A stretch of 64,000 nucleotides of DNA, taken from positions 106,690-170,689 of the forward strand of contig JAFEDI010000128.1 in NCBI GenBank assembly GCA_018241725.1, read 5' to 3'. The first letter of the stretch is position 1, and each line of letters opens with the position of its first letter. The translations under genes and the position numbers were made by a program. Below the pieces are notes generated by a model. It saw only the letters and a list, made by a program, of their open reading frames with translations. It did not search any database and was not told where the DNA came from. Below are positions 1-64,000 of this stretch, piece by piece. Source of the DNA: Pseudomonadota bacterium. Its GTDB lineage: Bacteria; Pseudomonadota; Gammaproteobacteria; Burkholderiales; Rhodocyclaceae.

Positions 1-1400
<1,400 letters not shown>

Positions 1401-1401
1401 G

Positions 1402-1425
1402 AAAAAGGGTGCCGGTGGGCACCCT
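1402..1425 (-). terminator. Hairpin plus T5 directly abutting lepA start
   Basis: On the minus strand an 8-bp stem AGGGTGCC/GGCACCCT with a 4-nt loop is followed by TTTTTC and then immediately by the lepA ATG. It has the form of an intrinsic terminator for the rpoE-mucD-glutaredoxin transcript. Its position one base before the initiation codon, with no separate ribosome-binding site, is odd and suggests attenuation of lepA or use of the inner ATG. Confidence 0.6.
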
Positions 1426-1460
1426 GAATAAATTTTGTTTGCCTGGCAAAGACTTGGATT

Positions 1461-1712
1461 CTAACCGATACGCTGGAAATGAGCACGGACCGCCGCTTCG
1501 TCGAGGAAGTAATGGCACAACTCCGTATCCCCGGCAAGCACCACCGGCACCTTTTCGCTCCACAGCTCTTCAAGCGCTGGAAAGGCATCCACGTCCACCA
1601 CCTCGACGACAAAGCCCAACTCTTGCTGCAAGGGCGTCAGCGCATCGACAAGATCGTGGCACAAATGGCACCACTCCCGGCTCAGGACAGTCAGCTTGTG
1701 TTCAGCGCTCAA
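1461..1712 (-). CDS. Glutaredoxin-like (DUF836 family) protein
   Basis: An 83-residue thioredoxin-fold protein with the redox motif CHLC at residues 15-18 and the cis-proline KVPVVL further on, typical of the short DUF836 glutaredoxin-like family. It would exchange thiols or disulfides in the cytoplasm; the partner is unknown. Its start overlaps the 3' end of mucD by 11 bases, so it is translated from the same mRNA. The family is regularly found between mucD and lepA in betaproteobacteria. Confidence 0.85.
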   Translation of the reverse strand: MSAEHKLTVLSREWCHLCHDLVDALTPLQQELGFVVEVVDVDAFPALEELWSEKVPVVLAGDTELCHYFLDEAAVRAHFQRIG

Positions 1713-3135
1713 TCGTTCGCACCGGCACGAAGGTCTGGAAATCGCCGCGCAACACCAGCAGGGTCACGGTCTGCCCCGCCTCAAGGCCAGCGACGACCTT
1801 GTTGAAATGATCCACGGAGCGAATGTCGGTACGCCCGCCCTTCACCACCAGCGCCAGGATCGCGTCGCCGGACTGGATCTCGGAGGCCCGCGCCGACGCA
1901 CTGCGTAGCGCATCGACAACCACCCCACCGCCGGAAAAGCGCACATCACGCTTCTGGTCGGCACTGGGCTCGACGACCAGGATGCCCAGCTTGTTCGGCG
2001 AGGAATCCGGCCGGGCGACCTTGGCCGCAACCTTGCGCACCTTGTCGTCAGGCAACTCGGCCACCACCACGGAGAGATCACGCGTTGCGCCCTTGCGCCA
2101 CACCTGCAGCGGGACCTTGCTACCCGGCCGGGTACTACCGACAGCCCGCGGCAGATCGCCCGACACGCCGATCGTCCGGCTATCGAAACGCAGAATGATG
2201 TCGCCCTGCTCGATGCCGGCCTTCTCCGCCGGACTACCCTTCTCGACGGAACTCACCAACGCGCCGACCGGTTTGCCCAGCCCGAAGCTATCGGCCAGTT
2301 CGCGGGAGACCTCCTGGATGACCACGCCGACGCGCCCGCGCTGCACGCGGCCATTGCTGCGCAACTGGCCTTGCACCTCCATCGCAACATCGATGGGAAT
2401 CGCGAAGGACAGGCCCATGAAACCGCCGGTGCGGCTGTAGATCTGGGAGTTCATCCCGACGACCTCACCCTTCATGTTGAACAGCGGCCCGCCCGAGTTG
2501 CCGGGATTGATCGCCACGTCCGTCTGGATGAAGGGCACGAAGCTTTCCTGCGGCAAGGAACGCCCCTTGGCACTGACAATACCGGCGGTCACCGAATTCT
2601 CGAAACCGAAAGGAGAGCCGATGGCCACGACCCAGTCGCCGACCCGCAGCCTGGAAGGATCCCCCAAGGTGACCTTGGGCAGGCCGGCGGCCTCGATCTT
2701 CAGCAGCGCCACGTCACTGCGCGGATCCGCCCCCATCAGACGGGCGCGGAACTCGCGCTTGTCGGTCAGCTTGACGATGATCTCGTCCGCCCCCTCCACG
2801 ACATGCGCATTGGTGAGCACATATCCATCCGGGGACACAATGAAACCGGAACCAAGGGAACGGCTGTCCGGCTCGATCCGCGGCGCCCCCGGATGACGGG
2901 GCACGAAGCGCCGGAAGAAATCGAACATCGGGTCGTCTTCATCCAAGCTCGGCACCGGCCCCTTGCCCTGGCGTACCGCCTGGGTGGTGCTGATATTGAC
3001 GACCGCCATGCCCTGACGCTCGGCCAGCTCGGCGAAATCCGGCAGATCCCGCGACAACGCTATCACTGGCACACCACCGACCAGCAGGCTCCCCGCCACC
3101 AGTAAGGCGCGACAACACTGGAGCGCTATCTTCAT
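1702..3135 (-). CDS. mucD: Do/DegP-type periplasmic serine protease MucD
   Basis: HtrA-family protease and chaperone that clears misfolded envelope proteins. An N-terminal hydrophobic signal segment is followed by a trypsin-like domain with His111 (TNAHVV), Asp141 (SDVALL) and Ser214 (NPGNSGGP) and two PDZ domains (about residues 255-345 and 385-470). 477 residues from the chosen ATG at 3135; a start three codons earlier at 3144 is possible. It overlaps rseC upstream and the glutaredoxin gene downstream, so it belongs to the rpoE stress operon. The same position in Pseudomonas (algU-mucA-mucB-mucC-mucD) supports the name. Confidence 0.95.
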   Translation of the reverse strand: MKIALQCCRALLVAGSLLVGGVPVIALSRDLPDFAELAERQGMAVVNISTTQAVRQGKGPVPSLDEDDPMFDFFRRFVPRHPGAPRIEPDSRSLGSGFIVSPDGYVLTNAHVVEGADEIIVKLTDKREFRARLMGADPRSDVALLKIEAAGLPKVTLGDPSRLRVGDWVVAIGSPFGFENSVTAGIVSAKGRSLPQESFVPFIQTDVAINPGNSGGPLFNMKGEVVGMNSQIYSRTGGFMGLSFAIPIDVAMEVQGQLRSNGRVQRGRVGVVIQEVSRELADSFGLGKPVGALVSSVEKGSPAEKAGIEQGDIILRFDSRTIGVSGDLPRAVGSTRPGSKVPLQVWRKGATRDLSVVVAELPDDKVRKVAAKVARPDSSPNKLGILVVEPSADQKRDVRFSGGGVVVDALRSASARASEIQSGDAILALVVKGGRTDIRSVDHFNKVVAGLEAGQTVTLLVLRGDFQTFVPVRTIER

Positions 3136-3587
3136 TGTCCACATGCTCCCGCCTGGCCCGACGCCCCACGCACCAGGTGCATGGGCAGATCCTGCTGCAG
3201 ACCCCGACTCCGCTGACGCCCCCAGACAACCGCTGTCAAACCACCGACCACAGCCCCCAACGCGGCCAGCAGATCGGCATTACCGCCCGGTGCCACGACG
3301 GCGCCGCAGACAGCTCCGGCGATGACGCCCAGCACCGGCCAACCATACGCATACAACGCCGCCTGCAGCGGCACGCGATCGTCGATGACGACACCGACGG
3401 ACTCACCGGGATGCGCCTCAATGTCATTGACCACTCTCACGCTCCGGCTGATCGGCGCCAGTGGGCGAGCCAGATTGACACCGCCGCAGCCACCCGGCTC
3501 GTTGCAACGACCACAGCCCTGGGCCACGGACACATCCACCCACGCATAGCCGGCTTCCAGCCGCTGGACGACACCATTGACCCGCAT
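3132..3587 (-). CDS. rseC: RseC/MucC family regulator of sigma-E
   Basis: A 151-residue inner-membrane protein of the SoxR-reducing/RseC family. The N-terminal part carries the family cysteines C25-x2-C28 and C34 (CGRC, then CGG), followed by two hydrophobic segments (about residues 75-95 and 102-118) separated by a short glycine-rich loop. RseC modulates the RseA/RseB anti-sigma complex and in some species electron transfer to SoxR. Its start codon overlaps the rseB stop by one base, and its end overlaps the mucD start, so translation is coupled. Confidence 0.88.
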   Translation of the reverse strand: MRVNGVVQRLEAGYAWVDVSVAQGCGRCNEPGGCGGVNLARPLAPISRSVRVVNDIEAHPGESVGVVIDDRVPLQAALYAYGWPVLGVIAGAVCGAVVAPGGNADLLAALGAVVGGLTAVVWGRQRSRGLQQDLPMHLVRGASGQAGACGQ

Positions 3588-4552
3588 CAGCGCTTCCGCA
3601 TCTCCACGCCATCGGCAATGCGCACCAGCGCCTGCTGCGGCACCTCACCCAGCACGGTGATCAGGTGATCGGACACCGTGCGGCGGAAAATGTTGAACGC
3701 CCCGGACGAACTCATCCCGCTCTGCAGGTTGCTCTTGGCCGGCATGGGCTCGATGAACACGGAAATCGCCGCCAGTCCATCGGAAAACACCACGTGATAG
3801 GCCTCGCCGCGCTCCTTGCGCCCCTGTCGGGCCACCGACACGACCTGACGGAAACCAGGGATGGAGTTCTTGAAAACCCAACCGATATCCTCGACCTTTA
3901 CATCGTTGCCGCGGGCATTGACAACTTTCCAGTCGCTTGAGCGCACGAAGCGGGGCTTGACCTTGTCCCTGTCGAAAGGCGCGCCCACCTGAACTTCGGT
4001 GAAAGCGAACTGCTCGATGTTCTCCCCCTTCTCGCCGACCAGGCGTGCCCGTAGCAGCAGGCCGGACCCCACATCGGCCCAGAACTGGTGACCGAAGCGC
4101 ATTTCGTCCTTGGGCTCAAGGATGATCTGCTGGCTCTCCATGCCGACGATGCGGACAACCTCGCCCTTGCGGATGCGGTAATGTTCGGCAAGGGCACTGG
4201 GGGATTGCGGCAGGCGTGCCGGGAAGCTGCGGCGCGCCGTCGATTGGTCGATGATCAGGAGCTTCTGGTCGGGCAGAAAGCACTGCACCTCTTCGTTGTT
4301 GCGCACTACTTCGCGCGGGCTGCCATCAAGCGCTTCGAGCTTCTCGTATTCGCCGCTGCCATCCACCAGGTGGGCAATGCGCGATGTCTCGACGTTCTTT
4401 CCGCTCTGATACGTGAAAGTGCCCGTGTAATTGAGCTTGTGGGCCGCATTGGAGATACGTGCAAGCCAGCTGAGCGGATCTGTCGGAACGTCGGCCAGGG
4501 CGGAGCCACTCCATGCCCCGATCGCCACCAGGCAACAGAAAAAATGCTTCAT
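3587..4552 (-). CDS. rseB: Periplasmic sigma-E regulator RseB/MucB
   Basis: A 321-residue exported protein; signal peptide MKHFFCCLVAIGAWSGSALA then mature start ADVP. The remainder matches the two-domain lipoprotein-like RseB/MucB fold (MucB_RseB N domain with LSWLARISNA and FTYQSG, then the C-terminal domain with GMSSSGAFNIF). RseB binds the periplasmic tail of RseA and protects it from DegS-type cleavage until lipopolysaccharide or lipid signals release it. Start ATGs of rseB and rseC overlap their upstream stop codons, as expected for one operon. Confidence 0.92.
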   Translation of the reverse strand: MKHFFCCLVAIGAWSGSALADVPTDPLSWLARISNAAHKLNYTGTFTYQSGKNVETSRIAHLVDGSGEYEKLEALDGSPREVVRNNEEVQCFLPDQKLLIIDQSTARRSFPARLPQSPSALAEHYRIRKGEVVRIVGMESQQIILEPKDEMRFGHQFWADVGSGLLLRARLVGEKGENIEQFAFTEVQVGAPFDRDKVKPRFVRSSDWKVVNARGNDVKVEDIGWVFKNSIPGFRQVVSVARQGRKERGEAYHVVFSDGLAAISVFIEPMPAKSNLQSGMSSSGAFNIFRRTVSDHLITVLGEVPQQALVRIADGVEMRKR

Positions 4553-5085
4553 CGCTGGCTGGCCACCTGGGTATCCGAGACCGTACGCACATACAGGGCC
4601 ACGCCCGGCATGGCCGCTGACGGCGCCATTGCCTGATGGGCGAACAGATATTCACGCTCCGACGTTTCGCTGTTGGCGGCCAGTTTGGCCGGCGCCTGGT
4701 CCATCGTCACCGCTGCGATGGGGGCCTTCTTGGCCTGGGCCATCTGCAGAGCATCCTGGCCGGAACCGTTCAGGTTCATCGCCACCCAGCCGACAGCCGC
4801 CACCCCCATTACCGACGCCGCGATCGGCATCAGATGACGCACCCAGCCGCCCCCGATCTCACGCTTCGGCGGCGCCAGAACGGTAGGTTCGTCATCCAGA
4901 CACAGCATCACGTTACGAGTGAAGTCCGACGACAGGACCTGCTCATCGCGCAACAGATCTCCGATCAGGCAATAGTTCTCCCACTCCTGACGCAATGCAC
5001 CATCCCGCTTCAGGGAATCGAACATCCGCGTCGTCGCGTGCTCGTCGAGCGCGCCGTCGAGCAGGGCAGAAACCTTTTCTTTCAT
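4549..5085 (-). CDS. rseA: Anti-sigma-E factor RseA/MucA
   Basis: A 178-residue single-pass membrane protein. The N-terminal cytoplasmic part (MKEKVSALLDGALDE, WENYCLIGDLLR) is the RseA sigma-binding domain, followed by one transmembrane helix around residues 84-106 and a periplasmic tail. It holds RpoE inactive until regulated proteolysis. Located 4 bases downstream of the rpoE stop and overlapping rseB by 4 bases. Confidence 0.93.
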   Translation of the reverse strand: MKEKVSALLDGALDEHATTRMFDSLKRDGALRQEWENYCLIGDLLRDEQVLSSDFTRNVMLCLDDEPTVLAPPKREIGGGWVRHLMPIAASVMGVAAVGWVAMNLNGSGQDALQMAQAKKAPIAAVTMDQAPAKLAANSETSEREYLFAHQAMAPSAAMPGVALYVRTVSDTQVASQR

Positions 5086-5089
5086 CGTC

Positions 5090-5689
5090 TTACCACCTTT
5101 TGTTCGGAGCCGTATCGAGCAACGGCTTGAGCTTTTCAGAAATTGCTTCCCGTGCGCGGAAAATCCGCGAACGGACCGTGCCGATAGGGCACTCCATGAT
5201 CGTGGCGATCTCCTCGTAACTCAGGCCTTCGATCTCGCGCAGGACTATCGCCGTTCTCAATTCTTCGGGCAGCGCCTCCATGGCCACATTAACGGTGTCG
5301 CCAATCTGCTTGGTCATCAGGAGGCGTTCCGGCGTATTGATGTCTCGAAGCTGGTCCCCTTCCTCGAAAGTCTCGGCTTCTTCGGAATCGAAATCGGTCG
5401 TAGTGGGCGCGCGCCGCCCCTGCGAAACGAGAAAATTCTTGGCAGTATTGATCCCGATACGGTAAAGCCACGTGTAAAAAGCGCTGTCCCCACGAAACGA
5501 CGGCAAGGCACGATAGGCCTTGATGAACGTCTCCTGGGCAACATCCTCCACTTCGGCTGGATCTCGGATCAATCTCGACAACAGGCGGGCGAGCTTGCGC
5601 TGATACTTGGAAACAAGCAGGCCAAACGCCTGTTTGTCACCGCGCTGCACACGCTCGACCAACTGTTGGTCAATTTCGCGATCGCTCAT
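5090..5689 (-). CDS. rpoE: RNA polymerase sigma-E factor RpoE (AlgU)
   Basis: ECF sigma factor for envelope stress. 199 residues from the ATG at 5689 (MSDREIDQQLVERV); a longer frame to 5764 has no support because the family starts here. Region 2 shows QRKLARLLSRLIRD and the conserved DVAQETFIKAYRAL; region 4 shows LPEELRTAIVLREIEGLSYEEIA. It transcribes its own operon with rseA-rseB-rseC-mucD in most relatives. A TATACT-like -10 lies on the minus strand near 5743-5748, but no clear sigma-E promoter could be read. Confidence 0.96.
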   Translation of the reverse strand: MSDREIDQQLVERVQRGDKQAFGLLVSKYQRKLARLLSRLIRDPAEVEDVAQETFIKAYRALPSFRGDSAFYTWLYRIGINTAKNFLVSQGRRAPTTTDFDSEEAETFEEGDQLRDINTPERLLMTKQIGDTVNVAMEALPEELRTAIVLREIEGLSYEEIATIMECPIGTVRSRIFRAREAISEKLKPLLDTAPNKRW

Positions 5690-5849
5690 GGTCGGGAAAC
5701 AAATATCTTCGTAGTCGTGACCTGAAGGGTCACCGGCCCAGAAGTATATCCCGAGAGCCGCCAAAACCTGGCCAAAGTACCTCCTAGACCCTGCCGCATC
5801 CGTATAGTTCAGTCGTCCTCAGGGTTGTTTTGCGACTAACTGCACGTGC

Positions 5850-5855
5850 TATAGT
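5850..5855 (+). promoter_or_regulatory. nadB: Candidate -10 box upstream of nadB
   Basis: TATAGT lies 41 bases before the nadB start in the divergent rpoE-nadB intergenic region. A -35 of normal spacing is not clear (TTTTGC with a 16-base spacer is the nearest), so this is a weak call. Confidence 0.3.
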
Positions 5856-5896
5856 CGGCCCTTCGCAAAACAGCCCACCGCGGCAATCCCACCGAA

Positions 5897-7510
5897 GTGA
5901 CCGCTTTTGACGTGCTCATTCTGGGCAGTGGCCTGGCCGGACAATCCCTGGCCCTGCGCCTGGCAGACAAACTCAAGATCGCCCTCGTTACCAAACGCTC
6001 CCTCGAAGACAGCGCCAGCGCCTGGGCTCAGGGCGGCATCGCCGCCGTTCTCGACCCCGCCGACGACACCGAAGCCCATGTGTCCGACACCCACACCGCC
6101 GGCGCCGGCCTGTGCTCCGACAGCGCCACGCGCTTCGTCGTCGAGAACGGCCCCCGCGCAATCCACTGGCTGATAGAACACGGCGTCCCCTTCACCGCCG
6201 ACTCCAGCACCTCCATCGGCTATCACCTGACCCGCGAAGGCGGCCACAGCCACCGACGCATCATCCACGCTGCCGATGCCACCGGCGCCGCGGTACAGGC
6301 CACGCTGACCGAACAGGTCCGCCGCCACCCGAACATCACCATCCTCGAGCAGCACATCGCCATCGACCTCATCACCGGCACCAAGGTCGGACGCTCGGAT
6401 GAAGGCTGCCTCGGCGCCTACGTGCTCGACATCGCCAACGACGAGATGCGTACCATCGCCGCGCGCCACACGGTGCTCGCCACCGGTGGCACCGGCAAGG
6501 TCTACCTGTATACGACCAACCCCGACACAGCGACAGGCGACGGCGTGGCCATGGCCTGGCGCGCCGGCTGCCGGGTCGCCAACATGGAATTCATCCAGTT
6601 CCATCCGACCTGCCTCTACCATCCACAAGCCAAGTCCTTCCTGATCTCCGAGGCCGTGCGCGGTGAAGGTGGCGTACTGCGCCGCCCAGACGGCAGCCGC
6701 TTCATGCAGGATCACGATCCACGCCTGGAGCTCGCCCCACGCGACGTGGTGGCACGCGCCATCGACTTTGAAATGAAAAAGCACGGCTTGGACTGCGTCT
6801 TCCTCGACATCAGCCACAAACCGGCAGATTTCCTGCAGAGCCACTTCCCGAACATCCTGGCGCGTTGCATGGAGCTGGGTATCGACATCACCCGCCAGCC
6901 GATCCCTGTTGTGCCGGCCGCCCACTACTCCTGCGGCGGCATCGTCACCGATTTGCACGCCCGCACCGATGTGAAGGGCCTCTACGCGATCGGCGAAAGC
7001 GCCTGTACGGGCCTGCATGGCGCCAACCGCCTGGCCAGCAACTCGCTGCTCGAATGCCTGGTCTTCAGCGAATCGGCAGCAGCCGACATCCTGGCCAATC
7101 CCCGCCCGCTGCCGGACAACCTGCCCCAGTGGGACGAAAGCCGGGTCACTGACGCCGACGAGACGATCGTGATCTCCCACAACTGGGACGAGTTGCGCCG
7201 CTTCATGTGGGACTACGTGGGCATCGTGCGGACCAACAAGCGCCTCGAGCGCGCCCAGCACCGCATCCGCCTGCTGGCCCGGGAAATCGACGAGTACTAC
7301 AGCAATTTCCGCGTCTCCAACGATCTGATCGAGCTGCGCAACCTGGTCGTCACCGCCGAACTGATCGTCCGCAGCGCCCTCAAGCGCAAGGAAAGCCGTG
7401 GCCTGCATTTCAGCCGCGATTACCCGGAAACCCTGTCGAAGGCCCGCGACACCATCCTTCGTCCGCCACATAAGCGGACCTTCGTGCGCGCGCCGCTACC
7501 GAGAGCCTAG
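5897..7510 (+). CDS. nadB: L-aspartate oxidase
   Basis: FAD enzyme that oxidises L-aspartate to iminoaspartate, the first step of de novo NAD synthesis. 537 residues, the family's normal length. The FAD dinucleotide loop is GSGLAGQ at residues 11-17; QGGIAA, the active-site region EGGHSHRRI and the C-terminal [12 protein letters not shown] are all present. Start is GTG at 5897. Divergent from rpoE and convergent with the YgfX-like gene, whose stop overlaps its own by four bases. nadA and nadC are not nearby in the window. Confidence 0.96.
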
Positions 7511-7944
7511 GGCGGCGAATCCTGCGGGCCCGCCAGACGCATGCGGGCTCGTAGACGCAGCCACACCTGCAGTTCCGTCCACGCCTGCGGCGCGAGCTGA
7601 TCGCGAAACAACATCAGCGCACCGGTTTTTCGCTCGCCATCAACCCGCCAGATCAACCAGACGGCCGCATACGTCACCACGCTTGCCGGAAGCAGATTCA
7701 GCCTGTGCTCCAGCAACCCATCCGGATCAAAGAGTAGTGCGCCATCCTCCAGCAATCCCAGGGGCTCCGGCACTCGACGGCAATGACGCCAGCAATGCCA
7801 GCCAGCCCCCGCCAGCACCAGCCCCCCGGCTGCACTGATCGGCCCCACGCCAAAACCAAGCAGGAACGAAAAAGCCGCCGCAAGATGCAGAGCCACAAGA
7901 AGCATGGCGAGCAGCCGCGACGGCCTGAATTCAATGACAGTCAT
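7507..7944 (-). CDS. YgfX-like small membrane protein
   Basis: 145 residues: two adjacent hydrophobic helices near the N-terminus (about residues 10-28 and 32-48) separated by a short turn, then a soluble domain with [11 protein letters not shown] and [21 protein letters not shown]. This layout matches the YgfX/CptA family, proposed to inhibit cell division or partner with SdhE; that role is family knowledge, not visible here. It is the last gene of the fab operon, 30 bases after fabF, and its end overlaps nadB on the other strand. Confidence 0.55.
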
Positions 7945-7974
7945 GGACGCGCGGATTTCCGTGCGTCCATGCGG

Positions 7975-9210
7975 TCAGATCTTGCGGAACACCAGGGTAC
8001 CGTTGGTACCACCGAAGCCGAAGTTGTTCTTCATTGCCACGTCGATCTTCATCGGGCGGGCAACGTTCGCGCAGTAGTCCAGATCGCACTCCGGATCCTG
8101 CTCGAAAATATTGATCGTTGGCGGCGACACCTGGTGGTAGACCGCCAGCGTCGTCAGCACGGACTCGAGACCACCCGCACCGCCAAGCAGGTGGCCGGTC
8201 ATCGACTTGGTGGAGTTCACCACCAGCCCCTTGGCGACATCGGCACCAAATGCCAACTTGATGGCCTCGGTTTCGTTCTTGTCACCCAGCGGCGTGGAAG
8301 TACCATGCGCGTTGAGATACTGCACTTCATCCGGGTTCACACCGGCATTCTTCAGCGCATTGATCATGCTGCGACGCGGACCATCGGTGTCCGGCGCGGT
8401 CATGTGGTAGGCGTCGCCGCTCATGCCGAAACCGGCCAGCTCAGCGTAGATGCGCGCACCGCGCTTGACCGCGTGCTCGTACTCCTCAAGGACCAGCACG
8501 CCAGCCCCTTCGCCCAGCACGAAGCCATCACGATCCTTGTCCCACGGACGACTTGCGGTGGCGGGATCGTCATTGCGGGTGGACAAGGCCTTGGCGGACG
8601 CGAAGCCACCAACCGCCAGCGGCGTGACGGTGGACTCGGCACCGCCGCACACCATTACGTCGGCATCACCGTATTCGATCGTCCGGGCACTGATACCGAT
8701 CGCGTGCAGACCAGTGGTACAGGCGGTGACGACCGCGATGTTCGGCCCCTTCAGACCAAACATGATCGACAGGTTGCCCGAGATCATGTTGATGATGGTG
8801 CCGGGGATGAAGAACGGCGAAATCTTGCGGGGACCGCCAGCGAGGAAATCGTCGTGGGTATCCTCGATCATCGGCAGACCGCCGATGCCCGAACCGATGT
8901 TGACACCGATCCGGTGGGCGTTCTCCTCGGTCACCTCGATGCCCGAATCACGGAAAGCCTGGATGCCCGCGGCAAGGCCGTAGTGGATGAAACCATCCAT
9001 ACGACGCGCTTCTTTCGGCGAAAGATAGGCACCGATATCGAAGCCCTTCACTTCACCGGCGATCTTTGCCGAGAAGTTCGTGGTATCGAAACGGGTGATC
9101 TCACCGATGCCGGAACGGCCATTCAAGATGGCGTCCCAGGCTTCAGACACGGTATTGCCGACCGGCGAAATAACGCCAAGGCCGGTGACGACGACTCTGC
9201 GACGGGTCAA
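7975..9210 (-). CDS. fabF: 3-oxoacyl-ACP synthase II (KAS II)
   Basis: Elongating condensing enzyme of type II fatty-acid synthesis. 411 residues. The nucleophile cysteine is in [12 protein letters not shown] (about residue 163), the two histidines are in [11 protein letters not shown] and [15 protein letters not shown]. Start ATG at 9210 follows acpP by 16 bases. Complete, normal length, and in the classical fabD-fabG-acpP-fabF order. Confidence 0.97.
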
Positions 9211-9226
9211 GGCAGGCTCCGGAAAC

Positions 9227-9466
9227 TTACTTCTTCAGGTGGGCGGTGACGTAGTCGATCGCTTGCTGAACGCTGGTGATCTTCTCGGCTTCTTCGTCGG
9301 GGATCTCGCACTCGAACTCTTCTTCAAGGGCCATCACCAGCTCGACGGTGTCGAGGGAGTCGGCGCCCAGATCGTCCACGAAGGAGGATTCGTTCTTGAT
9401 TTCGGACTCGTTGACACCGAGTTGTTCGGCAACGATTTTCTTGACGCGCTGTTCGATATTTTCCAT
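9227..9466 (-). CDS. acpP: Acyl carrier protein
   Basis: 79 residues, highly acidic. The phosphopantetheine attachment serine is Ser37 in [18 protein letters not shown]. Carries growing acyl chains for the neighbouring fab enzymes and PlsX. Good ribosome-binding site GGAAGGAG just upstream. Separated from fabG by an 87-base gap that could hold its own promoter. Confidence 0.98.
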
Positions 9467-9513
9467 GTGTTTACTCCTTCCCTGATTACGGGTGTGAATT
9501 CAAAAACCTTCGC

Positions 9514-9519
9514 ATTCTA
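9514..9519 (-). promoter_or_regulatory. acpP: Candidate acpP promoter -10
   Basis: On the minus strand TAGAAT follows an AT-rich TTTTTGG stretch in the only sizable gap of the fab operon, 48 bases before acpP. Separate acpP promoters are common, but no good -35 is visible, so this stays tentative. Confidence 0.3.
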
Positions 9520-9553
9520 CCAAAAACATGCCCCCCCGCCAGCGCGGCGAGGA

Positions 9554-10303
9554 TCAGGCCATGTACATACCGCCGTTCACGTGCAGGGTCGCACCGGTTA
9601 CGTAAGAAGCCGCAGGCGAGGCCAGGAAACCTACCACGGAGGCGATTTCTTCCGGCTTGCCGAGACGGCCCAGCGCGATCTTGCCCTGCAGCGACTCGCG
9701 CTGCGCTTCCGGCAATTCCTTGGTCATGTCGGTGTCGATGAAGCCCGGCGCAACACAGTTGACTGTGATATTGCGGCTACCGAGCTCCTGCGCCAGCGCC
9801 CGGGTCATGCCCGCCACGCCCGCCTTGGCAGCCGCGTAGTTAGCCTGCCCCGGATTGCCGGAACTGCCGACCACCGACGTAATGTTGATGATCCGGCCAC
9901 CGCGCGCCTTCATCATGCCACGCATGACCAGCTTGGACATGCGGAAGACGGCCTTCAGATTGGTGTCGATGACCGCATCCCACTCGCCATCCTTCATGCG
10001 CATGGCCAGGTTGTCACGGGTGATGCCAGCGTTATTGACCAGCACAGCTACCGCACCGAAATCCTTCTCGATTGCTCCCAGCGCAGCCTCACAGGCCTCC
10101 GCATTGGTCACGTCAAGGGCCAGGCCACGACCTGCAATGCCTGCAGCCTCAAGACCAGCCTGAATATCCGCAGCACCAGCTTCGGACGTAGCCGTCCCGA
10201 TCACCGTCGCGCCCATTCGCCCCAGTTCGAGCGCAATGGCCCGTCCAATACCGCGGGACGCACCGGTCACCAGCGCAACCTGCCCCTGCAAAACCTGAGT
10301 CAT
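9554..10303 (-). CDS. fabG: 3-oxoacyl-ACP reductase
   Basis: Short-chain dehydrogenase that reduces 3-ketoacyl-ACP with NADPH. 249 residues. Nucleotide-binding TGASRGIG near residue 15, NNAG near 89, catalytic Ser in ITSVVGSSG and the YxxxK pair in NYAAAKAG. Its ATG overlaps the fabD stop by four bases, so the two are translationally coupled. Confidence 0.97.
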   Translation of the reverse strand: MTQVLQGQVALVTGASRGIGRAIALELGRMGATVIGTATSEAGAADIQAGLEAAGIAGRGLALDVTNAEACEAALGAIEKDFGAVAVLVNNAGITRDNLAMRMKDGEWDAVIDTNLKAVFRMSKLVMRGMMKARGGRIINITSVVGSSGNPGQANYAAAKAGVAGMTRALAQELGSRNITVNCVAPGFIDTDMTKELPEAQRESLQGKIALGRLGKPEEIASVVGFLASPAASYVTGATLHVNGGMYMA

Positions 10304-11235
10304 ACCGCCCCCGTCATCTTCAGAACCTCTTCCAGGCTGGCCGTGTCAGCGATCGCGCCGCCCTGCAGGCTGCCTTCGATACGCTTGGTCATGCCGGCCA
10401 GCACCTTTCCGGGGCCGCACTCGAACACATGCGTCGAACCACGACGGGCGATTTCGCGCACCGTCTCGATCCAGCGCACCGGGGAATAGGCCTGGCGCAC
10501 CAGCGCATCCTTGATGCGTTCGGGCTGGTCCTCGACGGCCACATCCACATTGTTGAGCACCGGAATGGCGGGCACCTTCAACTCGATTTCCGCCAGACGC
10601 ACAGCAAGGCGCTCGGCCGCCGGCTTCATCAGCGCACAGTGGAAAGGCGCACTCACCGGCAGCAGCACGGCACGCTTGGCACCACGCGCCTTGGCAACGG
10701 TGATCGCACGCTCGACGGCGGCCTTGGAACCCGCGATGACGATCTGCCCCGGGGAATTCAGGTTGGCGGCGGAAACCACGTCGCCCTGGGCCGCTTCGGC
10801 ACAGGCCTCGACAGCCGCATCCTCGTCCAAGCCGAGCAGCGCGGCCATTGCACCTTCACCCTGCGGAACCGCCTCCTGCATGGCTTGCGCACGCAGACGC
10901 ACCAGCTTGACCGCTTCGGCCAGCTCTAGGGAGCCGGCCGCCACCAGCGCCGAATATTCACCGAGGCTGTGGCCGGCAACCAGGGCCGGCACCGCGCCAC
11001 CTCGGGCAATCCACTCGCGATATACAGCCACACCGGCGGTCAGCATCAGCGGCTGGGTATTGACGGTCCGGGCCAGCACCTCGGCCGGACCTTCCAGCAC
11101 CATCTGCCACAAATCCTCGCCGAGCGCGTCGGACGCCTCGGCAAAAGCTTGGCGAATCACGGCGGACTCACCATAGGCACTCATCATGCCCACGGACTGG
11201 GAGCCCTGCCCCGGAAACACAAACGCAAAATTCAT
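10300..11235 (-). CDS. fabD: Malonyl-CoA:ACP transacylase
   Basis: Loads malonate onto ACP. 311 residues. Opening motif FVFPGQGSQSVGM, nucleophile serine in GHSLGEYSALVAAG (about residue 90), and catalytic histidine in SAPFHCALM near residue 199. Lies between fabH and fabG in the operon. Confidence 0.97.
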   Translation of the reverse strand: MNFAFVFPGQGSQSVGMMSAYGESAVIRQAFAEASDALGEDLWQMVLEGPAEVLARTVNTQPLMLTAGVAVYREWIARGGAVPALVAGHSLGEYSALVAAGSLELAEAVKLVRLRAQAMQEAVPQGEGAMAALLGLDEDAAVEACAEAAQGDVVSAANLNSPGQIVIAGSKAAVERAITVAKARGAKRAVLLPVSAPFHCALMKPAAERLAVRLAEIELKVPAIPVLNNVDVAVEDQPERIKDALVRQAYSPVRWIETVREIARRGSTHVFECGPGKVLAGMTKRIEGSLQGGAIADTASLEEVLKMTGAV

Positions 11236-11277
11236 GATCCCTACCCTGTATGGTGACTGATTCTTGTTGCTTGTTCT

Positions 11278-12243
11278 TTAAAACTCGAGCAGCGCAGCGC
11301 CCCACGTGAAGCCGCCACCCACGCCTTCGAGCAGCAGACGCTGCCCGCGCTGGATGCGCCCGTCACGGACAGCCTGATCGAGCGCCAGCGGAATGGACGC
11401 CGCCGACGTATTGCCATGCTGAGCAACCGTCGCGATGACCCTCTCCATCGGCAGGCCGAGGCGCTTCCCCGTCGCCTGCATGATGCGAATGTTGGCCTGA
11501 TGAGGAATCAGCCAGTCCACCGCGTCGAGCGGCATGCCGGCCTGCTCAGCGACCTCGCGCGCCACCTCGCTCAGCACCTTGACCGCAAACTTGAAGACTG
11601 CCTGGCCATCCATGCGCAGAAAGGGGTCGCCGGTCACACTGCCGCGATTGACCTGCCCGGGCACGCACAGGATGGGGTTGTGGCTACCGTCGGCGTGCAA
11701 CGCCGTGGCCAGGATGCCGGGCCTGTCGGAGGCCTCCAGCACGACCGCGCCGGCACCATCACCGAACAGCACGCAGGTGCCGCGATCGCTCCAGTCGAGG
11801 ATGCGCGAGAAGACCTCGGCCCCGACGACCAGTGCCCGCTTGCTGCTGCCCGAGCGAATGAACTTCTCTGCGGTGGCCAGCGCGTACGCGAAACCGGCGC
11901 ACACCGCCTGCAGATCGAAGGCTGCCCCGCCATTGGCAATGCCCAGGCGGGCCTGCAGCAGCGCTGCGGTACTCGGGAAGATGTAATCGGGCGTCGAGGT
12001 CGCGACGATAATCAGATCGATGTCCGCTGGCTGACAGCCCGCGGCCTCTATCGCCCGAACCGATGCCTCGTAGGCCAACTGGCTCGCCGTGACATCCGGT
12101 TCAGCCAAGTGGCGGGCACGAATGCCTGTGCGCTCGGCGATCCACTCGTCCGACGTATCGATGCCGCGCGCCACCAAATCATCGTTGGTAACAGGTTTCC
12201 CGGGTAGAAAACTCCCGGTGCCAGCCACTCGTGCATAAATCAT
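11278..12243 (-). CDS. fabH: 3-oxoacyl-ACP synthase III (KAS III)
   Basis: Initiates fatty-acid synthesis by condensing acetyl-CoA with malonyl-ACP. 321 residues. Catalytic triad visible: Cys in [12 protein letters not shown] (about 113), His in [10 protein letters not shown] and Asn in [10 protein letters not shown]. Start ATG overlaps the plsX stop by four bases. Confidence 0.97.
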
Positions 12244-13253
12244 GCAACGGACCTTTCACGTTCCATTCGTTCGCTGATACGTTCGATGAGGCGATTGCGT
12301 GCCGCTTCCACCGCCCGCCAGACTGCCTGCTCGAAAGCGAAGGCATCGGCCGAGCCATGACTCTTCACCACCACGCCACGTAAACCCAGCAGGGCTGCGC
12401 CGTTGTAGCGCCGGGGATCCAGCTTGTGCTTGAAGCCCTTCAGGGCGGACATCGCGAAGAGCGCCGCCAGCTTGGTCAGCCAGTTGCGGGAGAACTGTTC
12501 GCGCAGGAAGGTGGCCATCATCTGGGCCAGCCCTTCGGAGGTCTTCAGTGCCACATTGCCGACGAAGCCATCGCAGACGACCACATCCACGGTTCCCTTG
12601 TAGATGTCATTGCCTTCCACATTACCGTAGAAATTGAGCCCGCTGGCGCGCAGCAACTCGGCAGCCTGCTTGACGACTTCATTGCCCTTGATCTCTTCCT
12701 CGCCGATGTTCAGCAAGCCAACGCTCGGACGTTCGTTGTGTTCGACGGCTGCCACCAGCATTGCGCCCATGATGCCGAACTGCAGCAGATGCTCAGGCGA
12801 ACAATCCACATTGGCCCCCAGATCAAGCACATGGGTTTGCCCACGCAGCGTCGGCAGCGTACTGCAGATCGCCGGGCGATCGATACCGGGAAGGGTTTTC
12901 AGGACAAAACGGGAAATCGCCATCAGTGCGCCGGTATTGCCGGCAGACACAGCCGCCTGGGCCTCCCCGTCCTTGACGAGGTTAACCGCAACGCGCATCG
13001 ACGAGTCCTTCTTATTGCGCATGGCCAGCGCCGGCGATTCATCCATGCCGACCACCTCGGTGGCGCGATGGATGCGCAGACGCTCTCCGAACTCGGCCAG
13101 GGCCGTTCCGAGATGGGGCTCGATGGCCTCCGGACGCCCGACCAGGATGATCCGGGTGTCGCGATCTTCCCGCAGAAAATGCAGGGAAGCCGGCACGGTC
13201 ACCGAGGGGCCGTGATCGCCCCCCATGCAGTCAATAGCCAGGGTGACAGTCAT
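12240..13253 (-). CDS. plsX: Phosphate acyltransferase PlsX
   Basis: Makes acyl-phosphate from acyl-ACP for phospholipid synthesis. 337 residues from ATG 13253 ([16 protein letters not shown]); a start three codons upstream is less typical. Conserved [15 protein letters not shown] and DLGANVDC. Follows rpmF in the widespread yceD-rpmF-plsX-fabH arrangement that links ribosome and lipid synthesis. Confidence 0.96.
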
Positions 13254-13331
13254 TCGGCGCAAACAGAGAGAAGCATGTATGAAAACGGCGCGAGCGCCCT
13301 TAGGCGTCGCGCCGCTCGCGGACCGGGGAAA

Positions 13332-13511
13332 TTACTCGCCCTTGGCCTTGGCAACCTTCTTGCCACGGTAGACGCCGGACGGCGACACGTGGTGACGCAG
13401 GTGCACTTCACCGGTAGTCGGCTCGACAGCCAGCGGGGGGGCAACCAGGAAATCGTGGGAACGATGCATACCGCGCTTGGACGGGGACTTTTTGTTCTGT
13501 TGAACAGCCAT
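13332..13511 (-). CDS. rpmF: 50S ribosomal protein L32
   Basis: 59 residues, basic: [20 protein letters not shown], later [12 protein letters not shown] and GVYRGKKV. This is standard bacterial L32 without the zinc cysteines found in some species. Preceded by an AGGAG site; lies 21 bases after yceD. Confidence 0.97.
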
Positions 13512-13532
13512 GGAACACTCCTTGAGGAATAC

Positions 13533-14027
13533 TTAAACCTTGCCGCGCAACTGGCGCAGAACGGCGAAGGGCGAAATTTCTTCATTGCCGCCGGCTTTCA
13601 CCGGCGGTTCGCAATTTTCGTGGCGCGGCACCAAGGGCAAGGCGAGGAGCACCTCGTCTTCCACCAAGGCCAGCAGGTCGGTCTGAGGCTCCACCTCGAG
13701 GGCATCGACCTCATCGTTCTCCAACTCATCTTCCGGCAATTCTTCACCGGCACGAAGCAGCAGGAGACGATTCCGCACACCGCAGGGCCACACCAAAGCC
13801 TCAAGACAGCGCTGACACTGCAACACCAGGTCACCCTGAACCCGCAGATCGACGTAGAGCTTGCCCTCGTCGTCACACTCACCTTGGAACTCGAACGTCA
13901 CCGTGCCGACCGGTTCCAATAGCGAATCGGCCAGACGACCTAAATTCTTTACCGGCACCGCTCTTTGCACGCTACGCCCGTCTCTGGCCAGCGCCCGCAG
14001 GTCGATCACGAAGCTTTCTTGCGACAT
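13533..14027 (-). CDS. yceD: YceD/DUF177 family protein (23S rRNA accumulation)
   Basis: 164 residues, acidic, with the cysteine pair near CQRCLEALVWPC expected of DUF177. Family members are needed for normal 23S rRNA accumulation and are nearly always followed by rpmF, as here. First gene of the lipid operon; its promoter must lie in the 87-base gap shared with the divergent maf gene. Confidence 0.88.
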   Translation of the reverse strand: MSQESFVIDLRALARDGRSVQRAVPVKNLGRLADSLLEPVGTVTFEFQGECDDEGKLYVDLRVQGDLVLQCQRCLEALVWPCGVRNRLLLLRAGEELPEDELENDEVDALEVEPQTDLLALVEDEVLLALPLVPRHENCEPPVKAGGNEEISPFAVLRQLRGKV

Positions 14028-14114
14028 AAGCGGGGCATGATATTATTTTCGGCTCCCCGTGTCAAAACCCTGCTTGATTGCGCCAACCATCGCGACTGCA
14101 GGCTTCCCGCTACG

Positions 14115-14690
14115 ATGAAACTCGTTCTCGCCTCTACCTCAGCCTACCGCCGCGAACTGCTCCAGCGCTTCAACCTATCCTTTGATGTCGCCCGCCCGGA
14201 CATCGACGAAACCCCGCTACCAGGCGAGGCGCCGCAAGCCACGGCCAAACGGCTCGCCGTCGAGAAGGCCCACGCGGTCGCCGGCCAGTTCCCCGACGCT
14301 CTGATCATCGGCAGCGACCAGGTTGCCTATATGGATGACGCCCACTTCGGCAAGCCAGGCACCGTCGAGCGGGCCATCGCCCAGCTCAAGTCGATGAGCG
14401 GCCGCACAGTCATCTTTCACACCGCTCTCGCCCTGCTCAATACACGCAGCAGTCACGTACAAGTGGATGCCGTGCCGACCAAGGTCCGCTTCCGCAACCT
14501 GAGCGACGACGAGATCGTGCGCTATGTGAACAAGGAGCGCCCGCTCGACTGCGCCGGCAGCGCCAAATCGGAAGGGCTCGGCATCACACTGCTGGACGCC
14601 CTCAGCGGCGACGACCCCAACGCTCTCGTCGGCCTGCCGCTGATCGCGCTGGCCCGCATGCTGCGCAACGAAGGCATCGCCCTTCCCTGA
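14115..14690 (+). CDS. maf: Maf-like nucleoside triphosphate pyrophosphatase (YceF type)
   Basis: 191 residues starting MKLVLASTSAYRREL at 14115; the frame is open further upstream but this start fits the family. Maf motifs ASTSxYR, the DIDE segment, the basic active-site loop with GSDQV and the KSEGLG segment are present. The YceF subgroup hydrolyses m7GTP and related nucleotides. Divergent from yceD; followed 3 bases later by the methyltransferase gene. Confidence 0.9.
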   Translation: MKLVLASTSAYRRELLQRFNLSFDVARPDIDETPLPGEAPQATAKRLAVEKAHAVAGQFPDALIIGSDQVAYMDDAHFGKPGTVERAIAQLKSMSGRTVIFHTALALLNTRSSHVQVDAVPTKVRFRNLSDDEIVRYVNKERPLDCAGSAKSEGLGITLLDALSGDDPNALVGLPLIALARMLRNEGIALP

Positions 14691-14693
14691 ACC

Positions 14694-15407
14694 ATGAGCA
14701 ACGGCACCCTCTACCTGATCCCGGTCAGCCTCGGCCCCGCACCTACCGGACTGACCACCCCGACCGACGTCGCCACCCGCGCGCGCAGCCTGCGTTATTT
14801 CGTCGTCGAAAATGCCAAGACGGCCCGCGCGGAACTGAAGCGCTTCGAGCACCCGCAACCGCTGCGCGATCTCGATATCCGCGAACTGCCAGAGAAGCCC
14901 TCCACCACCGACCTGGACACCCTGCTCGCCCCGCTGATCAAAGGCAACGATGCTGGCCTGATGTCGGAAGCCGGCTGCCCGGCCGTTGCCGACCCGGGCG
15001 CTCTGCTGGCACGTCGCGCGCACGAACTGGGCATCCGCGTCGCGCCGCTAGTCGGCCCCTCATCCCTGCTGCTGGCCCTCATGGGCTCCGGGCTCAACGG
15101 CCAGAGCTTCGCCTTTCATGGCTACCTGCCGGTGGACGAAGAGGCCCGCAACCGACGCATCCGCGAACTGGAAGCCGAATCGGCGCGCTTTTCCCGCACC
15201 CAGCTGTTCATCGAGACCCCGTACCGCAACGAGCGGATGTTCGAAGCGCTGCGCAGCGTCTGCAAGGCCGACACACGCCTGTGCATCGCCCGCGACCTGA
15301 CCCTCGACAGCGAGTGGATCCACACCCGCCCGGTCGCCGAATGGAAGAAAATCGCCGCGCCGGAACTGGCCAAGCGACCGACCGTATTCCTGCTCCTCGC
15401 CGCCTGA
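14694..15407 (+). CDS. Tetrapyrrole-methylase-fold SAM-dependent methyltransferase (RsmI relative)
   Basis: 237 residues. Opens LYLIPVSLGP, then LMSEAGCPAVADPGALLARRAHELG and VGPSSLLLALMGSGLNGQSFAFHGYLP, the RsmI/CbiE-like SAM site. It is shorter than RsmI (about 285) because the C-terminal RNA-binding HTH part is missing, so it is a separate family of rRNA- or unknown-substrate methylases usually next to maf in betaproteobacteria. Convergent with sppA, 6 bases apart. Confidence 0.85.
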   Translation: MSNGTLYLIPVSLGPAPTGLTTPTDVATRARSLRYFVVENAKTARAELKRFEHPQPLRDLDIRELPEKPSTTDLDTLLAPLIKGNDAGLMSEAGCPAVADPGALLARRAHELGIRVAPLVGPSSLLLALMGSGLNGQSFAFHGYLPVDEEARNRRIRELEAESARFSRTQLFIETPYRNERMFEALRSVCKADTRLCIARDLTLDSEWIHTRPVAEWKKIAAPELAKRPTVFLLLAA

Positions 15408-15413
15408 CGGCGG

Positions 15414-16355
15414 TCAACGTACCGTCGTTTTTCCCAGCGTGTTCATCAGGCTTTCGGCCATATCGGTGCCGAAGCGCTCCGCAAAACGCTCGGCCAAGCC
15501 GGGCTTCTGCGTGAAATCGCGGACATTCTCCGCCTTGATGACATCCCGCGCCACAGAGGCGACGCTGCCGAAACCATCAGCCAGACCGAGCTGAACGCTC
15601 TTCGCGCCGGTCCACATCAAGCCAGAGAACATATCCGGCGTCTCCTGCAAGCGCGTACCCCGCCCCTTCCGCACCGCTGCAATGAACTGCCCATGAATGT
15701 CCCCCAGCATGGACTTTGCATGCTCAAGCTGCTTCGGGTTCTGCGGCGAATACGGATCGAGAAAGCCCTTGTTCTCCCCCGCTGTCAGCAGGCGCCGCTC
15801 GACGCCCAGCTTGTCCATCAGTCCGGCAAAACCGAAACCGTCCATCAGCACGCCAATCGACCCGACGATGCTGGCCTTGTCCACGAAGATCCGGTCCGCC
15901 GCCACTGCCACGTAGTAGCCGCCCGACGCGCAAACATCCTCAACTACCGCATAGACCGGCACCTGCGGATGCAGCGCGCGCAGCCTCCCGATCTCGTCAT
16001 TGATGATACCGGCCTGTACCGGACTTCCCCCCGGACTGTTGATACGCAGCACAACGCCCTGGGTACCGCTGTCATCGAACGCCGATTGCAAGGCCGCCAC
16101 GATCCGCTCGGCGCTCGCCTCTCCCTTCGCGGCGATCACGCCATCGACGTTCACCAGCGCGGTGAAGCGCCCGCCATCGAGCGGCTCCGCCGCACCGAAG
16201 TCACCCAGGATCCACAGCGCGAGCCCCGCGTAGAAAACCGCCACCAACTTGAAGAACACACCCCAGCGGCGGCGGCGCCTCTGTTCCGCCAGCCCCTCCA
16301 GCGCCAGCTTTTCGAGCACCCGGCGCTCCCAGTTTTCCGACCGATTCTCGTCCAT
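15414..16355 (-). CDS. sppA: Signal peptide peptidase SppA (S49 family)
   Basis: 313 residues, short form. Basic N-terminus, one membrane anchor at about residues 33-52, then the S49 domain: RINSPGGSPVQA, nucleophile serine in CASGGYYVA, and the general-base lysine region AGENKGFLDPYSP. Degrades cleaved signal peptides in the inner membrane. Follows the Rieske gene by 2 bases. Confidence 0.93.
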   Translation of the reverse strand: MDENRSENWERRVLEKLALEGLAEQRRRRRWGVFFKLVAVFYAGLALWILGDFGAAEPLDGGRFTALVNVDGVIAAKGEASAERIVAALQSAFDDSGTQGVVLRINSPGGSPVQAGIINDEIGRLRALHPQVPVYAVVEDVCASGGYYVAVAADRIFVDKASIVGSIGVLMDGFGFAGLMDKLGVERRLLTAGENKGFLDPYSPQNPKQLEHAKSMLGDIHGQFIAAVRKGRGTRLQETPDMFSGLMWTGAKSVQLGLADGFGSVASVARDVIKAENVRDFTQKPGLAERFAERFGTDMAESLMNTLGKTTVR

Positions 16356-16357
16356 CG

Positions 16358-16705
16358 CTATTCGTCTACAAGAAATACCATCCCGTCGCGCTCTTCAACC
16401 GAGAGCGCCAACAAGCGCTTACCCCGACACGGCCCTGCCACGCAGCGACCGCTCTCCGGCTCATAGAGGGCGCCGTGGGTCGCGCAGATCAGGTAAAGGC
16501 GTCCATCATCGAAGAAACGTCCGGGCATCCAATCCAGCTCGATCGGCACATGGGCACAGCGATTCAGGTAGGCATGTACCCGCCCGCGGAAACGCACAAC
16601 GAAAGCCGGCTCTTCCCCGGTGACACGGGTGACGCTGAAGCGCACCCCGTCCTCGCCCTCCCGAACCGCGTCCGACGGACAGATCAGGCGTTGCGTTCCA
16701 GCCAT
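16358..16705 (-). CDS. Small Rieske [2Fe-2S] protein
   Basis: About 115 residues from ATG 16705 (MAGTQRLICPSDA); a start at 16735 would overlap the upstream gene more. The two cluster motifs are CAH in LNRCAHVP and CxxH in CATHGALYEP, the standard Rieske ligands, with no second domain. Probably an electron carrier or a regulatory ferredoxin subunit; the partner is unknown. Overlaps the HAD gene and precedes sppA on the same strand, a conserved cluster (rluC-HAD-Rieske-sppA) in this group. Confidence 0.88.
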   Translation of the reverse strand: MAGTQRLICPSDAVREGEDGVRFSVTRVTGEEPAFVVRFRGRVHAYLNRCAHVPIELDWMPGRFFDDGRLYLICATHGALYEPESGRCVAGPCRGKRLLALSVEERDGMVFLVDE

Positions 16706-17340
16706 TCCCGCAACTCCGCCGGCGAATGCACACAAGCCAGCGGTGCCTCGGCCTGCAACTGCTCCACCGGATGCGCACCAAAGGTCACAGCCAGCCCTTC
16801 CACCCCGGCATTCTTGGCCATCTGCAGATCGTGAGTCGTGTCGCCGATCATCAGGCAGGACGCCTGCGCCACACCCAGCTCATCCATCAGCTCATCGAGC
16901 ATGGCCGGATGCGGCTTGGAGAAGCACTCGTCGGCACAGCGGGTCGCATGAAAGTACTCGCTCAAGCCCGAGAAGGACAATGCCCGCTCCAGCCCGTTGC
17001 GACTCTTGCCGGTCGCAACCGCCAGCAGATGCCCGCGCTCACGTAACGCAGCGATCAATTCCTCAGTCCCATCGAACAGCGTCAGCTGATGATCACCGGA
17101 CAGGTAATGATGGCGGTAACGCTCGACCATGCGCGGATAATCCAACTCCGCCAGTTCGGGCACGGCGTAATGCAGCGCATCGTTGAGACCGAGACCGATC
17201 ACGTGGCGGGCGCGAGCATCCGAGGGCACCGGCAGCCCCAGGTCAGCCGCCGATGCCTGGATCGCGCGCACGATGGCCGCCGCCGAATCCATCAGCGTGC
17301 CATCCCAGTCGAAGACGATCAGTTCGAAACGCTTAGCCAT
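16684..17340 (-). CDS. HAD-superfamily hydrolase (phosphoglycolate-phosphatase type)
   Basis: 218 residues from ATG 17340 (MAKRFELIVFDWDGTLMDS). HAD motif I is DWDGT, motif II is ATGKSRNGLERAL, motif III/IV shows KPHPAMLDELM and MIGDTTHDL. A helical cap sits between motifs I and II. The Trp in DWDGT is typical of the member next to rluC; the substrate is unknown. Start overlaps rluC by 8 bases. Confidence 0.9.
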   Translation of the reverse strand: MAKRFELIVFDWDGTLMDSAAAIVRAIQASAADLGLPVPSDARARHVIGLGLNDALHYAVPELAELDYPRMVERYRHHYLSGDHQLTLFDGTEELIAALRERGHLLAVATGKSRNGLERALSFSGLSEYFHATRCADECFSKPHPAMLDELMDELGVAQASCLMIGDTTHDLQMAKNAGVEGLAVTFGAHPVEQLQAEAPLACVHSPAELREWLERNA

Positions 17341-18289
17341 ATTCCCTCTCTTCCGTTTGCTCAACCTGCACCACGTGGCTTTCCAGCTCCTGCGGCAGCG
17401 GCGCCTCCAGCTCGATCAGCTGATCCGTCAGCGGGTGGTGGAAAGCGAGCTTCGCCGCGTGCAGGAACATCCGCTTGAACCCCTGTTTTTCGAGTTGTTT
17501 GTTGAGCGAAAAATCCCCGTACTTATCGTCACCGCACAAGGGAAAGCCCAAGTGGCTCAGGTGCACGCGGATCTGGTGCGTACGACCGGTCTTCAGCTCG
17601 ACCTCGACCAGACTGTAGTTCTGCCAGCGTTTCAGCAGCCTGACGATGCTGTGCGCCGGCTTGCCCTCGGGGCTTACGCTGACACGGCGCTCACCGCCTT
17701 CGGTCAGGTATTTGTGCAGGGCCAGCTTCACATGCTGCATCGGATTCAGCCAGCGCCCGGCCACTAGCGTCAGATAGCGCTTGCGCACCTTGCCTTCGCG
17801 CATCATGTCGTGCAATACGGTCAGGGCGCTGCGCTTCTTGGCGACAATCAACAGACCCGAAGTCTCCCGGTCAAGGCGATGCACCAGCTCCAGGAACTTC
17901 GCCTCCGGCCGCTGGCGGCGCAACTGCTCGATGACGCCGAAACTGACGCCGCTCCCCCCATGCACGGCCAGCCCGGCCGGCTTGTCGAGCACCAGCAAGG
18001 CGTCGTCCTCAAAGACGATGTCGAAGGGCTTGCCGACTGGCACAACCGGCCCCGCCGCCTTCTCGGCCAGGCGGATCGGCGGGATACGCACCTCGTCGCC
18101 AAGCTGCAGGCGGTAGGTCTGATCCACCCGCCGGCTATTCACCCGTACTTCCCCGCTGCGCAGGATGCGGTACACGTGGCTCTTCGGCACGCCCTTGCAG
18201 ACGCGAACCAGGAAGTTGTCGATGCGCTGCCCGGCACTCGCGTCGTCCACGACGACACGCATCACAGAGGGGGCTTTACTCAAGGCCAT
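17333..18289 (-). CDS. rluC: 23S rRNA pseudouridine synthase RluC
   Basis: 318 residues from ATG 18289 (MALSKAPSVMRVVVDD). N-terminal S4 RNA-binding domain (about 20-75), then the RluA-type catalytic domain with the aspartate motif VHRLDRETSG and later KTGRTHQIRVHLSH. RluC modifies U955, U2504 and U2580 of 23S rRNA. It is placed divergently from rne, the conserved arrangement in proteobacteria, and starts the rluC-HAD-Rieske-sppA run. Confidence 0.94.
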   Translation of the reverse strand: MALSKAPSVMRVVVDDASAGQRIDNFLVRVCKGVPKSHVYRILRSGEVRVNSRRVDQTYRLQLGDEVRIPPIRLAEKAAGPVVPVGKPFDIVFEDDALLVLDKPAGLAVHGGSGVSFGVIEQLRRQRPEAKFLELVHRLDRETSGLLIVAKKRSALTVLHDMMREGKVRKRYLTLVAGRWLNPMQHVKLALHKYLTEGGERRVSVSPEGKPAHSIVRLLKRWQNYSLVEVELKTGRTHQIRVHLSHLGFPLCGDDKYGDFSLNKQLEKQGFKRMFLHAAKLAFHHPLTDQLIELEAPLPQELESHVVQVEQTEEREYG

Positions 18290-18299
18290 CTTTTTGAAA

Positions 18300-18830
18300 T
18301 ATACTGGCGAGCGGTTTTTCGGTTCTGATGCGTCGCATTTGCCCAAGCGTGTTGTGAAGACTTCAACACCGGCCTGTGCCACGCCGGAGCGACTCGACCC
18401 TGGTCAACCAGGGTTACACCCGCTCCCGAAACACCGCAGGAAGGTCCATCGCCGGACAAAAAGAGGGCGATGGTACTGTATTCGACAATAAACTTGTACT
18501 TATTGCGCGCTAGCGCACACGCAGTTTGACGGCCCTGAATTCAGGGACGGTGATGAAGTTCTGGATAGCAGGCCCGAGGTCGCAAAGGGAAATGCCGTCG
18601 TACCCGAGAGTACGGCACGGCAAAGGAGTTGCGAGACCAGTCGTGCCCCAGATTCATCACGGTCCCCAGCGGAAAATCGCGGTTCAGGGTGCATAGACGA
18701 ATCCCGCCGCCCACATTAGTTTGATATTCCCCTCGATGAAGGATAGTCGCGACAACGCCAAACTAAGTCACCGCAGTTAAGCGGTGGCGCGGTTCGTCCT
18801 GCCCGTGTGCTGCGCGGGAGAAGAAGACGA
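18300..18830 (+). promoter_or_regulatory. rne: Long structured leader of rne
   Basis: 530 bases without a convincing gene between rluC and rne. A -10-like TATACT lies at 18300-18305. Then come several inverted repeats: GAGCG/CGCTC enclosing ACCCTGG-TCAA-CCAGGGT (18387-18425), GCGCTAGCGC near 18508, the perfect palindrome CCCTGAATTCAGGG (18533-18546) and TGCCG..GTAC/GTACGGCA (18593-18617). In gamma-proteobacteria the rne 5' UTR is long and mediates autoregulation by RNase E; the same job here is inference. Confidence 0.5.
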
Positions 18831-21800
18831 ATGAAGCGCATGCTCTTCAATGCAACGCAGGCCGAGGAACTCCGCGTTGCCATTGTCGACGGTCAGAAAC
18901 TGATCGATCTCGACATTGAGTCGGCCGCCAAGGAACAACGCAAGAGCAACATCTACAAAGCCGTCATCACGCGCATCGAGCCCAGCCTCGAAGCGGCGTT
19001 TGTCGACTACGGCGCCGAGCGCCACGGCTTCCTGCCGTTCAAGGAAATCTCCCGCGCTTACTTCCAGCCTGGTGTAGAAGCCAGCCGTGCTTCCATCAAG
19101 GAAGCACTGAAGGAAGGCCAGGAGCTGATCGTCCAGGTCGAGAAGGACGAGCGCGGCAACAAGGGGGCCGCCCTCACCACCTTCGTGTCGCTGGCCGGCC
19201 GCTACCTGGTGCTTATGCCCAACAACCCCCGTGGCGGTGGCGTGTCCCGCCGCGTCGAGGGTGACGAGCGCGCCGAACTGCGCGACGTCATGGACCAGCT
19301 CGAAGTCCCGGGCGGCATGAGCCTGATCGCCCGCACCGCCGCCATCGGCCGCAACGCCGAAGAGCTGCAGTGGGACTTGAACTACCTGCTGCAACTGTGG
19401 CGTGCCATCGACGGCGCCGCCGAATCCCAGGCCGGCGCTTTCCTGATCTACCAGGAAGGCAGCCTGGTGATCCGCGCGATCCGTGACTACTTCCAGCCGG
19501 ACATCGGCGAGATCCTGATCGACACCGATGACGTGTACGAGCAGGCCCGCCAGTTCATGGCCCACGTGATGCCGCAGAACGTGAACCGCGTGAAGCGCTA
19601 TCACGACGACGTGCCGCTGTTCTCCCGCTTCCAGATCGAGCACCAGATCGAGTCCGCCTACTCGCGCCAGGTCAGCCTGCCGTCCGGCGGCGCCATCGTG
19701 ATCGACCACACCGAAGCGCTGGTGTCCGTGGACGTGAACTCCGGCCGCGCCACCCGCGGTGCGGACATCGAGGAAACCGCCTTCAAGACCAACTGCGAAG
19801 CCGCCGATGAAGTGGCCCGCCAGTTGCGTCTGCGCGACCTCGGCGGCCTGATCGTCATCGACTTCATCGACATGGAGTCGCAAAAGAACCAGCGCGAAGT
19901 CGAGAACCGCCTGCGCGACGCCCTGCGCTACGACCGTGCCCGCGTGCAGACCGGCAAGATCAGCCGTTTCGGCCTGCTCGAGCTGTCCCGCCAGCGCCTG
20001 CGCCCGGCCCTCGCCGAGACCAGCTACATCCCCTGCCCGCGCTGTAACGGCACCGGCCACACCCGCAGCACCGAATCGTCGGCCCTGCATATCCTGCGCA
20101 TCCTCGAAGAGGAAGCCATGAAGGACAACACCGGCGCCCTGCATTGTCAGGTTCCGGTGGATGTGGCGACCTTCCTGCTCAACGAGAAGCGCGACGACAT
20201 CGCCAAGATCGAGCTGCGCCACAAGGTCAACCTGGTGCTGATCCCGAATCGCCACCTGGAAACCCCGCAGCACGAGATCGTCCGCCTGCGCCACGACCAG
20301 CTCAACACCGAAGACACCAGCCTGCCCAGCTACCGCATGGCCACCAAGCCGGCCGGCGAAACCTACACGCCGCCGTCGGCCAATCCGGAGCGCCCGGTGC
20401 GCCAGGAAGCCGCCGTCAAGGGCATCACCCCCGACCAGCCGGCGCCGGTCGTTGAAGCCAAGGCTGCGCCGGTCGCTGCCGTGCCGGAAAGCCAGCCCGG
20501 CCTGCTGGCCCGCATCTTCGCGTTCTTCCGTGGCGAGAAGCAGCCCGAGCCGGCACCGGTCGTGGCCCAACCCGAAACCCCGCGTCGCGAATCCCGCCCC
20601 CGCAACGAACGCAACCGTCGTGACGGTCGTGACAACCGCGGTCGCCGGGATGGCCAACGCGAAGAGCGCAACGAACGTGGTGAGCGCGCTGATCGCCAGG
20701 AACGCAACGACAACCGCGAAACGCGCGACAACGCGCGCAACGCCGCTGGCGAAGCGCAGACCGAGCAGCGCGAAAAGCGCCAGCGCGGTGAACGCCAGGA
20801 ACGTGGTGAGCGCGAAGGCCGCAACAGCGAACGCGGTGAGCGTGCCGAACGCGGCGAACGCCGCAGCCGCAACACCCCGGCCCCCAAGGCAGCCGAAGCC
20901 GAAGGCATCGTCGCCAGCGCCGAGCAGGTGACAGCCGACGCCGTGGTGGCAGCTGTGGCACCGACCGAGGCCAGCCCCGCGTCGGCCGAAGGCGAAGGTA
21001 ATGAACGCAGCCGTCGCAGCCGTCGCGGCCGTCGTGGTGGCCGCCGCAACGAGGAAGCCAACTCCGTCGAAGTCGCCGCCCAAGGCGAGTTGGAGATCGG
21101 CGAACAGGCTCCGGCAGGTGCGGAGCAGGAAGCTGCCCCGGTGGCCGAGGCCGTCGTCGCGGCCGCTCCGCAGCCCGTCGCCAGCGAAACACCGGCGGCT
21201 GAAGTCAGCCCGGTGGTCGTCGAAGCTGCACCCGCAGTAACCGTCGTGGAAGTCGCTCCAGCTGAGACGGCAGTCGTCGTCGAGCCCCAGGCTGCCGTGG
21301 CCGCCGAACCTGTCATCGAAGCACCGGTCGTCGCTGCGCCCGTCGGAGAAGCGCCCGCCGACACGCAGGCCAAGCCCGACCTGATTGAACAGGCCGTCGC
21401 GATCATCGGCCAGCCCGCAGTGGAACAGGTGCCGGTCGAACCCGCTCCGACCGTTGCAATCGAAACAGCTGTTGCCGAAGTGGTCTCTGCAGTCGTTGAA
21501 AGCGAGGCCGTTGCGGCACCGCTCGTCGCTACCGTCGAAACCCAGCCCGAAGTCGCGGTGGAACAACCGGCCCCGTCCGTTGCCGCCGAGCAGGAAGCCG
21601 CTCCGGTGCAGCTCGAAGTCGCTTCCGTCGTCGAGGCCCAGCCGGAAGTGGTAGCCGTCGCCACCGGGATCAGCCCGGAAGCGCCGATCACGGCCCCCAT
21701 CGATCTGTCGGGCAGCGGCCTGGTGCTGGTGGAAACCCGCGCCGATGCCGTGAAGGCCTTCCAAGCCGAGGAGCCGACCGAAGAGACCGTGCAGCCGGCG

Positions 21801-21875
21801 CGCCGTCGCCGCACCCGCGTCGCGACTCCGGTCGTCGATGAACCCCTGATCCAGGTGGAAACCTCCGCCAAGTAA
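18831..21875 (+). CDS. rne: Ribonuclease E
   Basis: 1014 residues from ATG 18831 (MKRMLFNATQAEELRVA). Catalytic half: S1 domain (about 35-125), DNase-I-like part with the metal aspartates in SVDVNSGRATRG and IDFIDMES, and the zinc link CPRCNGTG at residue 402. The C-terminal half (about 520-1010) is low-complexity: an arginine/glutamate-rich RNA-binding stretch with repeated ERGER and NERN blocks, then a long Ala/Val/Pro/Glu-rich disordered scaffold ending in an RRRRTR patch, where degradosome partners would bind. Followed by a strong terminator. Confidence 0.97.
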   Translation: MKRMLFNATQAEELRVAIVDGQKLIDLDIESAAKEQRKSNIYKAVITRIEPSLEAAFVDYGAERHGFLPFKEISRAYFQPGVEASRASIKEALKEGQELIVQVEKDERGNKGAALTTFVSLAGRYLVLMPNNPRGGGVSRRVEGDERAELRDVMDQLEVPGGMSLIARTAAIGRNAEELQWDLNYLLQLWRAIDGAAESQAGAFLIYQEGSLVIRAIRDYFQPDIGEILIDTDDVYEQARQFMAHVMPQNVNRVKRYHDDVPLFSRFQIEHQIESAYSRQVSLPSGGAIVIDHTEALVSVDVNSGRATRGADIEETAFKTNCEAADEVARQLRLRDLGGLIVIDFIDMESQKNQREVENRLRDALRYDRARVQTGKISRFGLLELSRQRLRPALAETSYIPCPRCNGTGHTRSTESSALHILRILEEEAMKDNTGALHCQVPVDVATFLLNEKRDDIAKIELRHKVNLVLIPNRHLETPQHEIVRLRHDQLNTEDTSLPSYRMATKPAGETYTPPSANPERPVRQEAAVKGITPDQPAPVVEAKAAPVAAVPESQPGLLARIFAFFRGEKQPEPAPVVAQPETPRRESRPRNERNRRDGRDNRGRRDGQREERNERGERADRQERNDNRETRDNARNAAGEAQTEQREKRQRGERQERGEREGRNSERGERAERGERRSRNTPAPKAAEAEGIVASAEQVTADAVVAAVAPTEASPASAEGEGNERSRRSRRGRRGGRRNEEANSVEVAAQGELEIGEQAPAGAEQEAAPVAEAVVAAAPQPVASETPAAEVSPVVVEAAPAVTVVEVAPAETAVVVEPQAAVAAEPVIEAPVVAAPVGEAPADTQAKPDLIEQAVAIIGQPAVEQVPVEPAPTVAIETAVAEVVSAVVESEAVAAPLVATVETQPEVAVEQPAPSVAAEQEAAPVQLEVASVVEAQPEVVAVATGISPEAPITAPIDLSGSGLVLVETRADAVKAFQAEEPTEETVQPARRRRTRVATPVVDEPLIQVETSAK

Positions 21876-21893
21876 GGGCACATCGGAACCAAC

Positions 21894-21925
21894 AAAAAGG
21901 CCAGCCTCGAAAGGCTGGCCTTTTT
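21894..21925. terminator. Intrinsic terminator after rne, bidirectional
   Basis: AAAAAGGCCAGCC / GGCTGGCCTTTTT with loop TCGAAA, 18 bases after the rne stop. A-tract and T-tract on both sides allow it to stop rne from the left and the phosphatase gene from the right. Confidence 0.93.
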
Positions 21926-21993
21926 GTTGGCGGGCGGCAGGACGTGCGGCAACTGCCTCCGCAGCCTGGCTGCTTTTCGGGCTATTCCACGCT

Positions 21994-22485
21994 TCAACTC
22001 ACCGATTGCCGGCGGCGATTGACCTCTGGAAGAATGTCCTCGATAAGCCCTTGCACGGCGTCTTCACACATATCGAGAACGGCGTCGAAGCCGGTCGCAC
22101 CACCGTAGTAGGGATCAGGCACGTCGTCCCGCCGGGACATGCGGGCATAGCTCATGAACATGCGCACCTTGTGGCGCGTGCCTTCCGGTGCCTTGTCCCG
22201 CAGGTATTGAAGGTGCTCCCTGTCCATCGCCAGCAGCAGATCGAACTCGGCGAAATCCTTGGCCTCGACCTTTCGCGCCCGTAGACGGGAAAGATCATAA
22301 CCACGCCTCGAAGCCGCTGACTGGGAGCGCGGATCCGGCGCCTCCCCTACGTGATACCCCTGCGTTCCGGCGGAGTCCACACCAACCTCCTCCCCCAGCC
22401 CAGCCATTGCCAACCACCGACGTGCCACACCCTCAGCCGTTGGCGACCGGCAGATGTTGCCGGTGCACACGAACAATATTTTCAT
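21994..22485 (-). CDS. Low-molecular-weight protein tyrosine phosphatase
   Basis: 163 residues from ATG 22485 (MKILFVCTGNICRSPTAEG). P-loop C7-x5-R13 followed by Ser, and the general-acid segment DVPDPYYGG are intact, so it should be active on phosphotyrosine. No exopolysaccharide or tyrosine-kinase gene lies nearby. A start at 22551 would add an unlikely arginine-rich tail. Downstream of uvrB by 81 bases on the same strand. Confidence 0.92.
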   Translation of the reverse strand: MKILFVCTGNICRSPTAEGVARRWLAMAGLGEEVGVDSAGTQGYHVGEAPDPRSQSAASRRGYDLSRLRARKVEAKDFAEFDLLLAMDREHLQYLRDKAPEGTRHKVRMFMSYARMSRRDDVPDPYYGGATGFDAVLDMCEDAVQGLIEDILPEVNRRRQSVS

Positions 22486-22566
22486 TCTGTATTCCCCTCC
22501 TACTGGCCATTTAAGCAGGCGGCGGGCAGAACGTACAAGAGCGAGGACCACGTTGATCAGTTTCTC

Positions 22567-24645
<2,079 letters not shown>

Positions 24646-24763
24646 GATAAAATTTCTGTCTTAAGTCCATCGGCGGCGCCCGCGTGTTTCACGGGCAACT
24701 CCGTATTATCGCCCAGCGGACGGCACAACGTGCCCCGCTCCCTTCGCCCCTTTTGGAGACCCC

Positions 24764-25972
24764 ATGAGCTCTTCGATCTTTGCTGCGGTGGAAATGGCCC
24801 CCCGCGATCCGATTCTTGGCCTGAACGAAGCCTTCAACGCGGATACCCGCAGCACCAAGGTCAACCTCGGCGTTGGCGTCTACTTCGACGACAACGGCAA
24901 GATTCCCCTCCTGGCCGCAGTAAAGACCGCCGAAAAGGCCCGCCTCGAAGCGGCCCCCCCGCGCGGCTATCAGCCCATCGAAGGCCCCGTCGCCTACAAC
25001 AGCGCGGTGCAGAACCTGCTGTTCGGCGCCGACAGCGCCCTCATCCGTGACGGCCGCGTCGTCACCGCCCAGGCCCTCGGCGGCACCGGCGCCCTGCGTA
25101 TCGGCGCCGACCTGATCCAGCGCGTCGTTTCCGGCGCCACCGTGTACATCTCCGATCCCTCCTGGGAAAACCACCGCGCCCTGTTCGAGGCCGCCGGCTT
25201 CCCGGTCGAAACCTACCCGTACTACAACCCGGAAACCCGCGGCGCCAACGCCGAGGCGATGATCGCCAAGCTGAACACGCTGCCGGCCGGCTCCGTGATC
25301 GTGCTGCACGCCTGCTGCCACAACCCCACCGGCGCCGACCTCACCGAAGCCCAGTGGGCCGAAGTGGTCAAGGCCTGTGCGGCCCGCGGCCTGATCCCCT
25401 TCCTCGACATGGCCTACCAGGGCTTCGCCGACGGCATCGAGCCGGACGCCGTCGCGGTGAACCTTTTCGCCGCCTCCGGCCTGTCCTTCTTCGTGTCCAG
25501 CTCCTTCTCCAAGAGCTTCTCGCTGTACGGCGAGCGCGTCGGCGCCCTGTCCATCGTGACCCAGAACAAAGACGAGTCCGCCCGCGTGCTGTCCCAGCTC
25601 AAGCGCGTGATCCGCACCAACTACTCCAACCCGCCGATCCACGGCGGCGCGGTCGTGGCTGCAGTGCTGTCCACCCCCGAACTGCGTGCCCAGTGGGAAT
25701 CCGAACTGGCCGGCATGCGCGACCGCATCCGTGCGATGCGCACCGGCCTCGTCGACAAGCTTGCTGCCCGCAACATCGACCAAGACTTCTCCTTCGTCAT
25801 CAAGCAGCGCGGCATGTTCTCCTACACCGGCCTCACCACCGCCCAGGTTGAACGCATGAAGTCCGAGTTCGGCATCTACGCCGTCGGCACCGGCCGCATC
25901 TGCCTGGCCGCGCTGAACAGCAAGAACCTCGACTACGTCGCCGACGCCATCGCCGCCGTGATCAAGGCCTAA
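24764..25972 (+). CDS. Aspartate/aromatic aminotransferase, class I
   Basis: 402 residues, PLP-dependent. Opens with DPILGLNEAFNAD and NLGVGVYFDDNGKIPLL, has the family HNPTGAD segment, and the PLP lysine in SSSFSKSFSLYGERVG (about 250). This is the TyrB/AspC type that transaminates aspartate and aromatic amino acids. Strong ribosome-binding site GGAGA before ATG 24764. Confidence 0.94.
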   Translation: MSSSIFAAVEMAPRDPILGLNEAFNADTRSTKVNLGVGVYFDDNGKIPLLAAVKTAEKARLEAAPPRGYQPIEGPVAYNSAVQNLLFGADSALIRDGRVVTAQALGGTGALRIGADLIQRVVSGATVYISDPSWENHRALFEAAGFPVETYPYYNPETRGANAEAMIAKLNTLPAGSVIVLHACCHNPTGADLTEAQWAEVVKACAARGLIPFLDMAYQGFADGIEPDAVAVNLFAASGLSFFVSSSFSKSFSLYGERVGALSIVTQNKDESARVLSQLKRVIRTNYSNPPIHGGAVVAAVLSTPELRAQWESELAGMRDRIRAMRTGLVDKLAARNIDQDFSFVIKQRGMFSYTGLTTAQVERMKSEFGIYAVGTGRICLAALNSKNLDYVADAIAAVIKA

Positions 25973-25986
25973 GCTTCCTCTGTACC

Positions 25987-26007
25987 GCCCCCGGCCAAGC
26001 CGGGGGC
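25987..26007 (+). other. GC-rich stem-loop after the aminotransferase gene
   Basis: GCCCCCGGC-CAA-GCCGGGGGC is a perfect 9-bp stem 15 bases after the stop, but it is followed by AAAAAA instead of T, so it is not a standard intrinsic terminator in the direction of transcription. May act as an mRNA 3' end or a Rho-dependent pause. Confidence 0.5.
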
Positions 26008-26027
26008 AAAAAAGCACGCAAATCAGC

Positions 26028-26056
26028 TTGACGATTCAGCAACGTCTTCCTATACT
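26028..26056 (+). promoter_or_regulatory. Sigma-70 promoter of the tRNA-Asn genes
   Basis: TTGACG, a 17-base spacer and TATACT followed by GCGCGCC. It ends 13 bases before the first tRNA-Asn. The GC-rich discriminator is typical of stringent-controlled stable RNA promoters. Confidence 0.8.
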
Positions 26057-26068
26057 GCGCGCCTCTGT

Positions 26069-26144
26069 TCCTCGATAGCTCAGTCGGTAGAGCGCCGGAC
26101 TGTTAATCCGTAGGTCCCTGGTTCGAGCCCAGGTCGAGGAGCCA
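26069..26144 (+). tRNA. tRNA-Asn (GTT), first copy
   Basis: 76 nt including encoded CCA. Acceptor TCCTCGA/TCGAGGA, discriminator G, D-loop GCTCAGTCGGTAGAGC, anticodon loop CTGTTAA with GTT, T-loop GGTTCGAGCCC. Identical to the second copy. Confidence 0.97.
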
Positions 26145-26198
26145 GAAAAAATTCAGGTTATTTGCAGCCTTCTAGATGCAGATAACCAACCCGTCAGA

Positions 26199-26274
26199 TC
26201 CTCGATAGCTCAGTCGGTAGAGCGCCGGACTGTTAATCCGTAGGTCCCTGGTTCGAGCCCAGGTCGAGGAGCCA
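26199..26274 (+). tRNA. tRNA-Asn (GTT), second copy
   Basis: Identical 76-nt copy, 54 bases after the first; the spacer contains a short hairpin (GGTTAT..ATAACC) probably used in processing. It is the last core-genome gene before the genomic island; tRNA 3' ends are common targets for tyrosine recombinases, but no second copy of its 3' end is found in the window. Confidence 0.97.
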
Positions 26275-26290
26275 AGACAAGCAAGCAGAA

Positions 26291-26318
26291 AAGCCAATCC
26301 GCGAGGGTTGGCTTTTTT
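26291..26318 (+). terminator. Intrinsic terminator of the tRNA-Asn transcript
   Basis: AAGCCAATCC-GCGAG-GGTTGGCTT followed by TTTT, 16 bases after the second tRNA. Confidence 0.9.
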
Positions 26319-26646
26319 GTTGTCTGGTCGATTGCTGGTCCGGGGTCGGCGATGCCGGAGACGGGATCGGCCATCGGAGCGTGACCGCTCCGCCCTCACC
26401 GTTCCCGATGCGACGCGATGGCGATCTCGACCACTCGTCACGCCATTCAGCCGGTTCTGCGGCAATAGCGGTGCAGCTGGCGCCCCCCATCAGACAACAC
26501 GCCACCCACCAGCCGCCAAGCTCTCGCCGCGGCTCAGAGCCGGGAAAGACAGCCTCTTCAACGCACTCGCCCGTCACCAGACCGGCGCAGACCGGCCCTC
26601 GGACGGATTCGAAGCGGCCAATCGTCTTGGTTTCAATCTCGGCAAG

Positions 26647-26676
26647 GGGGTCTATGTAGTACGCCAATTGACACCA
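26647..26676 (-). repeat. Copy A of the leftward CTACATA-ACCCC element
   Basis: Plus-strand GGGGTCTATGTAGTA-5-ATTGACACCA. 24 of 30 positions match 41141-41170. Its minus strand reads CTACATAGACCCC, similar to CTATATATACCCC at 47800-47843 and TCTATACACCCC at 41701-41742. A hairpin sits 38 bases upstream on that strand, as at the other two sites. Confidence 0.55.
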
Positions 26677-26714
26677 CCCTACCGGCTAACTGCACCGCCG
26701 CTCTTCTCACGTGA

Positions 26715-26747
26715 GCCGGGCGCCGGATCATGGGACCTGCGCCCGGC
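26715..26747 (-). repeat. Hairpin, copy 1 of a three-member family
   Basis: GCCGGGCGCCGG / CCTGCGCCCGGC, one mismatch, with the 9-base loop ATCATGGGA (plus strand). The hairpin at 41773-41805 has loop ATCAAGGGA and a stem changed on both arms so that pairing is kept, which indicates selection on the structure. Confidence 0.6.
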
Positions 26748-26920
26748 ATTCCGACTGTCTGCCTCTGTGGACTCGGCTCGCAGAGGAGTCTTGAATTCGT
26801 AACGGATGACACGATGCGCCCACCTCGTCGCCCGAGGTAAATGCAAGTGAAGTAGTCGGCGGCTCTATCTTAGAAATTCCCTTATCATCAAGCCTTGTCC
26901 CTCAGCCTGCCGATACGGCC

Positions 26921-29296
26921 ATGTCCAAGCTCTCCGAGCGCGATGTCTGCACCAAGTACATCACCCCCTCGCTGGTATCCGCCGGCTGGGATCTGCAAAC
27001 CCAGATCCGCGAGGAAGTCAGCTTCACCAAGGGCCGGATCATCGTGCGCGGCAAGCTGCATAGCCGGGGCAAGGGCAAGCGGGCCGACTACGTGCTGTAC
27101 TACAAGCCCAATCAGCCGATCGCCCTTATCGAGGCGAAGGACCAAACGCATAGCTTGGGCGCCGGCATGCAGCAGGGCCTCGACTACGCTGAAATCCTCG
27201 ACATCCCCTTCGTCTTTTCCAGCAACGGCAACGGCTTTCTGTTCCATGACCGCACCGGCAACGCTGCCACGACCGAAACCGAGCTGACGCTGGCCGACTT
27301 CCCATCGCCTGCCGCGCTCTGGCAACGCTACTGCGCCTGGAAAGGTCTGGCGGGCGATGCGGTCGCCACCGTTGAAACCCCGTACTACGACGACGGCTCT
27401 GGCCGGATTCCGCGCTACTACCAGGTCACCGCCGTCAACCGCACCGTCGAGGCTGTAGCCTGCGGGAAGGACCGCATCCTGCTGGTCATGGCAACCGGTA
27501 CCGGCAAGACCTACACCGCCTTCCAGATCATCTGGCGGCTGTGGAAGTCGAAAATCAAGAAACGCATCCTGTTCCTGGCTGACCGCAACATCCTCGTCGA
27601 TCAGACCCGCACCAACGACTTCAAGCCCTTTGGTCCGGCCATGACCAAGATCGAGAAGCGGCAGACCAACAAGGCGTATGAAATCTACCTGTCGCTGTAT
27701 CAGGCCGTCACCGGCAACGAGGAAGAGAAGAACATCTACAAACAGTTCTCGCCGGACTTCTTTGATCTGATCATCATTGACGAGTGTCACCGTGGCAGCG
27801 CTGCCGAGGACTCCGCTTGGCGCGAAATCCTGGCCTACTTCTCCGGTGCGACTCAGATCGGCCTGACCGCGACGCCGAAGGAAACCAAGGAAGTGTCGAA
27901 CATTCACTACTTCGGCGAGCCGGTCTATACCTATTCGCTGAAGCAGGGCATCGACGACGGCTTCCTCGCCCCCTACAAGGTCGTCCGCATCGACATAGAC
28001 AAAGACCTGCAGGGCTGGCGGCCGGCCAAGGGGCAGCTCGACAAGAACGGTAGGCTGATCGAGGACCGCATCTACAACCAGAAGGACATGGATCGCATCC
28101 TGGTGCTTGAAAAGCGCACGGAGCTGGTTGCACACAAGATCACCCAGTACCTAGCCGCCACCGATCCCTACGCCAAAACCATCGTCTTCTGCGACGACAT
28201 CGACCACGCCGAGCGCATGCGTCAGGCCCTGGTCAATCTGAACCCGCAGAGCATCAAGGAAAACCGCAAGTACGTGATGCGGATTACCGGCGATGAGCAG
28301 GAAGGCAAGGCCGAGCTCGACAACTTCATCGACCCGGAAAGCCGCTATCCGGTGATCGCCACCACCAGCAAGCTGATGACGACCGGCGTCGATGCCCAGA
28401 CCTGCAAGCTGGTGGTGCTCGACCAGCGCATCCAATCGATGACCGAATTCAAGCAGATCATCGGCCGCGGCACCCGCATCAACGAGGACTACGACAAGTT
28501 CTGGTTCACCATCATGGACTTCAAGAAGGCCACGGAGCTTTTTGCCGATCCGGCTTTCGATGGCGATCCGGTGCAGATCTACGAGCCCGGTGAGGATGAT
28601 TCGCCGGTGCCACCCGACGAGCCCGGAGATGAAGAGCAGGCCCCTCCCGGTGACGGCGATGGTGGTGACGATACCGGGTTACCCCCTTTCGGCGGCGACG
28701 GCCCCGAGGGCGAAGGGCGCGTCAAGTACGTGGTCGGCGCCGAGGTGTCCGTCTATGTGGTCGCCGAGCGCGTCCAGTACTACGGCCCCGACGGCAAGCT
28801 GATCACAGAATCCATCAAGGACTACACCCGCAAGGCGGTGCACAAGGAATTCGCCTCGCTCGACGCCTTCCTGCGCCGCTGGAACGCCACTGACAAGAAG
28901 CAGGCCCTCTTCGAGGAGCTTGCGAGCCAGGGCATCCTGCTCGAAGCGCTGGCCGAGGAGGTGGAAAAGAAGTCCGGCAAGACATTCGACCCCTTCGACC
29001 TGATCTGCCACGTGGCCTTCGACAAACCCGCGTTGTCGCGCAAGGAGCGCGCCGAGCAGGTCAAGAAGCGCGATGCCTTCACCAAGTATGGCGACAAGGC
29101 CCGTGCCGTGCTGGATGCGCTGCTGGAAAAGTACGCCGACGAAGGCATCGAGAGCATCGAAGACATTAAAATCTTGACCCTTGATCCTTTCAGCCGCCTC
29201 GGCACGGCGCCGGAATTGATCAAGTCCTTCGGTGGCAAGCCCGCTTATCTCGATGCAGTTCAACAATTAGAAAAGCAACTTTACAACGTGGGGTGA
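26921..29296 (+). CDS. hsdR: Type I restriction enzyme, R (motor and nuclease) subunit
   Basis: 791 residues, the shorter EcoEI/KpnB-like class. N-terminal nuclease with Asp56 (RADYVLYY) and E71-A-K73 (LIEAK); superfamily-2 motor with Walker A MATGTGKT near 190 and DECH near 287, then TATPKETKE and the motif-[11 protein letters not shown] low-complexity acidic/proline stretch ([17 protein letters not shown]) at about 560-590 joins the C-terminal helical domain. First gene of a six-gene operon; the next starts 5 bases after its stop. The ATG at 26921 follows only a weak ribosome-binding site. Confidence 0.95.
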
Positions 29297-29301
29297 GGTG
29301 A

Positions 29302-30270
29302 ATGTTTCTGCATGCCGAGAACTACAAGGCAGCTATTGAAGAACTGATCAACGGATCCAAGAAGCTTGATATCGCCGTCGCCTTTTGGGGTAAGGGGGCC
29401 GAGGAGTTGATCCCTGATTCGGGAAAATCGATCCGGATTATCTGCAATTTGCGGTCTGGAGGAACCAATCCTCACGTCATCAAGTTGCTAATGAAGCGTG
29501 ATGGGATTGAGATTCGCAACCTAGATGTGTTGCATGCGAAGCTGGTGCTTGGCACCAAGGCAGCGGTTTTGGGGTCTGCCAATTTTTCGGCGAACGGTTT
29601 GAATTTCGAGGGTGATGATGAACTCAATGGCTGGCAGGAGGCCGGCTTGAGAGTCGATGCTCCTGAGCAACTGAAAACAATGCGAGGTTGGTTTAGTACT
29701 CAATGGGCTGAAGCTGTCGTGATTACCACGGGCATGCTGAAGGAGGCTGAGGAAGCCTGGAAGCTTCGCAAAGCGGTTCGTCCCTTTGATCTGCGACGGG
29801 GTAAACGCTTTGTCGATATGCAGGCATCGGCTCTCTCTGGGCGCAACATTGTTGCCGCTGTCTGGCGGGAGAAGGTGAGTGACTACGCAAAAGAAGTCTT
29901 TGAAGCCAAGAAGAGCAGCGTCGAGGATGACGCTTTCACCCGATCCTGGGTGTTTTACGAAGACTGGTTCGATGAGCTTCGTCCGGGGCAAATCGTGATT
30001 GATGTTCATGTTGGACCGCGGGGCGGCGTTTATATTAATGGCCCATATGAGCTGTTTGAGGAGACTCGCCATGTCCGCCCGGATAGCGGTGAGGAAATGT
30101 CCCTGCACTACGGGCGGAAGCTGCAGTCCTTGTCGGGTATCCCGGCCTCCAGCGCACTTGCTGGTATCAAGGAACAAGTCGAACTCGCGCCGGCAAAGCT
30201 CCTGCCGCTCGAGAGCGATGCGCGCGCCATCCCTCTTGAAGACTTTATCGATGAAATCTGTTCTTTTTGA
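29302..30270 (+). CDS. Phospholipase-D-type nuclease inside the hsd operon
   Basis: 322 residues. One HKD-type motif: HAKLVLG near residue 78 and GSANFSANGL near 91, as in PLD-superfamily nucleases that work as dimers (Nuc, BfiI, DISARM DrmC). The C-terminal 200 residues are not recognised. It is embedded tightly between hsdR (5-base gap) and hsdM (9-base gap), and its base composition is more AT-rich than its neighbours, which suggests later acquisition. It may supply an extra nuclease or regulate the type I enzyme; its role is not known. Confidence 0.8.
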   Translation: MFLHAENYKAAIEELINGSKKLDIAVAFWGKGAEELIPDSGKSIRIICNLRSGGTNPHVIKLLMKRDGIEIRNLDVLHAKLVLGTKAAVLGSANFSANGLNFEGDDELNGWQEAGLRVDAPEQLKTMRGWFSTQWAEAVVITTGMLKEAEEAWKLRKAVRPFDLRRGKRFVDMQASALSGRNIVAAVWREKVSDYAKEVFEAKKSSVEDDAFTRSWVFYEDWFDELRPGQIVIDVHVGPRGGVYINGPYELFEETRHVRPDSGEEMSLHYGRKLQSLSGIPASSALAGIKEQVELAPAKLLPLESDARAIPLEDFIDEICSF

Positions 30271-30279
30271 ATCCTGACC

Positions 30280-31728
30280 ATGTCCATTAGCAGCACCATC
30301 AAATCTATCCAGGACATCATGCGCAAGGATGTCGGCGTCGATGGCGACGCCCAGCGCATCGGCCAGCTCGTCTGGATGTTTTTCCTCAAGATCTACGACG
30401 ACAAGGAAACCGAGTACGAGTTGTTCGACGACGACTACCGCTCGCCGATTCCCGAGCCGTTCCGCTGGCGCAACTGGGCGGCCGACCCGGAAGGCATGAC
30501 CGGCGACGAGCTGCTGGACTTCATCAACAACCAGCTCTTCCCGTCCCTCAAGGATCTGACGCCGGCAGGTAACGGCAAACGCGGCTACGTGATCCGCAGC
30601 GTCTTCGAGGATGCCTACAACTACATGAAGTCCGGCCACCTGATGCGGCAGGTGATCAACAAGATCGTCGAGGGAGTGGACTTCAACAAGGCGCAGGATC
30701 GCCACCTGTTCGGCGACCTCTACGAGCAAATCCTGCGTGACCTTCAAAACGCCGGGAATGCCGGCGAGTACTACACCCCGCGCCCGGTCACCCAGTTCAT
30801 GGTGGATATGGTGGCCCCGCAGCTCGGCGAGAAGATCATGGACCCGGCCTGCGGCACGGGCGGCTTCCTAACCTGCGCCATCGAATACGTTCGTAAGCAG
30901 CACGTGAAGACCGTCGAGCAGGAGCAGTTGCTGCAAGCATCCCTCTACGGCGTCGAGAAGAAGCCGCTGCCGCACTTGCTGTGCACCACCAACATGATCC
31001 TGCACGGCATCGACGTGCCGACCAACATCCGTCACGACAACACGCTGTCCCGCCCGCTGCGTGACTACGGCCCGCGTGACCGGGTCGATGTGATCGTCAC
31101 CAACCCACCCTTCGGTGGCATGGAAGAAGATGGCATCGAAAACAACTTCCCGGCCAACTTCCGTACCCGCGAAACTGCCGATCTCTTCCTGGTGCTGATC
31201 ATGCACCTGCTCAAGGATGGCGGCCGTGCAGCCGTGGTCCTGCCCGACGGTACGCTGTTCGGCGAAGGCATCAAGACACGGATCAAGGAGCAGTTGCTGG
31301 AAACCTGCAACCTGCACACCGTCGTGCGCTTGCCCAACGGCGTCTTCAACCCCTACACCGGCATCAAGACCAACCTGCTTTTCTTCACCAAGGGCACGCC
31401 GACCACCGAAACCTGGTTCTACGAGCACCCCTATCCCGCCGGCTACAAGAGCTATTCCAAGACCAAGCCGATGCGCATCGAGGAATTCGAGGTGGAGAAG
31501 GCTTGGTGGGGCAATCGGGTCGAAAACGAGTTCGCCTGGAAGGTCAGCGCCGACGACGTCAAGGCGCGCAACTACAACCTCGACATAAAGAACCCGCACA
31601 GCCCGGATCAGATCAGCCATGACCCGGATGAACTGCTCGCCGACTACGCCCAGTTGCAGCAACGCATCGCGGCCACGCGTGACCAGTTGAAGGCAGTGCT
31701 AGCTGCTGCGCTGGAGAACAAGGCGTGA
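30280..31728 (+). CDS. hsdM: Type I DNA methyltransferase, M subunit
   Basis: 482 residues. N-terminal HsdM helical domain (SISSTIKSIQDIMRKD), SAM motif DPACGTGGFL near 188 and catalytic NPPF near 274, which marks an N6-adenine methylase. Catalytic residues are intact. It forms M2S with HsdS and protects host DNA. The last four bases overlap hsdS. Confidence 0.96.
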   Translation: MSISSTIKSIQDIMRKDVGVDGDAQRIGQLVWMFFLKIYDDKETEYELFDDDYRSPIPEPFRWRNWAADPEGMTGDELLDFINNQLFPSLKDLTPAGNGKRGYVIRSVFEDAYNYMKSGHLMRQVINKIVEGVDFNKAQDRHLFGDLYEQILRDLQNAGNAGEYYTPRPVTQFMVDMVAPQLGEKIMDPACGTGGFLTCAIEYVRKQHVKTVEQEQLLQASLYGVEKKPLPHLLCTTNMILHGIDVPTNIRHDNTLSRPLRDYGPRDRVDVIVTNPPFGGMEEDGIENNFPANFRTRETADLFLVLIMHLLKDGGRAAVVLPDGTLFGEGIKTRIKEQLLETCNLHTVVRLPNGVFNPYTGIKTNLLFFTKGTPTTETWFYEHPYPAGYKSYSKTKPMRIEEFEVEKAWWGNRVENEFAWKVSADDVKARNYNLDIKNPHSPDQISHDPDELLADYAQLQQRIAATRDQLKAVLAAALENKA

Positions 31729-33314
31729 GCGTAGTGTTGAGTAAGCATCTGCCACTGCTGGCTTCGGCTCCGGATGGCATCCAGAAGCTACGAGGATTGA
31801 TTCTGGAATTGGCGGTGCGCGGGAAGTTGCTGCCCCAGGACCCGAATGACGAGCCTGCGAGCGAATTGCTCAAGCAGATTGCCAAGGAGCGGGTACTGCA
31901 GGAGGCGAATGGGACAGGCAAGAAATCGAAGCCGACACCTCCTGTGAGCAAAGACGAGCAAGCGTTTGAGCTGCCAGATGGCTGGGCTTGGGTAAGGTTT
32001 GCTGACGTAACATCCTACATACAGAGGGGTAAGGGACCGGACTACGCCGACAAGTCGGATTATGTGGTTGTGTCTCAAAAATGCGTTCGGTGGTACGGAT
32101 TAGACCTGTCTCAGGCTCGCTGGATAACCCCTGAGTCGTTCTCAAAATACGACACGATTCGCCTACTCCGTGGCGGTGATGTACTCTGGAACTCCACCGG
32201 CACAGGCACCATTGGCCGTGCGGTCGTTGTGCCAAGCCTAGAGGCTGGGCAGGTATTGGTCGCGGATTCACACGTAACAGTGGTGCGCTCCGTCCTCATG
32301 TCGCCGATCTATCTTTGGCGATGGATTCAAAGTCCGTCTGTTCAGCGTGAAATTGAAGGCTCGGCGTCTGGCTCGACAAATCAAATCGAATTGGCAACCA
32401 GCACAGTTACAGCGCATCCTCTCCCCCTTCCGCCCCTCGCCGAACAACACCGCATCGTCGCCAAAGTCGATGAACTGATGGCCCTCTGCGACCGGCTAGA
32501 AGCGGAGCAAGCGGATGCGGCCAGCGCCCATGCCCGGCTCGTCGAAACCCTGCTCGGCACGCTCACCCAAAGCACCGACGCCGCTGACCTCGCTGCTAAC
32601 TGGCAACGCCTCGCTGAACACTTCGACACCCTGTTTGCCACGGAAGCCAGCATCGATGCGCTCAAGCAGACCGTGCTGCAACTGGCGGTGATGGGCAAGC
32701 TGGTGTTCTCTGGAACGGAACAACAGTGGCAAACCTTGCGACTCGACGCGATTTGTTCGGAAATCGTGGACTGCCCACATTCAACGCCAAAGTGGACACC
32801 GACCGGCAAAATATGTGTTCGAACAAGTCAATTCAGACCAGGAAGGCTGGACCTTTCGTCAAGTCGCTTCGTGAGTGAAGATACTTACGCTGAACGCATC
32901 GCTCGCCTTAGGCCAGAAGCAAATGACATTCTATATAGTCGTGAAGGCGGCATCCTGGGCGTGGCGTGCCGTCTCCCTCCCGGCGTCGAGCTCTGTCTTG
33001 GGCAACGAATGATGTTGCTGCGCCCTGGGAGAGAGGTTTCTCCCGCATTTCTCGAGTTAGTCCTCAACTCACCGGTCATTACAGCACTTGCTCGCGCTAA
33101 TACCACTGGCGGCGCGGCTCCTCGGGTCAACGTTGCTACGGTGAAGGCATATCCTATCCCCCTCCCCCCGATTGCCGAGCAACACCGTATCGTCGCCAAA
33201 GTCGATGAGCTCATGGGCCTCTGCGACCACCTGCAAGCCGATCTCGCCACCGCCCGCCAGCAACAAGCCAGGCTCGCCGACACGCTGATCGAGTACGCCC
33301 TGGAGGCCGCCTAA
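31725..33314 (+). CDS. hsdS: Type I specificity subunit
   Basis: 529 residues with two target-recognition domains (about 80-240 and 335-480). Each ends in the same linker LPPLAEQHRIVAKVDELM / LPPIAEQHRIVAKVDELM followed by a long helix, the usual internal repeat. Start is GTG at 31725, overlapping the hsdM stop, so coupling is expected. The DNA encoding the two linkers is nearly identical, which favours exchange of recognition domains. Confidence 0.95.
   Translation: MSVVLSKHLPLLASAPDGIQKLRGLILELAVRGKLLPQDPNDEPASELLKQIAKERVLQEANGTGKKSKPTPPVSKDEQAFELPDGWAWVRFADVTSYIQRGKGPDYADKSDYVVVSQKCVRWYGLDLSQARWITPESFSKYDTIRLLRGGDVLWNSTGTGTIGRAVVVPSLEAGQVLVADSHVTVVRSVLMSPIYLWRWIQSPSVQREIEGSASGSTNQIELATSTVTAHPLPLPPLAEQHRIVAKVDELMALCDRLEAEQADAASAHARLVETLLGTLTQSTDAADLAANWQRLAEHFDTLFATEASIDALKQTVLQLAVMGKLVFSGTEQQWQTLRLDAICSEIVDCPHSTPKWTPTGKICVRTSQFRPGRLDLSSSRFVSEDTYAERIARLRPEANDILYSREGGILGVACRLPPGVELCLGQRMMLLRPGREVSPAFLELVLNSPVITALARANTTGGAAPRVNVATVKAYPIPLPPIAEQHRIVAKVDELMGLCDHLQADLATARQQQARLADTLIEYALEAA
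32441..32492 (+). repeat. hsdS internal direct repeat, copy 1
   Basis: About 52 bases starting CGAACAACACCGCATCGTCG and covering the conserved linker; the copy at 33176-33227 differs at about five positions. Confidence 0.8.
33176..33227 (+). repeat. hsdS internal direct repeat, copy 2
   Basis: Starts CGAGCAACACCGTATCGTCG; partner of 32441-32492. Recombination between the two would delete the second recognition domain. Confidence 0.8.
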
Positions 33315-33315
33315 C

Positions 33316-34056
33316 GTGACCGCCCCCACCGTCGTCATCGAGGAAATCCTGCGGCGCTCGCAGCAGGGTGTCACCCGACCATTCGTCTGCCGGGGGGACG
33401 ACGGCGCTCTGTATTACGTAAAGGGCCGTGGGGCGGGACGCCGCAGCCAGATCTGCGAATGGGTTGCGGCCCAATTGGCGACCGCCTTCGGCCTCCCCAT
33501 CGCGGAATATGCCCTCGCCGCAGTGCCCGATGAACTCGTCGAGGCCCAGGTGTTTCCTGAGATCAACGACCTCGGCGGCGGGATTGTGTTTGCATCAAGA
33601 GAGCTGTCGCATCCTCAGGAACTGACTGTAACCACTCGGGAACTGGTTTCGCCTGACCTGGCGATGGACGTTCTGGTGTTCGACTGGTGGCTCCACAATG
33701 AAGACCGCCACATGACCGAGCTTGGGGGGAACCCCAACCTCCTGTGGGATATGCAGGAGGACGCCCTGGTGGTGATCGACCACAACCAGGCCTTCGACCG
33801 CGACTTCAGGGCCGAGGATTTTCTCGAGTCCCATGTGTTCGCCGGCTACTGGAACCGCATCTATGGTGACCACGTCGAACGGGAGCGCTATCAGACCAAG
33901 CTGGCGGCGCTTCTGCCCAGCCTGCCGGACATCCGTGCTAGCATCCCTGGCCCTTGGTGGTTTGTTGATGAAGGCGTGCCGGCCGACGTGACGTGGGATG
34001 AGATCGTCACCTGCCTTGAACGCTGCCGCCGAGAAGATTTCTGGAATACACCATGA
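33316..34056 (+). CDS. HipA-family kinase-like protein
   Basis: 246 residues, GTG start one base after hsdS. Matches the compact HipA_2 type: substrate-binding KGRG segment near 35, catalytic HNEDRH near 127-132 and metal-binding IDHNQAF near 154. No HipB-like repressor is adjacent, so it is not a classical hipBA toxin pair; instead it is paired with a DUF3037 protein by a four-base overlap, a partnership seen in other genomes. Being in the hsd operon suggests a guarding or regulatory role, which is inference. Confidence 0.78.
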   Translation: MTAPTVVIEEILRRSQQGVTRPFVCRGDDGALYYVKGRGAGRRSQICEWVAAQLATAFGLPIAEYALAAVPDELVEAQVFPEINDLGGGIVFASRELSHPQELTVTTRELVSPDLAMDVLVFDWWLHNEDRHMTELGGNPNLLWDMQEDALVVIDHNQAFDRDFRAEDFLESHVFAGYWNRIYGDHVERERYQTKLAALLPSLPDIRASIPGPWWFVDEGVPADVTWDEIVTCLERCRREDFWNTP

Positions 34057-34886
34057 AGAAGTTCGCCTGCCAATACGCCCTGCTGCGCTTTCGCCCGTTC
34101 GTGGAGACGGGCGAGTTTGCCAATGTGGGTATCGTCTTGATGGCGCCCGAGGCTCGCTTCTTCGGTTTTCGCCTGCTGACGCGTTACGCCCGTATCACTC
34201 GGTTCTTTCACCAACTCGACCGCCGGGTTTATCTGGAAGGTCGCGAGTTGTTCAAGGAAGAGCTCGACCGCTTTTCCGGCGAACTGCGCCGCTTGGCCCT
34301 GGATGGACGAAAGACCCAGCCCGATGTGCCCCTTGCGCGGAATCTGTTTGCCGAACTGGTCCGGCCCCGCGAGGCCATGCTGCAGTTTGCAGAGCAGCGC
34401 GTGGTGCTGGCAGAGAACCCCAAGGAAAAGCTCGGGCAGCTCTTCGATCACTACATCGAGCGTAATTTCGTTACGCGGGAGTACCAGGAGCGTCTGCTGG
34501 AGAACACCGTCCGCAAGCTGCTGTTCCGTGCCCACGTTGGTGCCAGGTATCAGCGGGAAAAGATCGGCACGCCCGACTTCACTGTGAATTTCCCTTTCGT
34601 GCTGATGGCAGATGGTCGCGCTCAGCGAGTCATCAAACCGCTACATCTGGCGCAAGGCGACACGACCAAGATCCTGACCCACGGCGGACAATGGGTGGAC
34701 AAAATCCGTCGCCTCCGTAAGCGCGACGCGCTCCCGGATGACGTTCTTTTCCCGGTTACAGCGCCGCAGGCAAACACCAAAGCCTACGAGGCCTTCACCG
34801 AAATCCGTGACGACCTGATCGGCGCGCAGGTACAGGTTGTACCCGCAAACGACGAAGACACGATATTGCAGTTTGCCGTGCGTTAA
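34053..34886 (+). CDS. DUF3037 protein, partner of the HipA-like kinase
   Basis: 277 residues. Opens YALLRFRPFVETGEFANVGIVLMAP, the DUF3037 signature, and ends with a basic helical part. The biochemical function of the family is unknown. ATG overlaps the kinase stop. Last gene of the six-gene operon; convergent with the next gene. Confidence 0.75.
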   Translation: MKKFACQYALLRFRPFVETGEFANVGIVLMAPEARFFGFRLLTRYARITRFFHQLDRRVYLEGRELFKEELDRFSGELRRLALDGRKTQPDVPLARNLFAELVRPREAMLQFAEQRVVLAENPKEKLGQLFDHYIERNFVTREYQERLLENTVRKLLFRAHVGARYQREKIGTPDFTVNFPFVLMADGRAQRVIKPLHLAQGDTTKILTHGGQWVDKIRRLRKRDALPDDVLFPVTAPQANTKAYEAFTEIRDDLIGAQVQVVPANDEDTILQFAVR

Positions 34887-34929
34887 GCGCGGCCCCCTCT
34901 ACTCATTCAGGCGTCAGCGAGACAATCGC

Positions 34930-35577
34930 TCATGGGGTGGGCAGGTCCGCGGCGTACATCAGCTGCAATGCGCCAACCTTGCTCACCAAATCCTGTCGCC
35001 CTGCCAGGATCGCCAACAACATAGCCGTCATCAGCATAAGACCGTTGGCGTTTCTCAATGCCCCCAGCACAAGCTGCGGCGGGTAGCCGGCAGCATGTCG
35101 CTGGAGTGCATGGATGCCGCCATGCACCAAGGAGTTGAGGGCGGCAGAGTTGTTGTCCTTGAAGGCCCGCAGGCTAGCCATGGCAGGCTCCGGGGCCTTC
35201 CCATCAAGTTCCTTTAGCATCGCCGCCATCATCGGGAGTTTGCTAGCCGCCGCTTCAGCATCTCGAGAAAGCGGCGTAGTCAGCTTTTCGATTGCCAGAT
35301 CAGTCGCTGCGTACAACAGCCAGACCGCTCGGGTAAGCGCCTCATGCTGGAGGCGGGTTAGGCTCAGTGCGGGAGTTGGAAAACCTTCCGCCAGGAGGCT
35401 TCGGATAGCACGTCCATGCTCCAACGCTACGCTGGCAGCAGACAGGCACACCAGAGAACGGGGAGTGCCGTCAAATGGGCGATAGTTCTCTGCTCCGATG
35501 GCGTCCATCAACGCGTTATCTAACTCGGCAGATCGCGCAAGGGCTTGAATAACGGGGTCTGACAATGAAGACGGCAT
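34930..35577 (-). CDS. Helical protein of unknown function
   Basis: 215 residues, almost entirely alpha-helical by composition, with LVCLSAASVALEHGRAIRSLL near 43 and the hydrophobic GLMLMTAMLLAILAG near 178. It resembles a family of uncharacterised HEPN-like or DUF6988-type proteins, but no catalytic motif can be pointed out. On its own strand between the restriction operon and the small-gene cassette. Confidence 0.65.
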   Translation of the reverse strand: MPSSLSDPVIQALARSAELDNALMDAIGAENYRPFDGTPRSLVCLSAASVALEHGRAIRSLLAEGFPTPALSLTRLQHEALTRAVWLLYAATDLAIEKLTTPLSRDAEAAASKLPMMAAMLKELDGKAPEPAMASLRAFKDNNSAALNSLVHGGIHALQRHAAGYPPQLVLGALRNANGLMLMTAMLLAILAGRQDLVSKVGALQLMYAADLPTP

Positions 35578-35704
35578 TCAGCTACCAACCGCTTAGGGCT
35601 ACTCGAAAACCCTATCGTACTTGATTGTCGTATGTTGCAGGTTCAGGCACGTGACCCGATCGAGTAAAAACATCCCATCGATGATTTCACACGCCGAGGT
35701 CACG

Positions 35705-36046
35705 ATGCCCCCCTCCCCCCTCCCGCCGCCGCCTCGCCCTGCGCTCAAGCCCAAGCCGGTCACCCCGCTGCCGCTCGGCTTCCTCACCCGCGCGGCGGCC
35801 CTGCCCGGTGGCCGCACGCTGGCCGTTGCCCTGGCCCTGTGCGTCCAGGCCGCCTCGACCGGCACGAACACCATCACCTTCAGCGCGTGGATGCGCGCCC
35901 GTTTCGCCATCTCCGATGACGCGGCGCTCGATGCGCTCAACCGCCTGTCGGCCGCCGGGCTGATCGAGGCCGATCGACGCCGTGGCCGCTATGCCGTGGT
36001 CACGCTTCTGATTCCGAACGAAGGTTTGCTCGGGGTTCCGGTCTGA
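35705..36046 (+). CDS. Small winged-helix-like protein
   Basis: 113 residues from ATG 35705. A proline-rich start (PPSPLPPPPRP) leads into a helix-turn-helix-type region: FSAWMRARFAISDDAALDALNRLSAAGLIEADRRRGRYAVV, which reads like recognition helix and wing (the RRGRYAVV strand pair). Probably a DNA-binding regulator of the cassette; no family assigned. A strong terminator follows. Confidence 0.6.
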   Translation: MPPSPLPPPPRPALKPKPVTPLPLGFLTRAAALPGGRTLAVALALCVQAASTGTNTITFSAWMRARFAISDDAALDALNRLSAAGLIEADRRRGRYAVVTLLIPNEGLLGVPV

Positions 36047-36070
36047 CATCGACTTGAGTGCGGCGCGCGA

Positions 36071-36114
36071 GAAGAAGGGATCGGTGCAGGTTTCCCTGCA
36101 CCGATCCCTTCTTC
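36071..36114 (+). terminator. Perfect 20-bp hairpin after the winged-helix gene
   Basis: GAAGAAGGGATCGGTGCAGG, loop TTTC, exact complement, ending in TTCTTCTTG. Located 25 bases after the stop of the upstream gene. The stem is unusually long for a terminator and purine-rich at its base. Confidence 0.75.
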
Positions 36115-36300
36115 TTGCATGCTCGTCGTAACCGGCGCTCTCCCGCACGCGACTCTTCGCGCCCAGGGTCGTAAATGCGGCCTCGTCAGGCCCGCAATAC
36201 GCTGTTCGCACCGGTTGCGGCAGCCCGCCTCAACTCGCCTCCCGTCAGAGCCCCCGGACTGATCGACATATCATTGCTGTGATCCAGCCGGATCTTCCCC
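36115..36300. other. Intergenic stretch, nothing recognised
   Basis: With the flanking hairpins this makes a 340-base gap between genes. No frame of coding character, RNA gene or promoter of good quality was seen apart from the hairpins at either end. Confidence 0.4.
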
Positions 36301-36334
36301 AGCCCCGCTCACCGCCCGGTGAGCGGGGCTTTTC
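36301..36334 (+). terminator. Terminator-like hairpin ahead of the RadC-like gene
   Basis: AGCCCCGCTCACC-GCCC-GGTGAGCGGGGCT followed by TTTCTCT; perfect 13-bp stem. It is 57 bases before the next start codon, the first of four such structures in this cassette. Confidence 0.85.
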
Positions 36335-36390
36335 TCTGTCCACGCCATCAATACCCCCTTCTGGGGGGATTGCGCTTCCGGAGGTCCACC

Positions 36391-37002
36391 ATGACCGATC
36401 CCTCGATGTCCATCCGTTCCCTACCGACCTCGACGCTGCTCGGGCTATTGGTCGGAGATACCGCTGCCGAGCCCCTGTCCCGGCGCCCGCTGGCAGACCT
36501 CTTCCAGCTCCATGCCCATCCCCTCCGCGTCCACGAGACGCCCGCTGACTATCGCTGCGTGCGCATCCTCGGTGCCGCCAAGGAGCTGCTGACCCGGGCC
36601 CTGACCGAATCCGTGCAGCTGGGCGACTGCCTCGACAGCCCGCAGAAGGTCCGCGATCTGCTGCGCCTGCGCTTTGCCGACCGGCCCCATGAGGTCTTCA
36701 GCGTGGTGCTGCTCGACAGCCAGCATCACGCCCTCGATGTGATCGAGCTCTTCCGTGGGACCTTGTCCCAGACCTCGGTCTATCCCCGCGAGGTGGTGAA
36801 GCTCTGTCTGGCGGCCAACGCGGCGGCGGTGATCCTCGTCCATAACCATCCGTCCGGCAGCCTCGAGCCGAGCCAGGCCGACATCGCGCTCACCGACGCC
36901 CTGAAGAAGGCCCTGGCCCTCGTGGACGTGCGCGTGCTCGATCACTTCATCGTCGCCGGCACCGCCTCGCCGCTGTCCTTCAGCGAACGGGGGCTCCTGT
37001 GA
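36391..37002 (+). CDS. RadC/MPN-domain protein (mobile-element type)
   Basis: 203 residues from ATG 36391, which follows GGAGGT. The JAMM/MPN metal motif is [14 protein letters not shown], with H151, H153 and the downstream Asp; an upstream Glu lies in [10 protein letters not shown]. Length and lack of the N-terminal helix-hairpin-helix mark it as the short RadC found on plasmids, phages and ICEs. Biochemical role unsettled in the family (putative metalloprotease or DNA-related). Confidence 0.88.
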
Positions 37003-37110
37003 TCCAGGCCATCCGGATTCCGCAGGTTGAGGCGGGCAGCCTCAACCGAACAGGCGATTGTGCCGCCCCTTCGCTGGGCGGCCGTCCTTCCCCTCGCTCC
37101 GGAGCCTGCC

Positions 37111-37524
37111 ATGTTCACATCCCGCACCCAACCATCCCCCATCCGTCCCCTGCCCCATGACGATCCCGTCAGTGCTTATCGCTCCGCCCTGCAATGGTCC
37201 CTCATGACGCTGGACGCGGTTGAGGAAGCCCTCCACTTCCCGGTGGCGTCCCTCGCCGTGGAGCTCGCCTGCGACGGCGACTATGCCCGCACCCTCATCG
37301 AGTCCTGCAAGCTGCTGCGGGTCGAGCGGGGCGTCGCCCACGCGCGGGAGCGCTGTGCCGTCCAGGTCCTCGATCATCTTCATGCCGCGCTACGGCAGAG
37401 CGGACGCTTGCCGAGCGATGACACGCTCCGCCTGCCGCTCGACGTCGCGCACCTGCCGGCGATCTACCGTTCGGGCCTGCCGCCCGCCGAGATCCTGGTG
37501 GATGTCATCCGGCTGCTGCGCTGA
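37111..37524 (+). CDS. Conserved mobile-element protein, unknown
   Basis: 137 residues from ATG 37111 (MFTSRTQPSPIRPLP). Helical, with two cysteines (LACDGDY, SCKLLR) and no motif I recognise. It lies in a run of small genes on one strand typical of integrative elements. Confidence 0.6.
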   Translation: MFTSRTQPSPIRPLPHDDPVSAYRSALQWSLMTLDAVEEALHFPVASLAVELACDGDYARTLIESCKLLRVERGVAHARERCAVQVLDHLHAALRQSGRLPSDDTLRLPLDVAHLPAIYRSGLPPAEILVDVIRLLR

Positions 37525-37561
37525 GCTCTCTCCTCGCTGTCCTCCCCTTCCTTTCCCCGTG

Positions 37562-37589
37562 CCCCGTCAAGCTGCCTGGCTTGACGGGG
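37562..37589 (+). terminator. Terminator-like hairpin between small genes
   Basis: CCCCGTCAAGC-TGCCTG-GCTTGACGGGG, perfect 11-bp stem, followed by TGTTGTCCTTGTCCTT. Sits 36 bases before the next start codon. Confidence 0.7.
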
Positions 37590-37624
37590 TGTTGTCCTTG
37601 TCCTTCTGCTGGAGAACCCATGAC

Positions 37625-37771
37625 ATGCTCTCGACTGTGCTTTCCCGTATTGCCCTGGCCGCTGTGCCGGGTGCCGGCCCGCTGCTGTCCGTGCTCGTGC
37701 CCATCGTGGCCGAGGCGGTGATCCACCACGTCACTCAACGCCAGGGCGACATCCACCGCTCGACCGACTGA
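37625..37771 (+). CDS. Small hydrophobic protein
   Basis: 48 residues from ATG 37625 with GGAGA nine bases upstream. One hydrophobic helix (LAAVPGAGPLLSVLVPIVAEAV) and a polar histidine-rich tail. A holin-like or structural role is possible; nothing shows it. The frame is continuous with an overlapping longer frame, but the ribosome-binding site supports this start. Confidence 0.5.
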   Translation: MLSTVLSRIALAAVPGAGPLLSVLVPIVAEAVIHHVTQRQGDIHRSTD

Positions 37772-37800
37772 TCCTTCCTTTCCTTCTCGTTCCTTCCTGA

Positions 37801-37835
37801 TCGCCCCGTGGCCCACCGGCCCCGGGGCGAACTTT
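37801..37835 (+). terminator. Terminator-like hairpin between small genes
   Basis: TCGCCCCG..CGGGGCGA outer stem followed by ACTTTTTATGGAG; the T-run overlaps the region of the next ribosome-binding site, 17 bases before the start codon. Confidence 0.65.
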
Positions 37836-37851
37836 TTATGGAGACTGACTC

Positions 37852-38439
37852 ATGGCTTCACGTCCCCCTGCCGTCGCCCCGACGGCCTATCACCGCCTGC
37901 TCGAATCCCGGGCGCCAACCCTTTCTGGCAGTTCCGCGATCCAGTACGCGCTGCTGACCGATCCCGAGCACGCCGAGGTCTTCCTGCTGATCACCGCCGC
38001 CGAAGGGGGCGGCAACTTCAACCGGGAGGTCGTCGGCATCGATGCGCTGGAGGCGGTCGTCGATGCGGCCCCCGCCGGCAAGCCCTTCGGCTCGAAGCAG
38101 CTCAAGGGCGGCTTCACGGGGCGCAGCAACAACAATGCGCCTTACGCCTGCGCGGCCCTGATCGCCCAGGGCCTGCTCGCCAAGTCGCCCGACGCAAAGT
38201 TCGGCCTGGTGAAGGCCGGCGATTGGGATGCCTGGCGGCTGGAGATGATGGCCCTGCCGGGCGAGCCTTTCCTCTTCCCGCCCCAGTCGGCGAACGCGCC
38301 GATCGTTCCCACCCCGGAGCCGAACAAGGCCAGGAAGAAGGATCGGCGCGGCGGCAATCGCTTCGTGCCGGTGGTTCCGGAGAACGAAGCCTCCACCGAA
38401 TCCCCGACTGAGGAGGTGCACGATGCAGATCCTGCGTAA
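37852..38439 (+). CDS. Uncharacterised mobile-element protein
   Basis: 195 residues, ATG after GGAGA. Globular first 130 residues (LLTDPEHAEVFLLITAAEGGGNF, GKPFGSKQLKGGFTGRSNNN) and a charged, disordered tail with KKDRRGGNR. The GGFTGRSNNN segment recalls small DNA-binding regulators, but I cannot assign a family. Overlaps the next gene by 17 bases. Confidence 0.6.
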   Translation: MASRPPAVAPTAYHRLLESRAPTLSGSSAIQYALLTDPEHAEVFLLITAAEGGGNFNREVVGIDALEAVVDAAPAGKPFGSKQLKGGFTGRSNNNAPYACAALIAQGLLAKSPDAKFGLVKAGDWDAWRLEMMALPGEPFLFPPQSANAPIVPTPEPNKARKKDRRGGNRFVPVVPENEASTESPTEEVHDADPA

Positions 38440-38827
38440 TCCGGCCGAGGTGGCAGCGCTCGACGCCGATGCGCTGCGTGCGCTGATCGAACGACGTCTC
38501 GACGAACGCGAACTGGGCGAGGACTTCGACGCCGAGCTGCACGGGCCCTACATCGTCATGGCGCCCGGCGATGCACTGGCGGTGGTGGAGGCGGCGGTCG
38601 GCATTCCGCTCCTCACCAATCCGGTCACGGGCGTCACCTACGGCGATCCGGCCTTCAGCCCGATCTTCGAGTACGCCGGCCGGCATGCCCGCTTTTACGA
38701 GCTGGTCTTCGTGCCGGGTGACGGCGATGCGGGCGTCACGCTCTTCGTGCCCCGCGATCCGGATGTCGAGCCGCGGCTGCTGGCGCTGTGTGCCGAGTAT
38801 GCGGTCACCGAGCCGGTGGTGGTCTAG
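38423..38827 (+). CDS. Uncharacterised mobile-element protein
   Basis: 134 residues, acidic, with an alpha/beta pattern (YIVMAPGDALAVVEAA, GVTLFVPRDPDVEPRLLALC). No known motif. Translationally coupled to the preceding gene by its 17-base overlap. Confidence 0.6.
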   Translation: MQILRNPAEVAALDADALRALIERRLDERELGEDFDAELHGPYIVMAPGDALAVVEAAVGIPLLTNPVTGVTYGDPAFSPIFEYAGRHARFYELVFVPGDGDAGVTLFVPRDPDVEPRLLALCAEYAVTEPVVV

Positions 38828-38884
38828 CCGCGGGGCGTCTCCGCCCCTAAGGACCGCCCCTCTTCTTTCGTCCCTTGACCTTTG

Positions 38885-38925
38885 ACGCCCGCTGCGAAGA
38901 CCGCATCGGGCGTTTTACTTTTTGG
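38885..38925 (+). terminator. Terminator-like hairpin between small genes
   Basis: ACGCCCG-x-TGCG-AAGAC-CGCA-x-CGGGCGT followed by TTTTACTTTTTGGAGA; the second T-run runs straight into the ribosome-binding site of the next gene. Confidence 0.75.
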
Positions 38926-38933
38926 AGACCCCT

Positions 38934-39221
38934 ATGATCCCGATTCCTCCCCTGCGCTTCAGTCCCGGCGAGATCGTCGCCACCCGCGGCGCGGACACCC
39001 TGCTGCGCGAGCAGAATCTCTCCCCCGTCAAACTGCTGGCCCGCCATCTGTCCTGCGACTGGGGCGAGGTGGACTCCGAGGATGCCCGTGCCAACGAGGC
39101 CGCGCTGCAGACCGGCGCGCGCCTGCTGTCTGTCTATACCGTCGCCGGGATCAAGCTCTACGTGATCACCGAGGCCGATCCGCGGGCCGTCACGACGATC
39201 CTCCTGGCCGATGAGTATTAG
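38934..39221 (+). CDS. Plasmid/ICE-type small protein
   Basis: 95 residues from ATG 38934 (MIPIPPLRFSPGEIVATRGA). It matches a recurrent small family on integrative elements (ATRGAxxLL, LLARHLSCDWGEVDSEDARAN, LLSVY, KLYVITEADPR), often misnamed in databases; function unknown. Here the protein follows that pattern throughout, so it is complete. Overlaps the next gene by 11 bases. Confidence 0.7.
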   Translation: MIPIPPLRFSPGEIVATRGADTLLREQNLSPVKLLARHLSCDWGEVDSEDARANEAALQTGARLLSVYTVAGIKLYVITEADPRAVTTILLADEY

Positions 39222-39600
39222 TCCCATGATTCCGTCGAACCATCCCATCCCCCGCGATGCCGGTGTCGCGCGTCTGGTCGCTCAGCTCGACGCCAACCGC
39301 TATGAGTGCTTCGCCGAGCGGGCCGGCATCCTGGAGTTCGAGGCGCGCCTGCCACGGGTCGAGGCCGAGCGGCAGGCGCTGATCCAGACTTTGGCGCGGT
39401 ATGGCTTTCCCAATGGGCCTTCGGTGTGGCTGTTGCAGGTCAGGATCGAGGGTGGAACCCACTGGGTGCTCACCGCCGATGAGATCGCGACCCGCCGGCA
39501 GCTCACAGGCCGCGGCGCCTGCGATGTAACGCGCGTCGATCTGGCCGACGTGCTGCATCGCCAGTTCGGCAATGGGGCCTGGCTCACCACCGGGCCGTAA
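39211..39600 (+). CDS. Uncharacterised mobile-element protein
   Basis: 129 residues. Compact alpha/beta pattern with LARYGFPNGPSVWLLQVRIEGGTHW. Not recognised. ATG overlaps the stop region of the preceding gene. Last small gene before the recombinase. Confidence 0.55.
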   Translation: MSISPMIPSNHPIPRDAGVARLVAQLDANRYECFAERAGILEFEARLPRVEAERQALIQTLARYGFPNGPSVWLLQVRIEGGTHWVLTADEIATRRQLTGRGACDVTRVDLADVLHRQFGNGAWLTTGP

Positions 39601-39843
39601 ACCTGTCCCGCCACGCCGCCGGAAACACCGGCAATCGACCGGCGCCTGCCGGCTTCCCCCGTCCCCAACGTTCCGCCTGCCCCATCGCGCCAGCCTCGCC
39701 AAGACCGGATCACGCCCAGGCGCGATCCGGGCCGACACGCGCCTCGGACTTAAGAGACTGAGTGCGTCGGGGCGTGCGCGGGTGGCAGGGGCAGGCGATC
39801 CGTTCTGCCATTTCTTTTTCGTTTTGATCGAGGAGAGTCCACG

Positions 39844-41085
39844 ATGAACCGTGCCACGCGATTCCGTTTCACCGTCCGTGCCATCGAGCAGTTACCGCCC
39901 TGCCCTGCCGATGCGCCGGGCAAGGGTTATGAGGTCAGCGACACCGAGGTGCCCGGGCTGCGCCTGTCCGTGTCGAAGGCCTCCGGGCGCAAGACCTTCT
40001 GGTTGCGCTATGTGTTTCGCTCGCGCAAGCGGGCGATGCGCCTGGGCGAGTTCCCGGCCACGCCCCTCGCCGATGCCCGCCGTCTGGCCCTGGCGGCCCG
40101 CGGCCAGCTGGATCGGGGCGTCGATCCGCAGGAGGGCCGCGATCTGGAGCGCAGTTCGCCGACGCTGGCGAGCTTCGCGAAGGACTACCTGGACGGTTAC
40201 GCCAAGGTCCATAAGCGCAGCTGGCGGGACGACCAGAGCAAGCTCGACCTTCACATCCTGCCCTTCTTCGGTGCCGAGCGCCGCCTGTGCGACATCCAGC
40301 GCCGGGACGTCGAGCGCTTCATCGGCGCGGTGCGGAAGACCCATTCGCCGGCGACGGCGAATCGCTTCCTGTCCTTGCTGTCGGCGATGATGCGGCGCGG
40401 GGTGACGCTCGGCGTCCTGCCGGACAACCCCTGTCGCGGGATGCCGCGCTTCCGCGAGGCGTCAGACAAGAACCGCTACCTCAGCCTCGAAGAGGTCGGA
40501 CGGCTGGTGGTGGCGATGGACAAGGACCCGGCGCCGTCGGTGATGGCGGCGCTGCGCTTCATGCTCCTGACGGGCTGCCGGCGCAGCAATGCCCTCAAGG
40601 CGCGCTGGGAGCACATGGACCTGGATCGGCGCACCTGGTTCATGCCAATGACCAAGTCCGGAAAGCCTCAGTATTCGCCGCTATCTGAGGAGTGCATCGC
40701 GCTGTTGAGCCAGCTCAAAAGCCGACAGGCGAGTCCCTGGGTGTTTCCATCGCCAACGGATTCGAGCAAACCATTACGCGACCCGAGGAAAGCATTTGCG
40801 CGGGTCTTAGCCGCAGCATGCATTAAAGGACATGTTCGCCTACACGACATTCGTCATACGTATGCATCATTAGCTGTGAGCCATTCAGGACAGACACTCT
40901 TCATGGCGCAAAAACTCCTTTGTCATAGCAACCCGGCTACGACAATGGTATATAGCCACATGGCAAATTCGACGCTAGCCCGGGCCTCCCAGGCGATCTC
41001 GGATGTGATCACGCAAGCCGCACAGGCGGCCCAGCAGGATGGTGCCGTGGTCGAGACGGAGCAGGCCGCCGCCCCTGCCCGGTGA
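39844..41085 (+). CDS. Tyrosine recombinase (P4-type integrase)
   Basis: 413 residues with N-terminal DUF4102-like arm-binding domain (YEVSDTEVPGLRLSVSKASGRKTFWLRY), SAM-like core-binding domain, and catalytic residues: R246 (TGCRRSN), H334-xx-R337 (HDIRHTY), H361 and nucleophile Y370 (MVYSHM). All are intact. Ribosome-binding site GAGGAGAG precedes ATG 39844. Codon use changes from GC-rich to clearly more AT-rich from about 40660 to 40970, then returns, which suggests a mosaic origin. A terminator and element copy B follow. Confidence 0.93.
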   Translation: MNRATRFRFTVRAIEQLPPCPADAPGKGYEVSDTEVPGLRLSVSKASGRKTFWLRYVFRSRKRAMRLGEFPATPLADARRLALAARGQLDRGVDPQEGRDLERSSPTLASFAKDYLDGYAKVHKRSWRDDQSKLDLHILPFFGAERRLCDIQRRDVERFIGAVRKTHSPATANRFLSLLSAMMRRGVTLGVLPDNPCRGMPRFREASDKNRYLSLEEVGRLVVAMDKDPAPSVMAALRFMLLTGCRRSNALKARWEHMDLDRRTWFMPMTKSGKPQYSPLSEECIALLSQLKSRQASPWVFPSPTDSSKPLRDPRKAFARVLAAACIKGHVRLHDIRHTYASLAVSHSGQTLFMAQKLLCHSNPATTMVYSHMANSTLARASQAISDVITQAAQAAQQDGAVVETEQAAAPAR

Positions 41086-41090
41086 AGGAT

Positions 41091-41140
41091 CACCTGTCTG
41101 GTCGCCCGCAGAGGGCGGCCGGCAGGTGGTCTCTTTTTTT
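41091..41140 (+). terminator. Terminator after the first recombinase
   Basis: CACCTG/CAGGTG outer stem with inner GCCC/GGGC pairing, then CTCTTTTTTT. Begins 5 bases after the stop. Confidence 0.85.
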
Positions 41141-41170
41141 GGGGTCAATGTAGTAGCGGGATTGACACCA
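41141..41170 (-). repeat. Copy B of the 30-base element
   Basis: Plus-strand GGGGTCAATGTAGTA-5-ATTGACACCA, 24 of 30 identical to 26647-26676. It starts right at the end of the T-run of the recombinase terminator. Unlike copy A it has no hairpin beside it. Confidence 0.55.
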
Positions 41171-41200
41171 AGCCTCGTGCCGATCCCGTCCTGGCCATGG

Positions 41201-41752
41201 TCACTGCTTCTTTGGCTTTATCGCGGCCACGAAGACGCTGTAATGCTGGATGGACTCGCTGCGGACGATGTAGGGCGTAGCCGCCTTGCCCCTCATGACT
41301 TTTCTGACTTGGGAACGTGCCGTGGTCATCCCGATCCTGGAGGTGGAGTGACCGTGCGTGAACAGCACATACTGCTTGCCCTCCTCCCGGGCCCGCTTCA
41401 AGGCTTCGATCGTCCTTCTTTCGACGTCCTCCATGTTCATCCAGTAGGCGCCCAGTGTTTCCTCCTCGCGGAAATGGAAATCCACCTCCATGACGTTCGG
41501 GAGATCCCTGTATAAAACCCAGTTACCCGCCTCGCGCTTAAACATGCGTCCCATCGTGCCTCCGAAGGTATCAGTCCAGATGCTCTTATCGGTCGGATAA
41601 CCCACGGGGTTAAGCAGCTTGCCTTGCAGGTAGCCATATCGGCAGTCGGTTGCCAGATGCACTCCGCTTTCCGGCGCAGTAACAGAGCCCTGACGACAGG
41701 CTCCAACTTCGCCGTTGGGGTGTATAGACAACAAAGTTGGAGCTTCGTCCAA
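41201..41752 (-). CDS. Smr-like protein of unknown function
   Basis: 183 residues from TTG 41752, chosen because GGGGAGG lies 8 bases upstream; a GTG at 41761 overlaps that site. The C-terminal half (EALKRAREEGKQYVLFTHGH, then TTARSQVRKVMR) has the alpha/beta spacing and HGxxTS loop of an Smr-type nuclease domain; the first 80 residues are unrecognised. The first 17 codons lie on the repeated element 41701-41742, so an internal start (for example MGRMFKREAG) is possible. The convergent recombinase and a divergent helical gene flank it. Confidence 0.55.
   Translation of the reverse strand: MDEAPTLLSIHPNGEVGACRQGSVTAPESGVHLATDCRYGYLQGKLLNPVGYPTDKSIWTDTFGGTMGRMFKREAGNWVLYRDLPNVMEVDFHFREEETLGAYWMNMEDVERRTIEALKRAREEGKQYVLFTHGHSTSRIGMTTARSQVRKVMRGKAATPYIVRSESIQHYSVFVAAIKPKKQ
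41701..41742 (-). repeat. Inverted-repeat element, copy 1 (before the Smr-like gene)
   Basis: CTCCAACTT...AAGTTGGAG bracket GTTGGGGTGTATAGA. The copy at 47800-47843 has CTCCAAGTT...AAGTTGGAG around GTTGGGGTATATATAGA. Both sit at the 5' end of a minus-strand gene and 30-80 bases after a conserved hairpin, so an operator-promoter role is likely. Confidence 0.7.
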
Positions 41753-41772
41753 TACGTTCACCTCCCCTGCAA

Positions 41773-41805
41773 GCCCGGAGCCGGATCAAGGGACCGGCTC
41801 CGGGC
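41773..41805 (-). repeat. Hairpin, copy 2 of a three-member family
   Basis: GCCCGGAGCCGG / CCGGCTCCGGGC, perfect 12-bp stem with loop ATCAAGGGA on the plus strand. Relative of 26715-26747 and 47926-47956. Confidence 0.65.
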
Positions 41806-41889
41806 GGTACGTTCTCTCGGCGTAGTCGCAGCGCAGGCTTTTAAAAAGTGCAAAACTTGCCCCTGGCTCCACAACGCGAATCCATCGAT

Positions 41890-42876
41890 ATGCCTGAAAC
41901 AACACCGGAAACTAGAGAACTCGATGTGTGGCTGCAGGCCTTTCAGCAGCATCGAGGCTCGGTCGAAACGGCGATCTCCGAGAAACGGCCTTTGAAGGAG
42001 CGCGAAGAGATACTCATTAGCGCGCTGAACGCGATGCCGGAAGTATTCACTGATGACATAGAGGATCTTGAGAAGCTTGCTGTTGCCCTCAACGATAAGC
42101 TGGAGGAAATGTCGGCTGTCGTGCTCGGTCATGCCAAAGGTGATCTGTCCCAAATACGACTACCACCACAGCTTGCGATTCCCGACGATCTGAAGCTTCT
42201 CATGCGGCCAACTTGCAGAGATGAACGTCGTTGGCTCTTTACGGGCAGGATGCTGGAAATCCTCGACCAGTACCGAGAGCGTGGGCGATACCTTGTTCTC
42301 AAGGAACGCGACCGCCTCCTCGGCAAGCTCCAATCCGGCGTCACGAAAGTGGTTTCGGCGGTAGAGGAGCTGAACAACCACCTCCTAGTGGAGCAGGCAT
42401 TTGATCTGGAGCAGCGGGCCCAGATTACCCACAGCCTGGAGAGCATTAACCGGCTTTCTATGCTCTATCAAGAAACGCTCCAGTCCAGCGGCGCGGATGG
42501 GGTCGAGGCTGTTCTAGAGGACAACGACTACCCAATGAAAGCGCAGTTTCTCCTCGCCTGCGCAAAGTTGGTCTTCCAGCTGTATGGCCATGTATCGAGA
42601 GAGCATCTTGAGGACTTGCTGAAACTGAAATCCCTCTATGTATTTCGAGTACCCGGCAGCAACCCCGAGAAGGCCCAGAATGCGGACAGCTCGCGGAAGT
42701 ATTTGGACCGGATCATATCCCGGGCCTTGCTTCAGGTCTTGGGACGTGCCCGTCGAGAGGCCTGGCCGGTACGGCCGATATTAGAGCTGTACCAATACGA
42801 TGCTCGCCTCGGCCGGGCTCAGCCACGTAAACAACGCGAACGCTCAAGTGGGGAGTTGGACGTTCCGGCACCTTGA
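41890..42876 (+). CDS. Large helical protein of unknown function
   Basis: 328 residues from ATG 41890 (MPETTPETRELDVWLQAF). Predicted nearly all-helical with coiled-coil stretches (EDLEKLAVALNDKLEEM, VVSAVEELNNHLLVEQAF). No catalytic motif or known family found. It lies between the Smr-like gene and the second recombinase and shares no close codon bias with the core genome. Could be an accessory protein of the polymerase-bearing element. Confidence 0.6.
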   Translation: MPETTPETRELDVWLQAFQQHRGSVETAISEKRPLKEREEILISALNAMPEVFTDDIEDLEKLAVALNDKLEEMSAVVLGHAKGDLSQIRLPPQLAIPDDLKLLMRPTCRDERRWLFTGRMLEILDQYRERGRYLVLKERDRLLGKLQSGVTKVVSAVEELNNHLLVEQAFDLEQRAQITHSLESINRLSMLYQETLQSSGADGVEAVLEDNDYPMKAQFLLACAKLVFQLYGHVSREHLEDLLKLKSLYVFRVPGSNPEKAQNADSSRKYLDRIISRALLQVLGRARREAWPVRPILELYQYDARLGRAQPRKQRERSSGELDVPAP

Positions 42877-42909
42877 TCTCCCAAGGCTTAGTTCGTTTTC
42901 AATCATGAA

Positions 42910-42968
42910 TCGGACACTTCACGGGCAATCGGACACCAAACGCCTGTGGATTGCCCCTCTTGGTGTCC
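42910..42968. repeat. Interleaved inverted repeats upstream of the second recombinase
   Basis: GGGCAATC (42923-42930), GGACACCAA (42931-42939), then GATTGCCC (42949-42956) and TTGGTGTCC (42960-42968): two inverted repeats in a-b-a'-b' order. ATCGGACAC also occurs twice as a direct repeat 19 bases apart. Candidates are a recombinase/excisionase arm site, a remnant of an insertion-sequence end, or a pseudoknot-forming RNA. Confidence 0.5.
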
Positions 42969-43042
42969 AGCCTCGAAAAAACGCCCCTGAGAATCCTCTC
43001 ACTGGCTGACGACATCTCGTCAGCGCTCTTTGGGGGGAATCC

Positions 43043-44314
43043 ATGGAAACACTTCGCACCGACCACCGGATCTCACATTTGCGGCTTTTGCCCCGCCCTC
43101 GTGAGCTCCGCGATGACGGGCGCTTGAACGATCGCGATGATCGCCAGAAAGCATTCAAGCCGAAGCGGCGGAGGCCACGGGAAGTATCGGTCCCCGGCGT
43201 CCCTGGGCTCCGAAAGGTCGAATCCCTCAAGAACCCCGCCGTCTGGACGTGGATTCACCGTTATCACGACCGTGCGGCAAACACTCACCCGGCGATCACC
43301 TACGGCACCTCGGTCGAGATCTCCTTTTCGGAAGCCGTCGCACGCGCCCATCGAGAGCGTGCAATGCTGGCCCGCGGGCTGAACCCCAAAGGTGCCACGC
43401 TGACGTTGGATTGCTTTGTCGAGACGGTCGTCACGCCTTGGGCTCGGGGAAATCTCCGCTCCTGGAAAGACCTGGAGTCTCGGTACCGACTGTACTTCAC
43501 TGAGTCGCTCGGTGCCATGCAGGTCAACGAAATCTCCGCGGCCGATGTGGAGCGCGTTCTGATCGAACTGCGTAAGCCCGGCAAATCCCAGCGCCGCAAG
43601 CGCCTGAAAGCGGCCACGGTGAACCGCGCCGCAATGGCTCTACGGACGATTTTCAGGTTGGCCAAACTACAGGGTCTGATCGACAACAATCCTCTGGACG
43701 GCTGGCACCAGTTGCGCGAGAGCCCGCCTCCGCCCCTGGCGTTGACACTGGATGAGGTCCGCAGGCTTCTCGAACGCCTGCAATCCGAGCCCGAACGCTT
43801 TCGCTTGCTCGTTGAACTACTTTTGGAGACTGCAATGCGAATCAACGAAGCCCTGCAGGCTCGATTTCAGGACGTGGATGCTGAACGTCGTGTGCTGCAC
43901 CTCGCCCTGCCCAAGTCGGGCGAGCCCGAGGAGGTGCCGCTCAGCGCCCGTGCGCTGAAGATCATCCAGCGCTTGCGGGACCTGAGCCCTAACGACTGGC
44001 TTTTTCCTGCTGCGCGTGGCGACGGTCATATGTACGCCCCACGCAAGGCATTGAAATGTGTGTTCGAAAGCCTTGCGGTGCATCCCTCCGCATGTTGGCA
44101 CACGCTCCGAAAAAGCGTAGCCACCATCGCCGCAGAAAATGGCGTAAGCATATATGCCATTAGCAAACTTTTACGTCACCGCAGCATCAGGGTAACCGAA
44201 CGTCATTACCTGGCATCGACAACGGATCAAGTTCGACACGTGGTTTCGGTTGTCAGTGAGGTGATGCGAAACGCAGGGGATGCATCCGATCACGTAGCTG
44301 TGCGCCGCTCCTAA
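43043..44314 (+). CDS. Tyrosine recombinase, second
   Basis: 423 residues. Catalytic residues in place: R266 (TAMRINEA), H353-T-L-R356 (CWHTLRKS), H379 (LLRHRSI) and nucleophile Y389 (TERHYLA). The N-terminus is different from the first recombinase: a basic linker then FVETVVTPWARGNLRSWKDLESRY as core-binding domain, and no DUF4102 arm. It lies only 2 kb from the first, and next to the family-B polymerase, so it is the best candidate integrase of the polymerase element. GGGGGGAAT precedes ATG 43043. Confidence 0.92.
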   Translation: METLRTDHRISHLRLLPRPRELRDDGRLNDRDDRQKAFKPKRRRPREVSVPGVPGLRKVESLKNPAVWTWIHRYHDRAANTHPAITYGTSVEISFSEAVARAHRERAMLARGLNPKGATLTLDCFVETVVTPWARGNLRSWKDLESRYRLYFTESLGAMQVNEISAADVERVLIELRKPGKSQRRKRLKAATVNRAAMALRTIFRLAKLQGLIDNNPLDGWHQLRESPPPPLALTLDEVRRLLERLQSEPERFRLLVELLLETAMRINEALQARFQDVDAERRVLHLALPKSGEPEEVPLSARALKIIQRLRDLSPNDWLFPAARGDGHMYAPRKALKCVFESLAVHPSACWHTLRKSVATIAAENGVSIYAISKLLRHRSIRVTERHYLASTTDQVRHVVSVVSEVMRNAGDASDHVAVRRS

Positions 44315-44572
44315 CGTTAGGCAGCAGGCGCAACCGGGCGGCAGAGAATTTCGGCCTCCGTGTTTCAACAACTCACAGAGGAGCTCGACGGCAAATACAA
44401 ATTAGATGACAAAAACCTAATGGGAAGCCCCCTTAGAAGATGTGACGGCAACGCTGTCGATGCTGGCAGGCATCGACGACGCTGCCGTCACGGATGGATC
44501 TTTCAACCACCCTGGCACAGCCCTTCACTCTCACATTCCGGGCTGTGCCCCTTGATTATAGGAGCAACCACC
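44315..44572. other. Intergenic region with a long hairpin
   Basis: 258 bases between the recombinase and the 79-residue gene. Holds a nearly continuous 50-base hairpin at 44442-44491 (GTGACGGCA/TGCCGTCAC and GTCGATGC/GCATCGAC). The same stretch is an open frame from GTG 44442 to a TGA at 44556 that could encode a 37-residue peptide (start VTATLSMLAGIDDAAV); neither reading is proven. Confidence 0.4.
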
Positions 44573-44812
44573 ATGGCTAAACTGCTGGTTCTGCCGAACA
44601 AAAACCTCATCGACCCGACGATGATCCACGGGGTCATTCGCTTCCCGAACAAGGGCATTGCCCTGCGCAACGAATACAACAAGATCTGCGATTTCCTGAA
44701 GTACCCCGACGAGCGCGAGCAGCGCATCATCATTGAAGTGCTGCACCGGATCCTGAACACCCGGGACTGGGAGCAACCGGACTGGGACGCCGAATTCGCC
44801 ACGGCCCCGTAA
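44573..44812 (+). CDS. 79-residue protein, unknown
   Basis: 79 residues from ATG 44573 after TAGGAGCAACCACC. Mixed helix/strand, with LRNEYNKICDFLKYPDEREQ and a Trp-rich end (WEQPDWDAEF). Not recognised. Convergent with the polymerase gene; the terminator between them may serve both. Confidence 0.65.
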   Translation: MAKLLVLPNKNLIDPTMIHGVIRFPNKGIALRNEYNKICDFLKYPDEREQRIIIEVLHRILNTRDWEQPDWDAEFATAP

Positions 44813-44854
44813 GCTTCATGTGACCGGCTGCCAACGGTCTCGCCTCCCGACAAT

Positions 44855-44891
44855 CCAATGCCGCAGCAGGTTCGCCCTGCCGCGGCATTGG
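44855..44891. terminator. Hairpin between the 79-residue gene and polB
   Basis: CCAATGCCGC-A-GCAGG / CCTGC-C-GCGGCATTGG, 15 pairs with one mismatch, loop TTCGC, then CCTTTCTGC on the plus strand. Confidence 0.75.
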
Positions 44892-44910
44892 CCTTTCTGC
44901 AGGGTCGCAA

Positions 44911-47760
44911 TCAAACACTGTCGCTATCGGCCAGAAGGGGGCCCAGATCGGCATCCGCAAAACGCTCCTGAAGCTGCCGCCACAGACGCATGGCCACCTC
45001 GGTCCGCGGTACCACGTGCAGCGCCAGGCGCTGTGACCTCGCGCTCATGACCTCCTTGGCGGTTGTCGGGTAACCGATCGTGGTGAGCCACGCAGCCAGT
45101 TCCTTGTACGGCATGGGCCGCTCCATGGCCCACTCTTCATCATGGGTATATGCTCGTAAGAAGGCCCTGCGCAGTAAATCGCTCTCGTCCTTGCCGGCCC
45201 GCATATTGAGGGTCACCGCCCCCTTCGCACGCAGCCTGGCCCGGTTCGCATTGACAGCCAGACTGACACTGAGGTCCTGCCAATCCTCAAGGGTCTTCAA
45301 AGTGTGAGTGCGTCGCCATTGATCCAGCTTGGCCCGTGCGGCATCAAAGTCGGCAACGGTCTGCCACGGCCGGGTGTTGAGGCTGATGTGCGCCCGGGGG
45401 CGGCCGGCAACATCCACAGTCCGCATTTCCGGCGCCATCGGCTCCCGCTTCAGATCCGGCTCCAGAGACAGCATGATGCGTCGCGCGTATTTGTGCAGAT
45501 CGACGCCGTTCTCCCATTGATCGCGAATGGAAGGAAACTGGCGCAGGAGGATCTTCTTGCCGGGTCGTCGATCCAGATACAGGTTGAGCATCTTCTCGTT
45601 CTGCAGTCGCTTGTAGGCTTCCGCCGGGAGACTGGGCTTCGCCTCGACGATGGGTTGCACCCCCGCCTTGGCCAGCACGATCTTGTCCTTCCTGGTTTTC
45701 TTTCCATTCGCCGTGTCGCGTCGGATCTCGCTGTCCGTGAATGCCCTGCCGGTCAGTTGGCCACGGGTTTTCATGCAGACGATCTGGGCGACCTCATGCT
45801 TCACTTCCAGCATTCTGGAGCCCGGCACGATCTCTTCGCATAGGGTCTGGAAGCGTTTGCACAAATCCCCATTCAGGCAGGCGAACACTTCATCTTCCGT
45901 GGCGTCAGTGAGGAAGCCGTCAGTGGTGCAGCTGACAACCGTGCGGTCTCGGGGGAGTTTGTTGAGGATCTCGGCGAGGATCGCACGAATGAAACCGGTT
46001 ACGTGGGCGCCGATCGCGGGATTGGTGATCGGCGAGGGTTTCAGGCGCGTGCTGCTGACTTTCCGGGTGTCGAACACCGTTTTAGGGCGGATTGCCTGGC
46101 AAACCTTTCCATAGACACTGTTGGCATAGAGCTTGGCGGCCTGTTCTTCCAGGGAATCGACAGGCGGCAAACCCTTCGATGCACGGTCAGTGTTTTCCAG
46201 ATCGAGCTTGTCCTTGAACTTCTTGCGGAGCGCCCGGGCCGCTTTGATGAACGGGCCGAACAGACGGATCTTCGGCACGCCATCGGCGCCGACCTCACCA
46301 CCCGCGACTTTCCAACCATAGATGATCCCCCACTTGATGTTGATCTGGCAGCCGAGATCGTGTGCGGCGCGAATCTCCGGCGCGGTGGCATAGCAGCGTC
46401 CCTTCAAGGGGAAGATCAAGCCCTTTCCGCCCCGGGAGATCGCGAACACGGGGAACCGGGTGTCTGGCGCATGCTCGAAGTCGATGAGTGCATAGCCCGC
46501 GACATGGCCCAGGTAGTCTTCGACGCGGGTGGTGGCGCGCGGGTGGTCGAAGTCGATCAGCGGCAGATCCATGAGGCCGGTGGAGTACGCGCCCGCCAGG
46601 TCATAGTCGGTCCAGTGTCCGACCGCCGTCGGGCCGATCCACATAGCCTCGTTTCGGCCACCGGCATAGGTTTCGGTCGTGAGCGCATCGTGGATCAGGC
46701 GCATCGGCGTCGGCTCTTCGTCCTTGTAGGTGCGCCGTCGTTTGGACCCTGCGTGGTAGGCCTCCTTGACGGTTTTCTGCAAACCGAAGGCTTCCAGGCG
46801 GTCGACACCCGCCTCTTTGAGGGTGTTCAGATACCACCGTAGGGCAAGGCCGCTGGCCGTGGCAGGGAGCGTCCGGATATTGAGCTCCTCGCGGGCGAAG
46901 TTCGCCAGACGCATGGCGTAGATGACAGCGATCTCCGCATCGCGCATGGCGTAGGCGCGAAAGCCTTCGGGGTCCGCTTTCAAGTACTCGTCCATCCGCT
47001 CGATCGAGTACGGCTTAGGGATCTCCAGCTTGGGCAGCTGGATCAGATCTCCAATATCCCGCAACGCCTTGCCCGGCGGGACATGCGCCGCCACGTCGAT
47101 GAAGTGCAGTCCAATCATGATCGGCGTGATGCCGTCGCCGGTCATCAGCGCACGGTCGTACTCCAGTTGGGCCTGCCCCTTGACCGTCGCCACCTTGCCG
47201 GAAACGCCATCGACCTGCTGTTTGAGCACCCCAAAATCTCGCAGGGCCCCCAAATCAAATCTCAGGGCGAAGCCAACGACATAGATCAGCTGGGGTTCGG
47301 CTTCGATCAGGCGCAGAGTCAGTGCCTGATCCACCAATTGGCGTAGCGCGCCGAGCAATTCCGGCCGGTCCGCCCGGTTGGGTCCGGATGCGAGGATGAG
47401 GCGGCTCAATCCCGCGATCTGTGCCTGCTTCTTCTTGTCCTTGCTCAGGGCGGGTTGGGGCGGTACGTAGAGCTGAATGGACAGGATGCGGTTCTGACGG
47501 CGCTCCTCGTCATACACCCATTCCGCATCGAAGCCGACCCACAGGCTCTCGCCCTGCGCACGAGCCAGTTGGGTGGGGTCGGTCTCCAATTCAGCCAGCA
47601 GAGCCTCAATCTCGTCCTCCAGATCGTCAAAGAACTGATCTGACGCGTTGTCTCCATCGACGTTTTCGCTCTCAAGCATGTCGGCGAGTTCAAGTTCATC
47701 GGCCTCGCTGGCTTCGGTGAAGAGAGGATCTGGAAGGACTGACGTGTTCGTGGCTGACAT
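44911..47760 (-). CDS. Family-B DNA polymerase of a mobile element
   Basis: 949 residues from ATG 47760 (MSATNTSVLPD), which has AAGGA upstream; an upstream frame to 47859 runs over a repeated element. Exonuclease: ExoI D78-A-E80 (GFDAEW), ExoII D169 (ALRFDLG), ExoIII Y270..D274. Polymerase: motif A D387 (DLAGAYS), motif B K543..NSVYG (547-551), motif C D614 (CTTDGFL). All catalytic acids appear intact. About 155 residues lie between A and B, room for a TPR1-like insertion of protein-primed or primer-independent enzymes, but this is not diagnostic. Acidic N-terminus, basic linker after motif C, and a C-terminal 180-residue extension that has a second, broken homologue at 61.9 kb. Not a host replicase; likely replicates an integrative element. 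Confidence 0.85.
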   Translation of the reverse strand: MSATNTSVLPDPLFTEASEADELELADMLESENVDGDNASDQFFDDLEDEIEALLAELETDPTQLARAQGESLWVGFDAEWVYDEERRQNRILSIQLYVPPQPALSKDKKKQAQIAGLSRLILASGPNRADRPELLGALRQLVDQALTLRLIEAEPQLIYVVGFALRFDLGALRDFGVLKQQVDGVSGKVATVKGQAQLEYDRALMTGDGITPIMIGLHFIDVAAHVPPGKALRDIGDLIQLPKLEIPKPYSIERMDEYLKADPEGFRAYAMRDAEIAVIYAMRLANFAREELNIRTLPATASGLALRWYLNTLKEAGVDRLEAFGLQKTVKEAYHAGSKRRRTYKDEEPTPMRLIHDALTTETYAGGRNEAMWIGPTAVGHWTDYDLAGAYSTGLMDLPLIDFDHPRATTRVEDYLGHVAGYALIDFEHAPDTRFPVFAISRGGKGLIFPLKGRCYATAPEIRAAHDLGCQINIKWGIIYGWKVAGGEVGADGVPKIRLFGPFIKAARALRKKFKDKLDLENTDRASKGLPPVDSLEEQAAKLYANSVYGKVCQAIRPKTVFDTRKVSSTRLKPSPITNPAIGAHVTGFIRAILAEILNKLPRDRTVVSCTTDGFLTDATEDEVFACLNGDLCKRFQTLCEEIVPGSRMLEVKHEVAQIVCMKTRGQLTGRAFTDSEIRRDTANGKKTRKDKIVLAKAGVQPIVEAKPSLPAEAYKRLQNEKMLNLYLDRRPGKKILLRQFPSIRDQWENGVDLHKYARRIMLSLEPDLKREPMAPEMRTVDVAGRPRAHISLNTRPWQTVADFDAARAKLDQWRRTHTLKTLEDWQDLSVSLAVNANRARLRAKGAVTLNMRAGKDESDLLRRAFLRAYTHDEEWAMERPMPYKELAAWLTTIGYPTTAKEVMSARSQRLALHVVPRTEVAMRLWRQLQERFADADLGPLLADSDSV

Positions 47761-47799
47761 GGCCGGATATCCTTTTTTGATGTCCGCAATAGGTGGGAT

Positions 47800-47843
47800 C
47801 TCCAAGTTATCGGTTGGGGTATATATAGAAGCTGAAGTTGGAG
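47800..47843 (-). repeat. Inverted-repeat element, copy 2 (before polB)
   Basis: CTCCAAGTT...GTTGGGGTATATATAGA...AAGTTGGAG. Ends 40 bases before the polB start on the minus strand and is the counterpart of 41701-41742. TATATATA could be part of the promoter. Confidence 0.7.
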
Positions 47844-48090
47844 ATTGATCTTCCACCACGGTGACGTCTCTTCAGCCATGTCACTTCGAATCCCGCCCCT
47901 CCGTGGAATGCCAGCCCCTCGACAAGCCCGGAGCAGGCCGGGAACCTGCTCCGGGCGGGCTCCTCCTCCTGGGGCCCCGGCGAGCGCAGCTCGCTGGGGG
48001 GATTATTCGCGATGCAGCGCTCATGGAACCCACGCGTGCTCCCCACGACCAAGTAGAATGTAGCAACATACCTACGCTTCGGAGGCTGCC
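47844..48090. other. Region between polB and the toxin-antitoxin genes
   Basis: With the element above this is a 330-base gap. It holds the hairpin 47926-47956 (GCCCGGAGCAGG/CCTGCTCCGGGC, loop CCGGGAA), third of a family. The antitoxin ribosome-binding site CGGAGG is at 48078-48083. No gene seen. Confidence 0.5.
47926..47956 (-). repeat. Hairpin, copy 3 of a three-member family
   Basis: Perfect 12-bp stem with a 7-base loop; relative of 26715-26747 and 41773-41805. Lies 83 bases upstream of element copy 2 on the minus strand. Confidence 0.6.
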
Positions 48091-48348
48091 ATGCCGAACA
48101 CAACCCTTTCGAGCCGCGAGTTCAACCATGATGTCGGGCGCGCCAAGAAAGCCGCGTTGGAGGGACCTGTCTTCATCACAGATAGGGGGCGGCCCTCCCA
48201 TGTGTTGCTCTCCGTCGAGGCCTATCGCAAGCTGCTGGCCAACGAACCCAGCATCATCGACCTGCTGGCACTGCCCGGGTCAGAAGACATCGAATTCGAG
48301 CCGGTGCGCACCAACAGCCCGCTCTTTCGCCCCGCGGACCTCAGCTGA
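48091..48348 (+). CDS. Phd/YefM-type antitoxin
   Basis: 85 residues. N-terminal DNA-binding fold SSREFNHDVGRAKKAALEGPVFITDRGRPSHVLLS is classical Phd/YefM; the C-terminal tail (DIEFEPVRTNSPLF) would wrap the toxin. Likely autoregulates its promoter. Its TGA stop overlaps the toxin ATG by one base. Confidence 0.93.
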   Translation: MPNTTLSSREFNHDVGRAKKAALEGPVFITDRGRPSHVLLSVEAYRKLLANEPSIIDLLALPGSEDIEFEPVRTNSPLFRPADLS

Positions 48349-48764
48349 TGTATCTGCTTGACACGAACGTCGTCTCAGAACTTCGCAAGGCCAGGTCAGG
48401 CAAGGCTGATGCCAAGGTCACCACCTGGGCGGCGAGCATCCCTGCCTCCGAGCTGTTTCTTTCCGCGATTTCCGTACTGGAGCTTGAAACCGGCGTCCTG
48501 CTGATCGAACGGCGGGATACCGCACAAGGCGCCATCCTGCGGAGCTGGCTCGACAAACACGTCATTCCCGCCTTCGCCGGTCGCATCCTGCCGGTGGATA
48601 CGGACGTCGCCCAGCGCTGCGCGAGGCTACATGTTCCAGACCCGCGGGCAGAGCGCGATGCCCTCATCGCGGCAACGGCTCTGGTGCATGGCCTGACAGT
48701 CGTCACCCGCAACATCGGGGATTTTGAGGCGACGGGCATCGGACTGCTGAACCCTTGGACCTGA
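48348..48764 (+). CDS. vapC: VapC-type PIN-domain toxin
   Basis: 138 residues. PIN residues: D5 in YLLDTNVVSEL, E in SVLELETGV (about 46), D in ERDALIAATA (about 104) and D in NIGDFE (about 123). Expected to cleave RNA, usually tRNA. Coupled to the antitoxin. Immediately followed by a remnant of a fic gene. Confidence 0.93.
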   Translation: MYLLDTNVVSELRKARSGKADAKVTTWAASIPASELFLSAISVLELETGVLLIERRDTAQGAILRSWLDKHVIPAFAGRILPVDTDVAQRCARLHVPDPRAERDALIAATALVHGLTVVTRNIGDFEATGIGLLNPWT

Positions 48765-48765
48765 C

Positions 48766-48850
48766 CTACAGCGCGCTCAGTTCGTATCCCGTGCTCCGCC
48801 CGTCCCCTCTATGGATCAGCAGATCGTTGACGTCTTGCAGGTCATACAGC
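48766..48850 (-). pseudogene. C-terminal remnant of a fic gene
   Basis: On the minus strand the 85 bases encode DLQDVNDLLI-x-RGDGRSTGYELSAL and a stop, matching DINDLLARG...GGGRSTGYEL at the end of the intact Fic protein (53502-54626), with a short internal deletion. Only the last 28 or so codons remain; they end two bases from the vapC stop. Confidence 0.75.
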
Positions 48851-48854
48851 GGCC

Positions 48855-50558
48855 TCAAGCCGAACGGCCTTGCACCCTCGACAACTCATCCCGCAATCGT
48901 CTGATTTCCATCTCTATTCGCTCTGCGTCTCCACGCCCTTCCGGCACCCCATTCCGCTCCAGGTCGAACCACTGCTCAGCCAAGTCGGGAAGGACCGTCG
49001 TAACATCCAATCCACGCTCCAGCGCGCGAAGCCGAAGGGCGTCATCGAGCGCCCGACGTTGATCGTCGTTACCGTGCTGAATAAAGACCACCTTACCGCT
49101 TGACTCCCACTTTCCCCTGAACTCCCAGACCAGCCAGTCGAGCAGACCAGCTTGATCCGCATGGGCGGAGTAGCCACCGATCTGAACGATATCCGCCTTT
49201 ATGTCACGGATTGCAATACGCTCATCCGGTGACCACTCCAGGTAGCCTGTGTGACGCGCCCGCTCCGAGTTCGGTGTTTTCCGCAGCGCAAGGAGCTGAC
49301 CTGCCATCGCAGTCGGAGGCGCATAGCCAAGCATGCCGACGACAGTCCCCTCTTTTTTGAGTAATTCAGGAAGCCAGGCACGCGCAGGCCCGCCTTCGCA
49401 ACTTCCGGAGCCGGTGACCACGACCCGTGGGCCACTCCCGTTCTCCAGCAACGCCTTCCTATCCTCAACGGGCGTCAAGATCCTTCTCCACGACTGCGCG
49501 ACTCGATTTCCAAGACTGGCGACCCTCGGATTGATCGTTCGCTTGATATCCAGCGTCATAGCCACAATATCCAGCATCCGCTCAATATGGGCAGGCTCCT
49601 TATCGTCCATGCCCAGCCATCGAAACGACTGCTTGCCGAGCCACAGCGGACGCACTTTTCCTTTGGAGCCATTTGTTTCCATCCTCACGAACCCATCGAA
49701 TATCACAGGATGCATCCGCCGGGCGCTCGGGTAGTCGAGATGAGCAATTACGTGTCCATATCGCTCCGGATCTTCAGCAACGATCCAATGCAGGTCAAAC
49801 AACACGTCCTGCGTGCGACCAATCGCAAAGGTTGGCAGGATGAGCACGCCCTTCGTTGCAATGATGCGGTCAAGTTGCACACGCAATGCATCTCGACGGG
49901 TGATGGGATCCTGGTCGCACTCGGGACGAATCGATCCGCCATAAGTCGACTCGACCACAGCGAAGTCACAGGCGATAGGGTTCATGGGAAAGCGCATAAA
50001 CGGTAAGGACTCCACGCCTTCCGCCCCCCCTCCCACATCCCCCGAGAACACGATGCTGCGCTGCGTCGCCCCCTTGGGTCCCCAATAAACCGAGACGGAC
50101 ACCGCGCCGACGATATGTCCTGAGCGAAAGAACCTTAAGAAGAGATCTTGTCCGACAGGATGAAAGGTCCCACCCAGCAGCGGCACACCTTTCGGCTCAT
50201 GCCACTTGATACGCTCCACATCCTTCTCGGAGTAAGCGCATTCTCCCTGCCTTGCCGCATCCTTCAGTGAAAGGATAGCCAGATCCCGCGTCTCCCGTGT
50301 GCAGTACACCACCCCACTGAAGCCATCGCGATACAGTCGCGGCAACAGTCCGCAGTGATCGAGGTGGGCGTGGGTGAGCACCACGAAGTGAAGCTCAGCC
50401 GGCTGGAACGGCCAGCGCTGCTTGTTCCAGGCCTCACTACTCCGTTCTCCCTGCTGCATGCCGCAATCGACAAGGAAGTTCCAGCCCTTCGCAACATCGC
50501 GAAGCCATGTGCACGACCCCGTCACCATTCCAAGCGGTCCTAGAAAACGTACTTGCAT
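48855..50558 (-). CDS. Beta-CASP metallo-beta-lactamase-fold nuclease
   Basis: 567 residues. Metal-binding HxHxDH (THAHLDHCG, H63/H65/D67/H68), further metal ligands around GHIVGAVSV and VFSGDVGG, and beta-CASP features STYGGSIR, ILPTFAIGRTQDVLF, and GSGSCEGGPARAWL and GGYSAHADQAGLLDW. Such enzymes are RNA or DNA exonucleases/endonucleases (CPSF-73, Ysh1, RNase J relatives). The last 60 residues add a coiled stretch. Divergent from the 903-residue gene, with 151 bases between, so the two probably form one module. Confidence 0.88.
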   Translation of the reverse strand: MQVRFLGPLGMVTGSCTWLRDVAKGWNFLVDCGMQQGERSSEAWNKQRWPFQPAELHFVVLTHAHLDHCGLLPRLYRDGFSGVVYCTRETRDLAILSLKDAARQGECAYSEKDVERIKWHEPKGVPLLGGTFHPVGQDLFLRFFRSGHIVGAVSVSVYWGPKGATQRSIVFSGDVGGGAEGVESLPFMRFPMNPIACDFAVVESTYGGSIRPECDQDPITRRDALRVQLDRIIATKGVLILPTFAIGRTQDVLFDLHWIVAEDPERYGHVIAHLDYPSARRMHPVIFDGFVRMETNGSKGKVRPLWLGKQSFRWLGMDDKEPAHIERMLDIVAMTLDIKRTINPRVASLGNRVAQSWRRILTPVEDRKALLENGSGPRVVVTGSGSCEGGPARAWLPELLKKEGTVVGMLGYAPPTAMAGQLLALRKTPNSERARHTGYLEWSPDERIAIRDIKADIVQIGGYSAHADQAGLLDWLVWEFRGKWESSGKVVFIQHGNDDQRRALDDALRLRALERGLDVTTVLPDLAEQWFDLERNGVPEGRGDAERIEMEIRRLRDELSRVQGRSA

Positions 50559-50709
50559 TTGAGTTGCCTCCGTTTGTGATGTGTACGGAGTGCAACTTAC
50601 GGCTCATGCCATACAGCTGCAATAATCGACGCATCAACATGCATCATTGCATTTTTTATTGCACCCATTCATGCTACTGCTCATAATTCACAACGGGGCG
50701 TACTGAACC

Positions 50710-53421
50710 ATGCCAAGACCCATCCGCGACGCAATGGGTAATGCCTTCAGATCATTCGACACTCTCGCTGATGCCCTGAGAGAGAGAGCGCCATCACTGG
50801 AGTGGCCGGCTCGCCGATCACTGAGTGCCAAGATCGGAGAGCTTGATCGGGGCGTCAAAACCTGGTGGCAACGCAGGCCCGCGCAACGAAGTGCACTGCT
50901 GTCGCTGCTCAGCATCCCCGATGCGGATATCGGCATATTCGAAAGCCAGTCTGACGAGAACGTTTACCACTTCAAGGACTTCCCAGGGCTTCCACCGCTT
51001 CGCCTACCACGCGAGACCGCACCTCGCATCGGTCAAGCCATACCAAGCGCCAGCACTCAGTCGGCAGCTCCCTTCGAGGACTGGCTGAAGTTCGAAACCA
51101 CCGGGGTCGCGCGCCGCTTTGATCCTACTGGAATCACGTGGTTGCACATGCCGGACGGCACGGGCCGCAGCCTGCTCTTCGCAGAAATGGCAGCAAAGTG
51201 TGGCCTCGATGCGTTGCGGGTGCGCACGCTGGGTGATAGCGGCATTCGCATGGAAGATCCGAAACTGCTAGTGCTAAAACTTGATGAGCAGACCAACACT
51301 TTGGACCTTCGCCACCTGCTCAGACGACCTCGCGAAGCGGGCCTGTTGATCATTGCCCCGACCCCCTATCCACATGGCAATGCACCAGAGCTTATGGAGT
51401 CCTTTTCGTGGGAGTTTTTGAGCAAGGAGAAAAGTGACCGTGACTTTTTGACGCTTTCCAACCCGGAATCGCCGGTCAGTGGACTGTTAGGCCCACTTGA
51501 GATTGCATCGCTCCGCTGGGAGCTTGATAGCGATTGGCAGGATCGACTTCTCAATTGGATCGAGGCGCGCCTGAACCGGTTTCAGCCGGACACACTGTTC
51601 TCAGCTGAAGGTTTGCGTCAATGGATCGATAAATTTGACCCGTTGAAGCAATGGATCAGCACCCCGGAGGAGCTGATGGTGTTGTGTCACATATCCCATC
51701 GCCAAGGCGAGACTTTCCTACCGAAAGCAACTGACCGACATGTGGCGGACGCCTTGATTGAAGCGGTGATACGTCTCAAGCCCGGGCAAAAGCGCGTCTT
51801 TCGCAAACTTGCGGAATGCAGGTGGCAAACGAGTGCCCTACCCTGGCGCGGCGTGCTTTCCGAATCCCAATGGCGCTCCCTTGCCCGTGGTACGGAGTCA
51901 GTCTCCCAAGAGGCCCTTCTTGCCATCGCAGAAGCGCCCAATCGAGAGCGCCGAAGAGAGATGGCTTTGGCTATCGCTGAACAGAGCACCCGCGGCGTCA
52001 TTGATACCTTGATCGAAGGCAACTACCTCAAGCACGAGGGCATGGGGCACTACGACCTCTCCCCCCCTGCACTCGCCAAACTGATCGTCCGTGATTGGCT
52101 CCTTGACCATATCGTCGCGGCCCCGCTGAATACATGGGCCTTCGCATGCTTCGACAGTTCAAGACGCCGCCTCATCGACGCAACCCTGGACTGCTTAAAC
52201 CTTGACGAACTCGCTGTGCTGGCGGAGTCGATCTGCCATGAACCGCTCTGGGCGGCCGAGACCCTTGCTGCATCGGAAAGCGTCGTCTTTGCGATAGCAC
52301 GGCGCCTGGTCGATGGCGCCCCCTTCACGGACAGCATGCGTCGATGCTTCGTTCAGGTCTTCTCACGACTGGAAACGACCGATTCATTCCCAGCACATTA
52401 CCCATTGACGCGAGCTTGCGAAACAAATGATGACCAGCTTGCCTGGCTCGTCACATGTTGGGCTTTCAGCCTGGCCGAAGCTCCGTCGGGGGTTGCATAC
52501 GGCGTTGAAGATGCGTGGCAGTTTCCTGGCTGGTTTGAAGAGTCGCCCGACGTGACGGGCGGTCTGGTCACTGAATATGTCGGCGACTACGACGCGCTCA
52601 AACCGTCATGGAGGTCACTCTTCAAGCTCGGGGGGCGAATCTGCGAACGCTGGAAGAAACCTCCGGCGGAGCCCCCCGAGTTTCTGGAGCCAATCCTGCT
52701 ATCTGCCGCAGCCAAGGGGCGCTGGCCTGCCCAACCCGATTGGTGGAGCTCCGTGATGAACAGCAAGGAGATGGAAAATACCTTTCTTTCCGAGCTAAAG
52801 GGGGCAGGACGGGATGCCGCCTTACGGCTATGGCCATCATTTCTGCGCTATGAGACAGGCTTCAACAGAATCGATAATCTCGAGACGGCGCGATATCTGA
52901 GGTGTGTTTGCAGCGAAAGCCGGATCTGGATCTTGGGGCGACTCAACCCTGCCGACGTTCTGGCGAGTCTCGACGACACATCACTTCGCTATCTATACAA
53001 CAATCCATCCACGTTACCACCCGCGGTACGAAGAGCCTTATTGGATCAGGTTCCACACGACGCTCGGGGAGCCTCCGCGCTCCTTGCTCTATGTCCTGAT
53101 CTTGATGGTGACGAATTGACGCGCTGGCTCGGCGGATCCACCTATCTCGTCGCCGCAGAGCGCATATGGGTCCTCCCTTCAGATGAAATCCTTCGTGTGA
53201 TTGAGCGACTCGCAGAGGGTGACGAGATGAAAGCGGCCGTGTTGCTGGATTGTTGCCCGGACAACCGGCTTGAGATCGCCCTCGAGGCCCTGCAAAAAAT
53301 GCCGAGACTTCTCTCTTCTATTCCCCTAAGGCAGTGGGCTCGGCGCCGGCTACCAAATGCGAAGCATCTCTCGACGCAACTGATTGCTCTCATAGAACCG
53401 CAGGTACCACGAATAGCGTAA
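50710..53421 (+). CDS. Large protein of unknown function, partner of the nuclease
   Basis: 903 residues, no family recognised. Residues 120-200 look like a degenerate P-loop ATPase core: PDGTGRSLLF (148-157, Arg where Lys is expected), then LLVLKLDEQTNT near 187 as a possible Walker B. From about 290 on the protein is helical, with Trp-rich segments and repeat-like helices (LLDCCPDNRLEIALEALQKMP) reminiscent of HEAT/TPR solenoids. This STAND-like layout would fit a phage sensor. A function is not established. Gene in the middle of a module flanked by two fic 3' ends. Confidence 0.75.
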   Translation: MPRPIRDAMGNAFRSFDTLADALRERAPSLEWPARRSLSAKIGELDRGVKTWWQRRPAQRSALLSLLSIPDADIGIFESQSDENVYHFKDFPGLPPLRLPRETAPRIGQAIPSASTQSAAPFEDWLKFETTGVARRFDPTGITWLHMPDGTGRSLLFAEMAAKCGLDALRVRTLGDSGIRMEDPKLLVLKLDEQTNTLDLRHLLRRPREAGLLIIAPTPYPHGNAPELMESFSWEFLSKEKSDRDFLTLSNPESPVSGLLGPLEIASLRWELDSDWQDRLLNWIEARLNRFQPDTLFSAEGLRQWIDKFDPLKQWISTPEELMVLCHISHRQGETFLPKATDRHVADALIEAVIRLKPGQKRVFRKLAECRWQTSALPWRGVLSESQWRSLARGTESVSQEALLAIAEAPNRERRREMALAIAEQSTRGVIDTLIEGNYLKHEGMGHYDLSPPALAKLIVRDWLLDHIVAAPLNTWAFACFDSSRRRLIDATLDCLNLDELAVLAESICHEPLWAAETLAASESVVFAIARRLVDGAPFTDSMRRCFVQVFSRLETTDSFPAHYPLTRACETNDDQLAWLVTCWAFSLAEAPSGVAYGVEDAWQFPGWFEESPDVTGGLVTEYVGDYDALKPSWRSLFKLGGRICERWKKPPAEPPEFLEPILLSAAAKGRWPAQPDWWSSVMNSKEMENTFLSELKGAGRDAALRLWPSFLRYETGFNRIDNLETARYLRCVCSESRIWILGRLNPADVLASLDDTSLRYLYNNPSTLPPAVRRALLDQVPHDARGASALLALCPDLDGDELTRWLGGSTYLVAAERIWVLPSDEILRVIERLAEGDEMKAAVLLDCCPDNRLEIALEALQKMPRLLSSIPLRQWARRRLPNAKHLSTQLIALIEPQVPRIA

Positions 53422-53501
53422 CGGAGGCATTACCAGACGCGTAGCGGCAGGCTCGGGGGGGCGCCCCGCTCGACTGGGTGAAGAAAGAGAGCCAATCCGA
53501 T

Positions 53502-54626
53502 CTACGCATCACGGTCATTCAACTCGTATCCCGTACTCCGCCCGCCCCCGGCCATCTTCCTGAGCACTCCGCGGGCCAGCAGATCGTTGATGTCCCGCAG
53601 CGCCGTATCCGCCGAACACTTGGCAATGGCCGCCCACTTGCTGCTGGTGAGTTTTCCTTCGAAGCCATCCAGCAACCGATTGAGCACCTTCACCTGCCGC
53701 TCGTTGAACGGCGTGGCTGCCCAGCGCAGCCAGAACCAGGCCTTGATCAGCACGGCATCGAGTGTGTGCTGGGCCTGATCCACCGCACGATGCAGGCTCT
53801 CCTGGAACCAGACCAGCCACGCCGTGACGTCCAGCGATCCCTTCTGAGTGCGTTCGAGAATCTCGTAGTAGGCCTTCCGGTCCCGCTGGATCTGCGCCGA
53901 CAGGCTGTAGAAGCGCTGGGGGCTGCCGTCGGCTCGGGCAAGCAGCAGGTCACCGACGGCGCGGGCGATCCGTCCATTGCCATCGTCGAAGGGGTGCAAC
54001 GTGACGAACCAGAGATGTCCGAGGCCTGCCTTGATCAGCGGCGGCTCGCCGGAGTCGGTATTTAGCCAGTCCAGGAATCTCGCCGTTTCTGAAGGAAGTT
54101 GCTCTGCAGGCGGCGCCTCGAAGTGGACCTTCTGCCGCCCCATCGCTCCGGAGATCACCTGCATCGGTCCGTTGGTGTCACCCCGCCAGCCCGCCACCTT
54201 GATCCGCGTCATCCCCGAATACCCCGTCGGAAACAGCGCCGCATGCCAGCCGAACAGGCGTTCCGCGGTCATCAGCTGCGCCGAGTTGGCCGTTGCATCC
54301 AGCACCATCTCGACCACGCCTTCGACGTGGCGATCGACGGGCGCCAGGGCGCCGACGTCCACGCCCAGCCGACGGGCGATGCTCGAACGGACGGAGGCGA
54401 CATTCAGGCGTTCCCCCTCGATCTCACTGGTCTTGACGACATCGTCGGTGAGCGCAAGCAGACTGGCTTGATCGCGGGTCGCGGCCCCCACGTCGGCGAG
54501 ACGCCCCAGAAGCATGCCCTGCGCCCGACTGACGTCAGCCAGACGGCCTGCCAGCGCTGTGAGGTCGTAACGCCAGCAGGGCCAATCCGGCGCCTGCCAG
54601 ATGTAGAGGTAATCGTCGTGATTCAT
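53502..54626 (-). CDS. Fic-domain AMP transferase (class II)
   Basis: 374 residues from ATG 54626 (MNHDDYLYIWQAP). Inhibitory motif TSEIEGERL (about 66-74) on the N-terminal side, active motif HPFDDGNGRIAR (211-222) intact, and a C-terminal winged-helix-type part (DINDLLARGVLRKMAGGGRSTGYEL). Likely AMPylates or otherwise nucleotidylates target proteins when derepressed. DUF4172/Fic_N arrangement is common in chromosomal islands. No antitoxin gene beside it, as expected for a self-inhibited class. Confidence 0.92.
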   Translation of the reverse strand: MNHDDYLYIWQAPDWPCWRYDLTALAGRLADVSRAQGMLLGRLADVGAATRDQASLLALTDDVVKTSEIEGERLNVASVRSSIARRLGVDVGALAPVDRHVEGVVEMVLDATANSAQLMTAERLFGWHAALFPTGYSGMTRIKVAGWRGDTNGPMQVISGAMGRQKVHFEAPPAEQLPSETARFLDWLNTDSGEPPLIKAGLGHLWFVTLHPFDDGNGRIARAVGDLLLARADGSPQRFYSLSAQIQRDRKAYYEILERTQKGSLDVTAWLVWFQESLHRAVDQAQHTLDAVLIKAWFWLRWAATPFNERQVKVLNRLLDGFEGKLTSSKWAAIAKCSADTALRDINDLLARGVLRKMAGGGRSTGYELNDRDA

Positions 54627-55040
54627 GCGGCGATTATGTGTGGCTTTCACCGCATGGACAAGACAATCACCGCATAGACTGCGGCGATTGGCGCCTGCAT
54701 TATCCGCATGGATGATGGATCAGGGCAGGGTGTCGCTGTGGCGACATCCCCCTTCCTTCGTACGTCTGGCCCTGCCCGCTTCTGAAAATCCGGCTTAGTG
54801 GCACATCTCACTAGGCTAGAGCAGGCCCGGCATTACAACGCGATGGCAAGCATGACATGCACACGTACGACATTTGATGTCGCCTTCGCGACGTAAGGTA
54901 CGAGATCAACGCATGCCCTCAAAGTCACCACCATCGAAAAAATCGACAAATTTCATGTGAAAAACTCCACTCCATATCAAGAATTTGCCATATATCATGA
55001 AAAAATAATTTATTATGAATTTGTACTCTTAAACAAAAGT
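54627..55040. promoter_or_regulatory. Divergent intergenic region with AT-rich promoter stretch
   Basis: Upstream of fic and of the riboswitch. GGGTGTCGC-TGT-GCGACATCCC hairpin at about 54728-54753. From 54935 the sequence turns strongly AT-rich (TTGCCATATATCATG, TAATTTATTATGAAT) and probably holds the promoter of the riboswitch transcript; exact boxes cannot be set. Confidence 0.4.
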
Positions 55041-55160
55041 ACGATCAAAAATTGGCAAACGGGGTGAGAGCCCAGGACGCAAAGCCACGGGTCCTACTCG
55101 CTGAGCGCGAGAGGATGGCTGGGTTGCACCGCTAAGCAGTCTGCTGCGGTCACAGTTTTC
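55041..55160 (+). promoter_or_regulatory. GEMM-I (cyclic-di-GMP class I) riboswitch with terminator
   Basis: The conserved core is GGCAAAC (55054-55060), P1b stem GGGT-GAGA-GCCC with a GNRA tetraloop, GGACGCAAAGCC (55075-55086), then the P2 arm with CTCGC-TGAGC-GCGAG and GCC/GGC closing, and GGGTTGC at the 3' side. Positions matching Vc2 G20 (55054), A47 (55081) and the 3' C (about 55127) are G, A and C, which favours c-di-GMP over cGAMP. P1 is not obvious. A hairpin ACCGC-x2-AGCA-GTC-TGCT-GCGGT (55128-55150) followed by CACAGTTTT overlaps the aptamer 3' side; binding could therefore prevent termination (ON), which is inference. Confidence 0.87.
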
Positions 55161-55303
55161 CCGCCTTCCCATAGCAATGCAGTAGCCAGAGAGTTCTCTG
55201 GCACGTTCTCGCGACCATCCCCGCAAATTAACTAGACACGTTGGGGGCATCAAAGCCGAATAGTCGGTCACGGTTCACTAACGCCGGTACTCGAGGGAAA
55301 TCA

Positions 55304-55516
55304 ATGCTTCTTGCGATCATGGTTGTTCTAGCGATTTTTGGACTCCTTCTACTATTCGGGGTTATCGCCACTCTCGTCGAAATGATAATAGGCTTAGCCC
55401 TGCTTGCGGGCGTCGTAGCTCTCACTATCACATTCCCCTATGTAATGATTCCACTAATTTTATTCATCTACTTCGTCGGCCATAAAAACAAAAAATCGGA
55501 ACTACGGAAGAACTAA
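55304..55516 (+). CDS. Small two-helix membrane protein
   Basis: 70 residues from ATG 55304 (MLLAIMVVLAIFGLLLLFGV) with GAGGG upstream. Two hydrophobic helices (about 1-30 and 32-60) with a short charged tail KNKKSELRKN. A TTG start at 55241 is not supported. First gene after the riboswitch and 7 bases before the first dynamin gene, so it is part of that operon; a membrane anchor or toxin-like role is possible. Confidence 0.7.
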   Translation: MLLAIMVVLAIFGLLLLFGVIATLVEMIIGLALLAGVVALTITFPYVMIPLILFIYFVGHKNKKSELRKN

Positions 55517-55523
55517 ACCAATT

Positions 55524-57752
55524 ATGCAAAAGCATCTTGAAAAAGCCTCCTTCGAAGACCCGACGGAAATATATGACAAAATTATTGAGTCTATAGGCAA
55601 CTCCATCGAGTCCATAACACGGGCCCCCATTACGTCGGATATCGATATAAACATCGCACAGGAAAGGAGCAAAGCTCTCGACCTTCTTAGCAGATACAAA
55701 TCAAGTATTTCCCAGAGCCTTGAAGATCTGAAGCGCGTATCCGAATGGGAGGTATTCACCATTGCGATGTATGGTGAAACCAATGCGGGCAAATCCACGA
55801 TCATAGAGACCCTGAGAATTCTATTAGGAGAGCCGCTCAAGCTTGAGTCTCAGGAAAAGTTCCGGCAGAAGGCGAGAAGCATCCAATTCGATGCAAATCA
55901 CATCGAGTCATTGCAAAGTCAGATGCAGCAGGCCTCCGCGCAGAAACTTGTAAAAGAACAGGAGTTGCTTACGCTGGGCCAACAGCAGACGAGTACTCAA
56001 GCCGGCCTGCAGCAAGCTATCGAACAGCAACAGGCTCTTGTCCTACACAGAAAAAGGACACTCGGCTTTTGGAAGAGGATCGTGCACTGGTTCAAGAAGC
56101 TTGAGGAGGAGGTTCAGCTAACGCTACTTGCAGAGCAGTTGAAAAAAATTATAGCGGAGCATCAAGGCTCAATACGTGCGCTGCAATCCAGCATTGAGTC
56201 CTCGAAAAAGCAAATAGAGAGTTACCAGCATGAACTCGCCCTAATTGGCAGGAAAATTGAAGAACTGACACCCTACCAAGATGGCGAGATTATCGGCACT
56301 GGCCGTTCCGACTTTACTCTGAAATCCCAGAGCTATCATTTCGAGGTGCACGGCCAGAAGGTTGCCCTAATCGACGTGCCAGGCATCGAGGGAGACGAGA
56401 AGAAAGTTAGTGCAGCAATCGACGAAGCGATCAAGAAAGCTCATGCAGTGTTCTACATCACTCGCAAGCCATCTCCGCCCAACAAGGGCGAAGCAGGTCA
56501 CCCCGGAACGGTAGAGAAGATTCGCCAGCACCTAGGTAACCAGACCGAAGTTTGGGCCATTTACAACAAGGGCATCACCAATCCTATGGCCCTACAGGCG
56601 CCAAATCTAATCAACGCAGGGGAGGCCGACAGCCTAGGCGATCTAGAAAAGGAATTGCGCTCTCAACTCGGCGAAAGCTACCAAGGCTGCATCAACCTTA
56701 GCGCGTTACCAGCTTTCTATGCATCCAGCGACTGCATCCTTCCAACCAGTCCGCACTATAGAAGCCAGAAGAAGTTCCTAGCGGGCATGGGCGTGCAAGA
56801 GCTACAGGAAAAGAGCAACTTCGCATCCTTCTTGAACTTCGTCAGCCAGAACCTTTGTCGCAACCACAAGGAAAAAATCGATAAATCGAACAAGCGGAAG
56901 ATTCGAGCGATCATCACGGATGGCCTGCAGATGCTTGAGGGAATGATCAACACATTCTCCACCGCTAAGATGAATCTCGGAAAGCAGCATCAATCCATCT
57001 CATGTGAATTGGACAACCTCGAAGACAGCGTTGCACGTCGCATCAAGAGCCGTTGCCGCGACAGGCTGTCACAGGCCAAGACCAATAAACGCCAACTTAT
57101 TTATTCGGACATTGAAAAAGACATCAGCAACGATGATTTCAAGCAAATATTGAAGCGACGTATCGACCAACTCAAGGATGAGCTTGTAGCATCGCTTCAG
57201 GAATCACTTCACACCGAAGTCGGTTGCTTCGAGGTAGAGATTAAGGAAGTGGTTACGCGCTTTCTAAAGAATGCCGATGAAATTCTGGAGATCAATATCA
57301 ACCGGCAATTCGGCACAAAGAGCAGTTTCACCCTCAATTTCAAGATGGATAGCGGCATCAACACACTGGGGCTGCTGTCATCTCTAGGAGGTGCAGCCGG
57401 ACTAATTTGGACAGCCTTTTTAGCCTCCAACCCAGCTGGGTGGACTGTTGCCGTGGTGCTGGGCGCGGTCACCCTACTATTCAGTTTCGCTAAATCTGTG
57501 TGGGGCTTCTTCAGTTCATCGTACAAGATGGAACAGCAACGCAAGTCGGCGGACGAGAATCTTGAAAATGTATTCGAGAATATTGAGAGGACTTTCGAAA
57601 AACGCCTGTCCGAGGTCGGGACAGAGGTTTCGAAAAGCATGACGCAGATCAAGGAGCAGCTCTCTGCCCCCCTACACTCTGTGCATGGGACCTTGCATGC
57701 ACTGCAGATGGCAAGCAAAGACATCCACCAAATTGCATTGAAATTTGCGTGA
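55524..57752 (+). CDS. Dynamin-like GTPase 1 (LeoBC-like)
   Basis: 742 residues. G1 GETNAGKST (84-92), G3 DVPGIEG (284), G4 NKGI (348). A long coiled coil (about 130-260) is inserted between G1 and G3 with several Gln-rich helices. Near the C-terminus a hydrophobic hairpin (GLIWTAFLASNPAGW, VVLGAVTLLF; about 615-660) looks membrane-inserting. These are features of bacterial dynamin-like proteins that remodel or breach membranes; the pair resembles LeoBC/LeoA of the Eleos anti-phage system. Clearly lower GC than the core genome. Confidence 0.82.
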   Translation: MQKHLEKASFEDPTEIYDKIIESIGNSIESITRAPITSDIDINIAQERSKALDLLSRYKSSISQSLEDLKRVSEWEVFTIAMYGETNAGKSTIIETLRILLGEPLKLESQEKFRQKARSIQFDANHIESLQSQMQQASAQKLVKEQELLTLGQQQTSTQAGLQQAIEQQQALVLHRKRTLGFWKRIVHWFKKLEEEVQLTLLAEQLKKIIAEHQGSIRALQSSIESSKKQIESYQHELALIGRKIEELTPYQDGEIIGTGRSDFTLKSQSYHFEVHGQKVALIDVPGIEGDEKKVSAAIDEAIKKAHAVFYITRKPSPPNKGEAGHPGTVEKIRQHLGNQTEVWAIYNKGITNPMALQAPNLINAGEADSLGDLEKELRSQLGESYQGCINLSALPAFYASSDCILPTSPHYRSQKKFLAGMGVQELQEKSNFASFLNFVSQNLCRNHKEKIDKSNKRKIRAIITDGLQMLEGMINTFSTAKMNLGKQHQSISCELDNLEDSVARRIKSRCRDRLSQAKTNKRQLIYSDIEKDISNDDFKQILKRRIDQLKDELVASLQESLHTEVGCFEVEIKEVVTRFLKNADEILEININRQFGTKSSFTLNFKMDSGINTLGLLSSLGGAAGLIWTAFLASNPAGWTVAVVLGAVTLLFSFAKSVWGFFSSSYKMEQQRKSADENLENVFENIERTFEKRLSEVGTEVSKSMTQIKEQLSAPLHSVHGTLHALQMASKDIHQIALKFA

Positions 57753-57761
57753 AAATCAAAA

Positions 57762-59666
57762 ATGAATGACGCTATCAAATACTTCGATCAACAAAAGCTG
57801 CAAGCCCTCAACATACTGAAAAAACTTGTAGAGTTCGTTCGAGAAGGTGATGAACTCGGGATGACGATGCACCCCGATCTCGTGCAAAAAGTGCTGAATG
57901 GACTCGATGAAGTTCAGGACGAGAAGCTCCGCGTGGCCCTAATCGGTGGCTTCTCTGAGGGCAAGACCTCGATTGCCGCCGCATGGATGGAAAAGCTGGA
58001 TAAGGCCAGCATGAAGATCAGCCATAAAGAGTCCTCCAACGAGGTCAAGATCTATGACGTAGAGGACAAGCTCCAACTCATAGACACTCCCGGCCTGTTC
58101 GGCTTCAAAGAGCAGGTCAATACGGAAACGATGGCGATCGAGAAATACAAGGACATCACAAAGCATTACGTCAGCGAGGCGCACCTCGTGCTGTATGTGA
58201 TGAACTCGACGAACTCAATCAAGCATAGCCACGCGGATGATCTCAATTGGCTTTTCCGTTCGCTGAACCTGTTACCACGTACGGTATTTGTCCTTAGTCG
58301 CTTTGACGAGGTTGCCGACGTTGCCGACGAAGTCGATTATCTTGAGAAATTTCTGGTAAAGAAGTCCTCGGTTGCTCAACGTTTGGACGAAATCCTGGAC
58401 CTATCCACCGACGAGAAGGCTAGCTTATCTATCGTCGCCGTTGCGGCCAATCCCTTCGACTTGGGTACCGAGCACTGGCTAACCAATCTCGATCAATTCA
58501 AGAGTCTGTCCCATATCGATAGGCTCCAGGAGGCCACTCGGGTCAAAATCCAGCAAAGTGGTGGCGCACTGGCTCTGGCAAACGAGGTCAAAAAGAGCAT
58601 TATTTCGGACATCATTCAGAAGCAACTGCCTCTGGCCCGAGAGGGCTTCGAGACACTCAAGGAAGAATCGCAGCGAATGAACTCAATGCTTAATGATCAG
58701 AAGCATGAGCTCAGCAAAGTGTCCAAGAAAATGAGTGATGCACGAGTCAATCTACGCGGCCGCATCGTCCGGTATTTCGAAGATTTGATCCTGCAGTGCA
58801 AGGGAGTAAGCCCAGAAACGTTTAACGAGTTTCTGCACCGGGAAATCGGAACTGAGGGGGGGCTAATCAATCAGCGTGTGCAAGAGATTTTCTCGGATGA
58901 AGTCAAGAGCATCGCTCAGGACCTGAACCGGATTCAGTTCAAGATCGATTCGGAATTCGCCCAGTTTCACAATGTAGCTCTAGCCATGGGAAAAAAGGGC
59001 CTAGACTTTCTCAGCAAGAGCAACGTCATCAATAACCAGAACGTATTAATGGTTCGCAACGGACTCAGCACGGCATCCAAGGCGCTCGGAATGGATCTGA
59101 GCGGTATGCTCAAATTCAAACCCTGGGGGGCAACCAAGCTGGCAAATGGCATCAGCGGAGCATTGTCTGTATTAGGGCTTGCGCTGGAGGTGTGGGACAG
59201 TTGGAAGCAGGAGGAGAAAAAGCTTCAGTTTCAACAAGCCATGGTCAAAATGCAGAGCAATCTGTCTAGCCAAAGCAAGGAGATTACTGATCTCATTGAG
59301 GCGCATAGCTTCAGCGAGATTTTTTTCCCCGCTTACCAAGAACTCCAAGACCATTTGCGAGACCTGAAGAGCGAACTCGATCTGATCTCGGCCAAGTATG
59401 AGGGATTCAAGCAGTGGTATTCGTCTGGCCAGGCCATCGACATAGAATTCCGCGAGATTGACCGATTGGAGCTGTCGTCCATACAGACGTCCCCCGCCGC
59501 TTCAAGCCAGCACACCGAAGCGCCGGCTCCAAGGGAGATCGTAGCGCAATCGGCACCCGCCCCTGCATCGTCCTCTGTTACTCCAACTCCGCCTAACACC
59601 GGAACTGCTCCGAAGAAGGCTGAAACAAGAAACCTATGGCAGCGCCTCTTCTCTAAGAACCTTTGA
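57762..59666 (+). CDS. Dynamin-like GTPase 2 (LeoA-like)
   Basis: 634 residues. G1 GGFSEGKTS (62-70), G3 DTPGLFG (108), G4-like SRFD (about 179). A helical stalk with LKEESQRMNSMLNDQKHEL follows; a hydrophobic stretch around LSVLGLALEVWD (near 470) may contact membrane. The tail is Pro/Ala/Ser-rich and disordered (about 570-620). Starts 9 bases after gene 1. Two different dynamin-like GTPases encoded in tandem usually act as hetero-oligomers. Whether both bind GTP equally is not known. Confidence 0.82.
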   Translation: MNDAIKYFDQQKLQALNILKKLVEFVREGDELGMTMHPDLVQKVLNGLDEVQDEKLRVALIGGFSEGKTSIAAAWMEKLDKASMKISHKESSNEVKIYDVEDKLQLIDTPGLFGFKEQVNTETMAIEKYKDITKHYVSEAHLVLYVMNSTNSIKHSHADDLNWLFRSLNLLPRTVFVLSRFDEVADVADEVDYLEKFLVKKSSVAQRLDEILDLSTDEKASLSIVAVAANPFDLGTEHWLTNLDQFKSLSHIDRLQEATRVKIQQSGGALALANEVKKSIISDIIQKQLPLAREGFETLKEESQRMNSMLNDQKHELSKVSKKMSDARVNLRGRIVRYFEDLILQCKGVSPETFNEFLHREIGTEGGLINQRVQEIFSDEVKSIAQDLNRIQFKIDSEFAQFHNVALAMGKKGLDFLSKSNVINNQNVLMVRNGLSTASKALGMDLSGMLKFKPWGATKLANGISGALSVLGLALEVWDSWKQEEKKLQFQQAMVKMQSNLSSQSKEITDLIEAHSFSEIFFPAYQELQDHLRDLKSELDLISAKYEGFKQWYSSGQAIDIEFREIDRLELSSIQTSPAASSQHTEAPAPREIVAQSAPAPASSSVTPTPPNTGTAPKKAETRNLWQRLFSKNL

Positions 59667-59823
59667 CACGATGCTGGCTTTGAAGTCATACACGGGCAGA
59701 CTGCTTCATACCGTTTTCGGATGTCTCCCCCTGGAGTTGGCTATCAAACTGTCAGGTTTTGATGGCCTAATTCAAATAAAACAGCCTCCGAAAAAATAAT
59801 ATTGATCATATTAGGACTGACGA

Positions 59824-61686
59824 ATGAACATCATGCATCAATCAAGCAAGGCGCAAGATAGGGCGCTTGGTGTCTGGTTTCAGAATATTCAACAAGGCAT
59901 GGTCAAGCTGCCTCGCTTTCAGCGTTTTGAAGCTTGGGATCGTGGCCGGATCGCGAGTTTTCTGAACACCATCATCAACAATCTACCGGTTGGAGTAACG
60001 CTGGCGCTTGAGGTGGCTGGGCTGGAAAAGTTCGAGTCTCGCTACATCGCCACCTCCGATCCCACCACACCAGGGGCTGTGACGCAGCATTTGCTGGACG
60101 GCCAACAACGGCTGACTGCATTTTGGCGGTCGATGCACAACAACTACGAGTGGGAGACGTTTTTTGTCTATCTCCCCCAGTTTGATGAGAATGACAACCA
60201 ACCAGGCTCCGATATCGAAATCCGTTGTATTCCACGCTGGGTTAACAAGCACCAACTCCGGATGCCGCGCTGGGCCGAGGATCCAGCCCAGTGTTTCAGA
60301 CGGGGCTTGATTCCAGTCTCTTTGCTCAGACCAGGAGACATCGCGACCGAGATCGACAGCTGGCTTAATGATGCGACTAAACACTTGGAACCTGATGACG
60401 CCGCCGCCGATGCATTAGCCAAGTACAAGACCTACACTGCGACGCGTGAGAAAATCAAAACAGAGATCACCACACTGCGTGAGCGTGTGACGCACTTCAA
60501 TTTGCCCTACTTGTCTTTGCCGGCCGATACTAGCAAAGATGTGGCATTGCAGGTATTTATCAACATGAATACCAACAGCAAACCCCTTTCTCTGTATGAC
60601 ATTATCGTCGCTGAGGTTGAAAGCGTGGCAGAGAGATCGCTCCACGCGCTCGAAGCAAGCCTGACGGAAAAATGCCCTACCGCAGGTCGTTACGGCAATG
60701 TATCGGACCTTATCCTTTCTACCTCAGCGTTATTGCAGGAAAAGCTGCCCAACACGCGCGGAATGATTGAGATGGATAAGAAACAGCTGCTGGACAACTG
60801 GCCGAAGCTGGAGCGTGGCCTTGAGCGGATGGCATCCTTCTTGGATCGCCAGCGCGTGTTTGATGAAGCCAGATTGCCAACTAACACCGCCTTGGCTGTG
60901 ATTGCAGCAACCTATGAGTTGATTCCTGATCACGGTGACTTTCTAGCCAAAGCAGAAAGGTTGCTACGGCGGTACCTATGGTCAGCCTTCTTTACCGACC
61001 GCTACGAGAATACTGCAGCATCGCGCGCGTTTGCTGACTTCAAAGCTCTCAAGAGCATTTTGAAAAATCCCGACTTTACCGAAAGTGACTTGGTGAGCGT
61101 GCCTGTACTGAATCGCTCTGAGTTCCCGCTGGCGGACGTGGATTCGATGATGGCAGCAGGCTGGCCTAAGGCGGCGGGCATTGAAGCTCGTGCAATTTTG
61201 GCGGTAACGACCTATCTTGGTGCGATCGACTTTGCGGACCATCAGATAGCAACTTATGAGAGCATTCAGAAGCGTGAGTACCACCATGTTTTTCCAGATG
61301 CCCTACTCGCAGAGGCAGGCATTACCAGCTACCTTGCGCTCAACTGTGCTTTGATTACTTGGAAGACCAACAGGATGATTGGTCGAAAGGACCCGTTAGA
61401 GTATCTGCAAGAACGTGTTCAATGGGCCGACGAGAACGTGGTGCGCGAGCGCTTGAAGTCTCATCTGATTTCATTCGATCTGCTCTCAAGAGCACATTAC
61501 GCAAACTTGGAAGGCGATGCGCTAAAGCACAAGCTGGTCGGTGACTTCAACAATTTCTTGCTCGATCGGGCCAAATTGGTTGTGGCCGCGATGAAATCGC
61601 TCACCGAGGGTAATACCCCCACACTCGAATCTTTGTGGGCAGAGCATCTCGCCAATACCACGGCTAACTCACAGCTTACTGTATGA
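59824..61686 (+). CDS. GmrSD-type single-chain nuclease (DUF262 + HNH)
   Basis: 620 residues. DUF262 domain with LPRFQRFEAWD (29-39) and the catalytic DGQQR (92-96); C-terminal DUF1524/HNH half with EYHHVFP (485-491) and NCALITWKTNRMIG (about 508). In GmrS/GmrD these two parts cut modified phage DNA using NTP; here they are fused, as in several type IV enzymes. Own promoter likely in the 157-base AT-rich gap upstream; ribosome-binding site AGGA nearby. Confidence 0.85.
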   Translation: MNIMHQSSKAQDRALGVWFQNIQQGMVKLPRFQRFEAWDRGRIASFLNTIINNLPVGVTLALEVAGLEKFESRYIATSDPTTPGAVTQHLLDGQQRLTAFWRSMHNNYEWETFFVYLPQFDENDNQPGSDIEIRCIPRWVNKHQLRMPRWAEDPAQCFRRGLIPVSLLRPGDIATEIDSWLNDATKHLEPDDAAADALAKYKTYTATREKIKTEITTLRERVTHFNLPYLSLPADTSKDVALQVFINMNTNSKPLSLYDIIVAEVESVAERSLHALEASLTEKCPTAGRYGNVSDLILSTSALLQEKLPNTRGMIEMDKKQLLDNWPKLERGLERMASFLDRQRVFDEARLPTNTALAVIAATYELIPDHGDFLAKAERLLRRYLWSAFFTDRYENTAASRAFADFKALKSILKNPDFTESDLVSVPVLNRSEFPLADVDSMMAAGWPKAAGIEARAILAVTTYLGAIDFADHQIATYESIQKREYHHVFPDALLAEAGITSYLALNCALITWKTNRMIGRKDPLEYLQERVQWADENVVRERLKSHLISFDLLSRAHYANLEGDALKHKLVGDFNNFLLDRAKLVVAAMKSLTEGNTPTLESLWAEHLANTTANSQLTV

Positions 61687-61729
61687 GCATTGCCGAGTTC
61701 ATCTAGAAGATGAGTATTCACCGAAGGCT

Positions 61730-61754
61730 GATTCAAAAGGCGTTTTTTTGAATC
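61730..61754 (+). terminator. AT-rich stem-loop after the GmrSD-type gene
   Basis: GATTCAAAA-GGCGTTT-TTTTGAATC, 44 bases after the stop. No U-tract follows the stem, so terminator function is uncertain. Confidence 0.4.
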
Positions 61755-61880
61755 GCCCCTGTTACCGACTCTACTATCCGCGGCATGACCCGATCATCGT
61801 GGTGCCGCGTGCAAGAGGGGGAAGAGCACTCAGAACACCGATCTCCAACGAGCGTTCAAGATGGCGAAAGAGTGAAAGCC

Positions 61881-62470
61881 ATGAACGAACAATTCTCCGT
61901 TCAAGCCCCGTTGATCAGCCTCAATCCTAGGCCGACCTGGCCGGCCCATCGCGGTGGTGAATTCTGCCATCTGGTTCATCTCTGGTCATGCGAAATCGAC
62001 CGCGTCGTACCGGGCGCCGCCGCCAAGCCCTTAGAAATCCAAGCCAGGCCTGCCATCAGCAACAACACCATGGCGGACTGGGGCGACTGGCAGGCGTACT
62101 ACGGGCTCAACGCGTGCAACCACCAGCGGCGGGCGCGCTTCCGGGCGCTGCAGGAGAGGTCGGACGTGGCGGCGGCCAAGGGCAAGGGCCTGCCGGACGA
62201 GGGGCAACAGAAGCGCCTGCGCGGCCCCACGGGGCAGGTGTACGCGACGGCCCGGACTGAAATGCTCGGGACGTCGATCCGGACCTTCCTGACGGCTTAT
62301 GTGCAGCGGGCCTAGGGGCTGGACGGCTCAGACCTGTCGCAAGCGAAGCTCGCCGCCTGGCTCACCGAGGTGGGCTACCCGGTGACGGTGCATGACGTGA
62401 AGAACGCCGGGCGCTCGCAGCTGCATGAGCATGTGTCGCCGGCGACGCCGGAGGTGATGGTTGGGTGGTA
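61881..62470 (+). pseudogene. C-terminal remnant of a second family-B polymerase
   Basis: Frame from ATG 61881 encodes a homologue of the C-terminal 180 residues of the polymerase at 44911-47760: LISLNPRPTW vs HISLNTRPW, ADWGDWQ...RRARFRAL vs LEDWQ...NRARLRAK, FLTAY vs FLRAY, KLAAWLTEVGYPVT vs ELAAWLTTIGYPTT. An in-frame TAG at 62313-62315 interrupts it, after which the same frame continues to TAG 62470. No polymerase or exonuclease motif is upstream, so it is a truncated, disabled copy. Identity by eye is moderate, meaning a divergent polymerase rather than a recent duplication. Confidence 0.75.
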
Positions 62471-62476
62471 GGCGAG

Positions 62477-62502
62477 GAAGGGGCCGAAACTGCGGCCCCT
62501 TC
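62477..62502. terminator. Palindromic hairpin after the polymerase remnant
   Basis: GAAGGGGCCG-AAACTG-CGGCCCCTTC, perfect 10-bp stem, 7 bases after the remnant's stop. Confidence 0.7.
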
Positions 62503-62551
62503 AATGTCATTTGGGTGGATAATCGCGGCTCCCACGATTTTTGGCTGACAA

Positions 62552-63697
62552 ATGGGCACCAACCAAATCGAAGAGGTTTTCAGCGTCGCCACCCGAAGGG
62601 ATCTCGCGGAGACCGGCGGCGGACACAACCAGAAGGGCGTTGACTTTCAGCGGGCCTGGGCCATCGAGCGTATGTTCGACCTCGAGAAGTCCGGAGCCAG
62701 CGACTTCCTCTTTCTGTTTGAATCGATCCAAGATGTCGCCGAGCTCGACTCGCCGACGACGCCCTCCGCCATTCGGATCTATCAGGTCAAAAAGAAAGAC
62801 CGCAAGGAATGGAGTTGGGCCGAGCTGACGCATCTGGTGGAGCCCGGTAAGAAGCGGAGAGCTTCGAAAAGACCTCCTCCGGACATCAAAGACAGCCCAA
62901 TCGGAAAACTGTATTCCTCGGCGTTGGCCTTCAAGGAGCTCAAATGTTCTGGGGTTTTCATCTCGAATAACGGCTGCGATTTGCCTCTTAATGGCGGCGG
63001 CAATGCCGCGACCTCCCTGCCCTGTGACCTTTCGAAGCTTGACTCGGAGCATTTGGATGCATTGACCCAAGGACTTGAAACCCTGCACAAGGCCGGAACA
63101 CTGCCAGCCAACCCTGCCTTGATTCATGTCGAAAAGATCCCCATGCATCCGGATCAGCCGACCAAGCAACTCATCGGGACCGTCGTCTTATTCCTCAACG
63201 ACCGCAGCCCAAGGCACGCAGGGCAAGCTCAAGCCTTGGTCGAGGCCTTGTTGGCCAAGGTCGGACCTTTAGGTGCAAAGACCGACTCCTGCGCAAGCTT
63301 CGAGGAGCTCAAGAAAGAACGCGGCTATTCCAAGGCCGAGTTCTCCGCTGCGCTGAGCAATCTGGAAGATGTTCCTGACTTGCTGGCGCTGCTGGAAGAC
63401 TGGCTCGACAAGCTCGAATCTGAAGGAGACATCGGATTCATGGAGAAGCTGGCGGTCCGAGTCGCGGCCTCGAAGATATTTCGTCTCCAAGTGATGAACG
63501 GAGAAGATCCTATCGCTGCGCCGCTCCTGCTGGACATCGATACTTGGCTAGATACCCACGCACCAGGCGCCTCGCTCAAAGCATTCCTCAACCAAGCCAA
63601 AGCCGATCTGGCTAGTGTCCATTCCTCGATCCGCCCTGCGGATTTCACCGCGCAGTTCTTACTTCGAGCCTTGAAAAAATGCGTGGCCCAAACCTAA
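62552..63697 (+). CDS. Cap4-type (DUF4297) dsDNA nuclease, Lamassu LmuA-like
   Basis: 381 residues. N-terminal endonuclease: GGGHNQKGVDFQRAWAIE (22-39), E57 (LFES), D61, and Q78-V-K80 (IYQVKKK), the PD-(D/E)xK residues of Cap4. No CD-NTase gene and no SAVED domain are seen, so it is not CBASS. The C-terminal 200 residues are helical. Directly followed by an SMC/ABC-type ATPase gene, the layout of Lamassu, where LmuA carries an exchangeable effector such as Cap4. The middle gene lmuC is not seen. Confidence 0.8.
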   Translation: MGTNQIEEVFSVATRRDLAETGGGHNQKGVDFQRAWAIERMFDLEKSGASDFLFLFESIQDVAELDSPTTPSAIRIYQVKKKDRKEWSWAELTHLVEPGKKRRASKRPPPDIKDSPIGKLYSSALAFKELKCSGVFISNNGCDLPLNGGGNAATSLPCDLSKLDSEHLDALTQGLETLHKAGTLPANPALIHVEKIPMHPDQPTKQLIGTVVLFLNDRSPRHAGQAQALVEALLAKVGPLGAKTDSCASFEELKKERGYSKAEFSAALSNLEDVPDLLALLEDWLDKLESEGDIGFMEKLAVRVAASKIFRLQVMNGEDPIAAPLLLDIDTWLDTHAPGASLKAFLNQAKADLASVHSSIRPADFTAQFLLRALKKCVAQT

Positions 63698-63731
63698 GAA
63701 AATTGGTCAGAAGCCTTCGGACAAAATCATA

Positions 63732-64000
63732 TGAAAAGCTTTCTCTTCGAAAGTATTTGGATGCTCTCCCGACGCGACCGGCGAGCTCGGCGAGTGGAGT
63801 TCCACGAGAAAAAGAACCTGATCTGGGGTCGAAACCACACCGGGAAGTCGAGCCTGGTCAAAACCATGTTCTTGACCGGCGCGCGTCAAGCTAGTTGTCG
63901 CCTGATTCATGCAGCTCTTTGCTGTTTATTCCCCATGGCAAGGACTACGTCTCGCTCGGGATTGAGAGTCACCACGGTGATGGGTGACCAGTCCCGGGTG
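63732..64000 (+). CDS. SMC/ABC-type ATPase, 5' end (possibly frameshifted)
   Basis: ATG 63732, 34 bases after the nuclease gene. Reads MKSFLFESIWMLSRRDRRAR and a Walker A GRNHTGKSS near residue 42, the start of a RecN/SMC-like or LmuB protein. After about residue 50 (FLTGARQ) the composition no longer fits the family, while another frame of the same DNA reads PHGKDYVSLGIESHHGDG. This suggests a frameshift, by mutation or sequence error, just after the P-loop. The gene continues beyond the window. Confidence 0.5.

What the first reader, a model, noticed from the sequence alone, without database searches (positions are those of the whole stretch)
55041..57760. Cyclic-di-GMP-type riboswitch drives a small membrane protein plus a dynamin pair
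A GEMM-I aptamer with conserved core, GNRA tetraloop and a downstream terminator hairpin sits in front of an operon made of a 70-residue two-helix membrane protein and two dynamin-like GTPases similar to LeoBC/LeoA (Eleos). Eleos and related dynamin defence genes are not generally described as ligand-gated by a riboswitch. If real, a second messenger would decide whether membrane-active GTPases are made, joining cyclic-dinucleotide signalling and phage defence at RNA level. The terminator 5' arm overlaps the aptamer 3' side, which predicts an ON switch; the G at the G20 position predicts c-di-GMP. These last two points are inference.
Basis: partly seen in the sequence, partly recalled or inferred. 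Interest (0 to 1): 0.92.

Follow-up and report, generated by a model that had tools for sequence, protein, structure and literature searches.

The report
Riboswitch ahead of dynamin-pair operon
An RNA sensor of the type that reads the bacterial signal cyclic-di-GMP sits in front of an operon for membrane-acting, dynamin-like proteins resembling a phage-defence system, and it has stayed almost unchanged between two related species, so a lifestyle signal probably decides when these proteins are made.

Summary
Rfam's c-di-GMP-I (GEMM-I) model matches 55044-55131 at 58.7 bits (gathering 35), with G20, A47, C92 and the C44-G83 pair intact. The same Fic/aptamer/ORF/LeoBC/LeoA module lies in a congener (L005, 89.4% nt). 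There the aptamer differs at 2 of 88 bases, while the other intergenic DNA differs at 104 of 509 (p = 2e-6): purifying selection on the RNA. The arrangement is local: both Leo loci found in 23 genomes of the genus have it, and none of 11 other distinct Leo pairs examined does. Direction of control, ligand binding and anti-phage function are untested. Verdict: a known riboswitch class in front of a known defence-type system, a combination I did not meet in my literature searches.

The parts
55044..55131 (+). c-di-GMP-I (GEMM-I) aptamer, RF01051
   Evidence: 58.7 bits, gathering 35; 86 of 88 bases identical in L005
55054..55054 (+). position equivalent to Vc2 G20 (ligand contact)
   Evidence: G in window and L005; numbering by a constant Rfam-to-Vc2 offset of 9
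55081..55081 (+). position equivalent to Vc2 A47 (stacks between the two guanines)
   Evidence: A in both
55127..55127 (+). position equivalent to Vc2 C92 (ligand contact)
   Evidence: C in both
55128..55150 (+). hairpin just after the aptamer, possible part of the expression platform
   Evidence: -9.2 kcal/mol, z -2.28; in L005 -8.1, z -1.72 with one pair lost; not scored as a terminator
55156..55169 (+). UUUUCCCGCCUUCC, candidate switching strand (anti-aptamer or anti-ribosome-site)
   Evidence: identical in L005; pairings seen in folds but duplex not better than shuffles
55293..55297 (+). ribosome-binding-site-like GAGGG before the 70-aa ORF
   Evidence: sequence; 16 of 17 bases of 55290-55306 identical in L005
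55304..55516 (+). 70-aa hydrophobic (membrane) ORF
   Evidence: 12 synonymous against 8 non-synonymous codon changes of 70 versus L005; no family match
55524..57752 (+). LeoBC-type dynamin-like GTPase, 742 aa
   Evidence: PADLOC LeoBC 448.6 bits; Pfam MMR_HSR1 33.3 bits over cut-off, Dynamin_N 23.2 below cut-off
57762..59666 (+). LeoA-type dynamin-like GTPase, 634 aa
   Evidence: PADLOC LeoA 523.7 bits; Pfam DLP_helical 358.1, Dynamin_N 30.7; ETEC LeoA 4aur, 216.3 bits
53502..54650 (-). Fic protein (SoFic-like), divergent from the aptamer and part of the conserved module
   Evidence: PADLOC SoFic 125.9 bits; conserved block 53509-59662

Best explanation
The element is a working c-di-GMP-I riboswitch in the 5' leader of a membrane-ORF/LeoBC/LeoA operon carried on a defence-rich genomic island. 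The aptamer, with its known ligand contacts intact, would bind c-di-GMP from the host's large diguanylate cyclase network and change how much of the operon is made. Shown: the family match, the intact contacts, strand and position, tight gene packing, and selection on the aptamer between two species. Inferred: ligand, binding, and control of the operon. The direction is open: if the extended stem 55111-55170 is repressive, ligand would turn the operon ON; if the freed UUCCC (55158-55162) masks the ribosome site, ligand would turn it OFF. The likely sense is to tie membrane-active GTPases to the sessile or danger-alert state that high c-di-GMP marks.
For: RF01051 58.7 bits and 59.9 bits in L005. 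G20, A47, C92 and C44-G83 kept in both. 2 of 88 differences in the aptamer, both in the P3 loop, against 104 of 509 in other intergenic DNA (Fisher p 2.0e-6) and 66 of 276 fourfold sites in LeoBC. Same strand, 172 nt before an operon with gaps of 7 and 9 nt. 2 of 2 Leo loci in 23 genomes of the genus carry it. 68 GGDEF matches in the genome, 67 over cut-off.
Against: No scoring terminator or sigma-70 promoter. The competing anti-aptamer duplex is reached by 1264 of 2000 shuffles (window) and 362 of 2000 (L005). The whole leader does not fold better than shuffles (z -0.71). The ribosome-site pairing is about 0.38 in the window and has no clear counterpart in L005. The association is seen in two congeneric genomes only, 0 of 11 other Leo pairs. 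The aptamer scores lower than the two host copies (58.7 against 75.4 and 74.6).
Confidence: 0.7

Rival explanations
1. The riboswitch works, but the operon is a membrane-remodelling or vesicle system tuned to biofilm life, not phage defence.
For: ETEC leo mutants release about half the normal vesicle cargo (PMC4159319, passages). c-di-GMP-I sites elsewhere in the order precede surface and signalling genes such as FliE, PilZ, EAL and pilin.
Against: Neighbourhood rich in defence-type genes: SoFic, GmrSD_N, LmuA, type I restriction; [quoted passage not shown]
Confidence: 0.35
2. The aptamer senses another cyclic dinucleotide, such as 3',3'-cGAMP, linking the operon to a different signal.
For: cGAMP-sensing RNAs share the fold, and the selectivity position does not decide alone (PMC9262584, passages).
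Against: G at position 20 and C at 92, the c-di-GMP arrangement; 67 GGDEF domains in the genome.
Confidence: 0.1
3. The riboswitch mainly controls the 70-aa membrane ORF, a unit that landed in front of a Leo operon with its own internal promoter.
For: The ORF and the aptamer occur together and only in this pair of genomes: of 10 other Leo loci tested none has a hydrophobic ORF adjacent to LeoBC; the ORF is found in 2 of 101 genomes of the family.
Against: 7-nt gap to LeoBC and no sigma-70-like site in 54650-55600; the ORF was not found apart from the Leo genes in those 101 genomes.
Confidence: 0.12
4. The aptamer is an inherited remnant without regulatory effect.
For: No clear expression platform; lower score than the two host copies.
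Against: Conservation far above the flanking intergenic DNA.
Confidence: 0.06

Closest known systems
c-di-GMP-I riboswitch, RF01051 (Vc2, Cd1)
   Same: Covariance-model match over gathering, ligand contacts, GNRA loop
   Different: Target is a Leo-type operon; the platform is not recognisable as in Cd1
pilM-type c-GAMP ON switch (PMC9262584, passages)
   Same: In the window an alternative fold pairs the C92 equivalent with a downstream base, as the pilM terminator does
   Different: G, not A, at position 20; no U-run after the alternative stem; in L005 the same fold leaves C92 unpaired
Eleos/Leo dynamin system (PADLOC LeoA, LeoBC; ETEC leoABC)
   Same: Adjacent LeoBC and LeoA with strong profile scores
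   Different: Extra 70-aa membrane ORF and riboswitch in front; LeoA with a C-terminal tail absent from the six other LeoA sequences aligned outside this genus
E. coli RdcA (YjdA)/RdcB, a dynamin-like GTPase that activates the cyclase DgcE (PMC6510439, passages)
   Same: Dynamin-like GTPase tied to c-di-GMP signalling
   Different: There the GTPase acts on a cyclase; here c-di-GMP would act on the GTPase genes. Sequence relation not tested

Membership tests
c-di-GMP-I riboswitch (RF01051) | covariance-model score over the curated threshold | tested here: met
   58.7 against 35 bits
c-di-GMP-I riboswitch (RF01051) | ligand contacts G20, A47, C92 and interhelical pair C44-G83 | tested here: met
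   contacts named in passages of PMC4744006 and PMC9049102; the numbers C44-G83 are recalled
c-di-GMP-I riboswitch (RF01051) | GNRA-type loop on the first hairpin | tested here: met
   GAGA, 55066-55069
c-di-GMP-I riboswitch (RF01051) | expression platform that changes with aptamer folding | tested here: inconclusive
   alternative folds exist but are not better than shuffles
c-di-GMP-I riboswitch (RF01051) | binds c-di-GMP | not testable with these tools
   needs in-line probing
c-GAMP-selective GEMM-I variant | A instead of G at position 20 (recalled) | tested here: not met
   G at 55054 in both species
Eleos/Leo system | adjacent LeoBC (or LeoB and LeoC) and LeoA genes | tested here: met
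   PADLOC LeoBC 448.6 and LeoA 523.7 bits, 9 nt apart
Eleos/Leo system | protects against phages | not testable with these tools
   no experiment

The most novel reading that the evidence does not exclude
A defence-type dynamin operon on a genomic island has recruited the host's c-di-GMP signalling through an RNA sensor, so that a lifestyle or danger second messenger sets its expression directly at the mRNA; the 70-aa membrane protein is a riboswitch-linked partner of the dynamins, acquired together with the aptamer.
Probability: 0.4. Interest if true: 0.82.

Novelty: new variant of a known kind. Interest (0 to 1): 0.62.

Why it matters
The second-messenger links to phage defence that I know act through proteins (CBASS and relatives; recalled). 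Here a well-understood RNA sensor would set the dose of membrane-active GTPases, which makes a direct and cheap test possible of whether the biofilm or danger signal c-di-GMP primes or restrains a defence-type system. In V. cholerae, exogenous peptidoglycan such as lysed cells release raises c-di-GMP and leads to phage-protective biofilms (PMC11726461, passages), so such wiring would make sense. It would also tell in which condition Leo dynamins are made, a clue to what they do.

Tried and rejected
Intrinsic terminator and ON switch: 0 sites in the scan; the hairpin 55128-55150 is kept when the aptamer is enforced; five bases separate it from UUUU. Anti-aptamer stem (55113-55123 with 55160-55169): seen in the free folds of both species, but the duplex is reached by 1264 of 2000 shuffles in the window and 362 of 2000 in L005, and better partners of the same strand lie elsewhere in the leader; kept only as a hypothesis. 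Ribosome-site masking: about 0.38 probability in the window with the aptamer enforced, indistinct in L005. The hairpin at 55185-55202 (z -4.79) loses two pairs in L005 (read from the alignment) and no U-run follows it; rejected as a platform.

The leader had no match in phages and one 42-base match at 85.7% in an Aeromonas record in plasmids, not followed. The membrane ORF had no match in plasmids. A LeoA-profile hit in G204 was too distant by BLAST and is not counted. The LeoBC-profile search of 369 class genomes listed 151 with a match, nearly all weak GTPase hits; only the strong loci G454 and G729 were followed, and G729 was weak by BLAST. The LeoBC profile found only apolipoprotein chains among solved structures, discarded. 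Contig stretches L044-L049 were not used.

Papers: searches. For papers I saw listings and passages, none in full. Listings were partial (20 of 1,597; 15 of 23; 15 of 10,529; 10 of 42; 8 of 14). No listed title or abstract start described a riboswitch on a dynamin or Leo operon. The one paper holding all three terms concerns an island inserted into a cobalamin riboswitch (PMC12409358, passages). Most subscription papers are not held, so absence in print is not established.

Full report
What is there. A scan of the whole window against Rfam gives three matches over threshold: two tRNA-Asn genes and RF01051, c-di-GMP-I, at 55044-55131 on the + strand with 58.7 bits (gathering 35, E 6.4e-9). At a permissive E-value the only other match listed in 54000-60000 is a Caenorhabditis snoRNA model far below its threshold. 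The assembly (5.93 Mb, 151 contigs) holds three RF01051 hits, of 75.4, 74.6 and 58.7 bits. One of the other two lies before an ORF that reads like FliE (one FliE match among the 32 ORFs), the other before an ORF that looks by eye like a secreted protease (not confirmed by a search).

Aptamer integrity. 21 of 22 model pairs are canonical, the exception being a G-A at 55061/55074, and the first loop is GAGA. With a constant offset of 9 between Rfam and Vc2 numbering, G20 is 55054, A47 is 55081, C92 is 55127 and C44-G83 is 55078-55118; all are kept in the window and in L005. That G20, A47 and C92 contact the ligand is from passages of PMC4744006 and PMC9049102; the numbers C44-G83, on which the offset at the 3' side rests, are recalled.

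Genes. After 172 nt comes a 70-aa hydrophobic ORF (55304-55516), then LeoBC (55524-57752) and LeoA (57762-59666), with gaps of 7 and 9 nt. PADLOC gives LeoBC 448.6 and LeoA 523.7 bits. Pfam gives DLP_helical 358.1 bits and Dynamin_N over cut-off for LeoA; for LeoBC, MMR_HSR1 is over cut-off and Dynamin_N below it. ETEC LeoA (4aur, 216.3 bits) is the only close solved relative of LeoA; a GTPase Der chain matches weakly. The membrane ORF has no family match.

Conservation. One scan of the genome-contig collection with LeoBC returned three relatives. One, L005 (JAFEDJ010000013.1, MAG SZAS-77), carries the module at 89.4% nt from window 53509 to 59662 with the aptamer at 59.9 bits. By position it is the same-genus genome G1198. 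The aptamer differs at 2 of 88 bases, 55105 and 55106, both in the P3 loop. The other intergenic DNA (54651-55032 and 55173-55303, substitutions only) differs at 104 of 509, Fisher p = 2.0e-6. The 41 nt after the aptamer differ at 3 (p = 0.025). Fourfold sites differ at 66 of 276 in LeoBC, 62 of 248 in LeoA and 8 of 36 in the membrane ORF. The membrane ORF shows 12 synonymous and 8 non-synonymous codon differences of 70. This comparison is the strongest evidence that the RNA is under selection; it rests on two species. For scale, a 1.7-kb probe left of the tRNA is 97% identical and one host GEMM locus 92% identical between the two genomes.

How widespread. LeoA is in 2 of 23 genomes of the genus, and both have the aptamer; RF01051 as such is in 17 of 23 and in 95 of 250 genomes sampled from the order, 93 over the cut-off (with stricter filters). 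A LeoBC search found 1 of 399 order genomes, the window's own. Outside the genus I examined 11 distinct Leo pairs: L006, L007, L038, L040, L041, L042, L053, L055, L056, L057, L058. None has RF01051 at gathering; six of them were also searched at E up to 1 without RF01051. A near-copy (L039), four weak or partial loci (L043, L052, L094, L095) and L054, whose contig begins at LeoA, gave no hit either. Of the 9 plasmid records with a LeoBC match I fetched four; three others are Raoultella or Klebsiella records with the same match statistics as L038, and two Enterococcus faecium records were not examined. A hydrophobic ORF directly before LeoBC was sought in 12 loci: it is there in the window and L005, and in none of the other ten (L006, L007, L038, L040, L041, L042, L089-L092; start approximated in the last four); L007 has an unrelated-looking 92-aa ORF ending about 118 nt away.

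What GEMM-I does in these bacteria. I took the first ORF after 32 GEMM-I sites: the 30 loci L059-L088 returned, which are high-scoring ones out of those listed, plus the two other sites of this genome (ORFs chosen by a simple rule). Pfam matched DUF1631 in 12, Peptidase_S8 in 2 and FliE, EAL, PilZ, response regulator, type IV pilin and others once each, 12 families in all and no dynamin. In PADLOC at 1e-10 the only match was 'subtilase' in 2. A Leo operon is thus an unusual target. The genome has 68 GGDEF matches, 67 over the cut-off, so the ligand should be available.

Mechanism. The scan finds none (0 found, 0.8 expected). The hairpin at 55128-55150 (-9.2 kcal/mol, z -2.28) starts just after the C92 equivalent, coexists with the enforced aptamer, and is separated from UUUU by five bases. 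The transcript to 55175 folds better without the aptamer than with it (-45.0 against -38.0 kcal/mol; L005 -48.3 against -37.4), through an extended stem of 55113-55123 with 55160-55169. In the window that fold also pairs C92 with G55155, which recalls pilM, where the terminator fold takes the ligand-pairing C (PMC9262584, passages); in L005 the same fold leaves C92 unpaired. No U-run follows the stem, and the duplex is reached by 1264 of 2000 shuffles (window) and 362 of 2000 (L005). With the aptamer enforced, 55158-55162 pairs with the ribosome site 55295-55299 at about 0.38 in the window, without a clear counterpart in L005. Closely related aptamers act as ON or OFF switches according to the platform (PMC9262584, title and passages), so I leave the direction open.

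Function. The surroundings hold a Fic (SoFic-like) gene divergent from the aptamer, a GmrSD_N protein, a Lamassu LmuA homologue, type I restriction genes and two integrases. In L005 the module ends about 135 bp before a 50-bp exact copy of the tRNA-Asn 3' end, which suggests an attachment site, and G1198 keeps the DNA left of the tRNA on the same contig. [quoted passage not shown] but ETEC leoABC is described as aiding vesicle release (PMC4159319, passages). Defence is plausible, not shown. c-di-GMP rises in V. cholerae exposed to exogenous peptidoglycan, with phage-protective biofilm (PMC11726461, passages).

Verdict. A real c-di-GMP-I aptamer, conserved under selection, in front of a Leo-type dynamin operon, restricted as far as seen to one genus. 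The RNA class and the protein system are both known; the pairing was not met in the searches listed. Interest 0.62: surprising and easily tested, held back by two-species support, an unclear platform and an unproven defence role.

Noticed in passing
26069-26274 and L005:9278-9327: Two tandem tRNA-Asn genes; a 50-bp exact copy of the tRNA 3' end lies about 135 bp after LeoA in L005, suggesting that the module's islands end at an attachment site for tRNA-Asn.
   Followed up: partly
62552-64000: Lamassu LmuA homologue (432.6 bits) followed by the start of an ORF with an ATP-binding-like N-terminus, cut by the window and contig end.
   Followed up: no
59824-61686: GmrSD_N-domain protein (72.6 bits) directly after the Leo operon; it is absent from the conserved block shared with L005.
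   Followed up: no
57762-59666 (C-terminus): LeoA of the window and L005 has a proline-rich tail ending in a tryptophan/leucine-containing stretch that the six other LeoA sequences aligned lack.
   Followed up: no
L059-L088 (GEMM-I loci): 12 of 32 first ORFs after GEMM-I sites match DUF1631, the commonest target in this sample; its function is not known to me.
   Followed up: no
55185-55202: Strong hairpin in the leader (z -4.79) that loses two pairs in L005 (alignment).
   Followed up: partly
L005:1076-2827: ORF left of the module in L005 that looks by eye like a family-B DNA polymerase of a mobile element; not searched.
   Followed up: no
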